From Streptomyces violaceusniger Tu 4113 (GTDB taxonomy: Bacteria; Actinomycetota; Actinomycetes; Streptomycetales; Streptomycetaceae): a stretch of 64,000 nt of DNA. Of the stretch, positions 1 through 64,000 are shown one piece after another; within the stretch, counting starts at the first letter, position 1, and the number at the start of each line of letters is the position of its first letter. The stretch covers positions 4,154,001 to 4,218,000 of the forward strand of contig NC_015957.1 in the NCBI RefSeq assembly GCF_000147815.2. The letters run 5' to 3'. Made by a program: the position numbers and the translations under genes. The notes under the pieces are model-generated. The model saw only the letters and a list, made by a program, of their open reading frames with translations, was not told the origin of the DNA and ran no database searches.

Positions 1-2
1 GC

Positions 3-941
<939 letters not shown>

Positions 942-1018
942 CCGCCACCGCTTCCTGGGGCCTGGCCTCACTCCGGCCTGACCGTCACCGCGTCCTGACC
1001 GTCGCTCCGGCCTGAGCG

Positions 1019-2509
1019 TCACTGCTTCCTGGGCGGCTCGCCCCGTGGCGCCGAGACCTCCACCAGCTCCGAACGCCCCTTGGCGTTGAGGTGCAGGATG
1101 GGAATGGCCTTGTTGCGCGGATTGCCGTTGTTCTCGAACGAGATGAAGCCGCTCGCCCCCGCCACCTGCTGACGGCCGTCCATCTGGTGGAACATCCGCG
1201 CCACCGCGTCCCCCGACACCTCGCCCTGCCAGCCCGCCGCCATCTGGATGCCATGGGCGGCGGCGAGCACCGCGTCATGCCCCATGATGGCCTGGCCGTC
1301 GTAGCGCGGATCGCCCGGGAACCACTTGTCCAGCGAGCCGCCCGCCTGGAAGTGGCGGGCCGAGGGGCCGGAGACATGGAGGGGGTCCTGCTGCCACATG
1401 TCGGGGTGCGCCAGACCCGTGTAGAGCACTCGCACCCCGCTCTCGGCGGCGTGCGCGAGCTCCTTGGCGGTGAGGTTGGAGGTGTCGTCACCGGTGATGA
1501 CGGTGAACTTCCGCTCCTGGCAGGGCCGGTTGGCGAGCGAGTCCAGGAACCGGGTGAGGTGTTTGCCGCGGCCCGCGAAGTAGACCACCTCCGGCTTCTG
1601 GTCGCACAGTTGCCCCGGCATATAGCGCAGCTCGTTCTCCCAGGCGCTGCGCACCGAGGAGTCATAGGTCATCCGGTCCGCCACCAGCCGATGGCCCTTG
1701 GTGTCCTGGAAGACCTCGGTGAAGGCGTCACCCAGCGTCTTGGCGTAGTAGTTGCTCCGCGCGGCGTCCTGAACGACCACCGCCGTACGGACCTTCTGCT
1801 TCTTCAGATAGGCGGAGGCGGCGTACGCCTCGTCCACATTGGTCGGCGAGACCCGGACGAAACCCTTTATGCCCTCTATGTTGGTGGCCGTCATGGTGCT
1901 GGCCACCAGGGCGAGCCCGCGGTCCGACAGCCGCCTCAGCGCGCTCAGGCTCCGCTCGGTGCTGGGGCCGAGCCCGGTGACCGCGACCAGCTTGTCGCGG
2001 TCGGGGGCCATCCGGCCGATCAGCTCGTCGACGGTGTGCTCCCAGTGGGCCGCGTTGCTCCCCACATTGGCGATCAGCAGCTTGATCTTGGGGGAGGAGG
2101 AGAGATCGCCGAGGTTGTGCCGGTACTGCGCCAGATACGCGCCCTCCAGCTCATGGCGGACCGACTCCTCGGAGTTGCTGTCGTCGTCGGTCAGAGTGAA
2201 GGAGGTCATATAGGCGACGCTGACGTACGGCTCCTTGCCGGCGTTCTCCTCCACCCGGCGGTTCTCCTCCTTGATCTTCTTCTCCACGGACTTCAGATGG
2301 TCCGCGAAGACGTACGAGCCGTCGGTGACACCGACGCACTCGTGGTCGTCGCCCTGCTTGACGACGCCCTCGCCGCACCGCGCCCGCTTCTCCTCGATCC
2401 AGTTCACGGTGAGGGGGACCGCCACCGCGAGCAGCGCGACGGCGATCACGCCGATCACCACCCGGCGCACGATGTGCAGCGGCCATTCCAGTCTCGGCAC
2501 CGGTCTCAC
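1019..2509 (-). CDS. Membrane-anchored periplasmic-binding-like (ABC substrate-binding fold) protein
   Basis: 496 residues from a GTG at 2509 whose first bases overlap the stop of the upstream gene (GTGA), indicating translational coupling. One hydrophobic segment at about residues 17-37 follows a basic N-terminus, so it looks like a signal anchor. The rest is an extracytoplasmic domain resembling Leu/Ile/Val-type substrate-binding proteins (KLLIANVGSNAAHWEH; AVTGLGPSTERSLSAL; TAVVVQDAARSNYYAK; YDGQAIMGHDAVLAAAHG). No permease or ABC ATPase lies nearby, so import is unlikely. Together with the partner gene it may form a ligand-sensing pair. The reading frame stays open upstream of this start, but that part overlaps the partner gene in another frame and is not real. 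Confidence 0.85.
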   Translation of the reverse strand: MRPVPRLEWPLHIVRRVVIGVIAVALLAVAVPLTVNWIEEKRARCGEGVVKQGDDHECVGVTDGSYVFADHLKSVEKKIKEENRRVEENAGKEPYVSVAYMTSFTLTDDDSNSEESVRHELEGAYLAQYRHNLGDLSSSPKIKLLIANVGSNAAHWEHTVDELIGRMAPDRDKLVAVTGLGPSTERSLSALRRLSDRGLALVASTMTATNIEGIKGFVRVSPTNVDEAYAASAYLKKQKVRTAVVVQDAARSNYYAKTLGDAFTEVFQDTKGHRLVADRMTYDSSVRSAWENELRYMPGQLCDQKPEVVYFAGRGKHLTRFLDSLANRPCQERKFTVITGDDTSNLTAKELAHAAESGVRVLYTGLAHPDMWQQDPLHVSGPSARHFQAGGSLDKWFPGDPRYDGQAIMGHDAVLAAAHGIQMAAGWQGEVSGDAVARMFHQMDGRQQVAGASGFISFENNGNPRNKAIPILHLNAKGRSELVEVSAPRGEPPRKQ

Positions 2510-4488
2510 CCCTCGCCCGCGCGCGTCAGCGGATGGCGCCAGTGGCGGTACCGCTCCGCCTCGTTGAACAGGGCCACGATGTCGTTCCTCCGCAGTCGTG
2601 AGAGCTGGTTGAACCCGTCGGCGATCATGTTGTTCAGCCGCATTCCGGGGTCGGCCAGCGGATCGCTCCACACCCAGCGCACCGTGATCAGCTCCCGGAT
2701 CACCGAGGCGGTGGTGACCGCCTCCGGGGGCTCCTCCGGGGCGAGGCCGGCGAGCAGCTCCAGCGGTCCGCCGGCCTGGCCCAGCCGGTTGGGGGCGGCC
2801 GTGATCGTGTCGAACTCGCTGATCCACTGCGCCGCGGGCACCGCCGGGAAGCGCGCCACCAGATACCCGGTCACCTCGTCGATCCGCTCCGCCGCCAGCC
2901 GGTGGTACATCTCCTGGACGGTGCGGCCCTCGGACCTGAAGTGCTCGGCCAGCAGCTCGTGCACCGCGTCCCAGTCGTCCGGACGCGCTGCCAGCCGCCA
3001 CAGCAACAGCCGCCGCGGCCAGGGGTGGAGGGCCGGGGTCACCGTGCCCGGGCTGTGCAGCAGCCAGCGGCCGCGGACCTCGCCGAACAGCGAGTCGCCC
3101 GAGCCCAGCAGCCGGGTGCCGATGGACAGATCTCGCGCCGCGGCGGACTCCTCCAGTGCCGCCCGCTGCATGGGGTCGAAACCGCGCAGCAGATGGTCCA
3201 GGGCGGCCTCCACCAGCGTCCGGGTGTCCTCGCCCTCCCGTGGCGTACGGTCCGGCAGGGTGCGCAGCCAGCGGTCCTGCTCGGCGCCGTCCTCGGTGGG
3301 CACGGTCGAATGCCGGAACAGCTCGAGGACCTGGCTGACCGCCCGGGGGAGCCCCGCGGTCAGCCGGTGGATGAAGGGCGCGAGCCGGGTGAACGGCGCG
3401 AGGTCGGGGTGGTGGCGCAGCTCCAGCTCGATCCGGATGCGCACCTCGTCCAGATTGAGATCGCGCAGCCGCAGCGGATACCACCAGGTGTCATCGCTGT
3501 CCCGGCCCGGCCGGTGCTCCGTCCAGTCCGTGAGGGAGGCCCGGTCGGGGCCGCGCAGCTGCCAGGGCCACTGATCGCCGGTGGCCGAGCCCCAGCGGGG
3601 CAGCCACCGGTTGGAGCTGGCCACGACGGTGAGCGGATCGCAGTCGGTGCCCGCCACCACGGCGGCGTCATGGCGGGTCCGGATCAGCAGATCGAGGAAG
3701 CGACGGCCGTACTCCGTATGGGAGTTGTCGAGCAGCAGCAGATAGGAGCGGGGCATGAACGAGTGGCGCACATTGCCGCGCATGTCCTCCAGCAGGGCCG
3801 AGAACAGCACCCGGTCCAGCCGCTCCTGATCGTCCTCGTCCCCGTCGTGGCGCCACAGGTTGAGCTCGACCAGCGCCTCCCACGGATCCCGGCTCTGCAG
3901 CAGCGGATGGCCGCCGTACCAGGCGGCGCTGCTGGTGAACTTGCGGCCCGGCAGCCGCCTCCGGCCACGCCGCAGCGCGTCCCGCAGCAGCGCGAGCGCC
4001 GCTGTGGAGGCGCCGTCGGGGGCGCCCACGGCGCCTCCGGCCACCTCGAAGAAGGCGGCGAGATAGTCGCCGTAACGCGCCTCCGCCCGCTCCTGGAACG
4101 CGTCCAGCTCCCGCCGGATGTTGCGCCGCCCCTCCGCGAGGCTCGTCATCCGTAGCTGGTGGTCCGAGGCGAGCAGACCGAGGGTGAGCCGCGGGAAGTA
4201 GGAGCGGCGGTAGCGCGGAAGCTTGCGCTCCAGCTGGCGGGCGAGCAGCGCCAGCGTGTACCGCGGCAGCAGCGACTGCTCACCGCCGAGATTGATATAC
4301 GCGAACGGCGTCTCGGGCCCGAACTTCTCCATCAGCGCGCCATGGGCCTCGCTGGCCCCACTGCCGCGCGGCCCCAGAAGCATGATCACCGGCCGCTCGT
4401 CCGTGGGACCCAGCCTGAGACATTCTCCGACCAGACTGATGATCCCGCTGCGGCCTCTTAAGCCCACACCCATTCCGGATTCCGCCAC
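2506..4488 (-). CDS. P-loop NTPase-like protein with degenerate Walker A, partner of the binding protein
   Basis: About 660 residues. The start is taken as the GTG at 4488 because a G-rich Shine-Dalgarno (GGGGGGA) lies 8 nt before it; an ATG at 4602 and one at 4473 are alternatives. A hydrophobic strand leads into LLGPRGSGASEAH about 37 residues in, shaped like a P-loop but with Ala where the invariant Lys should be. A strand RSYLLLLDNSH could be a Walker B-like segment. The rest is helical and unassigned, and no membrane segment is evident. It is the first gene of a two-gene coupled unit. Specific function unknown; a regulatory STAND-like role is only a guess. Confidence 0.78.
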   Translation of the reverse strand: MAESGMGVGLRGRSGIISLVGECLRLGPTDERPVIMLLGPRGSGASEAHGALMEKFGPETPFAYINLGGEQSLLPRYTLALLARQLERKLPRYRRSYFPRLTLGLLASDHQLRMTSLAEGRRNIRRELDAFQERAEARYGDYLAAFFEVAGGAVGAPDGASTAALALLRDALRRGRRRLPGRKFTSSAAWYGGHPLLQSRDPWEALVELNLWRHDGDEDDQERLDRVLFSALLEDMRGNVRHSFMPRSYLLLLDNSHTEYGRRFLDLLIRTRHDAAVVAGTDCDPLTVVASSNRWLPRWGSATGDQWPWQLRGPDRASLTDWTEHRPGRDSDDTWWYPLRLRDLNLDEVRIRIELELRHHPDLAPFTRLAPFIHRLTAGLPRAVSQVLELFRHSTVPTEDGAEQDRWLRTLPDRTPREGEDTRTLVEAALDHLLRGFDPMQRAALEESAAARDLSIGTRLLGSGDSLFGEVRGRWLLHSPGTVTPALHPWPRRLLLWRLAARPDDWDAVHELLAEHFRSEGRTVQEMYHRLAAERIDEVTGYLVARFPAVPAAQWISEFDTITAAPNRLGQAGGPLELLAGLAPEEPPEAVTTASVIRELITVRWVWSDPLADPGMRLNNMIADGFNQLSRLRRNDIVALFNEAERYRHWRHPLTRAGEG

Positions 4489-4632
4489 GTGCCCCGTCCC
4501 CCCGTCGGCCCCCCGTCGGCAACTCGTGGGGTCTTTACCCACGTTCGCCCCTTCTATAGCCGACCGTTCCCAACGTACCCCGGGTGCGGCCGATGCCGAC
4601 ATCCCCTTTACCGGCCACGCGCCGCCGCCCGC

Positions 4633-5805
4633 TCAGCGGCGGAAGATCTCCAGCCGGGTGGGCGCCGGCCGGCCCGGTGCGGGCAGGGTGAGGCCGCGGC
4701 GCCCCGGGGTGATCGACCCCAGCACGCTGGCATGGCGGGCACCGGTGCAGCTCGGTGCCGTACCGGCCAGCCCATGGGCGGTCAGAAAGGCGAGGACGGC
4801 GAAGGCGTACGCCTCCTTCGCCGCCGCCGGAAGGCCGAGTTCATCGGAGGTCCGCAGCGCGATGGTGCCCAGCGCCCGGCGCAACGCCCCCATCAGGGTG
4901 GGGTTGCGGGTGCCGCCGCCCGAGGCGATCACCTCGGTGGAGTGCACCGACCGCACCGCGTCGGCGACGGTACGGGCCGTCAGTTCGGTGACGGTGGCGA
5001 CCACGTCATCGTCCGGCACCGGGCCCGCGGCGGCCAGGGCCGCCCGCAGATAGGACCCGTGGAACAGCTCCTTGCCGGTCGTCTTGGGCGCGGGCAGCGC
5101 ATAGTACGGCTCGGCCAGCAGCCGCTCCAGCAGCGGCTCGTGGACGGTGCCGCGCGCCGCCATCGCGCCGTCCGCGTCATGGTCCAGCCGGCCGCCCGTC
5201 AGATCACCCACTGCCGCGTCGATGAGCGCGTTCGCCGGGCCGGTGTCGAAGGCCAGCGGATCGCCGGCGCTCGACACCACCGTGATGTTGGCGATCCCGC
5301 CCAGGTTCAGGGCGGCGCACACACCGGGCCGCCCGTGCAGCCACAGGGCGTCCACCAGGCTGACCAGGGGAGCGCCCTGGCCGCCCGCGGCCACATCACG
5401 GGTGCGCAGATCGGAGACGACCGGGCAGCCGGTGGCCTCGGCGATCCAGGCGGGCTGGCCGAGCTGCAGCGTCCCGTGCACCCGCCCGCCCTCGGCCCAG
5501 TGGTACACCGTCTGACCGTGGGAGCCGATGAGGTCCGCGCGGCCCTCGCACAGCTCCCGGTCGGCGCGGGCCGCGAGCGAGGCGAACGCCTGGCCGATAC
5601 GGGTGTCGAGCGCGCACACCGCCTTCATGGTGGTGGCCGCCGGGGGCAGCGCGGCGCTCAGCGCCGACCGCAGCGCCTCCGGATACGCCTCGCGGACCAG
5701 CCCCAGCGGGGCCAGCACCACGGTGTCGCCGTCGAGCACCAGATCGGCTGCCGCGGCGTCGACCGCGTCATGGGACGTGCCCGACATCAGACCGATCACG
5801 CGCAT
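4633..5805 (-). CDS. anmK: Anhydro-N-acetylmuramic acid kinase
   Basis: 390 residues with family motifs: N-terminal GLMSGTSHDAVDA (phosphate-binding, canonical GTSMDG), IGSHGQTVYH, LNLGGIANITV, AFDTGPANALID with the catalytic Asp, and ASGGGTRNP near the C-terminus. The enzyme phosphorylates and opens 1,6-anhydro-MurNAc to MurNAc-6-phosphate in cell-wall recycling. The ATG at 5805 has a GAGGAGGAG ribosome site and lies inside the end of the upstream transporter gene (10-nt overlap), so the two are cotranslated. That coupling suggests, but does not prove, that the transporter handles the anhydro-sugar or a related wall fragment. Confidence 0.93.
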   Translation of the reverse strand: MRVIGLMSGTSHDAVDAAAADLVLDGDTVVLAPLGLVREAYPEALRSALSAALPPAATTMKAVCALDTRIGQAFASLAARADRELCEGRADLIGSHGQTVYHWAEGGRVHGTLQLGQPAWIAEATGCPVVSDLRTRDVAAGGQGAPLVSLVDALWLHGRPGVCAALNLGGIANITVVSSAGDPLAFDTGPANALIDAAVGDLTGGRLDHDADGAMAARGTVHEPLLERLLAEPYYALPAPKTTGKELFHGSYLRAALAAAGPVPDDDVVATVTELTARTVADAVRSVHSTEVIASGGGTRNPTLMGALRRALGTIALRTSDELGLPAAAKEAYAFAVLAFLTAHGLAGTAPSCTGARHASVLGSITPGRRGLTLPAPGRPAPTRLEIFRR

Positions 5806-7193
5806 GGTGTCTCCTCCTCGGTCTCGGCGGCCTTCCTCGCCCGCGCCACCCCCGGCAGCGCGCCGCGGTGGTCCTCCCCGCGCAGGGTGAACAGCGCGAG
5901 CACGCTGATGGCGCAGGTCACCGTCACGTAGTAGGCCGGGATGTCGACCTCGCCGGTGTGCTTGATCACCTCGGTGATGATGAGCCCCGCGCATCCGGAG
6001 AACACGGCGTTGGACAGCGCGTAGGCCAGTCCAAGGCCCGTGTAGCGGACCCGGGTCGGGAACATCTCGGCGAGCATGGCCGGCCCAGGACCCGCCATCA
6101 GGCCCACCACCACGCCCGCGACGAAGACCGCCGCTCCCTGGACCCACGCCGAACTGCCCGGCTCCTGCAACACATTGAGCAGCGGGAAGGCCAGCACCGC
6201 CACCAGCGCGGCCCCGGTCAGCATCACCGGCCGCCGCCCGATCCGGTCGCTGAGCAGGCCCGCGGGGAGGATGGAGAGCGCGAAGCCCGCGTTGGCCACC
6301 ACGGTGGCGACCAGCGCCTGCTGGAAGGTGGCGTTCAAGGTGGCCTGGAGATACGACGGCATGACGACCAGGAAGGTGTAACCGGCCGCCGCCCAGCCCA
6401 TGATGCGCGCGGCCCCCATGACGATGGCCCCGGCCATCTCACGCGGGTCCGCCACCCGCTCCGGTCCGGCGGACGGTGCCCCGGGGCCCGGCGCGGTGCC
6501 GGTCTCCCCGTCCGCCGCCGCACGGAAGAACGGGGTCTCCTCCAGCCTCAGCCGCAGCCACAGGGCGACCAGCCCGATCGGCAGGGTCGCCAGGAACGGC
6601 AACCGCCATCCCCAGTCGCCCAGCGACTCCTCGCTCAGCACCGTGGCCAGCAGCGCCGCCACACCGGCCCCGGCCAGCAGCCCCAGCGCCACGGTGAACG
6701 ACTGCCACGCCCCGTAGAGCCCACGCCGGCCCGGTGGCGCGAACTCCGTCATGATCGACACCGCACCGCCGAACTCCCCGCCCGCGGACAGCCCCTGGAG
6801 GATCCGCAACAGGGTGAGCAGCCAGGGCGCGGCCGCGCCCAGCGTGTCGTACGTGGGCAGCACCCCGATGAGCGTGGTGGCGCCGGTCATCAGCAGCAGC
6901 ACCAGGATCAGCGTGGGACGGCGGCCGATCCGGTCGCCGATCCGGCCGAAGACGGCGGCGCCGATGGGGCGGAAGAAGAACGCGATACCGAAGGAGGCAT
7001 AGGTCTTGACCAGGCCCTCGAGCTCGTTGCCGCCGTGCGGGGTGAAGAAGTTCGCCGCGATGATCGTCGCGAAGAAGCCGTAGACACCGAACTCGTACCA
7101 CTCGATGAAGTTGCCGACCGAACCGGCCACCAGCGCACGGCGCGGGGCCCGCCCGGCGGCACGCTCTCTCGGATCCGCTGGGGACGTCGTCAC
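5796..7193 (-). CDS. MFS transporter, metabolite:H+ symporter (MHS) type
   Basis: 465 residues with about twelve hydrophobic segments. MHS hallmarks are GNFIEWYEFGVYGFF in the first helix, the loop 2-3 signature GRIGDRIGRRPTL and its repeat SDRIGRRPVML after helix 8, and RILQGLSAGGEFGGA in helix 4. Members of this family (ProP, KgtP, ShiA) import small zwitterions or organic acids with protons; the substrate here cannot be read from sequence. The gene overlaps anmK by 10 nt, so muropeptide sugars are a candidate. About 175 nt separate it from the upstream glycosidase-like gene. Confidence 0.9.
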   Translation of the reverse strand: MTTSPADPRERAAGRAPRRALVAGSVGNFIEWYEFGVYGFFATIIAANFFTPHGGNELEGLVKTYASFGIAFFFRPIGAAVFGRIGDRIGRRPTLILVLLLMTGATTLIGVLPTYDTLGAAAPWLLTLLRILQGLSAGGEFGGAVSIMTEFAPPGRRGLYGAWQSFTVALGLLAGAGVAALLATVLSEESLGDWGWRLPFLATLPIGLVALWLRLRLEETPFFRAAADGETGTAPGPGAPSAGPERVADPREMAGAIVMGAARIMGWAAAGYTFLVVMPSYLQATLNATFQQALVATVVANAGFALSILPAGLLSDRIGRRPVMLTGAALVAVLAFPLLNVLQEPGSSAWVQGAAVFVAGVVVGLMAGPGPAMLAEMFPTRVRYTGLGLAYALSNAVFSGCAGLIITEVIKHTGEVDIPAYYVTVTCAISVLALFTLRGEDHRGALPGVARARKAAETEEETPCA

Positions 7194-7368
7194 ATTCGGG
7201 CCCTTTCGCCGTCACCGCCAAGGGGAACGTGATGTGCGTACCCGTTGGGGGCGGCCGCTACCGGTGCGAGCGCGGCTCCAGTGGCGCGCGAGTGCCCCGC
7301 AGAACCGGCCGAACGCCTGCCCTCATGACGTGCGTCATCGTCACCGGAGCCGCCGACGGCCGGGCGCG

Positions 7369-8625
7369 TCAGCCGCGCAGCACCGCGTTGCACTCCCGCT
7401 GCAGCGCGATGTCCTGCCACATCGGGTGCTGGGGCGCCGCGTTGGAGCACACCACCGCGCCCCACGCCCCCACCCGCGCCGACTCCTCGACGGCGCGGCG
7501 GCAGAACGCGGCCCCCACCGGCCCCTCCTCGAAGGTCCCGTGCAGCGGGGTGTAGCCGATCCAGCCCTCGCCGAAGACCAGTGGGACCCCGCTCCCGGCC
7601 GCCCAGTCCGCGGCCGCCTCGATCCAGGTGGTCAGCCGCTGCTCCATCGCCAGACGGTGCATGGCGTAGCGGTCGTACAGCCAGGCGTCCCAGCGGTCGG
7701 GGTCGCACCAGTCGTGGACGTAGATCTCCCGGGGGCCGACCGTGGTGGCCTCCAGCCGCCACAGATCGCCGGGCGGAGGAGTCCAGTCGGCCAGATCGGG
7801 GGCGCCGGGGCGCAGCAGCTCCCGGCGGACCGGCTCCTGGGCGAAGGGTCGGCCCCGGTCGCGGATGGCGAAGGTGGCCAGGAGCTCGTCCAGCACCCCG
7901 TAGACGTAGGGGTGGAAGACCGCCACATCCACCTCGCGGGGGACCCCGCGCAGCGAACCGACCGGCACCTTGGCGTAGTTGACCGTGACGGGCCGGTTGG
8001 GGTGGCGCTCCTTGAAGCGGGCGATGCCCCGCTCCAGCCGCGGCCGCAGGGCGACGACCTTGTCCTGGCCCTCCAGCCCCTCGGTGAGCCGGCTGCCCTG
8101 GACCTCGTTGTGCAGCTCGGTGAAGGCGATCCGGTCGTCCAGGCCGTGGATCACCAGGAAGTCGATCAGATCGGCCAGCGCGTCCGCGAGCGCCTCGGGG
8201 CGCCGCTCGGGATCGACGGCCATCAGCGCGTCGAACCAGGCGCGGTCCTCGCCGAACGACGGGCTCTGCTGGTACTCCCAGCTCGAGAGGATGACGAAGC
8301 AGTCATGGCGCAGGGCCGCCTCGAACAGTTCGCGCAGCCAGGCCCGTCCGTCGATCTCGCCCCCGCCGCCCACGTCGTACCAGCGCATCCGCTGCCCGTA
8401 CGCCCCGCCCAGGCCCGAGGGCCGCAGCTTGCCCGTGTCGAGCCGGGAGCCGAAGAGCAGGAACGGCATGGCGCAGATGCGCACGGTGTTGTAGCCGCGG
8501 GTCACGGCCTCCTCGAAGGCGCGGTCGAGATCGGCGAAGGGCTCGCCCGGGCCGGTGCGGGTGTACCAGCTGAAGTCCCACAGCGAGATGGTCAGTTTGT
8601 CCGGCAGATGCGGCGACAGCGTCAC
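7369..8625 (-). CDS. Cellulase-like (TIM-barrel glycoside hydrolase superfamily) protein
   Basis: 418 residues from the GTG at 8625, chosen because the product then begins just before the conserved LTISLWDFSWYTR; the upstream open frame has no family features. TIM-barrel features: TVRICAMPF, a candidate acid/base Glu in AFTELHNEVQG (after strand 4) and a candidate nucleophile Glu in VPLVFGEGWIGY (strand 7), the pattern of clan A glycosidases. There is no signal peptide, so it appears cytosolic and may act on an imported oligosaccharide. A candidate promoter lies at 8671-8700. Substrate is unknown. Confidence 0.82.
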   Translation of the reverse strand: MTLSPHLPDKLTISLWDFSWYTRTGPGEPFADLDRAFEEAVTRGYNTVRICAMPFLLFGSRLDTGKLRPSGLGGAYGQRMRWYDVGGGGEIDGRAWLRELFEAALRHDCFVILSSWEYQQSPSFGEDRAWFDALMAVDPERRPEALADALADLIDFLVIHGLDDRIAFTELHNEVQGSRLTEGLEGQDKVVALRPRLERGIARFKERHPNRPVTVNYAKVPVGSLRGVPREVDVAVFHPYVYGVLDELLATFAIRDRGRPFAQEPVRRELLRPGAPDLADWTPPPGDLWRLEATTVGPREIYVHDWCDPDRWDAWLYDRYAMHRLAMEQRLTTWIEAAADWAAGSGVPLVFGEGWIGYTPLHGTFEEGPVGAAFCRRAVEESARVGAWGAVVCSNAAPQHPMWQDIALQRECNAVLRG

Positions 8626-8670
8626 AGGGGGCTCCCCGCGGTCGGCGGCTCGGCGATGAGAGATCGGTTC

Positions 8671-8700
8671 ATCGTCCGGGGGTGCCAAACGGGCTGTCAA
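8671..8700 (-). promoter_or_regulatory. Candidate HrdB-type promoter of the cellulase-like gene
   Basis: On the minus strand a perfect TTGACA (8700-8695) is followed after 18 nt by GACGAT (8676-8671), a fair match to the streptomycete -10 TAnnnT. It sits about 45 nt before the chosen GTG. The DNA just upstream is unusually AT-rich for this window. Predicted by eye only. Confidence 0.5.
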
Positions 8701-8830
8701 GATGTATTCATAAATAATGGCCGGCGCTGGTGCGGTTGGTTTTCCGCTCCGTTCCTCCAGCCTTCGCCGAGGCCGTCAGCGCCCACCGGACCTCGCTCCT
8801 GAGGTCCGTACTACGGTCGTGGCCGACTCC

Positions 8831-9121
8831 TCAGGCGATCCAGCCGTAGCCGGGCCGCGGCCTTCGCGAGGCCGGGGGCGCGCCCACGCTCTCCAGGTCC
8901 CGCTCGGCGGCGTGCACCAACTGCTGCCCCAGGTCGCTGAGCGCCCGCGCGGCGGCGAGCTCATCGCCGATCACGGGCACGTCCTCGTCGTCCGGGTTGC
9001 ACCGGGCCAGTCCCCGGCCGGTGAGCGCCGCGGACCCGGTGTCCAGCTCGACGCGCGCCATGGTCCGCCCCTCGTCCTCGGAGAGGTAGAGATGGACCCT
9101 CCACTCCACTGTGTGCGACAT
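8831..9121 (-). CDS. DUF1876 domain-containing small protein
   Basis: 96 residues. The N-terminal half (HTVEWRVHLYLSEDEGRTMARV, read as two strands, then GRGLARCNPDDEDVPVIGDELAAARAL) matches the DUF1876 family found mainly in actinobacteria, whose function is unknown. The C-terminus ends RPRPGYGWIA. A GAGGAG ribosome site precedes the ATG. The preceding intergenic DNA carries four TTCTGGCGGC repeats (9137-9210). Confidence 0.85.
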   Translation of the reverse strand: MSHTVEWRVHLYLSEDEGRTMARVELDTGSAALTGRGLARCNPDDEDVPVIGDELAAARALSDLGQQLVHAAERDLESVGAPPASRRPRPGYGWIA

Positions 9122-9136
9122 GGTCTGCTCCTCATC

Positions 9137-9210
9137 TTCTGGCGGCCGCCTCTGATGGCTTCTGGCGGCTGTGGCTGCTTTTCTGGCGGCCTGTGGCCGT
9201 TTCTGGCGGC
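9137..9210. repeat. Four direct copies of TTCTGGCGGC
   Basis: Exact 10-mers begin at 9137, 9160, 9181 and 9201, spaced 23, 21 and 20 nt apart, i.e. about two helical turns. They fill the gap upstream of the DUF1876 gene and downstream of the membrane-protein gene. They may be slippage products or a phased protein-binding array. Confidence 0.8.
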
Positions 9211-9242
9211 CGCGCATCCCGCGGCGGCGACCGGAGCCCCGC

Positions 9243-9854
9243 TCAGCGGCGGTTCCGGCCGGACCACGCGGGTTCCACCACCTTCCACTCTGCCTCCCAT
9301 CGCGCGTACCGCCTGCGGTCCAGGGCCCGCCGGACCCGGGCCCGCCCCGTGAACGCGACCGCGGCCACCGCCGCCGCGGTGACACAGCCGGTGAACCAGC
9401 CCATGGTCCGCGCGGTCGCCGGGGAGGAGGGCGCCTGCGCCAGGGCGCCCTCGCGGTTCACCCAGACCCGCACCTCGCCCCCCGAGCCGCCGCCCGACAC
9501 CGTGGCGGTGCCCGTATGGCGCTCACCGTCATCGGCGACCCAGCGCACCCGCGCCTGCCGTGGCTCCCGCACATCGGTGTGGTCCGGCCCGGGCGGGGCC
9601 TCGGCGAGCCGCGCGGTGATCTGGTGCCGCGTCGAGGTCTCGGCGGCCACGACGCGCATCTGGGAGGCGTGCGCCGCGTGCCCCGCACTGATCGAGGCGG
9701 CCGGCAGCCCGACCGCCAGGATCAGCACGAACAGCACCGTGCACCAGGTCTGGATCCGGTCCGTCCGGCGGCGCAGCGGATTGGGACCCCTGGCCGGACG
9801 CCCGGGCAGGGGCGGACGCGGCCCGAATACGCGTCGCGGTCCGTGGGTGTTCAT
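9243..9854 (-). CDS. Membrane protein with two transmembrane segments (hypothetical)
   Basis: 203 residues. A basic N-terminus (RRTDRIQTW) precedes a membrane segment near residues 36-58 (CTVLFVLILAVGLPAASISA), then an external domain of about 90 residues, then a second hydrophobic segment (GWFTGCVTAAAVAAVAF) and a basic tail. The layout resembles Streptomyces integral membrane proteins of the Rv1733c-like type. The ATG at 9854 has a GGAGG seven nt upstream. Function unknown. Confidence 0.83.
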   Translation of the reverse strand: MNTHGPRRVFGPRPPLPGRPARGPNPLRRRTDRIQTWCTVLFVLILAVGLPAASISAGHAAHASQMRVVAAETSTRHQITARLAEAPPGPDHTDVREPRQARVRWVADDGERHTGTATVSGGGSGGEVRVWVNREGALAQAPSSPATARTMGWFTGCVTAAAVAAVAFTGRARVRRALDRRRYARWEAEWKVVEPAWSGRNRR

Positions 9855-9908
9855 GGTCTGGCCTCCAGCGAGTGCTGACACCGGCGCGCTCTCGCACCGG
9901 TGTCGGGG

Positions 9909-10406
9909 TCAGGAGCGCGGGGCGGGCTGATAGGCGCCGGGCACCATCCGTGCGCTGATCGCCGTGCGGTTGTAGGCGTTGATCACGACGGCGGCCCAGA
10001 TCACCGCCGTCATCTGCGGTTCGTCGAACACCTCGCGGGCCGCCGCGTAGACCTCGTCCGGCACCTGGCCGTCCTGGACGGAGGTCACCGCCTCGGCCAG
10101 CGCGAGCGCGGCCCGCTCCCGCTCGGTGAAGAACGGGGTCTCCCGCCAGGCGCCGAGGGTGTGGATCCGCTGCTCGGTCTCGCCCTGGGCACGGGCGTCC
10201 TTGGTGTGCATGTCCAGGCAGAAGGCGCAGCCGTTGAGCTGCGAGGCGCGGATGCGCACCAGCTCCAGCAGCCCGGGCTCGACCCCCGCCGCCTGGGCCG
10301 CCCGCAGCGCCGCCCGGTGCAGCTCGCCCATCGCGGCGGAGACCTCGGGGGCGAGGCCCTTCAGATCCAGCCGGGCGGTGGTGCGGTCCGGGGTGGTCGT
10401 CGTCAT
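9909..10406 (-). CDS. Carboxymuconolactone decarboxylase / AhpD-like protein
   Basis: 165 residues with the family core LVRIRASQLNGCAFCLDMHTKDAR: a CxxC (CAFC) followed by His three residues later, the redox/proton-relay motif of AhpD-type alkylhydroperoxidases. The ATG overlaps the stop of the upstream pabC-like gene (ATGA), so it is the last gene of the PABA-type operon. Family members either reduce peroxides or act on aromatic ring-cleavage intermediates. A protective or tailoring role in the operon's pathway is inference from position. Confidence 0.9.
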   Translation of the reverse strand: MTTTTPDRTTARLDLKGLAPEVSAAMGELHRAALRAAQAAGVEPGLLELVRIRASQLNGCAFCLDMHTKDARAQGETEQRIHTLGAWRETPFFTERERAALALAEAVTSVQDGQVPDEVYAAAREVFDEPQMTAVIWAAVVINAYNRTAISARMVPGAYQPAPRS

Positions 10407-11245
10407 CGGTGAACTCCGTTCGTCGAAACCAGGGGATCGGAAGCGCCGTCGAGCCAGGACTGCCAGGAGGCGGCGCGCAGCGCCGGGCCCGCCCGCAGCG
10501 GACGGCCCAGCCAGGCGGTCACCGGACGGATTCCGTGCACCGCGTTGACCAGCCACACCTCACGGCCGTCCAGCTCCTGGACGGTGCGGTTGCGGTGCTC
10601 GGTGCGGACGCCCAGCTCGGCCGCCCGGTCCTGGATCAGCGCCGCGGTCACGCCCGCCAGCAGCGGAAGCCCCGGGGGCGGCAGACACAGGACGTCGTCC
10701 TCCCACCACAGAACGCTCGCCGTCGTCCCCTCCAGCACCAGTCCGGAGGGCGTGGTGAGCATCAGCTCCTGCGCGCCCCGGGCGGCGGCCCGCTCGCGCA
10801 GATGCGCCAGCAGGGGGAGGTCGGGGCCCTTACGACGGGGATACGACCGCGGATCGAACTCCTCGGTCAGGCAAACGGTCACATTGGCCGTCCGCGGCGG
10901 CGCCGGGCGTATCCGCAGGAACAGCCGGGCCGGCTCCGGACCGGCCAGCTCGACCCGCGGGAACCAGCGCTCGGTACGGGGCAGGGCGGCGATCGCCTCG
11001 CGCCAGAAGCTCTCGATCCGGGCGCAGGAGTCGCCGGACGCCTCGACGCACGCGGCGACGAACCGGCGGCGATGGTGGTCGAGCCCGCGCACCCGTCCGT
11101 CGTCGACCAGCCAGGAATCGGCGGCCAGCAGTGCGGCGTCCGGCACCGCCCGGGAGGGCATCAGCCCGCCGTCCTCGCGCCACATCAGCGTCCACTGCTT
11201 CTTCTCCGACGCGTCGGCGTGACCGATGTTCTGTGCAGCGACCAT
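10403..11245 (-). CDS. pabC: Aminotransferase class IV, aminodeoxychorismate lyase-like (PabC type)
   Basis: About 280 residues of fold type IV PLP enzyme. Visible are LDHHRRRFVAAC, the likely Schiff-base Lys in SYPRRKGPDLPLLAHLRERA, then ELMLTTPSGLVLEGTTASV and LPLLAGVTAALI, the usual order for 4-amino-4-deoxychorismate lyase and branched-chain transaminases. Lyase activity (ADC to PABA plus pyruvate) is favoured because pabAB is in the same operon. The ATG at 11245 follows a GGAAG site; a GTG at 11257 is possible. It is coupled by ATGA to the CMD gene and separated by 111 nt from the chimeric gene upstream. Confidence 0.85.
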   Translation of the reverse strand: MVAAQNIGHADASEKKQWTLMWREDGGLMPSRAVPDAALLAADSWLVDDGRVRGLDHHRRRFVAACVEASGDSCARIESFWREAIAALPRTERWFPRVELAGPEPARLFLRIRPAPPRTANVTVCLTEEFDPRSYPRRKGPDLPLLAHLRERAAARGAQELMLTTPSGLVLEGTTASVLWWEDDVLCLPPPGLPLLAGVTAALIQDRAAELGVRTEHRNRTVQELDGREVWLVNAVHGIRPVTAWLGRPLRAGPALRAASWQSWLDGASDPLVSTNGVHR

Positions 11246-11356
11246 GTCCGCTTCCACGTCTCCGTCCCGATGCTGTCCGAAGCTGCTTCCGGTGTTTTCC
11301 GGTATCCGATGAGTGCTGTCCGGCCGGATTCCTGGCCCCGCTCGCTGGAATGCCGG

Positions 11357-12748
11357 TCAATAGCCGCGCGCCGGGCCGCCCCGGGGGCCGTAAGGAGCGC
11401 GTTCCAGCCACTCCCCGCAGCGGGGGACCACCGGGGCCAGCGTCGCCGCCGCCCGCTGGGCCGCTCGCTTCCACGGCCGGGGCCGCAGATGGTCCAGGGC
11501 CGCCCCGGCGGCCTCGCTGTTGTGCAGGGCCGCGCTCCGGCGGGCGGCGGCGTACCCGGCCACCGCCGCGGGTCCCCGCGACGGCTCGGAGCATGCCGCG
11601 GACACCGCCTCGGCCGCCGCGACGGCGCCCGCGATCCCGCTGTTCATCCCGCGGGCGCCGAAGGGCGGGAACAGATGAGCGGCCTCACCCGCCAGCAGCA
11701 CCCGTCCCGACGGATCGGCGAACGACCCGGCGACCTTGCGCAGGAAGTGGTACCGCGACACCCACAGCACCCGGTGGGCGCAGTCCTCGCCCACCAGCCG
11801 GGGCAGCCAGCGGCGCACCGCCTTCTCGGTGCCGAAGGACTCCGGCGGGTCGTCCGCCCGGCACTGCAGATCGCCGGTGCCGCGCTCGTCCACCAGGGCG
11901 GCGTACGAGGACGGTACCGAGTACAGCAGGGTCACCCGGTGCCGGGCCACGAGGCCGTCGATGAGGGCCGGTCCGGGGCGGTCCGCGGTGAGCACGGCGG
12001 CCGACCCCGAGAAGAGGGGGAAGGCGAAGGCGTTCCCGAGGCCGTAGGCGTAGGCGTAGAACAGCTTGGACACCGAGAACGACACGTCCGCCGGGCCGAT
12101 GTCCAGCACCTCCTGCCCGACCAGATCGTGATAGGCGGCCATATCGCCATGGCTGTGGGCCACCGCCTTGGGGCGGCCGGTGGTCCTGGAGGTGTACTGG
12201 AGGTACAGCGGAGTGGCGGCCGTCACCGGTTCCGCCGCCGGGGCCGGGGCCGCCGGGGCCGGGGTGGCGGGCGGGCCGGTCAGGGCCGAGAGCTGGTCGC
12301 CGCCGAGCCAGGGGACGCCCTCGAAGTGGTCCTGGAGATCGGGGCCCGAGACGGCCAGCGCGGCGCGCGAGTCCTCGGCCATGAAGCGGTGGTCGTCGGC
12401 GGTGAGCGCGGGATTGACCAGCACCGCCGTCGCGCCCAGCCGGGCGGTGGCCAGAAACGCGGTCACCCACATGACGCCGTCGGGTAACGCGAGCAGCACC
12501 CGGTCGCCGGCCGCCACCCCCCGGCCCGCCAGCACGGTGGCGGCGCGCTCGGCGCGGTCGTGGACCTCGCCGTGGGTCCAGACCCGGTGGCCCTCGAAGA
12601 AGGCGGCCCGGCCGGACCAGCCGCGGCGGTCCGCGAGCGCCGCGAGATGCGCGGCCACATTGGCGGAGACCGTGGGGCCGGTGGGCATGGGCGGTGTGGG
12701 CATCGAAACGGCGGCCGTCGAAACGGTGGGTACCGACAGGGCGGTCAC
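11357..12748 (-). CDS. Chimeric protein: truncated benzoate-CoA-ligase-like front fused to truncated FAD aromatic hydroxylase back
   Basis: 463 residues in one unbroken frame. Residues about 30-288 match the N-terminal half of aryl-CoA ligases of the benzoate-CoA ligase kind: RVWTHGEVHDRAERAATVL, adenylate motif YTSRTTGRPKAVAHSH (residues 185-200; Arg for the usual Gly), SKLFYAYAYGLGNAFAFPL. From about residue 293 the sequence is the C-terminal part of class A flavin hydroxylases (MhpA/PobA-like): LQCRADDPPESFGT, WVSRYHFLRKVA, and the second FAD motif RVLLAGEAAHLFPPFGARGMNSG. The ligase lacks its catalytic C-terminal domain and the hydroxylase its N-terminal GxGxxG. Neither activity should survive. 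It starts ATGA-coupled to pabAB. An in-frame deletion across two adjacent genes is the simplest explanation. Confidence 0.85.
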   Translation of the reverse strand: MTALSVPTVSTAAVSMPTPPMPTGPTVSANVAAHLAALADRRGWSGRAAFFEGHRVWTHGEVHDRAERAATVLAGRGVAAGDRVLLALPDGVMWVTAFLATARLGATAVLVNPALTADDHRFMAEDSRAALAVSGPDLQDHFEGVPWLGGDQLSALTGPPATPAPAAPAPAAEPVTAATPLYLQYTSRTTGRPKAVAHSHGDMAAYHDLVGQEVLDIGPADVSFSVSKLFYAYAYGLGNAFAFPLFSGSAAVLTADRPGPALIDGLVARHRVTLLYSVPSSYAALVDERGTGDLQCRADDPPESFGTEKAVRRWLPRLVGEDCAHRVLWVSRYHFLRKVAGSFADPSGRVLLAGEAAHLFPPFGARGMNSGIAGAVAAAEAVSAACSEPSRGPAAVAGYAAARRSAALHNSEAAGAALDHLRPRPWKRAAQRAAATLAPVVPRCGEWLERAPYGPRGGPARGY

Positions 12749-15105
12749 CGGCCGGGCTCCTTCGCCGCAGGGGCCGGTGACGCAGTGGCGGCGGCCACGA
12801 GCAGGTCGTCGATTTCCCCGGCGGGCTCCCCGGCGATCTCCCCGGCGGGCTCACCGGCGGGGACGGGCTCCACGGCCTCGTAGGCACGCATGGTGGCGGC
12901 GGTCTTCAGCAGCATTTCCTCGTACTCCTCGGCCGGATCGGAATCGAGCACGATGGCGCCGCCCGCGCCGATGTGCATCCGGCCGCCGGTGAACACAGCG
13001 GTGCGGATGACGATGTTGAGGTCGGCCGCGCCGTTGCAGCTCAGGTAGCCGAGCGCCCCCGAGTAGACACCCCGGGCCTCGGTCTCCAGCGAGTCGATGA
13101 TCTCCAGCGTGCGCAGCTTGGGGGCGCCGGTCATGGAGCCGCCCGGGAAGCAGGCCCGGACGCAGTCGACGGAGGTCGTCTCCTGGCGCAGCCGGCCGCG
13201 CACGGTGGAGACCAGTTGGTGGACGGTGGCGTAGGTCTCGGTGTTCATCAGGCGCGGCACATACACGCTGCCCGGTGCACACACCCGCCCCAGATCGTTG
13301 CGGAGCAGGTCCACGATCATCAGGTTCTCGGCGCGGGCCTTGGGGCTGGAGGCGAGGGCGGCGAGCGCCCGCGCGTCCTGCTCCGGGTCCCGGCCGCGCG
13401 GGGCGGTGCCCTTGATCGGCTTGGCCTCGGCGGTGCCGTCGGGAGTGATGCGCAGAAAGCGTTCGGGGGAGGCGCAGGCCACATCGGTGCCGCCGAACCG
13501 CAGATAGGCGGCGTACGGCGCCGGGTTGAACCGCCGCAGGGCCCGGTAGAAGGCGTAACTATCGCTCGGGGCGGGCAGCCAGGCGGCGTTGGTCAGGCAG
13601 ATCTCATAGCTCACCCCGGCGCGCAGCTCCCGCAGACACGCCTCGATCGAGGCCAGATACCGCTCCCGGTCCCGCACCAGCCAGGGCTCCACGGCGGCCG
13701 TGGTGGTGAGGGCGGGCGGCTGCGGGGCGGGGCCGGTGAGCGTCGGCACCCCGCTGAGCACCGTCACGGTGGTGTCCAGCCAGTCCTTCGCCTCCCGGTG
13801 GCCGTCGGAGGTGTCCTCGGTGAGGCAGCAGATGTAGGTGACGCCCTCCTGGTGGTCGACCGCGACGAACCGGTCGGCGAAGAGCCAGCAGGCATCCGGA
13901 GTGGCGGACCTGTGGCGACCCGGGGCGCCGCAGTCGGCCTTGAGCTCGTACCCGAAGTAGCCCACATAGCCGCCGGTGAAGTCGAAGGGGAGACCGGGGG
14001 CGGTCACCCGGCGGCGGGCCAGTTCCCGTTTGAGGTAGTCGAAGACGCTGCCCTCGACCCGGACGGCGGGCCGTCCCGCCCGCTCGACCTCGCAGACGTC
14101 CGTGTCCGTGTCGTAGCGGACGAACTCGGCGAGCGGACCGGTGCCGTCCCCGAGGAAGGAGAAGCGCGCCTCGCCGGACTCGACGCGCGAGCTGTCGAGC
14201 CAGAACGCGTGCGGCGCCTTCGCGTACAGCCGGGTGAAGGCCGCCTCGGTGTCGGTGGCATCGGCCAGCCACCGGGCGTGCAGCCGGTAGGCGGGGCCTT
14301 CCGGGGGCGACTGCGCCGGGGCGCCCGGGTCGGGGTCGAGACGGGCCAGTTCCGCTCGGGGGTCCGCCTCGGGGGCCTGCGGGGAGCCCGGCCCGGCGGC
14401 AGGCCCCGCGGCAGGTTCCGCCGCGGCACGGGCGCGGCGCGGCTCCTCGGTGGAGGTGGAGGTGGAGGTGGAGGCGGGGGCGGGGGCCACGGTCGAGGTC
14501 ACCGACTCGCCGTTGGCGTGCTCGATGGTCAGATCGCGGAAGTTGCCGAGCATACGGTGGCCGTATCCGGTCAGCACCGACTCCGGGTGGAACTGGACGC
14601 CCCACAGCGGACGGGCCCGGTGTCGCACCCCCATCAGCACACCGTCCTCGGACCAGGCGATGCCCTGCAGCCCCAGCGGCAGCGGCTCGGCCACGCACAG
14701 CGAGTGATAGCGAACGGCCGTGAAGTCCTGCGGCAGACCGCGGAACAGCCCGCGCCCGCCGTGTTTGATGCGGGACAGATGCCCGTGCTTCGGTTCGGGC
14801 GCGGGCACCACCCGCGCCTGGGCGCCGAGCGCGATTCCCTGGTGCCCCAGGCACACCCCCAGCACCGGAATGGTCGACCGCTCGATCAGCCGGGCGGTGG
14901 CGCCGAAGTCCCGCGGATCGGCCGGATGCCCGGCGCCGGGGGAGAGCACGATGTTGTCGAACGCGTTCAGATCGATGTCCGCGCATTCCGGCGCGTCATG
15001 GAGAAGCACCTCCGGTTCCTCGCCGTTGACCTCGGTCAGCAGATGAAAGAGGTTGTACGTGTACGAGTCGTGATGATCGACGAGGAGTGTCCTCAGCGAT
15101 TCCAT
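12745..15105 (-). CDS. pabAB: Fused aminodeoxychorismate synthase (glutamine amidotransferase + chorismate-binding domains)
   Basis: 786 residues. Residues 5-195 are a class I glutamine amidotransferase with Cys85 in GVCLGHQG and His173/Glu175 in QFHPES. A Ser/Thr/Pro/Ala-rich linker (about 200-265) leads to a chorismate-binding domain with PIKGT (Lys565), GGSMTGAPKLRTLEIID and GALGYLSCNG. Lys in PIKGT is the signature of aminodeoxychorismate synthase; anthranilate synthases have Ala. Product: 4-amino-4-deoxychorismate from chorismate and glutamine. Fused PabAB enzymes of this order serve PABA-derived antibiotics (candicidin, chloramphenicol types). AAGGAGG precedes the ATG. The C-terminal tail carries a GEPAGEI repeat. 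ATGA overlap with the next gene. Confidence 0.93.
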   Translation of the reverse strand: MESLRTLLVDHHDSYTYNLFHLLTEVNGEEPEVLLHDAPECADIDLNAFDNIVLSPGAGHPADPRDFGATARLIERSTIPVLGVCLGHQGIALGAQARVVPAPEPKHGHLSRIKHGGRGLFRGLPQDFTAVRYHSLCVAEPLPLGLQGIAWSEDGVLMGVRHRARPLWGVQFHPESVLTGYGHRMLGNFRDLTIEHANGESVTSTVAPAPASTSTSTSTEEPRRARAAAEPAAGPAAGPGSPQAPEADPRAELARLDPDPGAPAQSPPEGPAYRLHARWLADATDTEAAFTRLYAKAPHAFWLDSSRVESGEARFSFLGDGTGPLAEFVRYDTDTDVCEVERAGRPAVRVEGSVFDYLKRELARRRVTAPGLPFDFTGGYVGYFGYELKADCGAPGRHRSATPDACWLFADRFVAVDHQEGVTYICCLTEDTSDGHREAKDWLDTTVTVLSGVPTLTGPAPQPPALTTTAAVEPWLVRDRERYLASIEACLRELRAGVSYEICLTNAAWLPAPSDSYAFYRALRRFNPAPYAAYLRFGGTDVACASPERFLRITPDGTAEAKPIKGTAPRGRDPEQDARALAALASSPKARAENLMIVDLLRNDLGRVCAPGSVYVPRLMNTETYATVHQLVSTVRGRLRQETTSVDCVRACFPGGSMTGAPKLRTLEIIDSLETEARGVYSGALGYLSCNGAADLNIVIRTAVFTGGRMHIGAGGAIVLDSDPAEEYEEMLLKTAATMRAYEAVEPVPAGEPAGEIAGEPAGEIDDLLVAAATASPAPAAKEPGR

Positions 15106-15183
15106 CCGGATTTGCCTCCTTGCGATGAGAAAACCGGCCGGGGATCACCCGCCCCGGTCGCCGGGCCGTGGCGCGTCGCTCAC

Positions 15184-15807
15184 CTACCGGCGAGCGCGTG
15201 GGCCGTCGGCCGCCATCCGCCTGTGACGTCCTCGTATCGGCTGAAGCGGCGGGTAGAGCCACTTCTTCAGAATCCGCTGCAGCCGTGGCATGACCAGCCA
15301 GGTCACCATCGCGGTCACACCAAGACACAGAGCCAGGGTCCGCAGCAGGAAATTGGTGTCCTTGATGAACGGGATCACCAGCACATTGAAGATGAGGACC
15401 GGAGGGAACACCGCGCTCAGATTCACCAGCCACAGCTTCCATTTGGGCGGTGGCGGCAGCGGCCGCACCGGCCCCTTGAACCAGTTCTCCAGTCCCGAGG
15501 TGCGCTGTGTTCTCTTTTCCTGGACGAAGGGCCCGGTCAGGGATGCCAATCGCGCACGTTCCAGCGAGGAATCCCATGCCCGTGCCGGGCCTTCCGCCTC
15601 GAACCGGTAGGGGACATGCCACTCCGAGGCGGCCGAACCGGATCCCATGACCCCGCCTCCGAGATATCCCGGAAGGCGTGCCGCGGCATTGAGTATCTCG
15701 ATCGCCCAGGCATAGAACTCGCTTTCGCGGCCGGGGTCCACCCGGTATGCGGCAGTCACCGTGAGCGGCTCGCTGTCCACTCCAGCCGCAACTCCTTTCC
15801 GCACCAT
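15184..15807 (-). CDS. Antibiotic biosynthesis monooxygenase (ABM)-domain protein with C-terminal membrane segments
   Basis: About 207 residues from the ATG at 15807 (AAGG eight nt upstream; a GTG at 15825 is possible). Residues about 15-110 form an ABM ferredoxin-like domain (LTVTAAYRVDPGRESEFYAWA; LPGYLGGGVMGSG; EWHVPYRFEA). Two hydrophobic helices follow (LWLVNLSAVFPPVLIFNVLVI and LLRTLALCLGVTAMVTWLVM) with a basic tail. Such membrane-tethered ABM proteins are widespread and uncharacterised. It is the first gene of the PABA-type operon, 78 nt before pabAB, so a role with an aromatic intermediate is possible but unproven. Confidence 0.85.
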   Translation of the reverse strand: MVRKGVAAGVDSEPLTVTAAYRVDPGRESEFYAWAIEILNAAARLPGYLGGGVMGSGSAASEWHVPYRFEAEGPARAWDSSLERARLASLTGPFVQEKRTQRTSGLENWFKGPVRPLPPPPKWKLWLVNLSAVFPPVLIFNVLVIPFIKDTNFLLRTLALCLGVTAMVTWLVMPRLQRILKKWLYPPLQPIRGRHRRMAADGPRARR

Positions 15808-16040
15808 GACGTTTGCCTTCTCCACCGTGCCGACCTGCGAGAACTGTCAACTTCCCGTCAGGTCCACCCGGCGAGATGACAGGAAGTGTTCCACAGCGTG
15901 CGATCGGGAACAGTGGGATGCTCAACAACGTACATAAAAACCCGAAAAGGCCGTCGTGACCTGGGCGTTATCTGCGATACGGGGTTCTCGCGGCACCACT
16001 ACTGGGCCGCTGAAAAAGATTCCGCGCGCGGATTGAACAT
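15808..16040. other. Noncoding stretch upstream of the ABM/pabAB operon
   Basis: No gene is supported here. On the minus strand a TTGACA stands at 15850-15845, but no convincing -10 follows at the right distance. The run around 15930-15950 is AT-rich for this genome. The stretch is bounded by the rocD terminator at 16041-16090. Confidence 0.4.
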
Positions 16041-16090
16041 GACGAAGCGCCGGGCCGTATGAAACGTACTGCGGCCCGGCGCTCCTCGTC
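16041..16090 (-). terminator. Strong hairpin terminator after rocD
   Basis: Arms 16041-16057 and 16072-16090 pair almost completely: GCGCCGGGCCG against CGGCCCGGCGC, extended outward by GACGA/TCGTC with a one- to two-base bulge, around a 14-nt loop that itself has GTA/TAC ends. It starts 17 nt past the rocD stop. There is no long T-run, as is usual in Streptomyces. Confidence 0.75.
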
Positions 16091-16106
16091 GCTTTCGATC
16101 AATCGC

Positions 16107-17369
16107 TCAGCCGAGCACCTTCTCCAGCGCGGCCAGGGCCCCCTCCAGCTCCTCACGGGTGATGGTCAGCGGCGGTGCCAGCCGGATCGTCGACCCATGG
16201 GTGTCCTTGACCAGGATTCCCTCGGCCATCAGCCGCTCGCTCACCTCGCGCCCGGTGCCGAGGGCGGGGTCCACATCGACGCCCGCCCACAGCCCGCGGC
16301 AGCGGTAGCCCACGACCCCCTTGCCGGTCAGCGTGGCCAGCCCGGCCCTCAGAACCTCGCCCAACTCGGTCGCGCGGCGCTGGAATTCGCCGGTGCGCAG
16401 CAGGTCGACCACGGCCGAGCCGACCGCCGCGGCCAGCGGATTGCCGCCGAAGGTGGAGCCGTGCTCGCCGGGGCCCAGCACGCCGAGCACCGCACGGTCG
16501 GCCACGACCGCCGACACCGGCACGATGCCGCCGCCCAGCGCCTTGCCGAGCAGCAGCACATCCGGCAGCACCGACTCGTGCTCGACGGCCAGGGTGGTGC
16601 CGGTGCGGCCCAGACCGGACTGGATCTCGTCGGCGATGAACAGCGTCCCGGTGCGCCGGGTCAGCTCGCGCACCCCCCGCAGATAGCCGTCGTCGGGGAT
16701 GACGACGCCCGCCTCGCCCTGGATGGGCTCGATGAGGACCGCCGCTGTGGTCTCGTCGATGGCGGCCTCCAGCGCCGCGAGGTCGTTGTACGGCACGACG
16801 CGGAAGCCGGGGGCGAACGGGCCGAAGCCGTCGCGGGCGACGGGGTCGCTGGAGAAGCCGACGATCGTCGTCGTACGGCCGTGGAAGTTGTCGGCCGCCA
16901 CCACGATGGTGGCCTGGTCCGGGGCGACGCCCTTCACCTCGTACGCCCACTTGCGGGCCACCTTGATGCCGCTCTCCACCGCCTCCGCGCCGGTGTTCAT
17001 CGGCAGCACCATGGAGAGTCCGGTGAGCTCCGCCACCCCCTCGGCGAACCCGGCCAGCCGGTCGTTGTGGAAGGCCCGTGAGGTCAGCGTGAGCTGGTCG
17101 AGCTGGCGGTGGGCCGCCTCGATGAGCGCCGGGTGGCGGTGGCCGAAGTTGAGCGCCGAGTAGCCGGCCAGCATGTCCAGATAGCGGCGGCCCTCGACGT
17201 CCCGGACCCAGGTGCCCTCGGCGCGGGCGACGACCACGGGCAGCGGATGGTAGTTGTGCGCGAGCGAGGACTCCTCGGCGCGGATCAGCTCCCGCGAGGA
17301 GCGGGCGGCGCGGACACCGTCCGCCGCGGCGGCGGTGGAACCGGCGGCGGTGGGGGTGGTGGCGGTCAT
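16107..17369 (-). CDS. rocD: Ornithine aminotransferase (ornithine--oxo-acid transaminase)
   Basis: 420 residues of class III PLP aminotransferase: YLDMLAGYSALNFGHRHP, PMNTGAEAVESGIKVARKW, ADNFHGRTTTIVGFS, FIADEIQSGLGRTG (PLP-pyridine Asp) and the Schiff-base Lys in LLLGKALGGGIVPVSAV. These are ornithine-aminotransferase versions of the motifs. It converts ornithine and 2-oxoglutarate to glutamate semialdehyde and glutamate. The ATG shares one base with the stop of the DDAH-like gene (TGATG), so the two are coupled and the upstream enzyme probably supplies ornithine or citrulline for arginine catabolism. Confidence 0.94.
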   Translation of the reverse strand: MTATTPTAAGSTAAAADGVRAARSSRELIRAEESSLAHNYHPLPVVVARAEGTWVRDVEGRRYLDMLAGYSALNFGHRHPALIEAAHRQLDQLTLTSRAFHNDRLAGFAEGVAELTGLSMVLPMNTGAEAVESGIKVARKWAYEVKGVAPDQATIVVAADNFHGRTTTIVGFSSDPVARDGFGPFAPGFRVVPYNDLAALEAAIDETTAAVLIEPIQGEAGVVIPDDGYLRGVRELTRRTGTLFIADEIQSGLGRTGTTLAVEHESVLPDVLLLGKALGGGIVPVSAVVADRAVLGVLGPGEHGSTFGGNPLAAAVGSAVVDLLRTGEFQRRATELGEVLRAGLATLTGKGVVGYRCRGLWAGVDVDPALGTGREVSERLMAEGILVKDTHGSTIRLAPPLTITREELEGALAALEKVLG

Positions 17370-18178
17370 CAGCGGATCTCCTGTGTGCAGCACTTGATGC
17401 CCCCGCCGGCCTTGTGCAGTTCCGACAGGTCGACGGGGACGGGGACGTAACCGCGGTCGGTGAGCTGGTCGATGAGGCCGGTGGCCCGGGGCGCGACGAA
17501 GACATGGCGGCCGTCGGAGACGGAGTTGAGCCCGAAGGCCATGGCGTCGTCGCGGGTGGCGATCAGCGCGTCGGGGTAGAGCCGCTCCAGCACCTCACGG
17601 CTGCCGGGGGAGAACGCCTCCGGGTAGTAGGCGATGTTCTGGTCGTCGAGGATGAAGAGCGCGGTGTCCAGGTGGTAGAAGTACGGGTCCACCAGCAGCA
17701 GGCTGATGGTCGGCACCCCGAAGAACTCCTGCACCTCCTGGTGGGCCGCCCGGGTGGTGCGAAAGCCCGTGCCCGCCAGGACGAAGGGCCCGGCCGGCAC
17801 CAGGTCGCCCTCGCCCTCGCACACCGCCTCCGGCGGATGGACGTCGAAACCGCCCGCCTTGAACCACCGTTCGTAGGCCAGTTGTTCCGGCCGGCGCTGC
17901 GGTGCGTGGAATCGCGAGCCGAAGACCCGGCCCTCCAGGACGAGGGCCGAGTTCGCCGCGAACACCATGTCCGGCAGCCCTGCCACCGGCTCGATGAATT
18001 CGACCCGATGGCCGTGGTCGCGGTAGGCGCGGATCAGCGTCTCCCATTGCGCCCGGGCGAGGTCGGTATCGACCTCGGTGTCCTCGCGCATCCAGGGATT
18101 GATGGCATACCGCACATCGAAAAATCTGGGGGCACAGGTCAAGAAGCGCCTGGGGCGCGGCACACGCGTAAGGGACAC
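17369..18178 (-). CDS. Guanidino-group hydrolase: DDAH / arginine dihydrolase-like
   Basis: 269 residues of the amidinotransferase/dimethylargininase superfamily (pentein fold). Markers: FDVRYAINPWM, GLPDMVFAANSALVLEGRVF, FHLDTALF-type HLDTALFIL with the catalytic His, and C-terminal KAGGGIKCCTQEIR holding the nucleophile Cys. The GTG at 18178 is chosen for its GAGG site eight nt upstream. Because it is coupled to ornithine aminotransferase, an ornithine-releasing arginine dihydrolase (as in cyanobacterial ArgZ) is as plausible as dimethylargininase; Asn in VFAANS where DDAH has acidic residues favours the former. Start alternatives further upstream have no ribosome site. Confidence 0.86.
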   Translation of the reverse strand: MSLTRVPRPRRFLTCAPRFFDVRYAINPWMREDTEVDTDLARAQWETLIRAYRDHGHRVEFIEPVAGLPDMVFAANSALVLEGRVFGSRFHAPQRRPEQLAYERWFKAGGFDVHPPEAVCEGEGDLVPAGPFVLAGTGFRTTRAAHQEVQEFFGVPTISLLLVDPYFYHLDTALFILDDQNIAYYPEAFSPGSREVLERLYPDALIATRDDAMAFGLNSVSDGRHVFVAPRATGLIDQLTDRGYVPVPVDLSELHKAGGGIKCCTQEIR

Positions 18179-18311
18179 GGAGGATTCCTCTCGCTTCCGC
18201 GGGCGACCGGGGGGATGAATCAACGGTAGAAAACGGAGGAGAGGGGAGACAAGAAAGGAAAACTGCGTGTAGGCGCACCGATGCTGCGTGCTGAGGCCGT
18301 CTGGCGGCGGT

Positions 18312-18803
18312 TCATTGCGTCGCGGTCGCGGGTGGCGCCGAACTGGCCTCCGGACTGCCTGTGAGCAGGTGGGACAGCACCATGTAGCTGATCGTCTGGC
18401 GGACGAACGGTTCGGCCCGGATGCGCTCCAGCACCTCCTCGAAGTGCTCCACATCGGTGGCCATCACATGCAGCAGGGCGTCCGCGCCGCCGGTCACCGT
18501 CATGGCCGCGATGATCTCCGGATAGTTGCGCACGACCTCCGCGAGACGCCGGGGTGGTGCGGCGCTGTCGCAGTACACCTCGACATACGCCTCGGTCCGC
18601 CAGCCGAGTGCGGCCGGACGCACGGTGGTGGTGAAGCCGGTGATCACATCGGTCTCCCGCATCCGGTCGACCCGGCGTTTGACCGCCGAGGCGGAGAGCC
18701 CGATCGCGGCGCCGATCTCGGTGAAGCTGGTCCTGGCGTTTTCGACCAGTGCCGCGACGATCTTGCGGTCCAGATCGTCGAACAGTGCGGGCGGATACGT
18801 CAT
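18312..18803 (-). CDS. Lrp/AsnC-family transcriptional regulator
   Basis: 163 residues: N-terminal winged HTH (LDDLDRKIVAALVENARTS-like start, then SFTEIGAAIGLSASAVKRRVDRM) followed by the RAM/Lrp ligand-binding beta-alpha domain (YVEVYCDSAAP; VTGGADALLHVMATD). It lies directly upstream of, and in line with, the DDAH-like gene and rocD; Lrp proteins in this position usually respond to arginine or ornithine. The ATG has AAAGGACG upstream. The long AT-rich region beyond (18804-19296) may contain its operator. Confidence 0.92.
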   Translation of the reverse strand: MTYPPALFDDLDRKIVAALVENARTSFTEIGAAIGLSASAVKRRVDRMRETDVITGFTTTVRPAALGWRTEAYVEVYCDSAAPPRRLAEVVRNYPEIIAAMTVTGGADALLHVMATDVEHFEEVLERIRAEPFVRQTISYMVLSHLLTGSPEASSAPPATATQ

Positions 18804-19296
18804 CTTTTGTCGTCCTTTACGGTTTTTGCCCCATAGGTAAAGGGCTCTTCCGTGCTTTCCAACGGCCCCATACTCATTGAATGCCTGAGGCGCCTTTTTC
18901 TGTACGCTCTTTCAGAAAGATTCCACAACAGGGGGGCGTGAACCGGGGCGCGAGCCCCTTCTTTCCAGGGGTCGCGCGGCACGGGCTCCGGGGGTACAAC
19001 AGCGGTGCGCCGGACCGGCCGAATCCACCTCGGTGATGCGGATACCACCTACCGGCCCATGTCCCCGCGGGCGTACCGTCATCTATTCCACCCGTCCTTT
19101 CCGAAAGGTGAGCGACTCCCGAACGGAGGCGACTCACCATCCAACGGGGAAAGGCTTCGAGTACGCCCAACGCCGCGCCGTACGCGCCGAATTCGCCGGT
19201 GGACCGATTCCGGCCCACCGACGGTGCCACCGCGCTTTCGGCGAAGCTCCGTACCGGCGGGTCCGTACTCCGGTGTGAGCGAAAGGGACCACCATC
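18804..19296. other. Long divergent intergenic region between lrp and the ketosynthase gene
   Basis: About 490 nt with no credible gene; short frames on both strands lack ribosome sites and family features. The first 150 nt next to lrp are notably AT-rich for this genome, fitting promoters and an Lrp operator. The half nearer 19296 is GC-rich, and no clear -35/-10 pair was recognised for the KS-PKS genes. Confidence 0.5.
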
Positions 19297-19329
19297 ATGA
19301 CTCTTTCCAGATTCAGCAGGGCGTTGTGA
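19297..19329 (+). CDS. Possible 10-residue leader peptide overlapping the ketosynthase start
   Basis: ATG-initiated frame MTLSRFSRAL-stop, preceded by the best ribosome site in the area (GAAAGGGA, about 8 nt before the ATG). Its TGA overlaps the GTG proposed for the ketosynthase (GTGA). It may be a translational-coupling leader or simply a site where the true start of the next gene is shifted by a base error. Confidence 0.4.
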   Translation: MTLSRFSRAL

Positions 19330-20672
19330 GCCCGAGCCGCCACCCCTCCCGCCCGGCTCCGGGCGGCGCCGGGAACCCCCGGGACGCCGTCGTCACGGGC
19401 CTCGGCTTCTGCCTGCCGGGCGGCGCCGAACCCGTCTTCACCGCGGCCCAGGTGTGGGACATCGCCTCCCAGGGCCGCACCGTCCTCGGTCGGGACGGCA
19501 GCCACTACGGCTCGGTCCATCTGACGGCGGGGCAGTTCGAGGAGCGACTCCCCGACATCCCCGACTTCTTCTCCCGCCACTACACCAACGCCCATCGGTA
19601 CGGCCTGGTCTCCCTCGTCGAGGCGTGCGCCGACGCCGAACTCGACGTGGCCGCGGGCGATCTGTGCGAGGCGGCCCTGGTGGTCGGCCGCGGCAGCGTG
19701 GACGCCAATGTGGACAGCTATCTCACCCTGCTCGGCATCGACCCCGACTCCGCCACCACCCTCGACGCCCTGGAGATGTTCGTCGCGGCCGAACAGGCCG
19801 TGTCCCCCTCCGACGTGGCCGTCGTCCAGGGCGCGCTGACCCGGACCATCGGCCCCTGCTTCACCGTGTCCTGCGGCTGCGCCTCCAGCGCCGTGCAGAT
19901 CGGCAACGCCCGCCGCCTCATCGCGACCGGCGAGACCGACCTCGCGGTGGTGACCGGTGTCGACGTCTTCAACGTCGGCCTGATCGAAAAGGGTCAGCGG
20001 CTGCTGCGCGGCGCCCAGCACGCCTACGACGGCATGGACGCCGCCGGAATGCCCGATCTGCTGCCGTCCTTCGACTCCCTCATGCGCCCCTACGACCGGC
20101 GCGCCGACTGCATCAACCACGGCGAGGGATCCGCCACCGTGATCCTGGAGAGCAGGGCGCACGCCGCCCGCCGCGGCGCCCACCTCTACGGTCAGGTGCT
20201 CGCCGCCGCCATGACCCGCGACGGCCTGGCCAATCCGCTGGCCGCCGACCACACCGGTGCGCAGCTCGCGCGCGCCGTCCGCCTCTGCCTGGGTGACCGA
20301 TGGCGGATCGAGCAGGTGCCGTACATCAACGGCGCCAGCGACGGCGGTGCCGCCGTCACCGCCATGGAGGCCAACACCGTCCGCGAGCTCTACGGCCCCG
20401 ACTCCACCGTGCTGCTGTCCTCCCAGGAAGGTTGCTTCGGCCACCACGGAGCGGCCTCCGGCTGCGTGGGCCTCGCCCTGACCCTGATGATGATGGAGTT
20501 CGGCGAGGTGTGCCCCACGGCCAACTGCGAACAGCCCGCGGACGGGCTCTCGTTCGACCCCGTCCCCGGCACCCGCGCCCGTCCCCTCGAGTTCGACCAC
20601 GCGCTCAGCTTCAACTACCAGATCGGTGGCGTGAAGCACGCGATGCTGCTGGGCGGCCCGGACGCCACCTGA
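19326..20672 (+). CDS. Stand-alone beta-ketoacyl synthase (FabF-like) with an altered active site
   Basis: 448 residues of thiolase fold, aligning with FabF over its length. The nucleophile Cys is present (SCGCASSAVQIG, Cys185), as is the second His (CFGHHGAASG, His373). The first catalytic His motif (AHGTST) is replaced by INGASDGG and the Lys motif by SSQEGC. Chain-length factors lose the Cys instead, so this is not a CLF. It may act as an acyltransferase, priming or decarboxylating KS for the PKS 83 nt downstream on the same strand. The GTG at 19326 has a weak site of its own and overlaps the 10-residue leader; a GTG at 19275 is an alternative. Confidence 0.85.
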   Translation: MSPSRHPSRPAPGGAGNPRDAVVTGLGFCLPGGAEPVFTAAQVWDIASQGRTVLGRDGSHYGSVHLTAGQFEERLPDIPDFFSRHYTNAHRYGLVSLVEACADAELDVAAGDLCEAALVVGRGSVDANVDSYLTLLGIDPDSATTLDALEMFVAAEQAVSPSDVAVVQGALTRTIGPCFTVSCGCASSAVQIGNARRLIATGETDLAVVTGVDVFNVGLIEKGQRLLRGAQHAYDGMDAAGMPDLLPSFDSLMRPYDRRADCINHGEGSATVILESRAHAARRGAHLYGQVLAAAMTRDGLANPLAADHTGAQLARAVRLCLGDRWRIEQVPYINGASDGGAAVTAMEANTVRELYGPDSTVLLSSQEGCFGHHGAASGCVGLALTLMMMEFGEVCPTANCEQPADGLSFDPVPGTRARPLEFDHALSFNYQIGGVKHAMLLGGPDAT

Positions 20673-20755
20673 GTCCGTACACCCCCGCGGCGATCTCCAC
20701 CCCACGGCCCCCCACGGCCCCCACCCCGGGCCGAGCACCACCCACGGAGACCCCG

Positions 20756-23700
20756 ATGAGTCAGCACACCCCCGCTCCCAGCCGTTCCCCCGGCCGCATC
20801 GCCATCGTCGGCATGGGCTGCCGGCTTCCCGGTGACACCGACTCGCCCGCCGCCCTGTGGCGGCTGCTGGCCGACGGGCGCGACGCCGTCGCCGAACCGC
20901 CCGCCGAGCGCGCCGCGCTCTGGGCGGCCGACCCCACCACGACCGCCCGGCCCGAATCCGCGCCCCCGGTCCGCGGTGGATATCTGCGCGACGTGTCCGG
21001 TTTCGACGCCGACTTCTTCGGCGTCTCCGGGCGCGAGGCAGACATCCTCGACCCCCAGCACCGGTTACTGCTCGAAGTGGCCTGGGAGGCCCTGGAACAT
21101 GCCGGAATGCCACCCGACCGGCTCGGCTCCACCGCCACCGGTGTCTTCGCCGGGCTCAGCTACAACGACTACATGAACCGGCTCGACCGGCACCCCCGCG
21201 AGCTGGAGGGCTCCGCCCTGGCCAACGGTCACTGCGTCGCCACCGGCCGGATCTCCTACCTCCTCGGCCTCCACGGCCCCTCCGTGGCCCTGGACACCGC
21301 GTGCTCGTCCTCCCTGGTCGCCGTCCACCTGGCGGTCCAGGCGCTGCGCGCCGGGGACTGCGATCTGGCCCTGGCCGGCGGCGTCACCCTGATGTTCGAG
21401 CCGCGGATCACCCGCTCGTTCGACCGGATGGGCATGCTCTCGCACACCGGCCACTGCCACGCCTTCGACGCCGCCGCCGACGGTTTCGTCCGCGGCGAGG
21501 GCTGCGGCATCGTCGTCCTCAAACGCCTCACCGACGCCGTGCGCGACGGGGACCGGATCCTGGCCGTGCTGCGCGGCTCGGCCGTCAACCAGGACGGCCA
21601 CTCCGACGGGCTCGCCGCGCCCTCGGCCACCGCCCAGCGCGCCCTGTACGAGGAGGCGCTCGGCCGCGCCGGGGTCGACCCCGCCGATGTCGGGATGGTC
21701 GAGGCCCACGGCACCGGCACCCCCGTCGGCGACCCGGTCGAATTCGCCAGCCTCGCCCAGGTCTACGGAACCGGCCGCGACCGCTGCGCCCTTGCCTCGG
21801 TCAAGACCAACCTGGGCCATCTGGAGCCCGCCGCCGGGGTCACCGGCCTGATCAAGGCCGTGCTGTGCCTGGGCCGTGGACTCATCCCGCCCAATCTGCA
21901 CTTCACCCGGTGGAATCCCACCATCGACGCCGACCGCACCCGCCTCTTCATCCCCCGCGAGCTCACCCCCTGGCCGGTGCGCACCGGCCCGCGGCTGGCC
22001 GCCGTGTCCTCCTTCGGCTTCTCCGGGACCAACGCCCATGTGGTGCTGGAACAACCCCCCGCAGCCCCCGCACCCGCCTCCCGCCCCGCACCGCGGCGCC
22101 CCCGGCCCGCCACCCACGCCGTTCCGCAGGTGTTCCTCGTCCCCGCCGGGTCCCCGGCCGCGCTGCCATCCGCCGCGCGGCGGATGGCGGACTGGCTGGA
22201 GGGCGACGGCGCGGACACCCCGCTGCGCGATATCGCCCACACCCTGGCGCTGCGCCGCGGCGCCGGCCGCGGACGACTCGGCGTCACCACCGCCTCCCGC
22301 GCCGAACTCATCGGCGCCCTGAGGGCGTTCGCCGCCGGTCAGGCCCACCCCGCCGTGGTCACCGGCGCCGTGGGCGCCGAGGTCTCCCGCCGGCCGATCT
22401 GGGTGTTCTCCGGACAGGGCTCCCAGTGGCCCGGCATGGGACGGCGGCTGCTGGAGAGCGAACCGGCCTTCGCCGAGGCGCTCGCCGAGGCCGACGCGCT
22501 CATCGCCGCCGAGTCCGGATTCTCGGTGCTCGACATCGTCCGCTCCGGCGCTCCGGTGACCGGCTGCGACCGGGTGCAGCCCGTGCTGTTCGCCCTGCAG
22601 ACCGCGCTCGCCGCCACCTGGCGCGCCCACGGCGTCCAGCCCGCCGGGGTCATCGGCCACTCCATGGGCGAGGTCGCCGCCGCCGTGGTGGCCGGGGCGC
22701 TCTCCCTGGCCGACGGGGCGAAGGTGATCTGCCGCCGCTCCAGGCTGCTCACCCGCGTCGCCGGGAACGGCACCATGGCCACGGTGGGCCTCGGCGCCGA
22801 CGAGGTACAGGCCGAACTCGACACCGGCGGCGCCGCGGAAGCGGTCACCGTCGCCGTCATGGCCGCACCCGGCTCCACCGTGGTGGCCGGGGACACCGCC
22901 CACGTCGAACGGCTCGTCGCCGGCTGGCAGGCCCGCTCCGTGCCCGCCGCGCTGATCGCCGTGGACGTCGCCTCGCACTCACCCCAGGTGGACCCGCTCC
23001 TGGCCGATCTGCGCACCGCCCTCGCCGACCTCACCCCCCGCCGCCCGGACGTGCCCTTCTACACCACCGTCCTTGACGATCCGCGCACCCCGCCCGCCTT
23101 CGACGCCGAGTACTGGTGCGCCAATCTGCGCCACCCGGTCCGGTTCTCCGCGGCCGTCGCCGCCGCCGCGGCCGACCGCCACCTGGTGTACGTCGAGATA
23201 TCCCCCCACCCCGTCATCACCCACCCCGTCCTGCGCGGTCTCGCCGGTCTGGTGGAGGACCCCGTCGTCCTGCCCACCCTCCGCCGCGACGAGGACGAGC
23301 CGGCCACGTTCCGAACTCATCTGGCCGCGCTGCACTGCGCGGGCGTCCCCGTCGACTGGTCCGTGCTGTACGCGGACGCCGCCCTCGCCGACGTACCGCC
23401 CATCACCTTCGACCGCACCCGCCACTGGGCCGACGCACCGCTCGCCGCGCCCTCCGCCGACCCGCCCGGCGCGGGGCCGGCCGGTGCGCTGCCCGGCGCG
23501 CACCTGGAGATGCCCGGCGAACCCGTCCGCCACTCCTGGCGCGCCCGCACCGGCACCGCGGCCCTGCCCTGGCTCGACGACCACCGGGTGCACGACGCCC
23601 CCGTCCTGCCCGGCGCGGCCTCCTACGCCCTCGCGCTCACCGCCGCCTGCGAGGTGTTCGGCGCCGAGCCCGAGCAGGTCGAGGTCACCGATCTGCACTT

Positions 23701-26700
23701 CCGCGAGCTGCTGCGGCTCGCCGACCACACCGACCTCTCCACCACGGTGACCCTCGCCGCCGCCGACCGCGCCGAATGCGAGATCTTCGGACGCGACGAG
23801 GACGGTGCCTGGGTGCGGCAGGCCACCGCGGTGCTCCGCAGACTCGCCGCACCGCCGCGCTCCCGCGCCGCCTCCGTCCGGACCCTCGCCCTGCGCCATC
23901 CGCTGCCCGTCGAGGCCGACGCCCTCTACGCCAATCTGCGGGCCCGGGGCGTGGCACACGGACCGGCTTTCCAGGGCATCACCGAAGTGTCCGCCGCCCG
24001 CCACGGCAACAGCTTCTGGGCCCGGGTACGGATCCCCGAGGCCGCCCGCGCCCCCGGACACGGTCTGCGCATCCACCCCGTCCTCGTCGACCTGTGCGCC
24101 CAACTCCTCGTCGCCGGGCTGCTCGACGAGGACGACCGGCGACTGCTGCTGCCCGCGCGGATGCAGAGCGTACGTGTCCTCGGCGACCCCGAGACCGCCG
24201 TGTACTGCCACGCCCGGCTCGCCGAGACCACCCCCGGGGCCACCGTCGGGCACGTCCGCCTGCTCGACGCGGCCGGCCGGCCGGTGCTGGCCGTCGACGG
24301 GCTGCGGATCGTCCACAGCGCCGCGGACCGCACGGCCGAGGTCGACCAGTGGTTCCTCGAGGTCGGCTGGCGGCGCGCCACCCGGCCCGCGGCCACCCGG
24401 CCCCCGGGACGATGGCTGATCGTCGGAGAGGCGGACGGCACCGCCCGCCCGGTGGCCGCCGCCCTGCGCAACGCCGGCGCCACCGCCCGGGTATGGGAGA
24501 CACCCCTGGCCGAGCAGGGGCTCGACGCCTTCCGCGACGCCCTCACCAGCCGGCTCACCCGCCCCGGAGACCGGCCGCGCGCCGTGGTGCTCCTGTGCGC
24601 CCCGCGCCCCGCCGACGGCGGCGCGCAGGACGGACTGCGCCGCACCCGCCGGCTGCTCGCCGCCGCCCAGGCGCTCACCGCCCGCTTCCCCGAACCGCCC
24701 CGCCTCTACGCCGCCACCTGCGGCGCCCGCACCGTGACCCCCGGGGACCTGGCCGACCCCGGACAGAGCCCGCTCCGCGGACTCCTGCGGGTGCTCGCCC
24801 TGGAACACCCCGAGCTGCGGGCCACCTTGGTGGACACCGACCCGGCCGCCCCCGACGAGCTCGCGGAGACCCTCGCCGCCGAACTCCTCGCCGACGGCCC
24901 CGAGGAGGAGATCGCGCTGCGCGACAGCGCCCGCTACACCGCCGAACTGGACTACGCGCCCCTCACCGACACCGAGCGCACCACCGCCTGTGCCCGCACC
25001 GTGCGCTGCGGCACCGACGGCTTCCGGCTGCGCGCCGGCCGCCTCGGCGACCTCGGCAGCCTGGAGCTCACCACCGCGCCCCGCCGTCGGCCCGGGCCCG
25101 GCGAGGTGGAGCTGCGGGTGCTCGCCGCGGGCCTGAACTTCCGCGACGTCCTCACCGCCATGGGCCTGCTCCCCGGCGACGAGAACATCCGCTACCGGCT
25201 CGGCTTCGAATGCGCGGGCGAGGTGAGCGCGGTCGGACCCGGTGTCGACCATCTCCGCACCGGTGACCGGGTGGTGGCGGCCGATGTGCACGGCGGCGCC
25301 TTCGGATCGTTCACCGTCGTCCCCGCCGACCGCACCGCACCCCTTCCCGAGGGCCTCACCCCGGACACCGCCGCCGGGCTGCCGATCGCCTTCCTCACCG
25401 CCTGGTACGCGCTGCGCCACGTCGGGCAGGTGACCGCGGGGGAGCGGGTGCTGATCCACTCGGCCACCGGCGGCACCGGGCTCGCCGCCATCGCGGTCGC
25501 CCGGCTGCTGGGCGCCGAGGTGCTGGCCACGGCGGGCAGCGAGGAGAAGCGGCGCTTCCTGCGGGCCATGGGCATCGCCCAGGTGATGGACTCCCGGTCG
25601 CTGGACTTCCGCGACGAGGTCAAGGAGGCCACCGGAGGCGAGGGCGTCGACGTCGTGCTCAACTCCCTCGCCGGCTCGGCCATCCGGGCCGGTCTTGAGT
25701 GTCTGCGCCCGTTCGGCCGCTTCATCGAACTCGGCGTCCGCGACATCCTCTCCGACGCCCCGCTCGGACTCTCCCCGCTGCGCCACAACATCACCTTCTC
25801 CACCGTGGACCTGAGGGAGCTGCAACTGGCCCGCCCGCAGGTGTACGCCGCAATGCTGCGCGAGGTGCTCGCCGCGATCGCCGAGGGCCGTCTCAAGCCG
25901 CTGCGCTGCACCACCTATCCGCTGGCCGAGGTCACCGACGCGTTCCGGTGGATGGCCGGGGCCCGCCACATCGGCAAACTGGTGCTGACCATCCCGCAGG
26001 AGGGCCAGGTCGACGCCGTCCTGCCGGACGGACCGCTGACGGTGCGCGACGGCGGTACGTACATCGTCACCGGCGGCCTGCGCGGTCTCGGGCTCGCCAC
26101 CGCCTGCTGGCTGGCCCGGCAGGGCGCGGGCCACCTGGTGCTGAGCGGGCGTACCGCACCGGTCGGCGCCGCCGCACGGACGCTCGCCGAACTCTCCGCC
26201 GCCGGCACCAGGATCACCGTCGTCACCGGCGACATCAGCCACCCGGGCACGGCCGACCGGCTCGTGGCCGCCGCCACCGCCGCCGACGGGGCGTCGCTGA
26301 ACGGTGTCGTCCACAGCGCGATGGTCCTCGACGACGCGGCCGTGGCCAACATCCGCGAGGACCAGCTCGGCCGCGTATGGGCGCCGAAGGTCACCGGGGC
26401 GTGGCGGCTGCACCAGGCCACCGAGGGACACCGGCTCGACTGGTTCGCGGTGTACTCCTCGATGGCGTCGCTGCTCGGCAACGCCGGACAGGGCGCCTAC
26501 GCGGCAGCCAACGCCTGGCTGGACGGCTTCGCCGCATGGCGCTCGGCACACGGCCTGCCCACCCTCGCCGTCAACTGGGGCCCGTGGGGCGAGACCGGAG
26601 TGGCCACCGACTTCGCCGACCGCGGCTATCAGACGATCCCCACCGAGCAGGGGCTCGGCGCGCTCGGCGCCCTGCTGGCCCACCGGCGGGTGCAGACCGG

Positions 26701-27139
26701 TGTGATCCCCGGCGAACCGGCCACCTGGATCCCCGCCGCCGGCCGCCGGTCCGCCCTGTTCGCCCCGCTCATCCCCGGCGACGACACTCCGGTGGCCGCC
26801 CGGGAGAGCACCGACGACATCCGCGCCCGGCTGGCCGCACTCCCCGCGGGCCCGGCCCGCCGCACCGCGCTGGAGGCCTATCTGACCGACCACATCCGTG
26901 CCGTGCTGCGGCTCAGCAGCGCCACCCTCGATCCGCGGACCCCCCTGAGGTCACTGGGGTTCGACTCGCTGCTCGCCATGGAGCTGCGGGTGCGTCTGGA
27001 GACGGGGCTGAACATCAAGCTCGCGGGCAACTTCGTCTGGCGGCACCCGACCCTGGAGGCCCTGGCCGCGGGGCTCGCCCAGCAACTGGGGCTCGATCCG
27101 GCCGACCGGCCGGAGGAGCGGCTGGGCGCCCCGGGCTGA
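20756..27139 (+). CDS. Single-module, fully reducing type I polyketide synthase (Mas-like, KS-AT-DH-ER-KR-ACP)
   Basis: 2127 residues; GGAG precedes the ATG by six nt. KS about 14-440 with DTACSSS (Cys183), EAHGTGT and TNLGH. AT with GHSMGE (Ser636) and a VASH motif, which resembles methylmalonyl-selective ATs such as mycobacterial Mas. DH with DHRVHDAPVLPG (His943; Asp at the usual Gly) and HPVLVDLCAQ. ER about 1430-1740 with HSATGGTGLAAI. KR with TGGLRGLG, an LDD motif (B-type) and the Tyr in GAYAAANAW. ACP with GFDSLL (Ser2071). One full reductive module without loading domain or thioesterase implies iterative synthesis of a saturated, probably branched acyl chain. Priming and release must be supplied in trans. 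Confidence 0.95.
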   Translation: MSQHTPAPSRSPGRIAIVGMGCRLPGDTDSPAALWRLLADGRDAVAEPPAERAALWAADPTTTARPESAPPVRGGYLRDVSGFDADFFGVSGREADILDPQHRLLLEVAWEALEHAGMPPDRLGSTATGVFAGLSYNDYMNRLDRHPRELEGSALANGHCVATGRISYLLGLHGPSVALDTACSSSLVAVHLAVQALRAGDCDLALAGGVTLMFEPRITRSFDRMGMLSHTGHCHAFDAAADGFVRGEGCGIVVLKRLTDAVRDGDRILAVLRGSAVNQDGHSDGLAAPSATAQRALYEEALGRAGVDPADVGMVEAHGTGTPVGDPVEFASLAQVYGTGRDRCALASVKTNLGHLEPAAGVTGLIKAVLCLGRGLIPPNLHFTRWNPTIDADRTRLFIPRELTPWPVRTGPRLAAVSSFGFSGTNAHVVLEQPPAAPAPASRPAPRRPRPATHAVPQVFLVPAGSPAALPSAARRMADWLEGDGADTPLRDIAHTLALRRGAGRGRLGVTTASRAELIGALRAFAAGQAHPAVVTGAVGAEVSRRPIWVFSGQGSQWPGMGRRLLESEPAFAEALAEADALIAAESGFSVLDIVRSGAPVTGCDRVQPVLFALQTALAATWRAHGVQPAGVIGHSMGEVAAAVVAGALSLADGAKVICRRSRLLTRVAGNGTMATVGLGADEVQAELDTGGAAEAVTVAVMAAPGSTVVAGDTAHVERLVAGWQARSVPAALIAVDVASHSPQVDPLLADLRTALADLTPRRPDVPFYTTVLDDPRTPPAFDAEYWCANLRHPVRFSAAVAAAAADRHLVYVEISPHPVITHPVLRGLAGLVEDPVVLPTLRRDEDEPATFRTHLAALHCAGVPVDWSVLYADAALADVPPITFDRTRHWADAPLAAPSADPPGAGPAGALPGAHLEMPGEPVRHSWRARTGTAALPWLDDHRVHDAPVLPGAASYALALTAACEVFGAEPEQVEVTDLHFRELLRLADHTDLSTTVTLAAADRAECEIFGRDEDGAWVRQATAVLRRLAAPPRSRAASVRTLALRHPLPVEADALYANLRARGVAHGPAFQGITEVSAARHGNSFWARVRIPEAARAPGHGLRIHPVLVDLCAQLLVAGLLDEDDRRLLLPARMQSVRVLGDPETAVYCHARLAETTPGATVGHVRLLDAAGRPVLAVDGLRIVHSAADRTAEVDQWFLEVGWRRATRPAATRPPGRWLIVGEADGTARPVAAALRNAGATARVWETPLAEQGLDAFRDALTSRLTRPGDRPRAVVLLCAPRPADGGAQDGLRRTRRLLAAAQALTARFPEPPRLYAATCGARTVTPGDLADPGQSPLRGLLRVLALEHPELRATLVDTDPAAPDELAETLAAELLADGPEEEIALRDSARYTAELDYAPLTDTERTTACARTVRCGTDGFRLRAGRLGDLGSLELTTAPRRRPGPGEVELRVLAAGLNFRDVLTAMGLLPGDENIRYRLGFECAGEVSAVGPGVDHLRTGDRVVAADVHGGAFGSFTVVPADRTAPLPEGLTPDTAAGLPIAFLTAWYALRHVGQVTAGERVLIHSATGGTGLAAIAVARLLGAEVLATAGSEEKRRFLRAMGIAQVMDSRSLDFRDEVKEATGGEGVDVVLNSLAGSAIRAGLECLRPFGRFIELGVRDILSDAPLGLSPLRHNITFSTVDLRELQLARPQVYAAMLREVLAAIAEGRLKPLRCTTYPLAEVTDAFRWMAGARHIGKLVLTIPQEGQVDAVLPDGPLTVRDGGTYIVTGGLRGLGLATACWLARQGAGHLVLSGRTAPVGAAARTLAELSAAGTRITVVTGDISHPGTADRLVAAATAADGASLNGVVHSAMVLDDAAVANIREDQLGRVWAPKVTGAWRLHQATEGHRLDWFAVYSSMASLLGNAGQGAYAAANAWLDGFAAWRSAHGLPTLAVNWGPWGETGVATDFADRGYQTIPTEQGLGALGALLAHRRVQTGVIPGEPATWIPAAGRRSALFAPLIPGDDTPVAARESTDDIRARLAALPAGPARRTALEAYLTDHIRAVLRLSSATLDPRTPLRSLGFDSLLAMELRVRLETGLNIKLAGNFVWRHPTLEALAAGLAQQLGLDPADRPEERLGAPG

Positions 27140-27173
27140 CGGTCCGCGAGACCTACGGCGCCACCGGCGGGCG

Positions 27174-27878
27174 TCACGAACCGGCGTCCGGGCGATCCGC
27201 ACCAGGACGATTCGGGGCAGGACGCTCCGGGGCGGGGCGGGCCCAGGCGCTCACGCCCAGCCTGCCGGTGGTGCCCAGGTCGACGAGGTCGGGCACGGTC
27301 TGCACATCCGCTCCGTCGCCGTTCGGCGCGATCCGCAGATAGCGCCCGTCGGCGGCGGGGCGCGTGGTGTCCGTCACCAGATTCCGCCACAGCAGACGCA
27401 TCACCGCCCGCTCACCGGGCTTCAGCCGCACCGGCCCGGTGGCCGTCTCGAAGCCTTCGACGGTGGCGATGCCCGACGCGCCATGGCCGACCGTGACCTC
27501 CAGCGGCTCCAGGTCCGCGTCGAGGACCTGGACGGACGGATGGCCGTTCACCGTATAGGCGCGTCTGCCGCAGTTCACCAGCTCGATCTGCTGCTCCCGC
27601 AGCCCCATCGCCGCGTTGGCCTCCGCGGCCCGCAGCAGCACCCCCGAGTCGGGGCAGACCGCAGGGGCGGTGGGGGCGGCGGTGTCCGGGGAGACGGCGA
27701 TGCCCGACGGGCGGGAGGTGGCCTCGTCGGGCACCGCGGCGACTCCCGAGGAGGTCTGCGTACCACATGCGCTGAGCAGACCGGCCGCCGTGAGAGAGCC
27801 GAGCAGCCGTCTTCGGCGGCGCCGGGCGGCGCTCCGGGAAAGGGGCACCCGGGGTGTTTCGATCGCATCCGTGTCCAT
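27174..27878 (-). CDS. DUF4232 lipoprotein
   Basis: 234 residues. A run of Arg (ARRRRRRLLGSL) precedes a hydrophobic stretch and the lipobox LLSAC, so the mature protein begins at that Cys and is anchored outside the membrane. The body matches DUF4232 (QQIELVNCGRRAYTVNGHPSVQVLDAD; LKPGERAVMRLLWRN), a common Streptomyces secreted domain of unknown function. The C-terminal 20 residues are a Pro/Arg/Ala tail. It converges on the PKS with a 34-nt gap. Confidence 0.88.
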   Translation of the reverse strand: MDTDAIETPRVPLSRSAARRRRRRLLGSLTAAGLLSACGTQTSSGVAAVPDEATSRPSGIAVSPDTAAPTAPAVCPDSGVLLRAAEANAAMGLREQQIELVNCGRRAYTVNGHPSVQVLDADLEPLEVTVGHGASGIATVEGFETATGPVRLKPGERAVMRLLWRNLVTDTTRPAADGRYLRIAPNGDGADVQTVPDLVDLGTTGRLGVSAWARPAPERPAPNRPGADRPDAGS

Positions 27879-27936
27879 GCGGCTTATCCTGCCTCAACCC
27901 CGGGCGGGATGAGCCGCGTTGGACCCGGCGCCCCGG

Positions 27937-29292
27937 TTACAGCGTCACGACATCCGCCGTGGCCACCGGCTTTCCGCTGACGAACGACTGGTTGGCCGCG
28001 AGCCCGGTGACCAGCGCCAGCGCCCCGTCCTCCTCGGTGGCCCGCCGGCGCGAGGCGTCCGAGGCGTCCACGGCCGCCTTCCCGGTGGCCGCCGGATCCA
28101 CCGGGCCGTACAGCACCTCCAGCATCCGCTCGTCCCCGCCGCCGTGTCCCGCGTGGTCGAACGCCGGCAGCTCCACCTCCCGCGGCGGCTCCCACAGCGG
28201 CCGCAGCACCAGCCGCGGACCGCCCGCGTTGGCCAGGGCCTGGTCGCCGTGGATGGTGCCGCGGCCGGAGGAGGTGCCCAGCAGCGACGGCTGCCACTCG
28301 CTCTCCTCGACCTCCAGCTCCAGCCGGCCCCGGGTGCCGTTGAACATCACCCGGTAGCCCTCCCAGGGGGAGTAGGCGGTCAGGTGGTACGTCATGGTGG
28401 CACCGGTGTCATAGCGGACCAGCAGCGCCATGTCGTCCTCGATGGTGACGCCGTCGCCGAACACATTGCGGTCGCGGTGGTAGCCGTCCACGCCCTCGGC
28501 GTCCAGATACAGCGAGCGCAGCGCGTCGTTCTCGGCGAGCTCCAGCGCGAACGGGTCGTCCTGCGCGGCGGCGGCGCCGTGCGCCCGCTCGTACTCGCGC
28601 CGGTAGCCGCTGCGCTCGCCCGCCGCACGGCCGTAGAAGCCGAGCCGGCCGTAGCCGAACACCTCCTGCGGCCGGGCCCCCAGCCACCAGTTGACCAGGT
28701 CGAAGTGGTGACTGGACTTGTGCACCATCAGCCCGCCGCTGTGCTCCTTCTCGCGGTGCCAGCGGCGGAAGTAGTCGGCCCCGTGCCGGGTGTCCAGCAG
28801 CCATTCGAAGTGCACCGAGAGCACCTCGCCGATGGCGCCGCCGGAGAGCTGCCGGTGGACCTCCTCGTGCACCGGGTTGAAGCGGTAGTTGAAGGCGACC
28901 GCAAGATGGTTGCCGGTCTCCTGGACCGTCTCCAGGATGCGACGGCACTTGGCCGCGTCGGTGGTCATCGGCTTCTCGGTGACCACCCGGCAGCCGGCTC
29001 GCAGCGCGGGCACGACATACGCGTCGTGCAGGGCGTCCACGCAGGTCACCACCACCTCCTGGATATCGTCCGCGCGCAGCCGCCGCTCGAACTCCTCGGG
29101 GGTCCAGGCGGCGGCCTCCGGCTCGCCGGCCTCCTTCAGCAGCCGCTGGTGGTGGGCGATGCGCACCGGGTTCGGATCGCACAGCGCGGCGACCCTCAGG
29201 TGCGGGCGGCGGGCCAGCGCCTCGGTGAACATCTGGGCCCGGGAGCCGGTGCCCACCACCACGGCCCGGGACGGGGTGTTGCCGACGGTCAT
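27937..29292 (-). CDS. Gfo/Idh/MocA family oxidoreductase
   Basis: 451 residues. N-terminal Rossmann motif VVVGTGSRAQMFTEAL, then VVVTCVDALHDAYVVPAL and the family EKP signature (VVTEKPMTTD) with the catalytic Lys. C-terminal alpha/beta domain includes GGLMVHKSSHHFDLVNWW, the usual active-site His region. Enzymes of this family reduce or oxidise sugars and cyclitols with NAD(P); the substrate is not evident. GGAGGACGC precedes the ATG. The gene stands alone. Confidence 0.92.
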   Translation of the reverse strand: MTVGNTPSRAVVVGTGSRAQMFTEALARRPHLRVAALCDPNPVRIAHHQRLLKEAGEPEAAAWTPEEFERRLRADDIQEVVVTCVDALHDAYVVPALRAGCRVVTEKPMTTDAAKCRRILETVQETGNHLAVAFNYRFNPVHEEVHRQLSGGAIGEVLSVHFEWLLDTRHGADYFRRWHREKEHSGGLMVHKSSHHFDLVNWWLGARPQEVFGYGRLGFYGRAAGERSGYRREYERAHGAAAAQDDPFALELAENDALRSLYLDAEGVDGYHRDRNVFGDGVTIEDDMALLVRYDTGATMTYHLTAYSPWEGYRVMFNGTRGRLELEVEESEWQPSLLGTSSGRGTIHGDQALANAGGPRLVLRPLWEPPREVELPAFDHAGHGGGDERMLEVLYGPVDPAATGKAAVDASDASRRRATEEDGALALVTGLAANQSFVSGKPVATADVVTL

Positions 29293-29488
29293 GCGTCCTC
29301 CAGCGGGAAGCAACGATTCAATCCGAAGTCGATCAACGCGTGCGCAGGATAGGACGATCGGCGGTCCGCCAACACGGGGTGGGACAGGCGGCGCCGGGGA
29401 TCGGACGCGCGCGGGGGTGCGTCGGTGGACCCTGTGCAAGGATGAAATATGTGCACATGATCTCCAGGTCCCGGAAGGGCGACGGGCG

Positions 29489-29863
29489 ATGATCGACATC
29501 GAGGAGTCGCTGCGCGAGATGATGGAGTGCGAGGGCGCGCTGGCGGCCTCGCTCGTGGACTATCTGAGCCGGATCACCCTGGGCGCCGTCCAGACCCCGC
29601 GCGGTCCGGACCTGGAGAAGGTGGCCTACGGGGACACGGATGTCATGCGGGCCAAGCTGTCCACTCTGGAGCTGCTCGGCTACGGCCCGGACCGTCTCGA
29701 GGACATCGTGGTCACGCTGGACACCGAGTATCACCTGATCCGTCCGCTCAGCCAGCGCACCCGCCAGGGTGTCTTTCTCTATCTGGTGGCCGATCGGGCG
29801 CGGGTGGATCTGGACGCCGCGAGGGCGGCGATGCGGACTGTGGCCCACCGGCTTGATGTGTGA
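29489..29863 (+). CDS. Small protein of unknown function
   Basis: 124 residues, mixed alpha/beta, no signal peptide or membrane segment: ECEGALAASLVDYLSRITLG, then DLEKVAYGDTDVMRAKLSTLELLG, IVVTLDTEYHLIRPLS and FLYLVADRARVDLDAARAAM. The pattern is reminiscent of the roadblock/LC7 fold, though not certain. A GGAAGGGCGACGG stretch supplies the ribosome site. It sits 172 nt before a sensor phosphatase on the same strand; a regulatory link is possible. Confidence 0.75.
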   Translation: MIDIEESLREMMECEGALAASLVDYLSRITLGAVQTPRGPDLEKVAYGDTDVMRAKLSTLELLGYGPDRLEDIVVTLDTEYHLIRPLSQRTRQGVFLYLVADRARVDLDAARAAMRTVAHRLDV

Positions 29864-30035
29864 CCGTGGTAGAGGGGCCGATATGACCCGTGACGCTCGA
29901 CGAGGAGCGCCGCGGTGAGCGATGCGTGGCCGAGCCGCCACACACCGTGCCGATGCGTATCGGAGACCGGGACGGCCCCCGATCGTGTGCCGCCAGGCTT
30001 CACGGTCCGAGGGTGATAAATGGTAGGAAGGGTGC

Positions 30036-32801
30036 GTGGTCGGAGTTTTCGGTCGGTCAAGACCTGCCCCACACCCCCTGTCCCCGAAGCGCTTCCGTTC
30101 GCTCTTGAGCATGCGCAGCTTGAGCGTGCGCAGCATCGCCGGGCAGGTTTTCGCTGTTCAAGTGCTGCTTGTCGGCCTCCTCATCGTCGCGGCCACGACG
30201 GCACTCATCCTCCAGGCGCGTAACGACACCGAGCAGGAGGCCGTCCGCCGCGCGACCGCCGTCGCCCAGACCTTCGCCACCTCCCCGGGGATCGCGTCCG
30301 CGATGGGCACCGAGAATCCGACCGCCCAGTTGCAGCCGCGGGCCGAGGAGACCCGTAAGCAGGCGCATCTGGACTTCGTGGTCGTGGCGAACACCAAGGG
30401 CATCCGCTACACCCACCCCAGGCCGGAGTTCATCGGCAAGGAGCTCGTCGCCGACTGGCGGCCCGTGGTGAGGGGCAAGATCGTCACCGAGTCCGTGCAG
30501 GGGCCCCTCGGCCGCGAGGTCCAGGCCACCGTCCCGGTCCCCCGGGGCAACGGCACCGTGGCCGGTGTGGTGTGCGCCGGAATGACCGCCGCGGATGTGA
30601 GCGGCCGGGTCGAGCGGCAGCTTCCGCTGGTCTTCGGCTCCGCCGCCGGTGCGCTCGCGCTCGCCACCGGCGGGACGGCGCTGGTCGGCGGGCGGCTGCG
30701 ACGCCAGACGCGAGGGCTCGGCCCCGCCCAGATGACCCGCATGTACGAGCACCACGACGCCGTCCTGCACTCCGTGCGCGAAGGCGTGCTCATCGTCGAC
30801 AGCCACGGCCGCCTCGTCCTCGCCAACGACGAGGCCGGCCGGCTGCTCGACCTGCCCCGGGACGCCGAGGGCCGCCCCATCACCGAACTCGGCCTCGAGC
30901 CGCGCACCGCCGAGCTGCTCGCCTCGGGCCGGGTCGCCACCGACGAGGTGCATCTGGCCGGGGACCGGCTGCTCGCCGTCAACCAGCGCCCCACCCGGTG
31001 GGACGGCGGGATGTCCGGCAGCGTCGCCACGCTCCGTGACTCCACCGAACTGCGCGCGCTGTCCGGCAAGGCCGAAGTGGCGGAGCGGCGGCTGAGGCTG
31101 CTCTTCGAGGCGGGCTCGAAGATCGGCACCACCCTGGACATCGTGCGGACCGCCGAGGAGCTGACCCAGTTCGGCGTCCCGTGGTTCGCCGACTTCGCCA
31201 CCGTCGACCTCGTGGACCCCGTGCTGCGCGGCGACGAGCCCGCGGGCAGCGCCATGCGCCGCACCGCCACCAGTGGCATCCGGGCCGACCATCCGCTGTG
31301 GCGGGTCGGCAAGATGATCACCTACGCCGGAGGCGTGCCCCAGGCGCTGGGCTTCGGCGCGGGCCGGCCGGTGCTCGAGGCGGATCTGCGGGCCTATGAG
31401 GGATGGCAGGAGCAGGACCCCGAACAGGCGACGAAGATCGTCAAGTACGGCATCCACTCGATGATCACGATCCCGCTGCGGGCCCGGGACGTCACCCTGG
31501 GCATCGCCACCTTCTGGCGCTCCGAGCAGTCCGAGCCGTTCGACGAGGACGACGTGGCGCTCACCGAGGAGCTGGTCGCCCGCGCCGCGGTCGCGATCGA
31601 CAACGCCCGCCGCTACACCCGCGAACACGCCATGGCGGCCACCCTCCAGCGCAGTCTGCTGCCCCAGGGCCTGCCCGAACAGGACGCCCTGGACGTGGCC
31701 CACCGCTATCTGCCCGCCCAGGCCGGGGTCGGCGGTGACTGGTTCGACGTCATCTCCCTGCCCGGCGGCCGGGTCGCCCTCGCCGTCGGCGATGTCGTCG
31801 GCCACGGACTGCACGCCGCCGCCACCATGGGCCGGCTGCGCACCGCCGTGCACAACTTCTCCGCCCTCGACCTGCCGCCCGATGAGCTCATCACCCATCT
31901 CGACGAGCTGGCCAGCCGGTTCGACCAGGACCAGGCCGCCGCGGGCACCGACGCCCCGGGCATCAGCGGCGCAAGCTGTCTGTACGCCATCTACGACCCG
32001 GTCTCCGGCCGCTGCACGATGGCGGGCGCCGGCCACCCGGGCCCGGCGGTGGTCCTCCCGGACTCCACCGTGACCTTCCCCGAGATCCCCCTCGCCCCGC
32101 CGCTGGGCCTGGGCGGCGAACCCATCGAGACCGTCGAGCTGGAGCTGCCCGAGGGCAGCCGGCTGGCCCTGTTCACCGATGGGCTGATCCGGGACCACGA
32201 CCGGGACTTCGACGAGGGCCTCGGCGTCCTGCGCGCCACCCTCGCCGGACTGCCCGACGGCACACCGGAGGAGACCTGCCAGGCCGTCTTCGACGCCATG
32301 GCCTCCGCCCACCCCGGCGACGACATCGCTCTCCTGGTCGCCCGCACCCACCTGCTGGACCCCGGGCACGTCGCCGAATGGGAGCTGCCCTCCGACCCCG
32401 CCGCGGTCGCCCGCATCCGCAACGAGGCCGCCGAGCAACTCACCGCATGGGGCCTGGAGGAGATCGCCTTCACCACCGAACTCATCCTCAGTGAGCTGAT
32501 GACCAACGCCATCCGCTACGGATGCGCCCCCAGCCGCGTCCGGTTGCTGCGCGCCCGCACCCTCATCTGCGAGGTGGCCGACGGCTCCAGCACCTCCCCG
32601 CATCTGCGCCGCGCCGCCACCACCGACGAAGGCGGCCGAGGGCTCTTCCTCGTCGCCCAGTACGCGCTGCGCTGGGGGACCCGCTACACCCCCAATGGCA
32701 AGATCATCTGGGCCGAGCAGCCCCTGACCGACCCGATGCTCCCGCTGGCCGACCCCGAGGGCGAGGATCTCCTCGACCAGTGGGACGACATCCCCGGCTG
32801 A
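30036..32801 (+). CDS. Membrane sensor SpoIIE/PP2C serine phosphatase with PAS, GAF and anti-sigma-type ATPase domains
   Basis: About 921 residues from the GTG at 30036 (AGGAAGG just upstream; an ATG at 30111 is possible). Membrane helix about 38-60, an extracytoplasmic sensor (HPRPEFIGKELV; CitA/DcuS-like), second helix about 196-218, PAS (DAVLHSVREGVLIVDSHGRLV), GAF (about 350-525), SpoIIE/PP2C phosphatase with metal-site residues in GGDWFDV (about 566) and GDVVGHG (about 585), and a HATPase_c domain (TELILSELMTNAIRYG; DEGGRGLFLV). Such proteins set partner-switching of anti-anti-sigma factors in Streptomyces, here probably in response to an external small acid. Confidence 0.94.
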   Translation: MVGVFGRSRPAPHPLSPKRFRSLLSMRSLSVRSIAGQVFAVQVLLVGLLIVAATTALILQARNDTEQEAVRRATAVAQTFATSPGIASAMGTENPTAQLQPRAEETRKQAHLDFVVVANTKGIRYTHPRPEFIGKELVADWRPVVRGKIVTESVQGPLGREVQATVPVPRGNGTVAGVVCAGMTAADVSGRVERQLPLVFGSAAGALALATGGTALVGGRLRRQTRGLGPAQMTRMYEHHDAVLHSVREGVLIVDSHGRLVLANDEAGRLLDLPRDAEGRPITELGLEPRTAELLASGRVATDEVHLAGDRLLAVNQRPTRWDGGMSGSVATLRDSTELRALSGKAEVAERRLRLLFEAGSKIGTTLDIVRTAEELTQFGVPWFADFATVDLVDPVLRGDEPAGSAMRRTATSGIRADHPLWRVGKMITYAGGVPQALGFGAGRPVLEADLRAYEGWQEQDPEQATKIVKYGIHSMITIPLRARDVTLGIATFWRSEQSEPFDEDDVALTEELVARAAVAIDNARRYTREHAMAATLQRSLLPQGLPEQDALDVAHRYLPAQAGVGGDWFDVISLPGGRVALAVGDVVGHGLHAAATMGRLRTAVHNFSALDLPPDELITHLDELASRFDQDQAAAGTDAPGISGASCLYAIYDPVSGRCTMAGAGHPGPAVVLPDSTVTFPEIPLAPPLGLGGEPIETVELELPEGSRLALFTDGLIRDHDRDFDEGLGVLRATLAGLPDGTPEETCQAVFDAMASAHPGDDIALLVARTHLLDPGHVAEWELPSDPAAVARIRNEAAEQLTAWGLEEIAFTTELILSELMTNAIRYGCAPSRVRLLRARTLICEVADGSSTSPHLRRAATTDEGGRGLFLVAQYALRWGTRYTPNGKIIWAEQPLTDPMLPLADPEGEDLLDQWDDIPG

Positions 32802-32972
32802 CCCCGCCGCCCCGCATGGTCGCCAACGGGAGGGCCGGACGGACGCTCCGCTGGTCACCGGCGGCGCCCGATTGGCGCTGAAGCGGGGTCAGACGACACC
32901 CTCATGGCGTAGAGCGCCGCTCACCACGGGCCGTTGGGCCCGGCGGCGTGATGGGCTATGGAGGAATGCGGC

Positions 32973-34840
32973 ATGCGCAAGAGGCTGCGGGAGCGGCTGC
33001 GGTACTGGTTCGACGGGACGATGGACCGTGGCACCCGCTGATCGGCTGGCTGGGGCTGGCCTCCTTGGCGTTGATCACCCTGGTCTCCGCGGTGGTGGTC
33101 GCCTTCGCCCACAAGGACACCGAGGACAACGGCGGTTGGCTCGGCGTCGTCTGGATGAGCCTGCTGCGGACCCTCGATCCGGGCACGATGGGCGGGGACA
33201 CGGGCCGGCCGCTGTTCCTGGTCCTCATGCTCACGGTGACCATCGGCGGAATCTTCATCGTCAGCGCGCTGATCGGTGTGATGACCACCGGCCTGGAGGC
33301 CCGGATCCAGCAGTTGCGCAAGGGCACCTCACGGCTGATCGAGCACAACCACACCATTGTGCTGGGCTGGTCGGAGCAGGTCTTCACGGTGATAGCGGAG
33401 CTGGCGGAGGCCAACCAGAGCGAGCGGCGCTCGTGTGTGGTGATCCTCGCCGACCGGGACAAGGTCGACATGGAGGACGAGATCCGGCGCCGCATCCCGG
33501 ACACCGGGAAGACCCGGGTGGTCTGCCGCTCCGGAAGTCCGCTCCAGCGCGGCGACCTGGAGCTGGTGAGCCCGGACAGCGCCAAGGCCATCATGGTGCT
33601 GTCTCCCGTCGGGGACGACAGCGACATCGACGTCATCAAGACGCTGTTGCTGCTCAACGGCCGCACCTGGACCGGGAGGCGGCCCAATGTGGTGGCCGCC
33701 GTGCAGAGTTCGGCGAACCTGGCGGCCGCCCGGCTGGCCGCGGGGGACACCGCGCTGGTGATCGACGCCGATGACATCGCGGTCGGGCTGATCGTGCAGT
33801 CCCACCGCCAGTCCGGTCTGTCCACCGTCTTCAATGAACTGCTCAGCTTCATCGGCAACGAGATCTACCCCTGGCACGCGCCCGCCTTGGCCGGCGCCAC
33901 CTACGGGGAGTCGCTGAACGCCTTCGAACTCGGTGTGCCCATCGGTGTGCAGCGCGCGGACGGCGAGGCGCTGGTCAACCCCGCCATGGACACCGTGATC
34001 GAGCGCGGGGACCGGCTGCTGATGGTCGCCGAGGACGATCTGCTCATCAAGATGGCGGCCACCCGGCCCCGGATCGCGCGCTCGGCGATGGCCGCGGCCG
34101 CGTTCCGCCCGCCGGTACCTGACCGGACCCTGCTGATCGGCTGGAACTCCCGCGCGGAGAAGATCATCGCGCAGCTCGACCTCCTGGTGAAACCCGGCTC
34201 GGTGGTGGACATCGCCGCCCCGCGCCCGCCCCGGGAGGAGACGAACCGGGAGCTGAGGAACCTCACGGTTGGCTTCAAGCACTGCGAACCCACCCGCCGC
34301 CCGTCGCTGGAGGCAGTCGGGCTGGACGGCTACCGTCATATCGTGGTGCTGACGGACGACGGGATCGACCCCGGGCGGTCCGACGACCGCACCCTGGTCA
34401 CCCTGCTCCACCTGCGCGACATCGAAATCCAGCTCGGCGATCCGTACTCGATCGTCACCGAGATGCACGACGACGCCAACCGCGAGGTCGCACAGGTCAC
34501 CAAGGCCGACGACTTCATCGTCTCCACCAAGGTGATCAGCCTGCTGCTGACCCAGCTCACCGAGAACCGCCATCTGTACGCGGTCTTCGCCGACCTCTTC
34601 GACCCACAGGGATCCGAGATCTACCTCAAACCCGCGCCCAGTTATCTGATACCGGGCGCGGAGGCCAACTTCGCCACCGTCATCGAGGCCGCCCGGCAGC
34701 GCGGTGAGACGGCCATCGGCTACCGGCTGGCCCGGCAGAGCGATGAGCCACCGCTGTACGGCGTCCACCTCAACCCGTCCAAAACAGCGCCGCTGACCCT
34801 GGAGGAGGGCGATACGGTCGTGGTCCTGGCCGAGGACTGA
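32973..34840 (+). CDS. CASTOR/POLLUX-type ion channel with RCK domains, N-terminally frameshifted
   Basis: The main frame gives a long protein: membrane helices (LIGWLGLASLALITLVSAVVV; PLFLVLMLTVTIGGIFIVSALIGV), then Rossmann/RCK-like halves (HTIVLGWSEQVFTVIAELAE; RTLLIGWNSRAEKIIAQLDL) as in CASTOR/POLLUX calcium/potassium channels. The natural start is the ATG at 32973, with GGAGG eight nt upstream, encoding MRKRLRERLRYWFDGTMDRGT; that frame hits TGA right after. Adding one C to the CCC run at 33034-33036 restores the expected ...DRGTPLIGWLG. Either a one-base sequencing error or a real mutation. The in-frame ATG at 32948 would give an unrelated N-terminus. Confidence 0.85.
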
Positions 34841-34854
34841 ACCACGGCGCGGAG

Positions 34855-35601
34855 TCAGCCGAGCGCGCGGCGGGCGCCGGGGGTGTGGCCGAAGGCCCGG
34901 CGGAAGACATCGATGAAGGCGCTGCTGGACGCCCAGCCGCACCGATGGGCGACGGCCGTGATCGGGGCGCCCTCGGCCAGCAGCCGCAGGGCGTGGTGCA
35001 GGCGCAGTTGGGTGCGCCACTGCGGGAAGGTCATCCCCAGCTCCGCCGCGCACAGCCGGGTCAGGGTGCGCTCGCCGACCCCGACCGCGGCGCCGAGCTG
35101 CCGCAGGGTCCGGTGGTCCGCCGGGTCGTCGTGGAGGAGGGCGCACACCGCGGCCAGGCGCGGGTCCCCGGCGGCGGGCACATGCACCGGCTGCTCGGCA
35201 CAGTGGCGGAGCTGATCGAGCAGTACGGCCCGCAGCCGGCGGCGTTCGGCGCTGGCGTCCCCCGGCCGCGCGGTGTATTCGATGATCAGCTCGCGCAGCA
35301 GCGGGCCGACGCCGAGGACCGCGGGCTGCTCCAGCCGCAGCGGATTGTCCGCCACCGCCAGCCCCACCATATGGAGGTCGGTGGCGCCGTACGCGCGGTG
35401 CTCATGGACGGTCCCCGCCGGTATCCACAGCGCCCGGTTGGCGGGCGCGATCCAGCTTCCCGCGTCGGTGGTGACGGCCAGCACCCCTCGCCCGGCGTAG
35501 ACGATCTGGTGCTCGTCGTGCCGATGGGCGTCGACGCCGCCACCGGCGGGCAGCGGACGCAGGCCCGTCGTCGCCTGGGGAGTGTGGCGGATTCTCGGCA
35601 T
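34855..35601 (-). CDS. AraC-family transcriptional regulator with cupin sensor
   Basis: 248 residues. N-terminal cupin half (HRHDEHQIVYAGRGVLAVTT; WIPAGTVHEH) and C-terminal double HTH (TLRQLGAAVGVGERTLTRLCAAELGMTF; ITAVAHRCGWASSSAFIDVFRRAFG), the NimR-like layout. It lies 40 nt downstream of the SDR gene on the same strand and may be cotranscribed with it. Its target and ligand are unknown. Confidence 0.92.
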   Translation of the reverse strand: MPRIRHTPQATTGLRPLPAGGGVDAHRHDEHQIVYAGRGVLAVTTDAGSWIAPANRALWIPAGTVHEHRAYGATDLHMVGLAVADNPLRLEQPAVLGVGPLLRELIIEYTARPGDASAERRRLRAVLLDQLRHCAEQPVHVPAAGDPRLAAVCALLHDDPADHRTLRQLGAAVGVGERTLTRLCAAELGMTFPQWRTQLRLHHALRLLAEGAPITAVAHRCGWASSSAFIDVFRRAFGHTPGARRALG

Positions 35602-35641
35602 CGGAGGCCATTTTATCGGCCGCCGGCTCTTACGAGGGTGG

Positions 35642-36418
35642 TCAGCGGACGGTCAGCCCGCCGTCCACGTTCATGATGGTGCCGGTAGTCCAGCCGGCCT
35701 GCGGGGAGGCGAGGAAGGCCGCCGCGGCGGCCACCTCGTCGGGTTCGCCGACGCGGCCCAGGGGATAGGCGTCCCGGGTGCGGCGGTCGTGCCCGTCGCG
35801 CTCCTCGGCGCTCATCGGGCCGAGATGATCCCGTTCGTAGGTGGGGGTGCGTACGGCGCCGGGGGCGATGCCGTTGACCCGGACGCCGGAGGGGCCCAGC
35901 TCATTGGCGAGGGCCCGGGTCATCGCGTTGATGGCGCCGCGGGTGGCGGAGTAGGCCGCGGACGGGCGGTCGGCGACCATCTTGTGCGCCCAGTAGCTGC
36001 TGATGTTGATGATGCTGCCGCGGCCCTCGACGAGCGCGGGCAGCAGCGCCTGGGCGAGGAGGAAGGGCACCCGGACATTGAGGTGGAGCATGGCGTCGAA
36101 GGAGTCGGCCGAGGTCTGGGCGAGCGGGCTGAAGTGTGCCGTGCCCGCGTTGTTGACCAGGGTGTCCACCCGTTCGGTGAGCGCGAGCACCTGACGCGCG
36201 GCGGTGGTCACGGCGCCGGGGTCGGCCAGGTCGACGGAGAGGGTGCGTACGGTGGTGCCGTGTCCGGCCAGGGTGTGCCGGGCCCGGTCGAGCTTCTCCT
36301 GGTCGCGGGCGAGCAGCAGCAGGTCGGCGCCCTCGGTGGCGAAGGCGTCGGCGATGGCGTAGCCGAGGCCCTCGCTGCCCCCGGTGATCACCGCGGTCAT
36401 GCCGTCGAGATGGCTCAT
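35642..36418 (-). CDS. Short-chain dehydrogenase/reductase
   Basis: 258 residues. Cofactor motif TGGSEGLG, NNAG in the fourth strand region, Ser in NISSYWAH and the C-terminal GTIMNVDGGL all fit classical SDRs. The catalytic YxxxK reads YSATR, i.e. Arg replaces Lys; activity may be altered. Divergent from a TetR gene whose apparent operators (36502-36559) lie in the shared promoter, so this SDR is probably its target. Confidence 0.92.
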   Translation of the reverse strand: MSHLDGMTAVITGGSEGLGYAIADAFATEGADLLLLARDQEKLDRARHTLAGHGTTVRTLSVDLADPGAVTTAARQVLALTERVDTLVNNAGTAHFSPLAQTSADSFDAMLHLNVRVPFLLAQALLPALVEGRGSIINISSYWAHKMVADRPSAAYSATRGAINAMTRALANELGPSGVRVNGIAPGAVRTPTYERDHLGPMSAEERDGHDRRTRDAYPLGRVGEPDEVAAAAAFLASPQAGWTTGTIMNVDGGLTVR

Positions 36419-36501
36419 GCCCGTGGCTCCTGTTCGGTCGTGCGGGTGGGACGTGTGGCGAAGAGGCCGGCGGGGTAGGCGGCCGTGGTGCCGCTGGCTA
36501 A

Positions 36502-36520
36502 ATGGACAGATTTTGTCCGC
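36502..36520. promoter_or_regulatory. TetR operator candidate 1
   Basis: Imperfect inverted repeat ATGGACAGATTTTGTCCGC, with arms GGACA and TGTCC. It shares the GGACA-core/TGTCC pattern with the stronger site 39 bp further on, and lies on the side nearer the SDR gene. Confidence 0.65.
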
Positions 36521-36540
36521 TTAGAGTTCAGCCTACGGAG

Positions 36541-36559
36541 GTGGACAGTTTCTGTCCAC
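36541..36559. promoter_or_regulatory. TetR operator candidate 2 (perfect inverted repeat)
   Basis: GTGGACAG-TTT-CTGTCCAC, an exact 8-bp inverted repeat with a 3-bp centre, ending 19 nt before the TetR start codon. Its position implies autorepression by the TetR protein and control of the divergent SDR gene. Confidence 0.75.
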
Positions 36560-36578
36560 TTCTGACTAGGCTGGGGAC

Positions 36579-37190
36579 ATGACGGGCATGCCCTCCGCTC
36601 AGCGGCCCCCCAGACCGCCGCGCGCGGACGCGCGGCGCAACGCCGCCCGCGTCCTGACCGCGGCACGCCAGGCGGTGGCCGTCCATGGCTTCGATGTCAG
36701 CTATCACGAGATCGCGCGGCTGGCCGGTGTCGGCGTCGGCACGGTCTACCGTCGCTTCCCCGAGCGGGCCCAACTGCTGGAAGCCGTCCTCCTCGATGTG
36801 CTCGGCGAACTCGCCGACAGCGCCGAACAGGCCCTGGGCGAGGACGACTCCTGGCCGGCCTTCACCCGGTTCTTCACCGGCCTCGCCCTGCGCACCGGAG
36901 AGAACGCGGGGTTGTCGGACTCCCTCGACGACCGCGGCGGACCCCAGGTGGCCGCCGCCCGCCGCACCCTGCTCGATCTCGTACGGCGCCTGACCGAACG
37001 CGCCCAGCGGGACGGCGTGCTGCGCGCCGATCTGTCCTGGCGGGACATTCCGTTCCTGGCCAGGGCGGCCGCCGCCGGAGCCTGTGTGCTGGACCTCCCG
37101 GCCGACCGGCTTCAGACCGAACGGTGTGTCACGGTCGTCCTCGACGGAATGCGCGCACCGGCGAGCACCCCACTGCCCGACCGGCTCTGA
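36579..37190 (+). CDS. TetR-family transcriptional regulator
   Basis: 203 residues. N-terminal HTH: ADARRNAARVLTAARQAVAVHGF, then SYHEIARLAGVGVGTVYRRFPERAQLLEAV. The C-terminal helical ligand domain (FTRFFTGLALRTGENAGLSD) resembles the group often controlling dehydrogenases. Its upstream DNA has two matching inverted repeats (36502-36520, 36541-36559). It is divergent from the SDR gene. Confidence 0.94.
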   Translation: MTGMPSAQRPPRPPRADARRNAARVLTAARQAVAVHGFDVSYHEIARLAGVGVGTVYRRFPERAQLLEAVLLDVLGELADSAEQALGEDDSWPAFTRFFTGLALRTGENAGLSDSLDDRGGPQVAAARRTLLDLVRRLTERAQRDGVLRADLSWRDIPFLARAAAAGACVLDLPADRLQTERCVTVVLDGMRAPASTPLPDRL

Positions 37191-37220
37191 TCACACCTCC
37201 GTACCGCACACTGGGGTGTC

Positions 37221-38435
37221 ATGGAGCTGCAGATCACCGCCACCTCGCCCGAGCATCCGGCGTCGCTGCTCGATCTGCCGTGGAACATCCCGCTGGAGCA
37301 GTGGCCGGAGGAGCACCTGGTCGCGCTGCCCCGGGGCATCTCCCGCCATGTCGTCCGCTTCGCGCAGGCGGGCGGCGAGATCGTCGCGGTCAAGGAGGTC
37401 GGCGAGTGGGCGGCGGTACGCGAGTACGGGCTGCTGCGCGACCTGGACCGGCTCGCGGTCCCCGCGGTGGACGCGCTCGCGGTGGTGACCGGGCGCACCG
37501 ACGAGCACGGCGAACCGCTGGAACCCGCGCTGATCACCCGCCATCTGGTGGGCTCGCAGCCGTACCGCTCGATGTTCCAGACGACCATGCGGCCGAGCAC
37601 CATCCGACGGCTGCTCGACGCGCTCGCCGTCCTGCTCGTGCGGTTGCATCTGGCCGGGTTCGCCTGGGGCGACTGCTCGCTGTCCAACACCCTCTTCCGG
37701 CGCGACGCGGGCGCGTACGCCGCCTATCTGGTCGACGCCGAGACCGGGCAGATCCAGCCGAAGCTCACCAGCGGCCAGCGGGATTACGACGTCGAGGTGG
37801 CGCGGGTGAACATCGCGGGCGAGCTGATGGACCTGGAGGCCGGCGGCTCCCTGCACCCCTCGGTCGACCCGGTGCTCTTCGGCGAGGCCATCGCCGAGCG
37901 CTACTGCGACCTGTGGCATGAGCTGACCCGCCAGTCGGTCTATCCGCTCGCCCAGCGCCACGCCATCGACCAGCGCGTCCGGCGCCTGAACGACCTCGGA
38001 TTCGACGTGGCGGAGATGCAGATCGAGCGCTCACCCGACGGCGACACCGTCACCTTCGTGCCCAAGGTCGTCGACGCGGGCCACCACCAGCGGCAGTTGC
38101 TGCGGCTGACCGGACTCGACGCCGAGGAGAACCAGGCCCGCAGCCTCCTGAACGACCTGGAGACCTGGATGGCCACACAGGACGACTACACGCCCGGCGA
38201 TCCGCTCGGCGCACGCCCGGAGGTGCTCGCCCACCGGTGGGTCCGTGATGTCTTCCGGCCCACCGTGCGGACCGTTCCCAAGGATCTGCGCGGTGTCACC
38301 GACACCGCGCAGATCTACTACGAACTCCTCGAACACCGCTGGCTGTTGTCCGAGCGGGCCGGGCGTGACGTGGGCCTGGAAGCCACCGTGGAGGACTACA
38401 TACGGACCGTCCTGGCGGACCGGCCGCACGGCTGA
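37221..38435 (+). CDS. DUF4032 domain protein, kinase-like fold
   Basis: 404 residues. The N-terminal half looks like a degenerate lipopolysaccharide/aminoglycoside kinase fold: VRFAQAGGEIVAVKEV (ATP-site Lys), HLAGFAWGDCSLSNTLF (catalytic loop; Asp and Asn present) and AYLVDAETGQ (in place of DFG). The C-terminal half, from about residue 250, is DUF4032. Found widely in actinobacteria; substrate unknown. It starts 30 nt after the TetR gene but has no obvious link to it. Confidence 0.88.
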   Translation: MELQITATSPEHPASLLDLPWNIPLEQWPEEHLVALPRGISRHVVRFAQAGGEIVAVKEVGEWAAVREYGLLRDLDRLAVPAVDALAVVTGRTDEHGEPLEPALITRHLVGSQPYRSMFQTTMRPSTIRRLLDALAVLLVRLHLAGFAWGDCSLSNTLFRRDAGAYAAYLVDAETGQIQPKLTSGQRDYDVEVARVNIAGELMDLEAGGSLHPSVDPVLFGEAIAERYCDLWHELTRQSVYPLAQRHAIDQRVRRLNDLGFDVAEMQIERSPDGDTVTFVPKVVDAGHHQRQLLRLTGLDAEENQARSLLNDLETWMATQDDYTPGDPLGARPEVLAHRWVRDVFRPTVRTVPKDLRGVTDTAQIYYELLEHRWLLSERAGRDVGLEATVEDYIRTVLADRPHG

Positions 38436-38561
38436 CCGCTCCGCGCCCCCCGGCCTCGGCGTCCTCGGACCGGCCGGGCCGCCGTGGGTCCCGCGGCGCC
38501 GCCCGCACACCTCTGCCGGGCCCTGTCCGCCGAAGGTCCGCCGGACCGGGCCCGGGGCGGG

Positions 38562-39716
38562 CTATCCCGCGGCGGCCGGCCGCGGTGGGAGCTCGAAGCG
38601 CAGCAGGGCCCCGGTCAGATGGGTGCGCAGCTCCGTCTCCGGCTCGATATGGCGGATCTCGCCCCCGTCGTCAATGACGGTTTCGGTCAGCGCATCGATG
38701 ATGTCGGGGACCTCGCGCAGCGGATCGCCGCACAGCGGACAGCTCTCGCCCGAGCGCGCGAGGAGCCCGTCCCGGTCGCAGACGACCCCGGGGGCGGCCG
38801 CCTCCTCGTCCGCCGCCAGTGTGCCGACTGCGGCCAGCGACGCCGCCCACAGCGTCTCGTCCAGCCCCACGGCGCTCGGCGGCCGCCCGGCCGCCTTGGC
38901 CTCCAGGATGTCGCCCACGAGCTGCCGTTGTTCCTGGTGGGCGTGGTCGGAGACGATCTTCTGCACCCGGTTCCTGATGTCCGCGGGGGTCGCGGTCTCA
39001 CGGTCGACGGTGAAGTCGCCGATCAGCCGGTCCCGCAGGTCACGGGGGAGGAACTGAAGGAAGTTCGGCACCTCGTAGGAGTGCCCGCCGACCACGAGCA
39101 CATCGAAGGCCCGCCTCCCGAACAGTTGCCTGAGCTCGCCGACGAGCTTCCGGAAGTGGCGTTTGCTCAGCTCATCGGCCTTGTTGCGGACCCTGTCCTC
39201 GGCGAGCCCCGCAGCGTAGTCCGGCTTGCGCAGCGTACGGTCGCGGATCGCCTTCAGCTCCCGGGCCTGGTCGAGGTAGTGCTCCCAGATCTGGCCGGTC
39301 CCCCGGTCCACGATGACGGCGCAGGCGCGGTCGTACTCATCCAGCACGGCCAGCATGGGGCGGACGTAGGGATCGGAGTCCACCACGATGCGCTCGCGGG
39401 TGGGGCGCGGCAGCCACACCTGCTCGTACACGTCCTTGCCGCTGCAGGCGAAGACGGCGACGGCGCCGGGCTGGTGCGGCTCGAAGGCCAGCGACTTCTC
39501 CAGCTTCACGATGTCCTCGCGGAGCGAGAGTCGCGCGGCATGATCGAGCGAGCTGTCCAGTGAGAGCGGCCGGATGCCGTCCAGCAGACTGGCCACCCGG
39601 GTCATGAATGTGCTGCGGCCGGGCTGCTCGGGCAGCACGGGGACGTAGAGGGACACACACGGAAGACCGTTCCCGCTCAACCGCAGGACCCGGTCGACCT
39701 GCTCTTGCGTGATCAT
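38562..39716 (-). CDS. Bacterial eRF1-like (baeRF) family protein
   Basis: 384 residues resembling the bacterial archaeo-eukaryotic release factor families: CVSLYVPVLPEQPGRSTF at the start, a middle domain (AVIVDRGTGQIWEHYLDQ, HFRKLVGELRQLF, FDVLVVGGHSYEVPNFLQFLP), and a C-terminal segment with a short CxxC (ESCPLCGDPL), possibly half of a zinc site. Related proteins are thought to act on ribosomes or tRNA, but the bacterial ones are uncharacterised. The gene is monocistronic. Confidence 0.78.
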   Translation of the reverse strand: MITQEQVDRVLRLSGNGLPCVSLYVPVLPEQPGRSTFMTRVASLLDGIRPLSLDSSLDHAARLSLREDIVKLEKSLAFEPHQPGAVAVFACSGKDVYEQVWLPRPTRERIVVDSDPYVRPMLAVLDEYDRACAVIVDRGTGQIWEHYLDQARELKAIRDRTLRKPDYAAGLAEDRVRNKADELSKRHFRKLVGELRQLFGRRAFDVLVVGGHSYEVPNFLQFLPRDLRDRLIGDFTVDRETATPADIRNRVQKIVSDHAHQEQRQLVGDILEAKAAGRPPSAVGLDETLWAASLAAVGTLAADEEAAAPGVVCDRDGLLARSGESCPLCGDPLREVPDIIDALTETVIDDGGEIRHIEPETELRTHLTGALLRFELPPRPAAAG

Positions 39717-40232
39717 GGCCGCTCCTCGCCGCGACGGTGAGCCTCACTGCGCCTCATTCCAGGTAACGCGGTGGTCGCGGGAGAGGCAAACGCAACCCGG
39801 GAATCGACTCGTAACCGAGTTCAGGTTGGGACTATTGCTCAGGGGGAATGGACGCGGTGTTACCGCGATTCCTCGGAGAGGCTTTCCTTCTGGATTGAAC
39901 CGAACTCATGTCGGCCCCCGGTCGGCGACACCATGCTCGGCACGATGGAGCGGCCGCTCGAGGACAACACCGCCGCCGTCACCGGTACGGACGAGGTGCG
40001 GGAGAACCTCCGCCGGGCCGTGGAGGCGCGTATCCGCTGCCATGCCCGGCATCGGCCATCGGCTGGAGGCGTTCGACGGCAACCGCGAGAATCGGCAGCC
40101 TGGAAGAGCCCGGCCAGGAGCGGGGCCGCGACGTGGCACCTGCGAGCGCGGGTTCCGCGAACCACCTACGGCGATATCGCCGCCCCGTGCGTCGTCAGGG
40201 CGGCCACCCCGTGACCCCGGCCGGGCGGGCGC
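39717..40232. other. Gene-poor stretch with a possible relic of an alkyltransferase gene
   Basis: No intact gene is supported in about 515 nt. One plus-strand frame near its end (about 40148-40180) reads VPRTTYGDIAA, like the TTTYGDIAA segment of O6-alkylguanine-DNA alkyltransferases, but the PCHR active-site motif is absent and flanking residues do not fit. A decayed ogt remnant is possible; chance is also possible. Confidence 0.3.
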
Positions 40233-40988
40233 TCAGGACTGCGCGGTCAGCACCTTCCGGATGGACGCGATGACGCGCGGAGCCTCGTCGTTGAGGTAGA
40301 AGTGGCCGCCGGAGTAGACCTGGAGGTCGAAGCCACCGGTGGTGTGCTCGCCCCAGGCGCGGGCCTCCTCGACGCTCGCCTTGGGGTCGTCGTCCCCCAC
40401 ATGCGCGTGGATGGGCGTCGCCAGCCGCGGGCCGGACGTGTAGCGGTAGGTCTCGGCCGCCTTGTAGTCGCTGCGGATCGCGGGCAGCACCATCCGGAGG
40501 ACCTCGTCGTCGCCCAGGAGTTGGGTGTCGGTCCCGGCGAGCGCCTTCACCTCGGCGATCAGCCCGTCGTCGTCGCGGAGGTGGACGGACTCGTCACGGT
40601 GGCAGGAGGGGGCGCGCCGCCCCGAGGCGAACAGCACCACCGGCACCACGCCCTTCTGCTCCAGGCGCAGGGCGACCTCGAAGGCGAGGGTGGCGCCCAT
40701 GCTGTGGCCGAAAAGCGCCACCGGCTTGTCCGTGAAGGGCAGCAGCTCCGGCACCAGCGCGTCGGCCAGCTCGGGGATGGTGTCTATGCACTTCTCGTTG
40801 CGCCGGTCCTGGCGCCCCGGGTACTGCACGGCGAGCACATCGACCGTGGGCGAGAGCGCCTTGGAGACGGGGAAGTAGTAGGAGGCGGACCCGCCGGCGT
40901 GGGGCAGGCAGATGAGTCGCGTCGCCGCGGCCGGCGCGGGGTGGAACTGCCTGATCCACAGGCTTGTGCCGGTGGGGTTTGCGGTCAC
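40233..40988 (-). CDS. Type II thioesterase (alpha/beta hydrolase)
   Basis: 251 residues: LICLPHAGGSASYYF near the N-terminus, nucleophile Ser in FGHSMGATLAFEVA, and His in YSGGHFYLND close to the end, all typical of stand-alone thioesterases that clear misprimed acyl carriers in PKS/NRPS systems. No synthase lies next to it; the only PKS in the window ends 13 kb away and lacks its own thioesterase. It could serve that PKS or another cluster outside the window. Confidence 0.92.
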   Translation of the reverse strand: MTANPTGTSLWIRQFHPAPAAATRLICLPHAGGSASYYFPVSKALSPTVDVLAVQYPGRQDRRNEKCIDTIPELADALVPELLPFTDKPVALFGHSMGATLAFEVALRLEQKGVVPVVLFASGRRAPSCHRDESVHLRDDDGLIAEVKALAGTDTQLLGDDEVLRMVLPAIRSDYKAAETYRYTSGPRLATPIHAHVGDDDPKASVEEARAWGEHTTGGFDLQVYSGGHFYLNDEAPRVIASIRKVLTAQS

Positions 40989-41149
40989 GTGATGTCCTTT
41001 CGCGCCGTTCGTGCTACGGCGGCTGTCGTGTGGCTGTCGCGCGCGTGCCTCGGGTCGCGCGGAGACCAGTAGACCACCCTGCCGGACCGGTCCGACCTGC
41101 GACCACCCCTATTTCGGACCGGAGTCCCCTAGTATTTCTCTCGTGTCGG

Positions 41150-42019
41150 TCATGGGCGGGGCGCGGTGAGTCCGCCCCGTTCGGCGGTCCGCAGGGCCAG
41201 GGCCGCCAGCGCCTCGGGGGCGCCGGCCTGACCGCGGACGCCCGGGAAGGCATTGATGTCCACGATCAGCGGGGCGCCGCCACCCGCGTCGATCAGATCC
41301 ACGCCGTAGACGTCCAGCGAGAACACCGGACCGACGCGGCGCACCGGATCCAGCCAGCCGGGCGGCAGCGCGTCCAGGGCGAGCGGCAGGCTCGGGCCGC
41401 GGCCGCCGGCCGCCAGTTCCGACCGGCGCAGCGCGGCGAACACCCGGCCCGCGATCACCCACAGCTTGTGGTCCCAGCCGTCGTTCGGGGTGAAGTCCTG
41501 CACCACCACGGGCTCATCCCCCCAGTCGGCGCTCAGGGCGCGCAGCCGTGCGGTGTCGTCGACGCGGGCCACCAGATCGTGACGGCGGCTGTGGCGGCTC
41601 TTGACGACGACAGGGCGAGGCAGCCGCTCCGCCGTCAGCCCGGCGAGTGAGGCCACGGTACGGGTGGGGGCGAACGGCAGACCGGCGCGGAGCGCCAGTT
41701 CGGCCATCGCCGTCCGGTCCTGGCACAGCGCGGTGGCCGCCGCGGAGTTCACCACCGGGGCGCCGCGCCGCTCCAGGGACCGGGCGAGCGCCAGCGCACG
41801 CGGCGTCCGGGCTTTGAGCAGATAGACATCGGCGAGTTCCCCGGGGTCGGCCGGGTCTTCTCCGGGGCCGGCCAGGTCTCCGGGAAAGACCGGGCCCCGC
41901 GCCCCGGCCCCGTGGCCGCCCGGGTCGAGCGCCACCACCTCATGGCGGGGCGTCAGCAACCCCGTGGTGTCGGCGAGGAGTTGATGGCCGGGGTCGGCGG
42001 TGATCAGACCGATCCTCAT
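41150..42019 (-). CDS. ATP-grasp enzyme, ITPK/RimK-like (second of a tandem pair)
   Basis: 289 residues. N-terminal Rossmann-like half (RIGLITADPGHQLLADTTG), ATP-binding strand RPVVVKSRHSRRHDLVAR, and metal-binding VYGVDLIDAGGGAPLIVDINAFPG. The DINAFPG ending is the form seen in inositol phosphate kinase-like and amide-ligase ATP-grasp proteins. The ATG at 42019 is 52 nt past the upstream paralogue and has only a weak ribosome site. Substrate unknown; two adjacent ATP-grasp proteins suggest successive ligations or a heterodimer. Confidence 0.85.
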   Translation of the reverse strand: MRIGLITADPGHQLLADTTGLLTPRHEVVALDPGGHGAGARGPVFPGDLAGPGEDPADPGELADVYLLKARTPRALALARSLERRGAPVVNSAAATALCQDRTAMAELALRAGLPFAPTRTVASLAGLTAERLPRPVVVKSRHSRRHDLVARVDDTARLRALSADWGDEPVVVQDFTPNDGWDHKLWVIAGRVFAALRRSELAAGGRGPSLPLALDALPPGWLDPVRRVGPVFSLDVYGVDLIDAGGGAPLIVDINAFPGVRGQAGAPEALAALALRTAERGGLTAPRP

Positions 42020-42041
42020 CGGCCGCCGCTCACCGTCGCGT

Positions 42042-42096
42042 TCATAGCCGACCCGTGGCCACGGCCCGCGGTCATATCCGGCCCGTGGCCACGGCC
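42042..42096. repeat. 30-bp-period duplication across the end of the upstream ATP-grasp gene
   Basis: Two 25-nt copies at 42042-42066 and 42072-42096 differ at two positions; each contains the palindromic GGCCGTGGCCACGGCC-like core and a TCATA (TGA on the minus strand). The second copy is the 3' end of the upstream gene with its stop codon; the first fills the gap between the two genes. Confidence 0.85.
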
Positions 42097-42974
42097 GGGA
42101 GCGGCTCCGGAGCCAGTACCGGCTCGGTGAGGGCACCGACGAGCGCCGTCCCGGACCGGGCACCGCCCCTGCGCGCCAACTCCAGCACCGCACGTCCCAC
42201 CCGGGCCGGCGCGTCCGGCACCTCCTTGAAGCTGGGGAAGTCGTTCACATCGACGACCACCGGCCCGTCCGGGCCCAGCAGCACATCCACCCCGTACAGA
42301 TCGAGGCCGTAGACCGCACCCACCTCGGCGGCGATGGCCGCCACTTCGGCGGACAGCCGTACCCGACGGCCGCGTGCGCCCCCGTCGGGGCCGAGCGGTG
42401 AGCTCCGCTCGGTCGCGTGCAACTCCCCGTCCACGCAGTACACCTTGAGATCGATGCCCGAATTCGGCACATAGGGCTGGGCGATGAGCATGCCCTCCAC
42501 GGCCAGTTCGGCGCGCAGCGCCCGCAGCCGGTCCGGTGTCGGCACCAGCCGCACGGCCCGCCCGGAGCTGCCGTCCGCGGGCTTGACCACCAGGGGGAAC
42601 TCGGCCTCCGGTATCTCCTCCAGCGCCTCGGGCCGGGCCGCCGCGTAGGTGGGCGGCAACGGCAGCCCCCGGCTGCGCCCGATGGCGGCGGCCAGCGCCT
42701 TGTCCCGTACGCCGCGGATGGCGCGGGCGTCGTTCACGGTGGTCAGCCCGACCGCCGACGCGGCCTCCAGCAGCGTCAGCCCGGGGCCTCCGGACACCGT
42801 CTTGAGCACCCAGGCGTCATGGCTGCCCGCCCGCACCGCATCGGACATCCGCAGCAGGGAAGTGCCCGGCCGGACCACGTCCACCTGGTGGCCCCAGGCG
42901 GAGAGCTGACGGATCACCTCACGGGGCATCCCGTCATGGCGATAGCGCTCCTCCACCAGAAAGCAGAGTCTCAT
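42072..42974 (-). CDS. ATP-grasp enzyme, ITPK/RimK-like (first of a tandem pair)
   Basis: 300 residues. RLCFLVEERYRHDGMPREVI at the start, FPLVVKPADGSSGRAVRLV for ATP binding, LIAQPYVPNSGIDLKVYCVDG, and LYGVDVLLGPDGPVVVDVNDFPSFKEVP for metal binding. The layout matches the downstream gene, so the pair probably arose by duplication and diverged. No precursor-peptide gene was recognised around them. Function unknown. Confidence 0.87.
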   Translation of the reverse strand: MRLCFLVEERYRHDGMPREVIRQLSAWGHQVDVVRPGTSLLRMSDAVRAGSHDAWVLKTVSGGPGLTLLEAASAVGLTTVNDARAIRGVRDKALAAAIGRSRGLPLPPTYAAARPEALEEIPEAEFPLVVKPADGSSGRAVRLVPTPDRLRALRAELAVEGMLIAQPYVPNSGIDLKVYCVDGELHATERSSPLGPDGGARGRRVRLSAEVAAIAAEVGAVYGLDLYGVDVLLGPDGPVVVDVNDFPSFKEVPDAPARVGRAVLELARRGGARSGTALVGALTEPVLAPEPLPAVATGRI

Positions 42975-43140
42975 CGGCCTTCTTCCTCGTCACCGGACAG
43001 GTTCCCGGGCCGCTGCCGAGAGTGTCCGGCGCGCCATGGCTTCCCAGGATGTCATCCGCCGTTCTTTTACGATCCCCTGGGCCAACCCATGGGTGTCAGT
43101 GGCCTGTTTATCGGGCTAAGGGTCCTTTACTCTGCTGAGC

Positions 43141-44277
43141 ATGATGCTGACGCGCAGGGAACGGGAGATCCTCGTGCTGCTGCGGCGGGACCCGCTGGCC
43201 GGGGCCCAGTCCATCGCCGACGCCCTCGGGACCACCCGGGCCGCGGTCAACGTCCATCTCTCCAACCTGGGCAAGAAGGGCGCCATCCTGGGGCGCGGCT
43301 ACATCCTGCGCCAGGAACACGCGGTGGTGGTCATCGGCGGCGCCAACGTGGACATCAAGGTGCGCAGCCTCGCACCCGTCGCGTACCGCACCAGCAATCC
43401 GGGCCGGTCCCACACCAGCCCCGGCGGGGTCGCCCGCAACGTCGCCGAGAACCTCGCCCGGCTGGGCACCCCCACCCATCTCATCGCCGCCGTGGGTCAG
43501 GACGCGGCGGGGGAGCGGCTGCTGACCGAGACCCAGGCCGCGGGCGTGCGCATCGACCATGTGCACCGCGGCCCGCACCCCACCGGTACCTACACGGCGG
43601 TGCTGGACGCCGACGGCGATCTGGTCGTGGCCATCGCCGACATGGCCGCCACCGACGCGCTCAGCCCCGAGCATCTGCACGCCGCGCGTGAGCTCATCGG
43701 CCACGCCGGTCTGCTGGTGCTGGACGGGAACCTCTCCCCGCGGGTGCTCTCGTACGTCCTGGACATCGCCGCCGCCACCGGCGTCCAGACCCTGATCGAC
43801 CCGGTGAGCGTCCCCAAGGCGGCGCTGCTCGCCCCGCTGTTCGCCACCGGGCGGCCGGTCTTCGCCGTCACGCCGAACGTGGCGGAGCTGGGCGCGCTCA
43901 CCGGCCGGGACCTCGATGAGGACGCCGCCGCGGACGACCCGGAGCTGATCCGGGCCGTGGCCGTCCTCCATGAGCGCGGCGTGCGGCATGTGTGGGTGCG
44001 GCTCGGTGCGCGCGGCTCCCTGCTGAGCACCCTCGACGAGAGCCGGGTGCCGCTGGAGGCGCCACCGGCCGAGGTGCACGACGTCACCGGGGCCGGCGAC
44101 GCGATGCTCGGCGCGTTCGCGCACGCCCTGCTCGGTGGCGCCGACCCGGTCGACGCCGCCCGCTACGGCCACGCCGCCGCCGCGTTGACCGTGGCCACCC
44201 CCGCCACCGTACGACCCGACCTGACCCCGCGTCTGATCGAGGACGCGCTCAACGCACCGCTGCGGAGGACCACATGA
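43141..44277 (+). CDS. psuK: Pseudouridine kinase with N-terminal HTH (PfkB family)
   Basis: 378 residues. Residues 1-55 are a winged-helix DNA-binding domain (TRREREILVLLRRDPLAGAQ; GTTRAAVNVHLSNLGKKG); the rest is a PfkB sugar kinase: VVVIGGANVDIKVRS, SPGGVARNVAENLARLG, ITP-type VTPNVAELGALTGR and the catalytic DVTGAGDAMLGAF. It ends ATGA-coupled with psuG, which fixes the function: phosphorylation of pseudouridine to its 5'-phosphate. The HTH may make it its own regulator. Start ATG at 43141 with a weak GAG nearby. Confidence 0.9.
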   Translation: MMLTRREREILVLLRRDPLAGAQSIADALGTTRAAVNVHLSNLGKKGAILGRGYILRQEHAVVVIGGANVDIKVRSLAPVAYRTSNPGRSHTSPGGVARNVAENLARLGTPTHLIAAVGQDAAGERLLTETQAAGVRIDHVHRGPHPTGTYTAVLDADGDLVVAIADMAATDALSPEHLHAARELIGHAGLLVLDGNLSPRVLSYVLDIAAATGVQTLIDPVSVPKAALLAPLFATGRPVFAVTPNVAELGALTGRDLDEDAAADDPELIRAVAVLHERGVRHVWVRLGARGSLLSTLDESRVPLEAPPAEVHDVTGAGDAMLGAFAHALLGGADPVDAARYGHAAAALTVATPATVRPDLTPRLIEDALNAPLRRTT

Positions 44278-45197
44278 CCACGCCCCACCCCCGGCTGACC
44301 CTCACCGAGGAGGTCGCGGAGGCCCTGCGCGACGGCCGCCCCGTGGTCGCTCTGGAATCCACGATCATCAGCCACGGCATGCCGTATCCGCAGAACGTCG
44401 AGATGGCCACCGAGGTCGAGGAGATCATCCGCGCCGAGGGGGCGGTCCCCGCCACCATCGCCGTCCTCCACGGCACGCCACGGGCCGGCCTGGACCGGGC
44501 CGCTCTCGAACTGCTCGCCACCAGCCCCGACGTCGGCAAGGTCAGCGTGCGCGACCTCGCCCATGTCATCGCGCGCGGCGGCCACGGCGCCACCACAGTG
44601 GCGTCCACGATGCGGCTCGCCGCGCTCGCCGGGATCCGGGTCTTCGTCACCGGTGGCATCGGTGGAGTGCACCGGGGAGCGGAGCACTCCTTCGACATCA
44701 GCGCGGATCTCACCGAACTCGCCACCACCCCGGTGGCCGTCATCAGCGCCGGGGTCAAGAGCATCCTCGACATCGGACTGACCCTGGAGAAGCTGGAGAC
44801 CCTGGGCGTTCCGGTGCTCACCTACGGCACCGACGACTTCCCCGCCTTCTACTCGCGGGTGAGCGGCTTCCGCTCCCCGCTGCGCGTCGACTCACCCGAG
44901 GAGATCGCCGCCACCATGCGCGCCCAGTGGGAGCTGGGCATGACGGCGGGGCTGAGCATCGCCAATCCGGTGCCCGAGGCCGAGGAGATCCCCGCCGAGC
45001 GGATCGACGGCATCATCGAGCAGGCCCTCGCCGAGATGGCGGAGGCGGGAATCGGCGGCAAGGACGCGACCCCGTATCTGCTGGGCCGGATCGTCGAGTT
45101 GACCAAGGGGGAGAGTCTGCGCACCAATATCGCCCTCGTCAAGAACAACGCGCGCCTCGGGGCGCGGATCGCGATCCACCACGCCCGTACGCACTGA
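44274..45197 (+). CDS. psuG: Pseudouridine-5'-phosphate glycosidase
   Basis: 307 residues, close to the whole family. Signatures: VALESTIISHGMPYPQN (active-site Glu), ATTVASTMRLAALAGI, VFVTGGIGGVHRGAE, VISAGVKSILDI (the Lys that attacks C1') and LSIANPVP. It splits pseudouridine 5'-phosphate to uracil and ribose 5-phosphate. Its ATG overlaps the psuK stop by four bases. Together the two genes form a complete pseudouridine degradation operon. Confidence 0.96.
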   Translation: MTTPHPRLTLTEEVAEALRDGRPVVALESTIISHGMPYPQNVEMATEVEEIIRAEGAVPATIAVLHGTPRAGLDRAALELLATSPDVGKVSVRDLAHVIARGGHGATTVASTMRLAALAGIRVFVTGGIGGVHRGAEHSFDISADLTELATTPVAVISAGVKSILDIGLTLEKLETLGVPVLTYGTDDFPAFYSRVSGFRSPLRVDSPEEIAATMRAQWELGMTAGLSIANPVPEAEEIPAERIDGIIEQALAEMAEAGIGGKDATPYLLGRIVELTKGESLRTNIALVKNNARLGARIAIHHARTH

Positions 45198-45203
45198 CCG
45201 CGA

Positions 45204-45255
45204 CGGCCCGGACCTGCCCGGACCTCCGCCGGGATGGAGGACGGCCGCCGGGCCG
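45204..45255. terminator. Branched hairpin between psuG and the PhzF-like gene
   Basis: Outer arms CGGCCCGG (45204-45211) and CCGGGCCG (45248-45255) enclose a smaller CCTCC/GGAGG hairpin. It lies between convergent genes and could terminate both. No T-run. Confidence 0.45.
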
Positions 45256-45273
45256 ACTCGTCTCCGCGAGGGC

Positions 45274-45933
45274 CTACAGCGAGCGGACCTCGGCGATCTC
45301 GACCCGGCCACCGATCTCGATGGAGCCGTCTGGCAGGGGACCGGTCAGAATCTGCGACCCCACGCCCTGGGTGATGTTGAGGGCACGGCCCAGCTCGCCC
45401 GAGAGAACCAGGGCGGCGGCGCCGGTGGCTTCGTCCTCCACGATCCCGTCCCCGCGGCGGGGGAACGCCCGCGCCCGCACCCGGCCCGCCGCCTCGTCCT
45501 GCCACGCCCAGGCGTACAGCCAGCCTTCGCCCTCGGGAGGGGTGGGCAGGGCCTCGACCTCCTCCGGGGAGGCGTACTGCTGGGTGCGCCGCCCGGCCGC
45601 CCAGGCGGGCCGGCCGGTGATCCAGGTGAACTCGCCGTCCTGCCGGGCGGGAACCTCACCGGCGGGCGGCAGCAGCTCGGGCAGGTCCAGCAGCCAGGCG
45701 GTGCCCACCAGCGGATGGCCCGCGAAGGGCAGCCGGACGCTCGGGGTGTAGATGTCGACGACGCCGCGCTCCGGGTCGTCCACGAACACGGTCTCGCTGA
45801 ACCCCAGCCCGGCGGCGACCCGCTGCCGCTCCGCCTCGCCGACCACGGCGGCGCCGTCCCGCACCACGCCGAGTTCATTGCCACCGCGGCCGTAGGGCCC
45901 GCAGAACACCTTGAGCACGTCCAGATCCGTCAC
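45274..45933 (-). CDS. PhzF-family protein (short form)
   Basis: 219 residues from the GTG at 45933, whose product begins TDLDVLKVFCGP; a TTG at 45945 is an alternative and neither has a good ribosome site. PhzF features: GGNELGVV, the active-site Glu in GLGFSETVFV, VRLPFAGHPLVGTAWLL, and EDEATGAAALVLSGELGR. At about 220 residues it is shorter than the usual 260-300. PhzF relatives are isomerases or epimerases; the substrate here is unknown. Confidence 0.87.
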   Translation of the reverse strand: MTDLDVLKVFCGPYGRGGNELGVVRDGAAVVGEAERQRVAAGLGFSETVFVDDPERGVVDIYTPSVRLPFAGHPLVGTAWLLDLPELLPPAGEVPARQDGEFTWITGRPAWAAGRRTQQYASPEEVEALPTPPEGEGWLYAWAWQDEAAGRVRARAFPRRGDGIVEDEATGAAALVLSGELGRALNITQGVGSQILTGPLPDGSIEIGGRVEIAEVRSL

Positions 45934-45986
45934 CTGGGCATTCAAGCACGGGCACGCTTGTCGGTGGGGTGTTCTACGGTCGGGCC

Positions 45987-46313
45987 ATGACCACCTCCGA
46001 CGATGTCCGTGCCGTCGCCCTGTCGCTGCCGGAGACCACAGAGAAGATCGCCTGGTCGATGCCCACCTTCCGGGTCGCCGGGAAGATGTTCGCCACCTTG
46101 CCCGAGGACGAGACCTCGATGGCCGTCAGATGTCCCAAGGAGGAGCGGAAGGAGTTGGTGCTGGCGGAGCCGGAGAAGTTCTGGGTCGCCGCCCATGAGG
46201 CGAGTTCGGCCTGGGTGCGGGTGCGGCTCGCCGCGCTGGAGGACGTCGATGAGCTGCGGGACATCCTGCTGGACTCCTGGCGGCAGGCCGCACCGGCCGC
46301 GCTGCTCGAATGA
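45987..46313 (+). CDS. MmcQ/YjbR family protein
   Basis: 108 residues: DDVRAVALSLPETTEKIAWSMPTFRVAGKMFATL, then KEERKELVLAEPEKFWVAAH and WVRVRLAALEDVDELRDILLDSW, a clear match to the CyaY-like MmcQ/YjbR fold. Possible DNA-binding role is suggested for relatives but unproven. Divergent from the PhzF gene with a 53-nt gap. Confidence 0.92.
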   Translation: MTTSDDVRAVALSLPETTEKIAWSMPTFRVAGKMFATLPEDETSMAVRCPKEERKELVLAEPEKFWVAAHEASSAWVRVRLAALEDVDELRDILLDSWRQAAPAALLE

Positions 46314-46334
46314 TCACACCACGGCGACCGGCAA

Positions 46335-46369
46335 CTCCTCGAAATGCGACGATATATGCGTTCGAGGAG
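46335..46369. promoter_or_regulatory. Perfect inverted repeat after the MmcQ/YjbR gene
   Basis: CTCCTCGAA (46335-46343) and TTCGAGGAG (46361-46369) pair exactly around a 17-nt AT-rich loop containing ATGCG twice. It could be a terminator for the upstream gene or an operator for the small gene at 46469; AT-rich DNA with a possible TATAGACT -10 follows. Confidence 0.5.
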
Positions 46370-46468
46370 ATAACCGACACGGGTGAAAGTATAGACTTTT
46401 CCCGGTAATCGGAGTGCTGTCTTCCGCTGCGCGGGGTTCCCTGGAGGGGGATCAGCGAGGGAGGCCGC

Positions 46469-47035
46469 ATGGTGCACGGCCGCAGAACGAACCGCCCCGC
46501 GGTGTGCGGCGGCCCGTGCGCGGCCGCCGTCCTTCTGCTGCTGGCGGTCACGTTGCTGCATGCCGTGCTGGCCCTGGGGGTCGTCCGCGACTCGCCGTCC
46601 ACCGGGCCGGACCAGTGCGCGGCCGGGCCTCCGAACCCGAACCCGGCCCCGGCCCCGGCCCCGGCTACGTCCGGTGACGCCGGTGCTCCCGCCTCGGCCC
46701 CGGGCCTCCTCGCGTCCGCCCCCGCGGGCGCTCCCGGCGTCCCAGCGCCTGTTCCGGTGGCGCCGGAGACCGAGGACGAGCGCTCCCCCGCATCGGCGTC
46801 GGCCACGCTCTTCGCCCGGGACGGTGCCGGGCATCCGGCCCGGCATGCCGGGCGGGTGGTCCACGGCGCCTCGTTCGGCGCCCATCGATCCCTCTCGACG
46901 TCCCTCGGCCCCCTCGTGCTCGTCGCGGTCCGCGGTCGCCCCGCCGACCCCGCGCCGGGCGTCGGCGCGTTCGCCGCCGGAGGCGACATCCCGGCCGATC
47001 GGCTCTCCTCGCGGTCCGTCGTCCTGCGCTGCTGA
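46469..47035 (+). CDS. Small exported or membrane-anchored Pro/Ala-rich protein (hypothetical)
   Basis: 188 residues with a strong ribosome site (GAGGGAGG). A single hydrophobic segment near residues 18-38 (AAAVLLLLAVTLLHAVLALGVV) after a basic start suggests a signal anchor. The remainder is Pro/Ala/Gly-rich low-complexity sequence, and the final residue is Cys (VVLRC). Not a recognised family. Coding status rests on the start site and spacing. Confidence 0.55.
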   Translation: MVHGRRTNRPAVCGGPCAAAVLLLLAVTLLHAVLALGVVRDSPSTGPDQCAAGPPNPNPAPAPAPATSGDAGAPASAPGLLASAPAGAPGVPAPVPVAPETEDERSPASASATLFARDGAGHPARHAGRVVHGASFGAHRSLSTSLGPLVLVAVRGRPADPAPGVGAFAAGGDIPADRLSSRSVVLRC

Positions 47036-47146
47036 CCGGGCCCGGGCACGTCCGCCATCCCGATTCCGCGGCTGCCGCGCGGATCCCGGATGCGGTGTGC
47101 CCTGCCCGCTCAGCCACCGGACGTCCGAGACCGCAGGAGTATCCGC

Positions 47147-47488
47147 ATGCCCATCGATGTCTATGCCGCCATGCGCGCGATGATGCGCGCAGAAGCCACC
47201 CGGCGCCCCGTCACCCCGCAAGCCAGGACCACCGATCCGTCGCCGCCCCCGGCCGATCCGGCCGCTCCCGATCCGGCGGACGCCACCGCTCGGGACGTGG
47301 CCGAGGCCGTGCCGGCTCCGTCGGCCGTACCGGCCCCGACGTCCGTACCGGCTCCATCGGCTGCACCGCGCCCGGTCCGCCGGTCCCGCCCGGCCCGGTA
47401 TCTGTCGCGCTGCCGTGCCGTGCTGCGCGCCGTACGCCACACCGTGTCGTCCTGCATCACCGGGCGCGCGTCACGACAGGGCCGGTGA
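47147..47488 (+). CDS. Small basic, Pro/Ala-rich protein (hypothetical)
   Basis: 113 residues with an excellent ribosome site (CAGGAG eight nt upstream). N-terminus PIDVYAAMRAMMRAEATRR is an amphipathic helix, followed by an Ala/Pro-rich linker with PAPSAVPAPTSVPAPSA repeats, and a very basic C-terminus with two Cys. Not recognised. It may be cotranscribed with the gene ending at 47035. Confidence 0.5.
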   Translation: MPIDVYAAMRAMMRAEATRRPVTPQARTTDPSPPPADPAAPDPADATARDVAEAVPAPSAVPAPTSVPAPSAAPRPVRRSRPARYLSRCRAVLRAVRHTVSSCITGRASRQGR

Positions 47489-47532
47489 CCGGCCGCGGAG
47501 GGAGAGGAGCCGGAACCACGGGTGCCGGGAGG

Positions 47533-49947
47533 TCACACCGGTCCGTCGTTCCGTCCGCCCTCCGGTGAATCCCCGCCGAGAAGCAAACGCTCGCGCTGCG
47601 CCACGGCCCAGGCGTAGCCGGGATTCAGCTCCACCGCACGGTCCAGATCCGCCAGCGCCTCCGCGCGTCTGCCCAGGGCCTCGTTGGCCATCGCGCGGCT
47701 CCCCAGGGCCCAGGCGTAGCCGGCGTCGAGGGCCAGCGCCCGGTCGTACGCCGCGATGGCCTCCTCGTAGCGGCCCGCGAAGCGGTGGACATCGCCGCGC
47801 TCGCCCAGCGTTCCCGGGACGCCCGGCTCCAGCGCCTCCGCCCGGTCCAGGTCGTCCAGTGCGCCCGCCGCGTCCCCCAGGGTGCTGCGGACCCGGGCCC
47901 GCCGGACCAGCGCCCAGGTGTAGTCGCCGTGTCGCTCGATGGCCCGGTCGAAGTCCGCCAGAGCCTCCTGGATCCGGCCGAGCGCCATCATGGTCTGGCC
48001 GCGGCTGCCCAGGGCCACATGGTCCGCCGGATCGGCCTCGACCACCGGGTCGAGCCGGGCCAGCGCCTCCTCGTACCGGCCCGCCCGGCGGCAGGTCTCC
48101 CCGCGCTCCCGCTGAACCCAGATCGAGCCGGGCTCCAGCGCCTCCACGCCGTCCAGCGCGTCCATCGCCGCGGTGAAGTCCCCGGTCGCCCGGTGGACCA
48201 CGGCGCGCCCGAAGTGTGCGCGGACGTTCCCGGGGGCCAGCTCGATCGCCCGGCGGAAGTCCTCCAGCGCCCCGTCGTACTCCTCGACCGACCGGCGGTG
48301 CCACCCCCGTACGACGAGCGCCGCGACCCGGTCGGCGGCGTCCAGCCCGGCCCGCGCCAGCAGCAGTCCCAGCGCCTCGATACCACGCCGCCGTTCGTCC
48401 GTCAGCGCCTCCACCAGGCGCCGCCCCCAGGTGCGCACCGCGTCCGAGTCGGCGTCCTCGCCCGCCTCGACCAGGGTGGACGCCCAGCGCCGGGCCACCG
48501 CCGGTCCCGCGTCGCAGGCGTCGATCCCGTCCCGCAGCGCTCCGGGCAGCGCCGCCGACGGCCGTGCGCACAGCAGGTGGTACCACTCCTCCAGACGCGG
48601 TCCGCTCCAGCCGTCCAGTCGCCACCCGTCGCGTGCGTCGAGCCCCCCGGCGGCCGCCTCCCGCCACCCGGCGAAGGTCTCCGCCAGCCGGGTGTGCGCC
48701 GCACTCCACCGCTGCGGTGAGGTGGTCCGCTGAAGCCGCAGCATCGGGGCGCGGACCACATCGTGGTAGCGGGCCGCCCCGTTACGGTCGCCGATGAACG
48801 GCAGCGACCGCAGCCAGCCGAACAGCTCGGCTCCGTCCTCGTCCACCGCCGCCCTGAAGACGTCCTCGTTCAGCCGCCGGGGCAGCGCGCCCGCCAGGGC
48901 GGCGGAGCGGCGCACCGGATCGCGCTCCCACTTCAGGAACCGGTCGACGGCGGTGGCACTGGGGTCGTCCAGGTCGCCGCTGGTTCCGGGGTTCTCGGCG
49001 AGGGTGGACACCAGGACCGGCAGCCGGCCGGAGAGCCGCAGCACCTCGCGCACCACCGGCTCATCGGTGATCCCCTTGGCGGTGAGCAACTGCCGGGCCT
49101 CCGCGTCGGTGAACGGCTCAAGCGGCAGTTCCGCGACCACATCGGCCAGGTCGCCCCAGCGGCCGGGGTCCGGGCGGGTCTGCCCGGCCAGCACCAGTAC
49201 GGTGTTGGCGGGGAGGGTGCCAAGGCGTTCGCTGGTCAGCAGGGTGCGCAGCCAGGGGTCGAGCAGCGGGCCGAGGCGCTCGTAGGTGTCGAAGAGCAGC
49301 ACCAGCCACGGCACCGCCGCTGCCGCCTCCGACAACTCCCCGACCAGCAGCGGGGTCAGCGCCTCCACCGGGTCCAGCACGAGCTGGACGTCCTTGTGGT
49401 CGCGGAACCGCGAGCTGAGCGCCGCCCGCAGCCGGTCGGTGCCCTCGGCGAGCGGCACCGGGTCGACGGCGCCCGCCAGCGCCCCGACACCCGGCACCAG
49501 GCCGAGGCCGGTGAGCCCGGCTCGCGCGGCGACCAGGCTGCCGGTGCTGGGCCCGGGCCGCTCGCCCTCAGCCGGTACCGACTCCGCCTCATGGCGGCGC
49601 TGCCGATACGTGGCGAGCCGCCGGTCGAAGGCCGTTAACCCCCGCCCCTGGCGGGCGAATTGCTCACTGATCGCGGCCATCGCCTCGGGGACGGAGCCCG
49701 CCGCCTCGTCGACGCGGGCGGTGAGCGCGCCGTACTCCTGGCGGGCGGTCTGTTCCAGCCGGCGCATCAGCCAGGTCTTGCCCACGCCCGCGTGGCCGTG
49801 CACATGGAAGACGAAGCGATGCCGCCCGTCCTCCGGCGGCAGCCCGAAGTTGTCCCGGAACGCGTCCAGTTCCCGCTGCCGCCCCACGAATCCGGCGTTC
49901 CTGCGCCGCTGAATCAGCTCCTGCATCGACGGCCGTCCCCGCCCCAT
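47533..49947 (-). CDS. STAND-type ATPase with C-terminal TPR repeats
   Basis: 804 residues. GFVGRQRELDAF near the start introduces the NTPase; Walker A is HGHAGVGKTW (51-58) and the Walker B region WLVLLFDTYERLG. A winged-helix-like segment (RRLNEDVFRAAVDEDG) follows. From about residue 540 to the end there are at least six tetratricopeptide repeats (YDGALEDFRRAIELAPGN; YEEAIAAYDRALALDAGYAWA; RAEALADLDRAVELNPGYAWA). STAND proteins are ligand-triggered molecular switches in signalling or defence. GGAGGAGGGGG precedes the ATG. No effector domain is visible at either end. Confidence 0.88.
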   Translation of the reverse strand: MGRGRPSMQELIQRRRNAGFVGRQRELDAFRDNFGLPPEDGRHRFVFHVHGHAGVGKTWLMRRLEQTARQEYGALTARVDEAAGSVPEAMAAISEQFARQGRGLTAFDRRLATYRQRRHEAESVPAEGERPGPSTGSLVAARAGLTGLGLVPGVGALAGAVDPVPLAEGTDRLRAALSSRFRDHKDVQLVLDPVEALTPLLVGELSEAAAAVPWLVLLFDTYERLGPLLDPWLRTLLTSERLGTLPANTVLVLAGQTRPDPGRWGDLADVVAELPLEPFTDAEARQLLTAKGITDEPVVREVLRLSGRLPVLVSTLAENPGTSGDLDDPSATAVDRFLKWERDPVRRSAALAGALPRRLNEDVFRAAVDEDGAELFGWLRSLPFIGDRNGAARYHDVVRAPMLRLQRTTSPQRWSAAHTRLAETFAGWREAAAGGLDARDGWRLDGWSGPRLEEWYHLLCARPSAALPGALRDGIDACDAGPAVARRWASTLVEAGEDADSDAVRTWGRRLVEALTDERRRGIEALGLLLARAGLDAADRVAALVVRGWHRRSVEEYDGALEDFRRAIELAPGNVRAHFGRAVVHRATGDFTAAMDALDGVEALEPGSIWVQRERGETCRRAGRYEEALARLDPVVEADPADHVALGSRGQTMMALGRIQEALADFDRAIERHGDYTWALVRRARVRSTLGDAAGALDDLDRAEALEPGVPGTLGERGDVHRFAGRYEEAIAAYDRALALDAGYAWALGSRAMANEALGRRAEALADLDRAVELNPGYAWAVAQRERLLLGGDSPEGGRNDGPV

Positions 49948-50014
49948 CGGCCCCCTCCTCCGGTCCCGGCCCAGTCTGCCAGTACGATCAGCCCACAGGC
50001 TTATTGCGTACGAT

Positions 50015-50566
50015 ATGCAGGTGCTCAGCTATCGCATCAGAACCGCGACCCCCGATGACCTCGACGCCGTCCGCAGCGTGATGCTCGACACCGTCTACCG
50101 CGACTTCGGAACCGGCTATGTGCCACGCTGGCACGCCGACATCATCGATCCCGCCGCCGCGTATCTGAACGGCGCGCGCCACACCCTGCTGGTGGCGGTG
50201 GACGAGAGCGACGGGGCGGTCGTGGCGACCGCCGCGCTCGACTCCCGGGGTCCGGCCCATCCGCCCAACCCGTCGTGGCTGGCAGCGCGTTACCCGTCAG
50301 GGGAGACCGCCCAGTTGCGCCGGGTCTATGTGCGATCCGAGCATCGACGCAATGGGCTGGCCCGGCGGCTGGTGCATGCGCTGCTGGACTTCGCCGTGGC
50401 GGACGGCGGCTATCGAGCGGTCTATCTGCACACCGATCCGGGGGTGGCGGGCGCCGAGCCGTTCTGGCGGTCCATGGGGAAGGTCGTCTGCGATGAGCGG
50501 GAGGCACCCGGGGGCGGTCAGGGGGTCGTCCACTTCGAGGTCCCCATGGGGCCAGGGATGCCGTGA
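50015..50566 (+). CDS. GNAT-family N-acetyltransferase
   Basis: 183 residues. GNAT core: RTATPDDLDAVRSVML, LRRVYVRSEHRRNGLARRLVHALL (the acetyl-CoA binding Q/RxxGxG/A type loop), YRAVYLHTDPGVAGAEPFWRSMG. Substrate unknown. There is no Shine-Dalgarno; a TACGAT (50008-50013) lies just before the start and would place transcription at the GTG of codon 3 (50021), so translation could be leaderless. It is divergent from the STAND gene. Confidence 0.9.
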   Translation: MQVLSYRIRTATPDDLDAVRSVMLDTVYRDFGTGYVPRWHADIIDPAAAYLNGARHTLLVAVDESDGAVVATAALDSRGPAHPPNPSWLAARYPSGETAQLRRVYVRSEHRRNGLARRLVHALLDFAVADGGYRAVYLHTDPGVAGAEPFWRSMGKVVCDEREAPGGGQGVVHFEVPMGPGMP

Positions 50567-50571
50567 GTTGA

Positions 50572-50586
50572 TGGAAATGATTATCA
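50572..50586. promoter_or_regulatory. Zur box
   Basis: TGGAAATGATTATCA matches the actinobacterial zinc-uptake-regulator palindrome TGAAAATGATTTTCA at 13 of 15 positions. It lies between the GNAT stop (50566) and the substrate-binding protein start (50640), where it can repress the importer operon when zinc is plentiful. Confidence 0.72.
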
Positions 50587-50639
50587 TGTAGCGTTCCTGC
50601 TGTTCTGCCGTCCCGCGCAGCCCCTGGAGAACCACGCCC

Positions 50640-52211
50640 ATGCACTCTGTCCGCCGCCGGTGGGCCGCCGCGCTGCTGCTCGTCCCGCTGCTCACCGGGT
50701 GTTTCGCGGCCCGCGACGGTTCGCCCTACGACGCCGGGGCCGGTGCGGGCGGCGGACGCCTCCGGGTCGCCATGGCCTTCCCGCCCGCCGAGCGCTTCTC
50801 CCCGTACGGCGCCGACGCCACTCTGCTCAGCCGGCTCGGGGTCACCGAGGGGCTGACCCGGCTGGACGGCAACGGTGGCGCGGTGCCCGCCCTCGCGGAG
50901 TCCTGGACCCGGGAGAGCGGCGGCGGCTGGGTGTTCACCCTGCGCGAGGCGCGGTTCCAGGACGGCACCGAGGTCACCCCGGCGGCGGTGGCGGGCGCCC
51001 TCACCCATGCCACCCACGCCGATCCCGCGCCCGCCGCGCTCACCGGGGTCACGCTCACCGCCGAGGCGGTGGGGGAGCGGCGGGTCCGGGTCACCACCGC
51101 CACCGCCGACTCCGCCTTGCCCCTGCGACTGTCCAGCCCGAGCCTGGCCATCCTCTCGCCCAAGGCGTATCGCACGAAGGCCGGTACGGGGACGGCTGGT
51201 ACGGATGAGTCCGCTTCGGCGGAGCCGCGTTCGGACACGGCGGACGGGAAACCGGCCGTCGATCCGGCCGGCACCGCCACCGGCCCCTTCACCCTGGCCA
51301 GGACGAGCGGCGCCACCCGCGCCACCCTCCACCGCTTCGACGACTACTGGGGCGGCCTCGCCCACGCCTCCGGTCTCGATGTCCGCTTCATAGCCGACGG
51401 TACGGCCCGCACCAACGCGCTGCGCAGCGGCGAGGTGGACATCGCCGAGGCGGTCCCGGTCTCCCAGGCGGCCACCCTCGACCGGCCGACCGTCCGCGAG
51501 GTGCCCACCGCCCGCACCACCGCCCTCTTCCTCAACACCCGTTCCGGCCCCTTCGCCGACCCCGCCGTCCGCGCCGCCGCCCGCGAAGCCGTCGACGCCT
51601 CCGCCCTCGCCGAGGACGTCTACGAGGGGCATGCCGACACCGGCCGCGGCCTGTTCGGCCCGGCCCTCACCTGGGCCGCGGGCGAGCGCCCCCGGCCATC
51701 CGGCCGCCCCGCCGCCAAGCGTGCCGGGGACACCGCGCTCACCCTCGCCACCTACGACAACCGGCCCGAGCTGCCCGAGGTCGCCCAGGTGCTGCAACAG
51801 CAGCTACGCAAGGCCGGGTTCAGCGTGAAGCTGGAGGTGCGGGAGTACTCCCGGCTCGAAAGCGACGCCCTGGCCGGGAAGTTCGACGCCGTGGTGGCCG
51901 CACGTAACACCATGCTCGACACCGGCGACCCGGTCTCCTATCTCGCCGACGACTTCACCTGCGACGGCGGCTACAACCTGGCCCGGGTGTGCGACAAGGC
52001 CGTGGACCGCGCGGTCGCCGAGGCAGGGTCCCGTGCCGACGACGCCGCGCGCCATCGCGCCGCCCTGGCCGCGCAGACCGCCGTGCTGCGCACGGACGGG
52101 GTCGTCCCGCTGGTCCACCAGCGGATCATCCACGGCGTCGGCGCCTCGGTGCGGGGTGTGATCCTCGATCCGTACGAGCGCACGCTCGTCGGCACCGGTA
52201 CGCGACGTTGA
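50640..52211 (+). CDS. ABC transporter substrate-binding lipoprotein, peptide/nickel type, Zur-associated
   Basis: 523 residues. Signal peptide with lipobox LLTGC places the protein on the outer face of the membrane. The body is a family 5 extracellular solute-binding protein: GLTRLDGNGGAVPALAESW, WVFTLREARFQDGTEVT, GTGPFTL-like ATGPFTLARTSG, RTNALRSGEVDIAEAVP and FLNTRSGPFADPAVRAAARE. This family binds peptides, nickel or metallophores. The Zur box upstream suggests a zinc-related ligand such as a zincophore or metal-peptide complex. The stop overlaps the permease start. GGAG precedes the ATG. Confidence 0.93.
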   Translation: MHSVRRRWAAALLLVPLLTGCFAARDGSPYDAGAGAGGGRLRVAMAFPPAERFSPYGADATLLSRLGVTEGLTRLDGNGGAVPALAESWTRESGGGWVFTLREARFQDGTEVTPAAVAGALTHATHADPAPAALTGVTLTAEAVGERRVRVTTATADSALPLRLSSPSLAILSPKAYRTKAGTGTAGTDESASAEPRSDTADGKPAVDPAGTATGPFTLARTSGATRATLHRFDDYWGGLAHASGLDVRFIADGTARTNALRSGEVDIAEAVPVSQAATLDRPTVREVPTARTTALFLNTRSGPFADPAVRAAAREAVDASALAEDVYEGHADTGRGLFGPALTWAAGERPRPSGRPAAKRAGDTALTLATYDNRPELPEVAQVLQQQLRKAGFSVKLEVREYSRLESDALAGKFDAVVAARNTMLDTGDPVSYLADDFTCDGGYNLARVCDKAVDRAVAEAGSRADDAARHRAALAAQTAVLRTDGVVPLVHQRIIHGVGASVRGVILDPYERTLVGTGTRR

Positions 52212-54115
52212 GCGGCACGCGGACCAGGGCGCGGTCCACCGGGCCGAGTACGGGTCGGTCGACCGGCCCGAGCGCGGGCGGGCGATGCACCGGGCCGGGC
52301 GCGGGTCGGTCCACCCGGCTCAGCGCCGTGCGGTTCACCGGCCTGAGCGCCGGGCAGTCCACCGGCCTGAGCGCGCTGTGGCGCCTCGTGCTCGCCGGGG
52401 CGTTGCTGTGCGGCATCGGGCTGCTGCCCTGGCTGTCCCGCACCGACCCCGCCCGTACCGTCCTCAAGGCGCGCGAGGCCGACCGCGAGCCCAGCCCCGA
52501 GCTTCTGGAGCCCCTGCGCTCCCAACTCGGCCTCGATGCTGGGCCGTTGACGCTGCTCGGCCGATGGCTCGCCGGACTGCCCCACGGCGACGCGGGCCGG
52601 TCCTGGATCTCGGGGACGGCCGTGGCCCCCTCGGTCGCCGAGGCGCTCGGCGTCTCGCTGCTGCTCATGGGCGGGGCGCTGGTGGTCGCGGCGGTCACCG
52701 CGGGCGCGGTGTGCGGGCGCACCCTGTGGCTCGGGCCGAGGCGGCGGGCCGCCCGGCGCGGGGCCGGTGCGGGAAGCGGCGGCGCGCTGTTCGCCGCGCT
52801 GCCCGAGTTCCTGCTGGCGTCCGTGCTGGCCGCCGTGGTCGGGGTGCGGCTCGGCTGGCTGCCCGCGGTCGGCTGGTACGGGCCGCGGTGGACGGTGCTG
52901 CCCTCGCTCGCCCTCGGCCTGCCCGCGGGCGCCCTGCTGGGCCGGGTCCTGGACGACGCCCTGCCCGGCGCGTTCGCGGAACCCTGGGCCCGGGCCGCCG
53001 CCGCACGCGGGCTGCCCGCCCGGCGGATCGCCCGCCACGCACTGCGGCGTGCCGTGCCCGGAGTGCTGCCGAACATCGGGCTGTTCGTGGTCGGGCTCAC
53101 CGGCGGGGCGGTCGCCGTCGAGCAGGTCTTCGACATCCCCGGGCTCGGCCGGCTCACCCTGCAGGCGGCCATCGCCCAGGATCTGCCGGTGCTTCAGGCG
53201 GGCACCCTCGTCCTCGTCCTGCTCGCGGCCGTCGCCGGAGGTCTCGCCCGGCTCGCGGCCCGGCTGCTGCTCGGGCCCGCGCTGCGCGACGGGGCGCTGC
53301 TCTCGCTCCACCGGCCGTCCGCGCCGTCCGCCCGTTCCATTCCGCTGCTCTACGGCGCGCTCCTGCTCGCCGTCGTGGCGCTCGGTGCCCTCCGGGACCC
53401 GCTGGCCGTGGATACCGCCGCCCGGCTCACCTCCCCGTCCTGGGCGCATCCGTTCGGCACCGACGCGCTGGGCCGCGATCTGCTGGCCCGGGTGGGGCAC
53501 GGCGCGCTGTCCACGCTCGCGCTCGCGGTGGCGGTGAGCGCCGCCGCACTGGTGGCGGGGGTGCTGCTCGGCCTGGTGCCCCGGCTGTCCGGCGGACTCG
53601 TCGAGACCGTGAACGCGGTGCCGCCCGTGCTCGCCGGGCTCCTGATCGCCGGAGCGGCCGGCCGCGGCCCGTACACCCCCGCGCTCGCCGTGGCCGCCGT
53701 CGCCTGGGCGCCGCTGGCCGCGCACACCTCCGCCCTGCTGCGGCAGCAGCGCGCCGCCACGCATCTTGCCGCCACCCGCGCACTGGGCGCCTCCCGCCGC
53801 CATCTGCTGCGCCGCCACCTCCTGCCCGCGGTCCTGCCCCCGGTCATCCGGCACGCCCTGCTGCGCCTGCCGGCCGCGGCGCTCGCCCTGGCCTCGCTGG
53901 GCTTCCTCGGCCTGGGCGCGCAGCCGCCGTCCCCGGAGTGGGGGCGGCTGCTGGCCGAGAACCACCCCTACGCCGAGCGCGCCCCGTGGACGGTCCTCGC
54001 CCCCGCCGCCGCGCTGGCCCTCCTCGGCGTCCTGGCGGTGACGGCGTCCGGCGGGGTGCGGTGGCCCCGCCGCCGCCTCCGCATCGACGACGGCCCGGGG
54101 CCCGGCGGAGACTGA
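52208..54115 (+). CDS. Fused double ABC permease (DppB-DppC type)
   Basis: About 635 residues from a TTG at 52208 overlapping the upstream stop (TTGA). After an N-terminal run of degenerate octapeptides of the type STGLSAGQ (residues about 9-58) there are two binding-protein-dependent permease domains: the first with the coupling loop EPWARAAAARGLPARRIARHALRRA, the second with PFGTDALGRDLLARV and HLAATRALGASRRHLLRRHLLP. Normally DppB and DppC are separate proteins. No ATPase gene follows; instead there is a deletion-like scar and an aldehyde dehydrogenase remnant, so the ATPase is encoded elsewhere or lost. Confidence 0.88.
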   Translation: MSGTRTRARSTGPSTGRSTGPSAGGRCTGPGAGRSTRLSAVRFTGLSAGQSTGLSALWRLVLAGALLCGIGLLPWLSRTDPARTVLKAREADREPSPELLEPLRSQLGLDAGPLTLLGRWLAGLPHGDAGRSWISGTAVAPSVAEALGVSLLLMGGALVVAAVTAGAVCGRTLWLGPRRRAARRGAGAGSGGALFAALPEFLLASVLAAVVGVRLGWLPAVGWYGPRWTVLPSLALGLPAGALLGRVLDDALPGAFAEPWARAAAARGLPARRIARHALRRAVPGVLPNIGLFVVGLTGGAVAVEQVFDIPGLGRLTLQAAIAQDLPVLQAGTLVLVLLAAVAGGLARLAARLLLGPALRDGALLSLHRPSAPSARSIPLLYGALLLAVVALGALRDPLAVDTAARLTSPSWAHPFGTDALGRDLLARVGHGALSTLALAVAVSAAALVAGVLLGLVPRLSGGLVETVNAVPPVLAGLLIAGAAGRGPYTPALAVAAVAWAPLAAHTSALLRQQRAATHLAATRALGASRRHLLRRHLLPAVLPPVIRHALLRLPAAALALASLGFLGLGAQPPSPEWGRLLAENHPYAERAPWTVLAPAAALALLGVLAVTASGGVRWPRRRLRIDDGPGPGGD

Positions 54116-54145
54116 CGTCCCGGCCCGGCGGAGACTGACGTCCCG
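54100..54145 (+). repeat. Perfect 23-bp tandem duplication at the permease 3' end
   Basis: The 23 nt at 54100-54122, which include the permease stop codon, are repeated exactly at 54123-54145. The aldehyde dehydrogenase remnant starts immediately after. The arrangement looks like a rearrangement scar. Confidence 0.9.
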
Positions 54146-54148
54146 CCA

Positions 54149-54430
54149 TGGTGAGACGATCGGGCCGTGGCCCTGGCCAACGCCAGCGACCACGGCCTGA
54201 CCTGCGGCATCATCACCGACAACGGGACCCATGGGCTCAAGGTCGCCCGCCGTATCCGGACCGGCATCGTGCACATCAACGACCAGTCGGTGGCGGACGA
54301 GCCACAGGCCCGTTCGGTGGCATCAAACAGTCGGGGTACGGGCGGTTCGGCGGCCGCTGAGGCATCGAGGCGTTCAGCGACACCCGGTGGATCACCCTCG
54401 CCACCCGCACCCGCACTACCCCTTCCAGCG
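54149..54430 (+). pseudogene. Remnant of an aldehyde dehydrogenase (C-terminal end only)
   Basis: Reading frame by frame: DDRAVALANASDHGLTCGI, then VARRIRTGIVHINDQSVADEPQA, then after a one-base loss PFGGIKQSGYGRFGGR, then a stop in place of Ala, then GIEAFSDTRWITLA, and after another shift PHYPFQRLRG. All are consecutive pieces of the last roughly 90 residues of NAD(P)-dependent aldehyde dehydrogenases. The catalytic Cys and Glu parts are gone. With two frameshifts, a nonsense codon and no 5' part, it is nonfunctional. Confidence 0.88.
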
Positions 54431-54448
54431 GCTGCGCGGCCCCTCGGC

Positions 54449-54535
54449 CCATCCCGGGGACTCAGCCCATCCCGGGGACTCAGCCCGTCCCCGGGACGCA
54501 ACTCAGCCCAGGGATTCAGCTCATCCCGGGGATGA
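54449..54535. repeat. CCCGGGGACTCAGCC-type short tandem repeats
   Basis: About four imperfect copies of an 18-20 nt unit containing ATCCCGGGGACTCAGCCC, running into the last codons of the FAD oxidoreductase gene on the other strand. Probably slippage within decaying DNA; the self-complementary CCCGGG cores could also help terminate transcription. Confidence 0.7.
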
Positions 54536-55598
54536 GGGGCACGGCTCCGGGGCGGCGCGCCGCCAGGCGCAGCATGCTGACCGTGGAGCGCACGACCCGC
54601 TCCTTGGCGCGTGCGGCCAGGCCACCGCGCAGCACCCCCTCGCGCGGGGAGTCGTCCGCCCGCACCAACTGGATCAGCCCGTCCCGGCGGCCCAGGCTCA
54701 CGCACTGCACCACAAAGCGGAAGCGCAGCGGCTCCGGCTGTCGCCCCCGCGTCTCGGCGATGATCGAGGAGGCGGCGTGCGACCCGGCCGGGAGCGCGGT
54801 GGCACAGGCCATGCGCAGGGCACCGGCGGCCGAGGTGGTCATGGCCGCGGAGTCGCCCACCGCGTAGATCTCCGGATGGGACACCGAGCGCAGGGCGCCG
54901 TCGACGCTGATGCCGCCGGTGGGGTCGAGGCTGATCCCGGCGGCCTCGGCCAGCGCGGTGTTCGCGGTCATCGCGGTGGCCCAGACCACCGCGTCGGTGT
55001 CGATGTCCTCGGGGCCCGCCACCCGGCGGCCCTCCTCGATCCGGACACCGAGCCCGGTGAGCGTCGTCCGCACATGGGCGCGGCCCTTCGCCGACAGCCC
55101 CGTGCCGACCTCGTCGCCCGTGATCAGCCGGACCTTCCAGGCGTGCTGGGACTCGGCGATCTCGGCCGCGAGCTCGATGCCGGTGAGCCCCCCGCCGACC
55201 ACCGTCAGCTCACCCGGGCCGTCCAGCAGCCGCTTGTGCAGTTCGGCCGCCGTTTCCGGGGTGTAGGCGCGCTCACCGGGGTCGGGGGTGCGGCTGCCGA
55301 GCGCGTACACCAGCCGGTCGTACGGAAGCCGGCGGCCGTCGTCGGTGGTGACCTGCCGGGCCGCCGGGTCGACCCGGGTGGCGCGGGCGGCCACGTGGAC
55401 GATGCCGGCCCGCCGTGTCAGCGCGTCGAGCGGATGCGTGATGTCGGGCCGTCCGGCGGCCCGCTCGTGCAGCCGGACGCGTTCGGTGAAAGCGGTGCTC
55501 GGATCGACCAGGGTGACGCGGGTGTGCGGGGCCAGCCGCAGGGCGGCCATCAGCCCCGCATAGCCCGCGCCGAGTACCAGGACCTGCTGCTTCTCCAT
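54516..55598 (-). CDS. NAD(P)/FAD-dependent oxidoreductase (NDH-2-like), ECF41 partner
   Basis: 360 residues: FAD motif VLVLGAGYAGLMAALRL, NAD(P) motif LTVVGGGLTGIELAAEIAE and second FAD motif HPEIYAVGDSAA, the order found in type II NADH dehydrogenase-like flavoproteins. Genes of this sort commonly sit beside ECF41 sigma factors. Its own ECF41-type promoter (55636-55662) implies induction by the adjacent sigma factor. AGGAGG is visible upstream of the ATG. Electron acceptor unknown. Confidence 0.93.
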   Translation of the reverse strand: MEKQQVLVLGAGYAGLMAALRLAPHTRVTLVDPSTAFTERVRLHERAAGRPDITHPLDALTRRAGIVHVAARATRVDPAARQVTTDDGRRLPYDRLVYALGSRTPDPGERAYTPETAAELHKRLLDGPGELTVVGGGLTGIELAAEIAESQHAWKVRLITGDEVGTGLSAKGRAHVRTTLTGLGVRIEEGRRVAGPEDIDTDAVVWATAMTANTALAEAAGISLDPTGGISVDGALRSVSHPEIYAVGDSAAMTTSAAGALRMACATALPAGSHAASSIIAETRGRQPEPLRFRFVVQCVSLGRRDGLIQLVRADDSPREGVLRGGLAARAKERVVRSTVSMLRLAARRPGAVPLIPGMS

Positions 55599-55635
55599 AC
55601 CGGCGGCCTCCTTCTCGGATGGTGTTCATGAGGAG

Positions 55636-55662
55636 GACGACATAGCGGCTCCAGATGTGACG
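55636..55662 (-). promoter_or_regulatory. ECF41-type promoter of the FAD oxidoreductase gene
   Basis: On the minus strand CGTCACA (55662-55656), 16 nt, then CGTC (55639-55636). This is one mismatch from TGTCACA-N16-CGTC, and the spacing is identical to the perfect site before the sigma gene. The -10 lies about 38 nt before the start codon. Confidence 0.75.
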
Positions 55663-55672
55663 GTGATGCCGG

Positions 55673-56545
55673 TCACAGGTTCGGCAGGTCGAGATGGCGG
55701 AGCTTGTCGGGGTTGATGACCACGTCGATCTCGGTGATCAGACCTTGGTGCACGGAGAACGCGAAGACCACGGCCTGGCCGGCCGTGCGGTCGGCGATGA
55801 CCAGGCCGGGGGCGTCGTTGACCGCGCAACGGTGCACCACCATCGTGGCCGGGTCGAAGCCCCGGGCGAGACCCTGGGCGAAGCGGGCCACCTTCTCGTT
55901 GCCCAGCACCGGGACCCGGGCCGCCGCCACCTTGCCGCCACCGTCCGAACGCCAGACGACCTCCGGATCCAGGATCTCCAGCAGCCCTTCCATGTCACCG
56001 CCCAGGACCGCCTGGAGAAACGCGTCCACGGCCCGCCGGTGCTCCCCGCGGTCCACCGAGCGCCGCGGCGCCTCCTCCCGGACCCGCTTGCGCGCCCGGG
56101 AGGCAAGCTGCCGTACGGACTCCGGGCTGCGGCCCACGACCTCGGCGATCTCGGGGAACGGCACCGAGAAGACATCGTGCAGGATGAACGCGGTCCGCTC
56201 CGCCGGGGTCAGCCGCTCCAGCACGGTGAGCAGCGCCAGCCCCACCGACTCGTCGAGCGTCACCCGGTCCTCAGGACCGGCGGTCGCCACCACCGGCTCG
56301 GGCAGCCAGGGGCCGATGTACGCCTCGCGCCGCACCCGCGCGGAACCCAGCAGGTCGTAGCAGATCCGGCTGATGACGGTGGTCAGATACGCGCGGGGGT
56401 CGGCGACCTCGTCCACGGGCAGCGCCTGCCAGCGCAGCCAGGTCTCCTGCACCGCGTCATCGGCGTCGGCGACCGAGCCGGTGATGCGATAGGCGACGGC
56501 CCACAGCCGGTCGCGCTGCTGTTCGAAGTCGGTCAGCTCTGCCAT
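55673..56545 (-). CDS. sigJ: RNA polymerase sigma factor, ECF41 group (SigJ-like)
   Basis: 290 residues. Sigma region 2 (LWAVAYRITGSVADADDAVQETWLRW), the ECF41 linker motif YIGPWLPEP, region 4 (LTPAERTAFILHDVFSVPFPEIAEVVGRSPESVRQLASRARKR), then a SnoaL-like C-terminal domain with the group-specific DGGGK and NPDKL motifs. In this group the C-terminal domain, not a separate anti-sigma factor, controls activity. A perfect ECF41 promoter upstream implies autoregulation. The ATG at 56545 has GAGAGGATCAGGA upstream. Confidence 0.95.
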   Translation of the reverse strand: MAELTDFEQQRDRLWAVAYRITGSVADADDAVQETWLRWQALPVDEVADPRAYLTTVISRICYDLLGSARVRREAYIGPWLPEPVVATAGPEDRVTLDESVGLALLTVLERLTPAERTAFILHDVFSVPFPEIAEVVGRSPESVRQLASRARKRVREEAPRRSVDRGEHRRAVDAFLQAVLGGDMEGLLEILDPEVVWRSDGGGKVAAARVPVLGNEKVARFAQGLARGFDPATMVVHRCAVNDAPGLVIADRTAGQAVVFAFSVHQGLITEIDVVINPDKLRHLDLPNL

Positions 56546-56576
56546 GTCCTGATCCTCTCGTCGGCCTGAGAGGGAG

Positions 56577-56603
56577 GACGAGATGGCGGCCGGAAGTGTG
56601 ACA
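56577..56603 (-). promoter_or_regulatory. ECF41-type promoter of the sigma factor gene
   Basis: On the minus strand TGTCACA (56603-56597), 16 nt, then CGTC (56580-56577), an exact match to the ECF41 consensus. The -10 is about 32 nt before the sigma start codon. Confidence 0.85.
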
Positions 56604-56748
56604 GACAGCCGCCTCCCGGGTGCGGCGGCGGTCTCCCCGGTGAGGCGGCGGCCTCGCGGGCGGTCCGGGCCCCTTCCGGTGGAGCGGTTGTGATCTTCCC
56701 GGCGGGGCGGGGCTGGCGCGGCGGCAAGGGCAGGCGTAAGCAGTAGAT

Positions 56749-57864
56749 GTGCACATGCGGCAAGGTCACTCGGATCTGCGCCGGCCAAGGTGGCGTACCC
56801 GCGTCTTGGTCGTGATCCCCCTGCTGCTCATCGGCCTGATCACGCTCGGCGATGAGCTGACCCCGGCGAGCATCCGGCTCAGCCCGCTGCTGATCGCGGC
56901 CCCCGCCATGACCGCCTCGTTCGCCGGCCCCCTGCTCACCGCGTGCGTCGGGCTCCTGGCCGTGGCCGGACAGATTGCGTCGAACGCCTCGGACGGCGTC
57001 CTCGGCCGTCCCGGCCCCCAGGCCGAGGTGGTCACCCTGGCCCTGGTCTCGGCGCTGATCGTGCTGTTCCGCGCGGTCCTCGACCGGCATATGCGCGAGC
57101 TGAACCGGGTGCGGGCGGTGGCCGATGTGGCGCAGCGGGTCCTGTTGCGTCCGCTTCCCCTCCGGGTCGGACCGCTGCTGATCGCCTCGGTCTACCTCGC
57201 GGCCGAGCCGGGGGCGGAGATCGGCGGCGATCTGTACGCGGCGGCGCGCACCTCCAACACCACCCGCCTGATCATCGGCGATGTCCGGGGCAGCGGGCTG
57301 ACCGCCGTCGCGGACGCCTCCCTGGTGCTCGGCGCCTTCCGTGCGATGGCCCACTGGCCCGTACCCCTGACCGATCTGGCGGCCCATTTGGACACCGCCC
57401 TGTCCGCCGAGCGGACCGAACCCCCCGACAAGGCGCCCGGGGCGGGGGAGTCGTTCGTCACCGCCGCCGTGCTGGAGATCCCCGACGACCAGCCGGTGGT
57501 CCGCCTCGTCAACTGCGGACATCCACCGCCGATCATGCTGTGTGACTCGGGTGTGAAGGCGCTGGAGGGCCATGCGCCCGCACTGCCGCTGGGCCTCGGC
57601 CATCTGGTGGCCGGCCGGTACCACAGCGAGGTCTTCCCCTTTGCGGAGGGCGATCAGTTGCTTCTCTACACCGACGGGGTCATCGAGGCGCGCAACAGCG
57701 AGGGCACCTTCTACCCGCTCGCCGAACGGCTCCCCGGATGGAACGGCGCCGGACCCCAGCACCTCGTCGACCGAGTGCACCGCGATCTGCTCTGCCACAC
57801 AGGCGGCCACCAGGGCGATGACGCCGCCCTGGTCGTCCTCGAACGCCACGGGGCGGAGCCCTGA
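56749..57864 (+). CDS. Membrane PP2C/SpoIIE-type serine phosphatase
   Basis: 371 residues. Three to four membrane helices in the first 110 residues (VLVVIPLLLIGLITLG; LSPLLIAAPAMTASFAGPLLTACVGLLAVAG; VVTLALVSALIVLF), then a SpoIIE phosphatase domain with metal-site residues in AEIGGDLYAA and IGDVRGSG, LVNCGHPPPIML, LLLYTDGVIEARN and GDDAALVVL. No anti-sigma ATPase domain follows. Likely target: phosphorylated anti-anti-sigma factors. The start is a GTG at 56749 or the ATG two codons on; ribosome site weak. Divergent from the ECF41 gene. Confidence 0.93.
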   Translation: MHMRQGHSDLRRPRWRTRVLVVIPLLLIGLITLGDELTPASIRLSPLLIAAPAMTASFAGPLLTACVGLLAVAGQIASNASDGVLGRPGPQAEVVTLALVSALIVLFRAVLDRHMRELNRVRAVADVAQRVLLRPLPLRVGPLLIASVYLAAEPGAEIGGDLYAAARTSNTTRLIIGDVRGSGLTAVADASLVLGAFRAMAHWPVPLTDLAAHLDTALSAERTEPPDKAPGAGESFVTAAVLEIPDDQPVVRLVNCGHPPPIMLCDSGVKALEGHAPALPLGLGHLVAGRYHSEVFPFAEGDQLLLYTDGVIEARNSEGTFYPLAERLPGWNGAGPQHLVDRVHRDLLCHTGGHQGDDAALVVLERHGAEP

Positions 57865-58013
57865 TCCCGCCGGAGGGAGAGTCCAGGGGGCCGGGCGGGG
57901 AGCCGAGGGGGCCCGGGCGGGGAGCTGGGGCGGGGGCCGGTGTCGCCGATGCCCGCCGCCCGCGAAACCGCCCACGAACGGACATCAGCGCCAATCGCCC
58001 TTAAACTGGTCAC

Positions 58014-60737
<2,724 letters not shown>

Positions 60738-60763
60738 CGCCACGGCACGGGGACCGGGCCGGG

Positions 60764-61930
60764 TCAACGACCCATCGTCAGACCGTCCTTCTTGGCGCCC
60801 CGGCTGAGCACCGCCTCCTGGATGGTGCTCAGGGCGCTGGTGTAACCCGGGTTGCCGGGGCTCTTCTCCAGGGCCCGGGGAAGGTTCACCAGGGAGATCG
60901 GATCGTTGTCCACGGCATGCGGGATGTACTCCGCCTTCTTCACCTCCCACGCCTTGCCCTCGGCGGTGGGCGGGGCGAAGGTGAAGCGCGCAGCCGAGCC
61001 CATCTGACCGCGCTTGTCGGGCATGATCCCGGCGATCTGGTCCCCCATGCCGTAGACCACCCAGGTGCCGTTGACCTTCTCGTACGCCTGGGGGATATGG
61101 GCGTGGGTGCCGATGATCAGGTCGATGTCGCGGCGGCCCCCGTCCTTGGAGGCGGTCAGCTTCTTGGCGAGCGCGAGCTGGAGTTTGTCCGGCGCCTGCT
61201 GCCATTCGGTGCCCCAGTGCACGCTGACGACGACCACATCGGCCCCGGCGCGCCGCGCGGCCCGCGCGTCCTTGATGATCCGCGCCGGGTTGATGAGGTT
61301 GACCAGCCACGCCTTGCCCTTGGGAACCGGGATGCCGTTGGTGCCGTAGGCGTAGGCGAGCTGCGCGACCTTGGCGCCACCGGCCTCCATCAGTGTGGGA
61401 CGGGCGCTCTCCGCGGCGGAACGGGCCGATCCGGCGTGCTTGAGCCCGGCCTTGTCCATGGCGTCGAGGGTGCGGACCACCCCCTCGGGACCGGCGTCGA
61501 GGGTGTGGTTGGAGGCGGTGGAGCAGGAGTCGTAGCCGAGCCTCTTCACGGCCGAGGCGAGCTGCGGAGGCGTCTTGAAGGTCGGATAGCCGGTGAACGG
61601 CCCGTGGGCGGCCCCGTAGACGGTCTCCATATGGCAGATGGCCAGGTCGGCCTGGGCGACGACGGGCGTGGCCGCCCGGATCATGCGTTGGAAGTCATAG
61701 CCGTCACCGCCCGCGTCCGCCTGTGCCTGCCGGATGACCGAGGCGTGCACCAGCAGATCGCCGGTGGCCACCAGGGTGAAGCCCTTCATGGCCCCGCTCC
61801 TGGCCGGTGCGGTTCTCGACGGCTTCTCCTCGGCCTTGGGGGTGGCCGGTGTCCCGCTGCCGCACGCGGTGGCGGCGCCGAGCAGGGCGATGGCGAGCAG
61901 CGCCGTCCGATGGCGTGGGTGAGGGGACAC
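60764..61930 (-). CDS. CapA-family lipoprotein
   Basis: 388 residues from the GTG at 61930, which has GGAG six nt upstream and gives a clean signal peptide (RHRTALLAIALLGAATACGS) with a lipobox Cys; an ATG at 61957 is possible. The domain is CapA/PgsA-like metallophosphatase fold: VATGDLLVHASV, DLAICHMETVYG, STASNHTLDAG, VVVVSVHWGTEWQQ and IIGTHAHIPQAYE hold the metal-ligand Asp/His/Asn residues. CapA relatives take part in capsule and polyglutamate synthesis; here no such cluster is present. A TAGGGT -10 candidate lies at about 61963-61968. Confidence 0.92.
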   Translation of the reverse strand: MSPHPRHRTALLAIALLGAATACGSGTPATPKAEEKPSRTAPARSGAMKGFTLVATGDLLVHASVIRQAQADAGGDGYDFQRMIRAATPVVAQADLAICHMETVYGAAHGPFTGYPTFKTPPQLASAVKRLGYDSCSTASNHTLDAGPEGVVRTLDAMDKAGLKHAGSARSAAESARPTLMEAGGAKVAQLAYAYGTNGIPVPKGKAWLVNLINPARIIKDARAARRAGADVVVVSVHWGTEWQQAPDKLQLALAKKLTASKDGGRRDIDLIIGTHAHIPQAYEKVNGTWVVYGMGDQIAGIMPDKRGQMGSAARFTFAPPTAEGKAWEVKKAEYIPHAVDNDPISLVNLPRALEKSPGNPGYTSALSTIQEAVLSRGAKKDGLTMGR

Positions 61931-62278
61931 GGTGCACTCCGCACTGGTCCGGGCCATACCGGACCCTATTGTTCTGATTGTCGGATTGTCATATTTATAT
62001 GCACGACATCCGGAGGGGTCGCGGAGTGAGGGGGAGCTTCACCGGTTCGGCCGACCGGATGTACCCGATGGGCCCGGCCAACCCCTGTTCGGTGCCCATC
62101 GATGGGACAATGCGCGCCTGCCGCGCGGCGTCGCGGCCCCGGCGGTTCCCCAGGCGGCCGTCCGTCGCATAACTCCCTTGTGAACATGGGCGGTTAGCCA
62201 TGCGCGTGGGGTGCGGAGCTGACACCATGGGGTGTGCCCGCTCGCGACATACGGCGGGACCTCGGGGGAGGACGCTCC
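61931..62278. other. Divergent intergenic region between the CapA-like and methyltransferase genes
   Basis: About 350 nt with no supported gene. The 61965-62005 part is AT-rich (TCATATTTATATGC) and on the minus strand offers ATGACA-N18-TAGGGT as a promoter for the CapA-like gene. The rest is GC-rich; short frames lack ribosome sites. Confidence 0.45.
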
Positions 62279-63130
62279 ATGCAGAACGGCCGGCCCAGCA
62301 TCACCGCCCGCGGCGCCGCCGCGTTCCGCGCGGCCCACCAGGAGCTGGAGGACGGCCGGGTGTTTCACGATCCGCTGGCGCTCCGTATCCTCGCCGCCGA
62401 CGCGGACGACCACCTCCTCGAGGCGGCCTTCCGGCCCGAGCGCGAGGATGTGCGGCTGTCCGTGGCCGCCCGCGCGCGGTTCGCCGAGGACGCCGTCGCC
62501 GCCGCCGTGACGCGCGGGGTGCGGCAGGCGGTGGCGCTGGGGGCGGGGCTCGACACCTTCGGCTGCCGCAATCCGTACGAGGCGGAGGGCTTGCGGGTGT
62601 TCGAGGTCGACCATCCCGCGACCCAGGAGTGGAAGCGCGGTCGGCTGGCCGCCGCGGAGATCCCCGTACCGCCCTCACTGACCTTCGCACCGGTCGACTT
62701 CGAGCGGCAGAGCCTGGCCGACGGGCTGACGGCGGCGGGCTTCGACCCGGCCCGCCCGGCGTTCTTCAGCTGGCTCGGGGTGGTGCCGTATCTGACGCAC
62801 ACCGCCGTGCTGGACACGCTCGGCTTCATCGCGGGCCTGCCGGACGGCTCAGGAGCCGTCTTCGACTACGGCGAGCCGCCGGACACGCTGCCACCGGAGC
62901 AACGCGCCGTGCACGAGGCCCGCGCGGCATGGGCCGCCGAGGCCGGTGCGCCCTTCCTCAGTTTTTTCACCCCGGAGGAACTCGCCCGAGACCTGCACCG
63001 GCTGGGCTTCTCCGCGCGGGAGGACATCCGCTACGGCGACCTCACGGCCCGGTACGAGAGCGGCCACCGCATGGCCGACGGGTACGGGGACCTGGGCGCC
63101 CATGTGATCCACACCTGGATCCAGGGCTGA
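62279..63130 (+). CDS. Class I SAM-dependent methyltransferase (leucine carboxyl methyltransferase-like)
   Basis: 283 residues. FHDPLALRIL at the start, RFAEDAVAAAVTRGVRQAVALGAGLDTFGCR (SAM-binding GAGLDT), VFEVDHPATQEWKR (acidic residue for SAM ribose) and FSWLGVVPYLT are the pattern of the Streptomyces/Mycobacterium LCM family. Substrate unknown; relatives act on carboxyl or hydroxyl groups of small molecules. GGAGGACGC precedes the ATG at 62279. Confidence 0.94.
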   Translation: MQNGRPSITARGAAAFRAAHQELEDGRVFHDPLALRILAADADDHLLEAAFRPEREDVRLSVAARARFAEDAVAAAVTRGVRQAVALGAGLDTFGCRNPYEAEGLRVFEVDHPATQEWKRGRLAAAEIPVPPSLTFAPVDFERQSLADGLTAAGFDPARPAFFSWLGVVPYLTHTAVLDTLGFIAGLPDGSGAVFDYGEPPDTLPPEQRAVHEARAAWAAEAGAPFLSFFTPEELARDLHRLGFSAREDIRYGDLTARYESGHRMADGYGDLGAHVIHTWIQG

Positions 63131-63173
63131 GCCCGGACCGCCGGTGGCGGCCCGGGCCTCGTCAACTTGCCTA

Positions 63174-64000
63174 TCAGCGAAGCGACTTGGTGAGTCCACC
63201 GGCGGCGGTCACCGGTACGGTGACACGGCTGCCGCCCAGGTCCACTGTCACCTTCGCCCCGGTCGGATCCTCGAAGTAGAGGAAGTCGGCGTCGGTGCCA
63301 CCGAGGACCAGCCCCAGCCGATGGCCCGGCTTGATCTCGTAGTCGTTCGGCAGTGTCTTCCAGGTGATCCGGTAGGGCCGGCCGGGGGTCATCGGCTCGG
63401 GGGTGGTGAGCGAGTGGCGGTTCTGGGCGTCCATCCAGCCGCGGGCGATCACCTCGGAGGATTTGCGCGCCGTCACATTGGCGGTGTTCTGGTAGCAGGC
63501 GTCGTCCTGGGCGGTGCTCTCCCCGTGGCAGGATTCCTCGTCCAGCCCCTGCAGACCGTCATGGATCCTGTTCTGGGGCTCGTTGCGGTTCCAGTCGATC
63601 CGTTCGTCCTCGCCGTAGTCCACGAGCAGCGCGGTGAGGTTCGACGTCGGTTTGTCGAGCGTGACCCGCAGATCCGCGGTGGGCGTGCCGGAGAGCCGTA
63701 CTCCGGTGCGTAGCGGTGGGGTGAGGAACGCCAGCCGGCCCGGACGGCTCGCCGACGGGTCGGCCGTGAGATCCGCCTCGCTCAGTTTGGTGTCGGTGAA
63801 GGTCCCGGTGCCGCTCGCGGGGCTCAGCGCCAGCGAGCCGTCGGGCCCGGGGTGCAGGGGCACCGAGGAAGTGCGCGCGGGCCAGTCGGCCTGGGTCGTC
63901 CAGGTGGCCGGGCCGGTCTGCAGATCGACCCGGGGCTCGTCCATGATTCCGTTCTGGACGCCGTAGAGCCAGTGGTCGAACCATCGGTGCACGGTGTCGA
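63174..64000 (-). CDS. X-Pro dipeptidyl-peptidase/CocE-like hydrolase, 3' part
   Basis: Partial: the gene runs off the window end, leaving about 275 C-terminal residues. It contains the tail of the alpha/beta-hydrolase domain (VHRWFDHWLYGVQNGIMDEPRV) and the jelly-roll C-terminal domain of the X-Pro dipeptidyl-peptidase/CocE family (RLAFLTPPLRTGVRLSGTPTADLRV; LTALLVDYGEDERID; GRPYRITWKTLPNDYEIKPGHRLGLVLGGTD). Two Cys in the middle (ESCHGES, DDACYQN) could form a disulphide, fitting a secreted enzyme. The catalytic Ser lies beyond the window. Confidence 0.9.
   Translation of the reverse strand, partial: DTVHRWFDHWLYGVQNGIMDEPRVDLQTGPATWTTQADWPARTSSVPLHPGPDGSLALSPASGTGTFTDTKLSEADLTADPSASRPGRLAFLTPPLRTGVRLSGTPTADLRVTLDKPTSNLTALLVDYGEDERIDWNRNEPQNRIHDGLQGLDEESCHGESTAQDDACYQNTANVTARKSSEVIARGWMDAQNRHSLTTPEPMTPGRPYRITWKTLPNDYEIKPGHRLGLVLGGTDADFLYFEDPTGAKVTVDLGGSRVTVPVTAAGGLTKSLR

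Follow-up and report, generated by a model that had tools for sequence, protein, structure and literature searches.

How did a gene that begins as an aryl-CoA ligase and ends as a flavin hydroxylase come to stand in Streptomyces violaceusniger Tu 4113, and is anything to be expected of its product? The gene lies in the 64,000-nucleotide stretch of DNA analysed here (the window), where positions 11357-12748 of the minus strand are a single open frame of 463 codons. The frame is composed of a benzoate-CoA-ligase-like front of 292 residues and a back of 171 residues, the end of a class A flavin hydroxylase. The chimera is read here, with a probability of roughly 0.9, as a deletion scar: some 3.13 kb was lost from an operon, fusing the front of a first ligase gene (ligase 1) to the back of a hydroxylase gene and leaving a product that would lack both activities. 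Its features are as follows.

11873..12748, minus strand: ligase 1 half, the first 292 codons of a benzoate-CoA-ligase-like gene, with a GTG start that overlaps the pabAB stop (GTGA)
12185..12187, minus strand: Gly to Arg at codon 188, in the presumed ATP loop TSGTTGRPK of the ligase half
12032..12061, minus strand: FYAYAYGLGN, a 6-base insertion giving two extra residues, plus Phe to Leu; the closest relatives have FYAYGFGN
11872..11874, minus strand: deletion junction, with 1-base microhomology (C at 11873); 3130 bp of the sequence of relative G188 are absent in the window
11357..11872, minus strand: hydroxylase half, the final 171 codons, with the stop, of a class A flavin hydroxylase
11627..11629, minus strand: Asp to Gly at codon 374, in GMNSGIADA of the hydroxylase half

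That a ligase front and a hydroxylase back share one frame, as the original prediction held, is confirmed by Pfam domains, by homologue matches and by the switch at window 11873, where ligase codons (12748-11873) give way to hydroxylase codons (11872-11357). At E <=0.01, Pfam places AMP-binding at residues 44-291 (E 4.7e-43) and FAD_binding_3 at residues 297-407 (E 8e-12, profile 235-342 of 349), with no further domain in the chimera, and both domains are cut at the join. The sequence there is ligase-like GGCACCGGC on the left and hydroxylase-like GATCTGCAG on the right, with one C common to the two. Among the best 120 of 1058 homologues, the best non-self protein match is a 533-aa ligase (90% identity across 64% of the query), and the two-domain pattern is confined to the chimera's own cluster, P0001, the rest being ligases or hydroxylases. 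Hydroxylases of 425 and 419 aa, among the matches listed, show 99% and 98% identity across 37% of the query. P0001 comprises 4 member sequences, taken together as one cluster; other strains of this species may therefore share the chimera. A sequence search of plasmid records gave zero matches to it. Structure prediction returned a mean pLDDT of 43 for the chimera and of 54 for an intact ligase control with a similarly thin alignment; since the control is also poor, the predicted structure supports no conclusion. A Pfam scan reads the chimera as a two-domain protein, which is a warning for annotation.

The operon in which the chimera sits has these other members in the window.

15184..15825, minus strand: ABM-like gene, upstream of pabAB; weak Pfam match
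12745..15105, minus strand: pabAB, a fused aminodeoxychorismate-synthase-like gene, upstream in the operon; open frame
10403..11257, minus strand: pabC-like class IV aminotransferase-fold gene, downstream in the operon; open frame
9909..10556, minus strand: AhpD/CMD-family gene; in the closest named relatives (L037-L044) it comes after pabC, on the same strand

The typical order, (ABM-like)-pabAB-ligase 1-ligase 2-hydroxylase-pabC, is that of the named loci L037-L116, the best 80 of 251 found when the species-genome collection was scanned with a hydroxylase alignment. Ligase 1, ligase 2 and the hydroxylase lie on one strand in that order in 80 of the 80, a count that includes L043 and L067 (cut by contig ends) and L039 (ligase 1 internally deleted); in L110 a CMD gene stands between ligase 2 and the hydroxylase. 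pabAB is present in 77 of the 80, upstream on the same strand in 76, and is absent from the L043, L067 and L072 stretches, which begin at or inside ligase 1. pabC is present in 79 (the exception is L081), and in 77 it lies downstream, on the same strand. Of the 80, 61 have the ABM-like gene and 75 have CMD, some stretches being cut by contig ends; ABM-like Pfam scores are 13.4 bits in the window, 19.0 in L037 and 24.2 in L030, against a cut-off of 23.1. The PABA operon is widespread in Streptomyces and occurs also in Actinoplanes (L096) and Kibdelosporangium (L116).

Against G188, the closest relative compared (2.1% difference from the window in flanking genes), the deletion measures 3130 bp, bases 9661-12790 of L129 (the G188 stretch) being missing; against S. 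iranensis it measures 3159 bp. The lost 3130 bp cover ligase 2 entirely, together with the end of ligase 1 and the beginning of the hydroxylase. All six named relatives aligned up to both breakpoints (L037, L038, L040, L041, L042 and L044) break at 11873 and rejoin 3.09-3.20 kb on. Four further stretches, G188, G407 (11870 on one side), G395 and G119, break likewise, G395 and L037 being very probably one genome. Ligase 2 is a complete AMP-binding-enzyme gene (529 aa in S. iranensis; strain DSM 41954 is locus L037, where the operon carries no flag), and since it lies between the two fused genes in every named locus, a whole second adenylating-enzyme gene was lost too. The predicted fusion of a ligase gene to a downstream hydroxylase gene by deletion thus stands, but not the predicted size of 1.5 kb. 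Likewise, the relatives do carry separate ligase and hydroxylase genes (80/80 loci), as anticipated, but with ligase 2 intervening.

A collapse in assembly or sequencing, with intact genes really present in the genome, had been offered as the other possibility and is very unlikely. An event private to one genome is how an artefact would look, and the 10-base word CGGCACCGGC, which ends at the left G188 breakpoint, recurs about 55 bases before the right one. Against this, the join shares 1 base and the longest word common to the 300-bp stretches round the two G188 breakpoints is 11 bases. No long piece of the deleted DNA lies on any contig of the assembly, which has 3 contigs and is 100% complete: the deleted 3130 bp gave 12 matches in the window's own genome (G000), the best of 82 bp at 74% and none above 100 query bases, and this search did not find ligase 2 elsewhere in that genome. 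The ligase half, moreover, bears marks of decay (a 6-base insertion and the changed ATP-loop glycine), these genes are also hit by deletions, at different breakpoints, in two relatives, and the chimera's cluster has four member sequences, which may belong to other strains.

How private the event is can be judged from a 600-bp probe centred on the join, which at E 1e-40 found matches in 53 of the 392 genus genomes searched, a count that includes the genome of the window itself. Only the window's own genome spans the join. In 25 others both halves lie on one contig, 2.95-3.24 kb apart (hand count), and the remaining 27, including G173, matched with just one half. A further search, centred on G188 (6 of 391 genomes at 1e-85), gave no other join-spanning match; it drew largely the same genomes as the first and is not an independent sample. 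The same fusion occurs in none of the 80 named loci, a set ranked by hydroxylase match, so that loci with a truncated hydroxylase outside the violaceusniger-like group (named after its named members) could be missed. Many unrelated genomes with the same fusion, the finding that would refute the original prediction by its own terms, were sought and not found in the 392 genomes or the 80 named loci.

On the ligase side, residues 30-289 of the chimera align with TIGR02262 (benzoate-CoA ligase) at 148 bits, short of the family cut-off of 375 bits, and residues 19-299 align with PDB 2V7B, among the benzoate-CoA ligase and FadD22-type aryl adenylating enzymes of the ANL superfamily. Unlike those enzymes, the chimera has Arg for the ATP-loop Gly and nothing of the ligase after residue 292, the C-terminal domain included. 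The AMP-binding core (PF00501) is incomplete, with profile positions 8-276 of 384 only. The loop reads SRTTGRPK in place of TSGTTGRPK, presumably the ATP-binding loop; codon 188 is glycine in 9/9 other sequences of alignment A2 and in 7/7 relatives readable there. Missing by motif comparison are also EQIGSTEAG, GWLATRD, GRVDDLEMVGG and PRTPTGKLRR of P0002, which we take to represent the later core motifs, the hinge and the C-terminal domain of the ligase, whose Lys lies in PRTPTGKLRR.

On the hydroxylase side, the nearest kind is that of the class A flavin hydroxylases (PF01494; RebC, PgaE, rifampin monooxygenase). Of PF01494 the chimera covers only the last part (positions 235-342 of 349), and of the 549 residues of RebC it matches 252-379, whereas intact relatives' hydroxylases match near-whole PF01494 and long stretches of solved flavin monooxygenases. 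It differs from these enzymes in having neither the front of the FAD fold, its FAD_binding_3 match starting at profile position 235 of 349, nor the GxGxxG FAD Rossmann motif (GAGPVG of P0011), and in the change of Asp to Gly in GMNSGIADA. The C-terminal motif GRVLLAGEAAHLFPPFGARGMNSGIADA of P0011, presumably FAD-contacting, is kept save for this change; codon 374 is Asp in 9/9 other sequences of alignment A1 and in 8/8 relatives read. The two absences named by the original prediction, of the ligase C-terminal domain and of the GxGxxG site, thus agree with the comparison to P0002 and P0011. With the late ligase motifs and the hydroxylase GAGPVG absent, neither ligase nor hydroxylase activity would be expected of the product, and the chimeric gene is very probably a non-working remnant of the pathway.

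The incomplete state of both catalytic sets also bears on whether selection could have kept a working new fusion protein, for example a binding or regulatory protein, or one whose hydroxylase half has taken on another function. Such a protein might account for the in-frame join (expected by chance in 1 of 3 cases), for the few amino-acid changes in the hydroxylase half, and for the start codon overlapping the pabAB stop, by which translation of the chimera is probably coupled. However, the changes hit otherwise invariant alignment positions in both halves, the join is found in 1 genome only among those searched, and the deletions of G173 and L039 are out of frame, so that it is loss that recurs rather than fusion; a working fusion is accordingly most improbable. 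An ancestor with ligase 1 directly followed by the hydroxylase and a 1.5 kb deletion, the adjacency assumed in the original prediction, has next to no likelihood, since ligase 2 stands between them in all 80 named loci and in G188, and no evidence favouring it was found.

Under the preferred reading, that of a deletion scar, the order of events can be approached through codons private to each lineage, counted in the window and 8 relatives with seven flanking genes as control. In the window lineage the control genes carry 8 nonsynonymous (N) and 37 synonymous (S) private changes. The ligase half carries 8 N/5 S (p 0.004 against control, nominal) and the ABM-like gene 8 N/1 S (p 9e-5); CMD has 3 N/2 S, pabC 3 N/5 S, pabAB 5 N/21 S and the hydroxylase half 1 N/6 S. 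In G407, whose ligase genes carry no flag, the ligase half has 8 N/8 S (p 0.03). There were 54 gene-by-lineage tests with small counts and nominal p values; after full correction the p of the ligase half fails and that of the ABM-like gene survives. Under a simple neutral model the ligase half (8/13 N), the ABM-like gene (8/9) and CMD (3/5) are compatible with neutrality, while the hydroxylase half (1/7 N, P 0.008) and pabAB (5/26) depart from it; pabC, with 3/8 N (P 0.10), falls between the two.

Among the private changes of the ligase half are Gly188Arg, which falls in its ATP loop, and the 6-base insertion; the single private amino-acid change of the hydroxylase half falls on the otherwise invariant Asp. 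Because the ligase half looks neutral and has lost its ATP-loop glycine while the hydroxylase half is constrained, ligase 1 probably failed before the deletion, which is probably recent. The 1 N/6 S of the hydroxylase half implies constraint for most of the branch, which fits a recent deletion or a retained role. On the simplest account, function was lost first in ligase 1 and the ABM-like gene, and the deletion followed late. A point against the preferred reading is the constraint on pabAB despite a second pabB/pabC-like pair at C3:3.09 Mb (pabB 334 bits, cut-off 408). With this other pair in the genome, the notion that pabAB is kept as the sole source of PABA was dropped. The ABM-like gene before pabAB seems to decay alongside the operon, having 8 N/1 S in the window and being partly deleted in G173.

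The course of events was then very probably as follows. A Streptomyces operon with ligase 1, ligase 2 and the hydroxylase as separate genes was the starting point, and ligase 1 probably decayed first. About 3.13 kb was lost by joining with almost no microhomology, which removed the end of ligase 1, the complete ligase 2 gene and the beginning of the hydroxylase gene, with the frame kept by chance. PABA may still be made in the window's strain, as the pabAB and pabC frames are open, and its activation and hydroxylation in the pathway would be lost. The disabled pathway that the original prediction foresaw is thus likely, although the ligase may already have been out of action when the fusion arose.

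The pathway is being lost in some close relatives too, two of which carry deletions of their own. G173, a draft assembly of about 1380 contigs that differs from the window by 2.7% in flanking genes, has its own deletion, in which ligase 1, kept as far as the position matching window 12355, runs out of frame into a hydroxylase point before window 11873; about 0.1 kb is also deleted near the hydroxylase end and 152 bp are gone from the ABM-like gene. In S. sabulosicollis (L039, also a draft assembly) an out-of-frame deletion of about 0.9 kb lies within ligase 1, and ligase 2 and the hydroxylase are kept. These deletions differ and are out of frame, so what recurs is loss, not fusion. Among the 72 named loci outside the group (L045-L116), 70 carry no flag in the three genes, L067 is cut by a contig end, and L093 has a frame change, in ligase 1. 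In this non-random sample, deletions in the operon genes were thus seen three times inside the violaceusniger-like group (the window, G173 and L039) and never outside it. A Fisher comparison of the group with the outside loci for large deletions is not relied on, because it took 11 group members where 12 belong and because the sampling was non-random. S. violaceusniger NBRC 13459 (L040) and S. himastatinicus ATCC 53653 (L044) show frame breaks in ligase genes, by decay or sequencing error; several are single-base, some in or beside one-base runs, and they were left out of the loss count.

Deletion-made chimeric pseudogenes in decaying biosynthetic clusters are a known category. The chimera resembles them in its clean join, in the separate parent genes of relatives, in the neutral-looking change of one part and in the other deletions of two sister lineages; it differs in that its frame happens to be open and its hydroxylase half is little changed. 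No relevant paper on decayed clusters in S. violaceusniger was among the literature matches listed. Taken alone, the chimera is one more deletion-made pseudogene, an ordinary event with good support. It is a good example of pathway decay, and it served as a marker that led to a PABA operon in many Streptomyces. With the operon genes hit by three distinct deletions in a single species group, there are natural mutants from which to learn the product of the operon and the reason for its dispensability there.

The operon presumably acts on PABA. Its ligase 1, as represented by the half in the window, is benzoate/4-hydroxybenzoate-ligase-like by profile match. For ligase 2 (L037:8410-9999) the best solved-structure match is Tri17 (9BQ0/8TF7; E 1.5e-28), and the model of the diazotase AvaA6 is matched at 87 of 975 bits, below the cut-off. 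Tri17 and AvaA6 are described as N-N-bond enzymes in PMC11705231. These matches and the adjoining pabAB hint weakly at diazotisation or activation chemistry on PABA, weakly because general fatty-acyl-CoA ligase models score higher. By Pfam name, no obvious nitrite-making gene was seen among the 10 genes round the operon in L030, and literature searches found no description of the operon product or of a cluster of PABA, ligase and hydroxylase genes. It is conceivable, if rather unlikely, that the operon yields an undescribed PABA-derived Streptomyces metabolite, perhaps via diazotisation by ligase 2, and that the violaceusniger-like group was selected to lose the operon, ligase 1 first, the chimera being one of several repeated losses.

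Two minor observations concern the genes nearby. In pabAB (window 12745-15105, minus strand), codon 58, within the SPGPG motif of the glutamine amidotransferase portion, is Ala, against Pro in 8/8 relatives. Divergent from the operon, window 19005-27139 (plus strand) holds a ketosynthase-like gene standing alone and, after it, a frame of 2279 codons with a reducing type I polyketide synthase.
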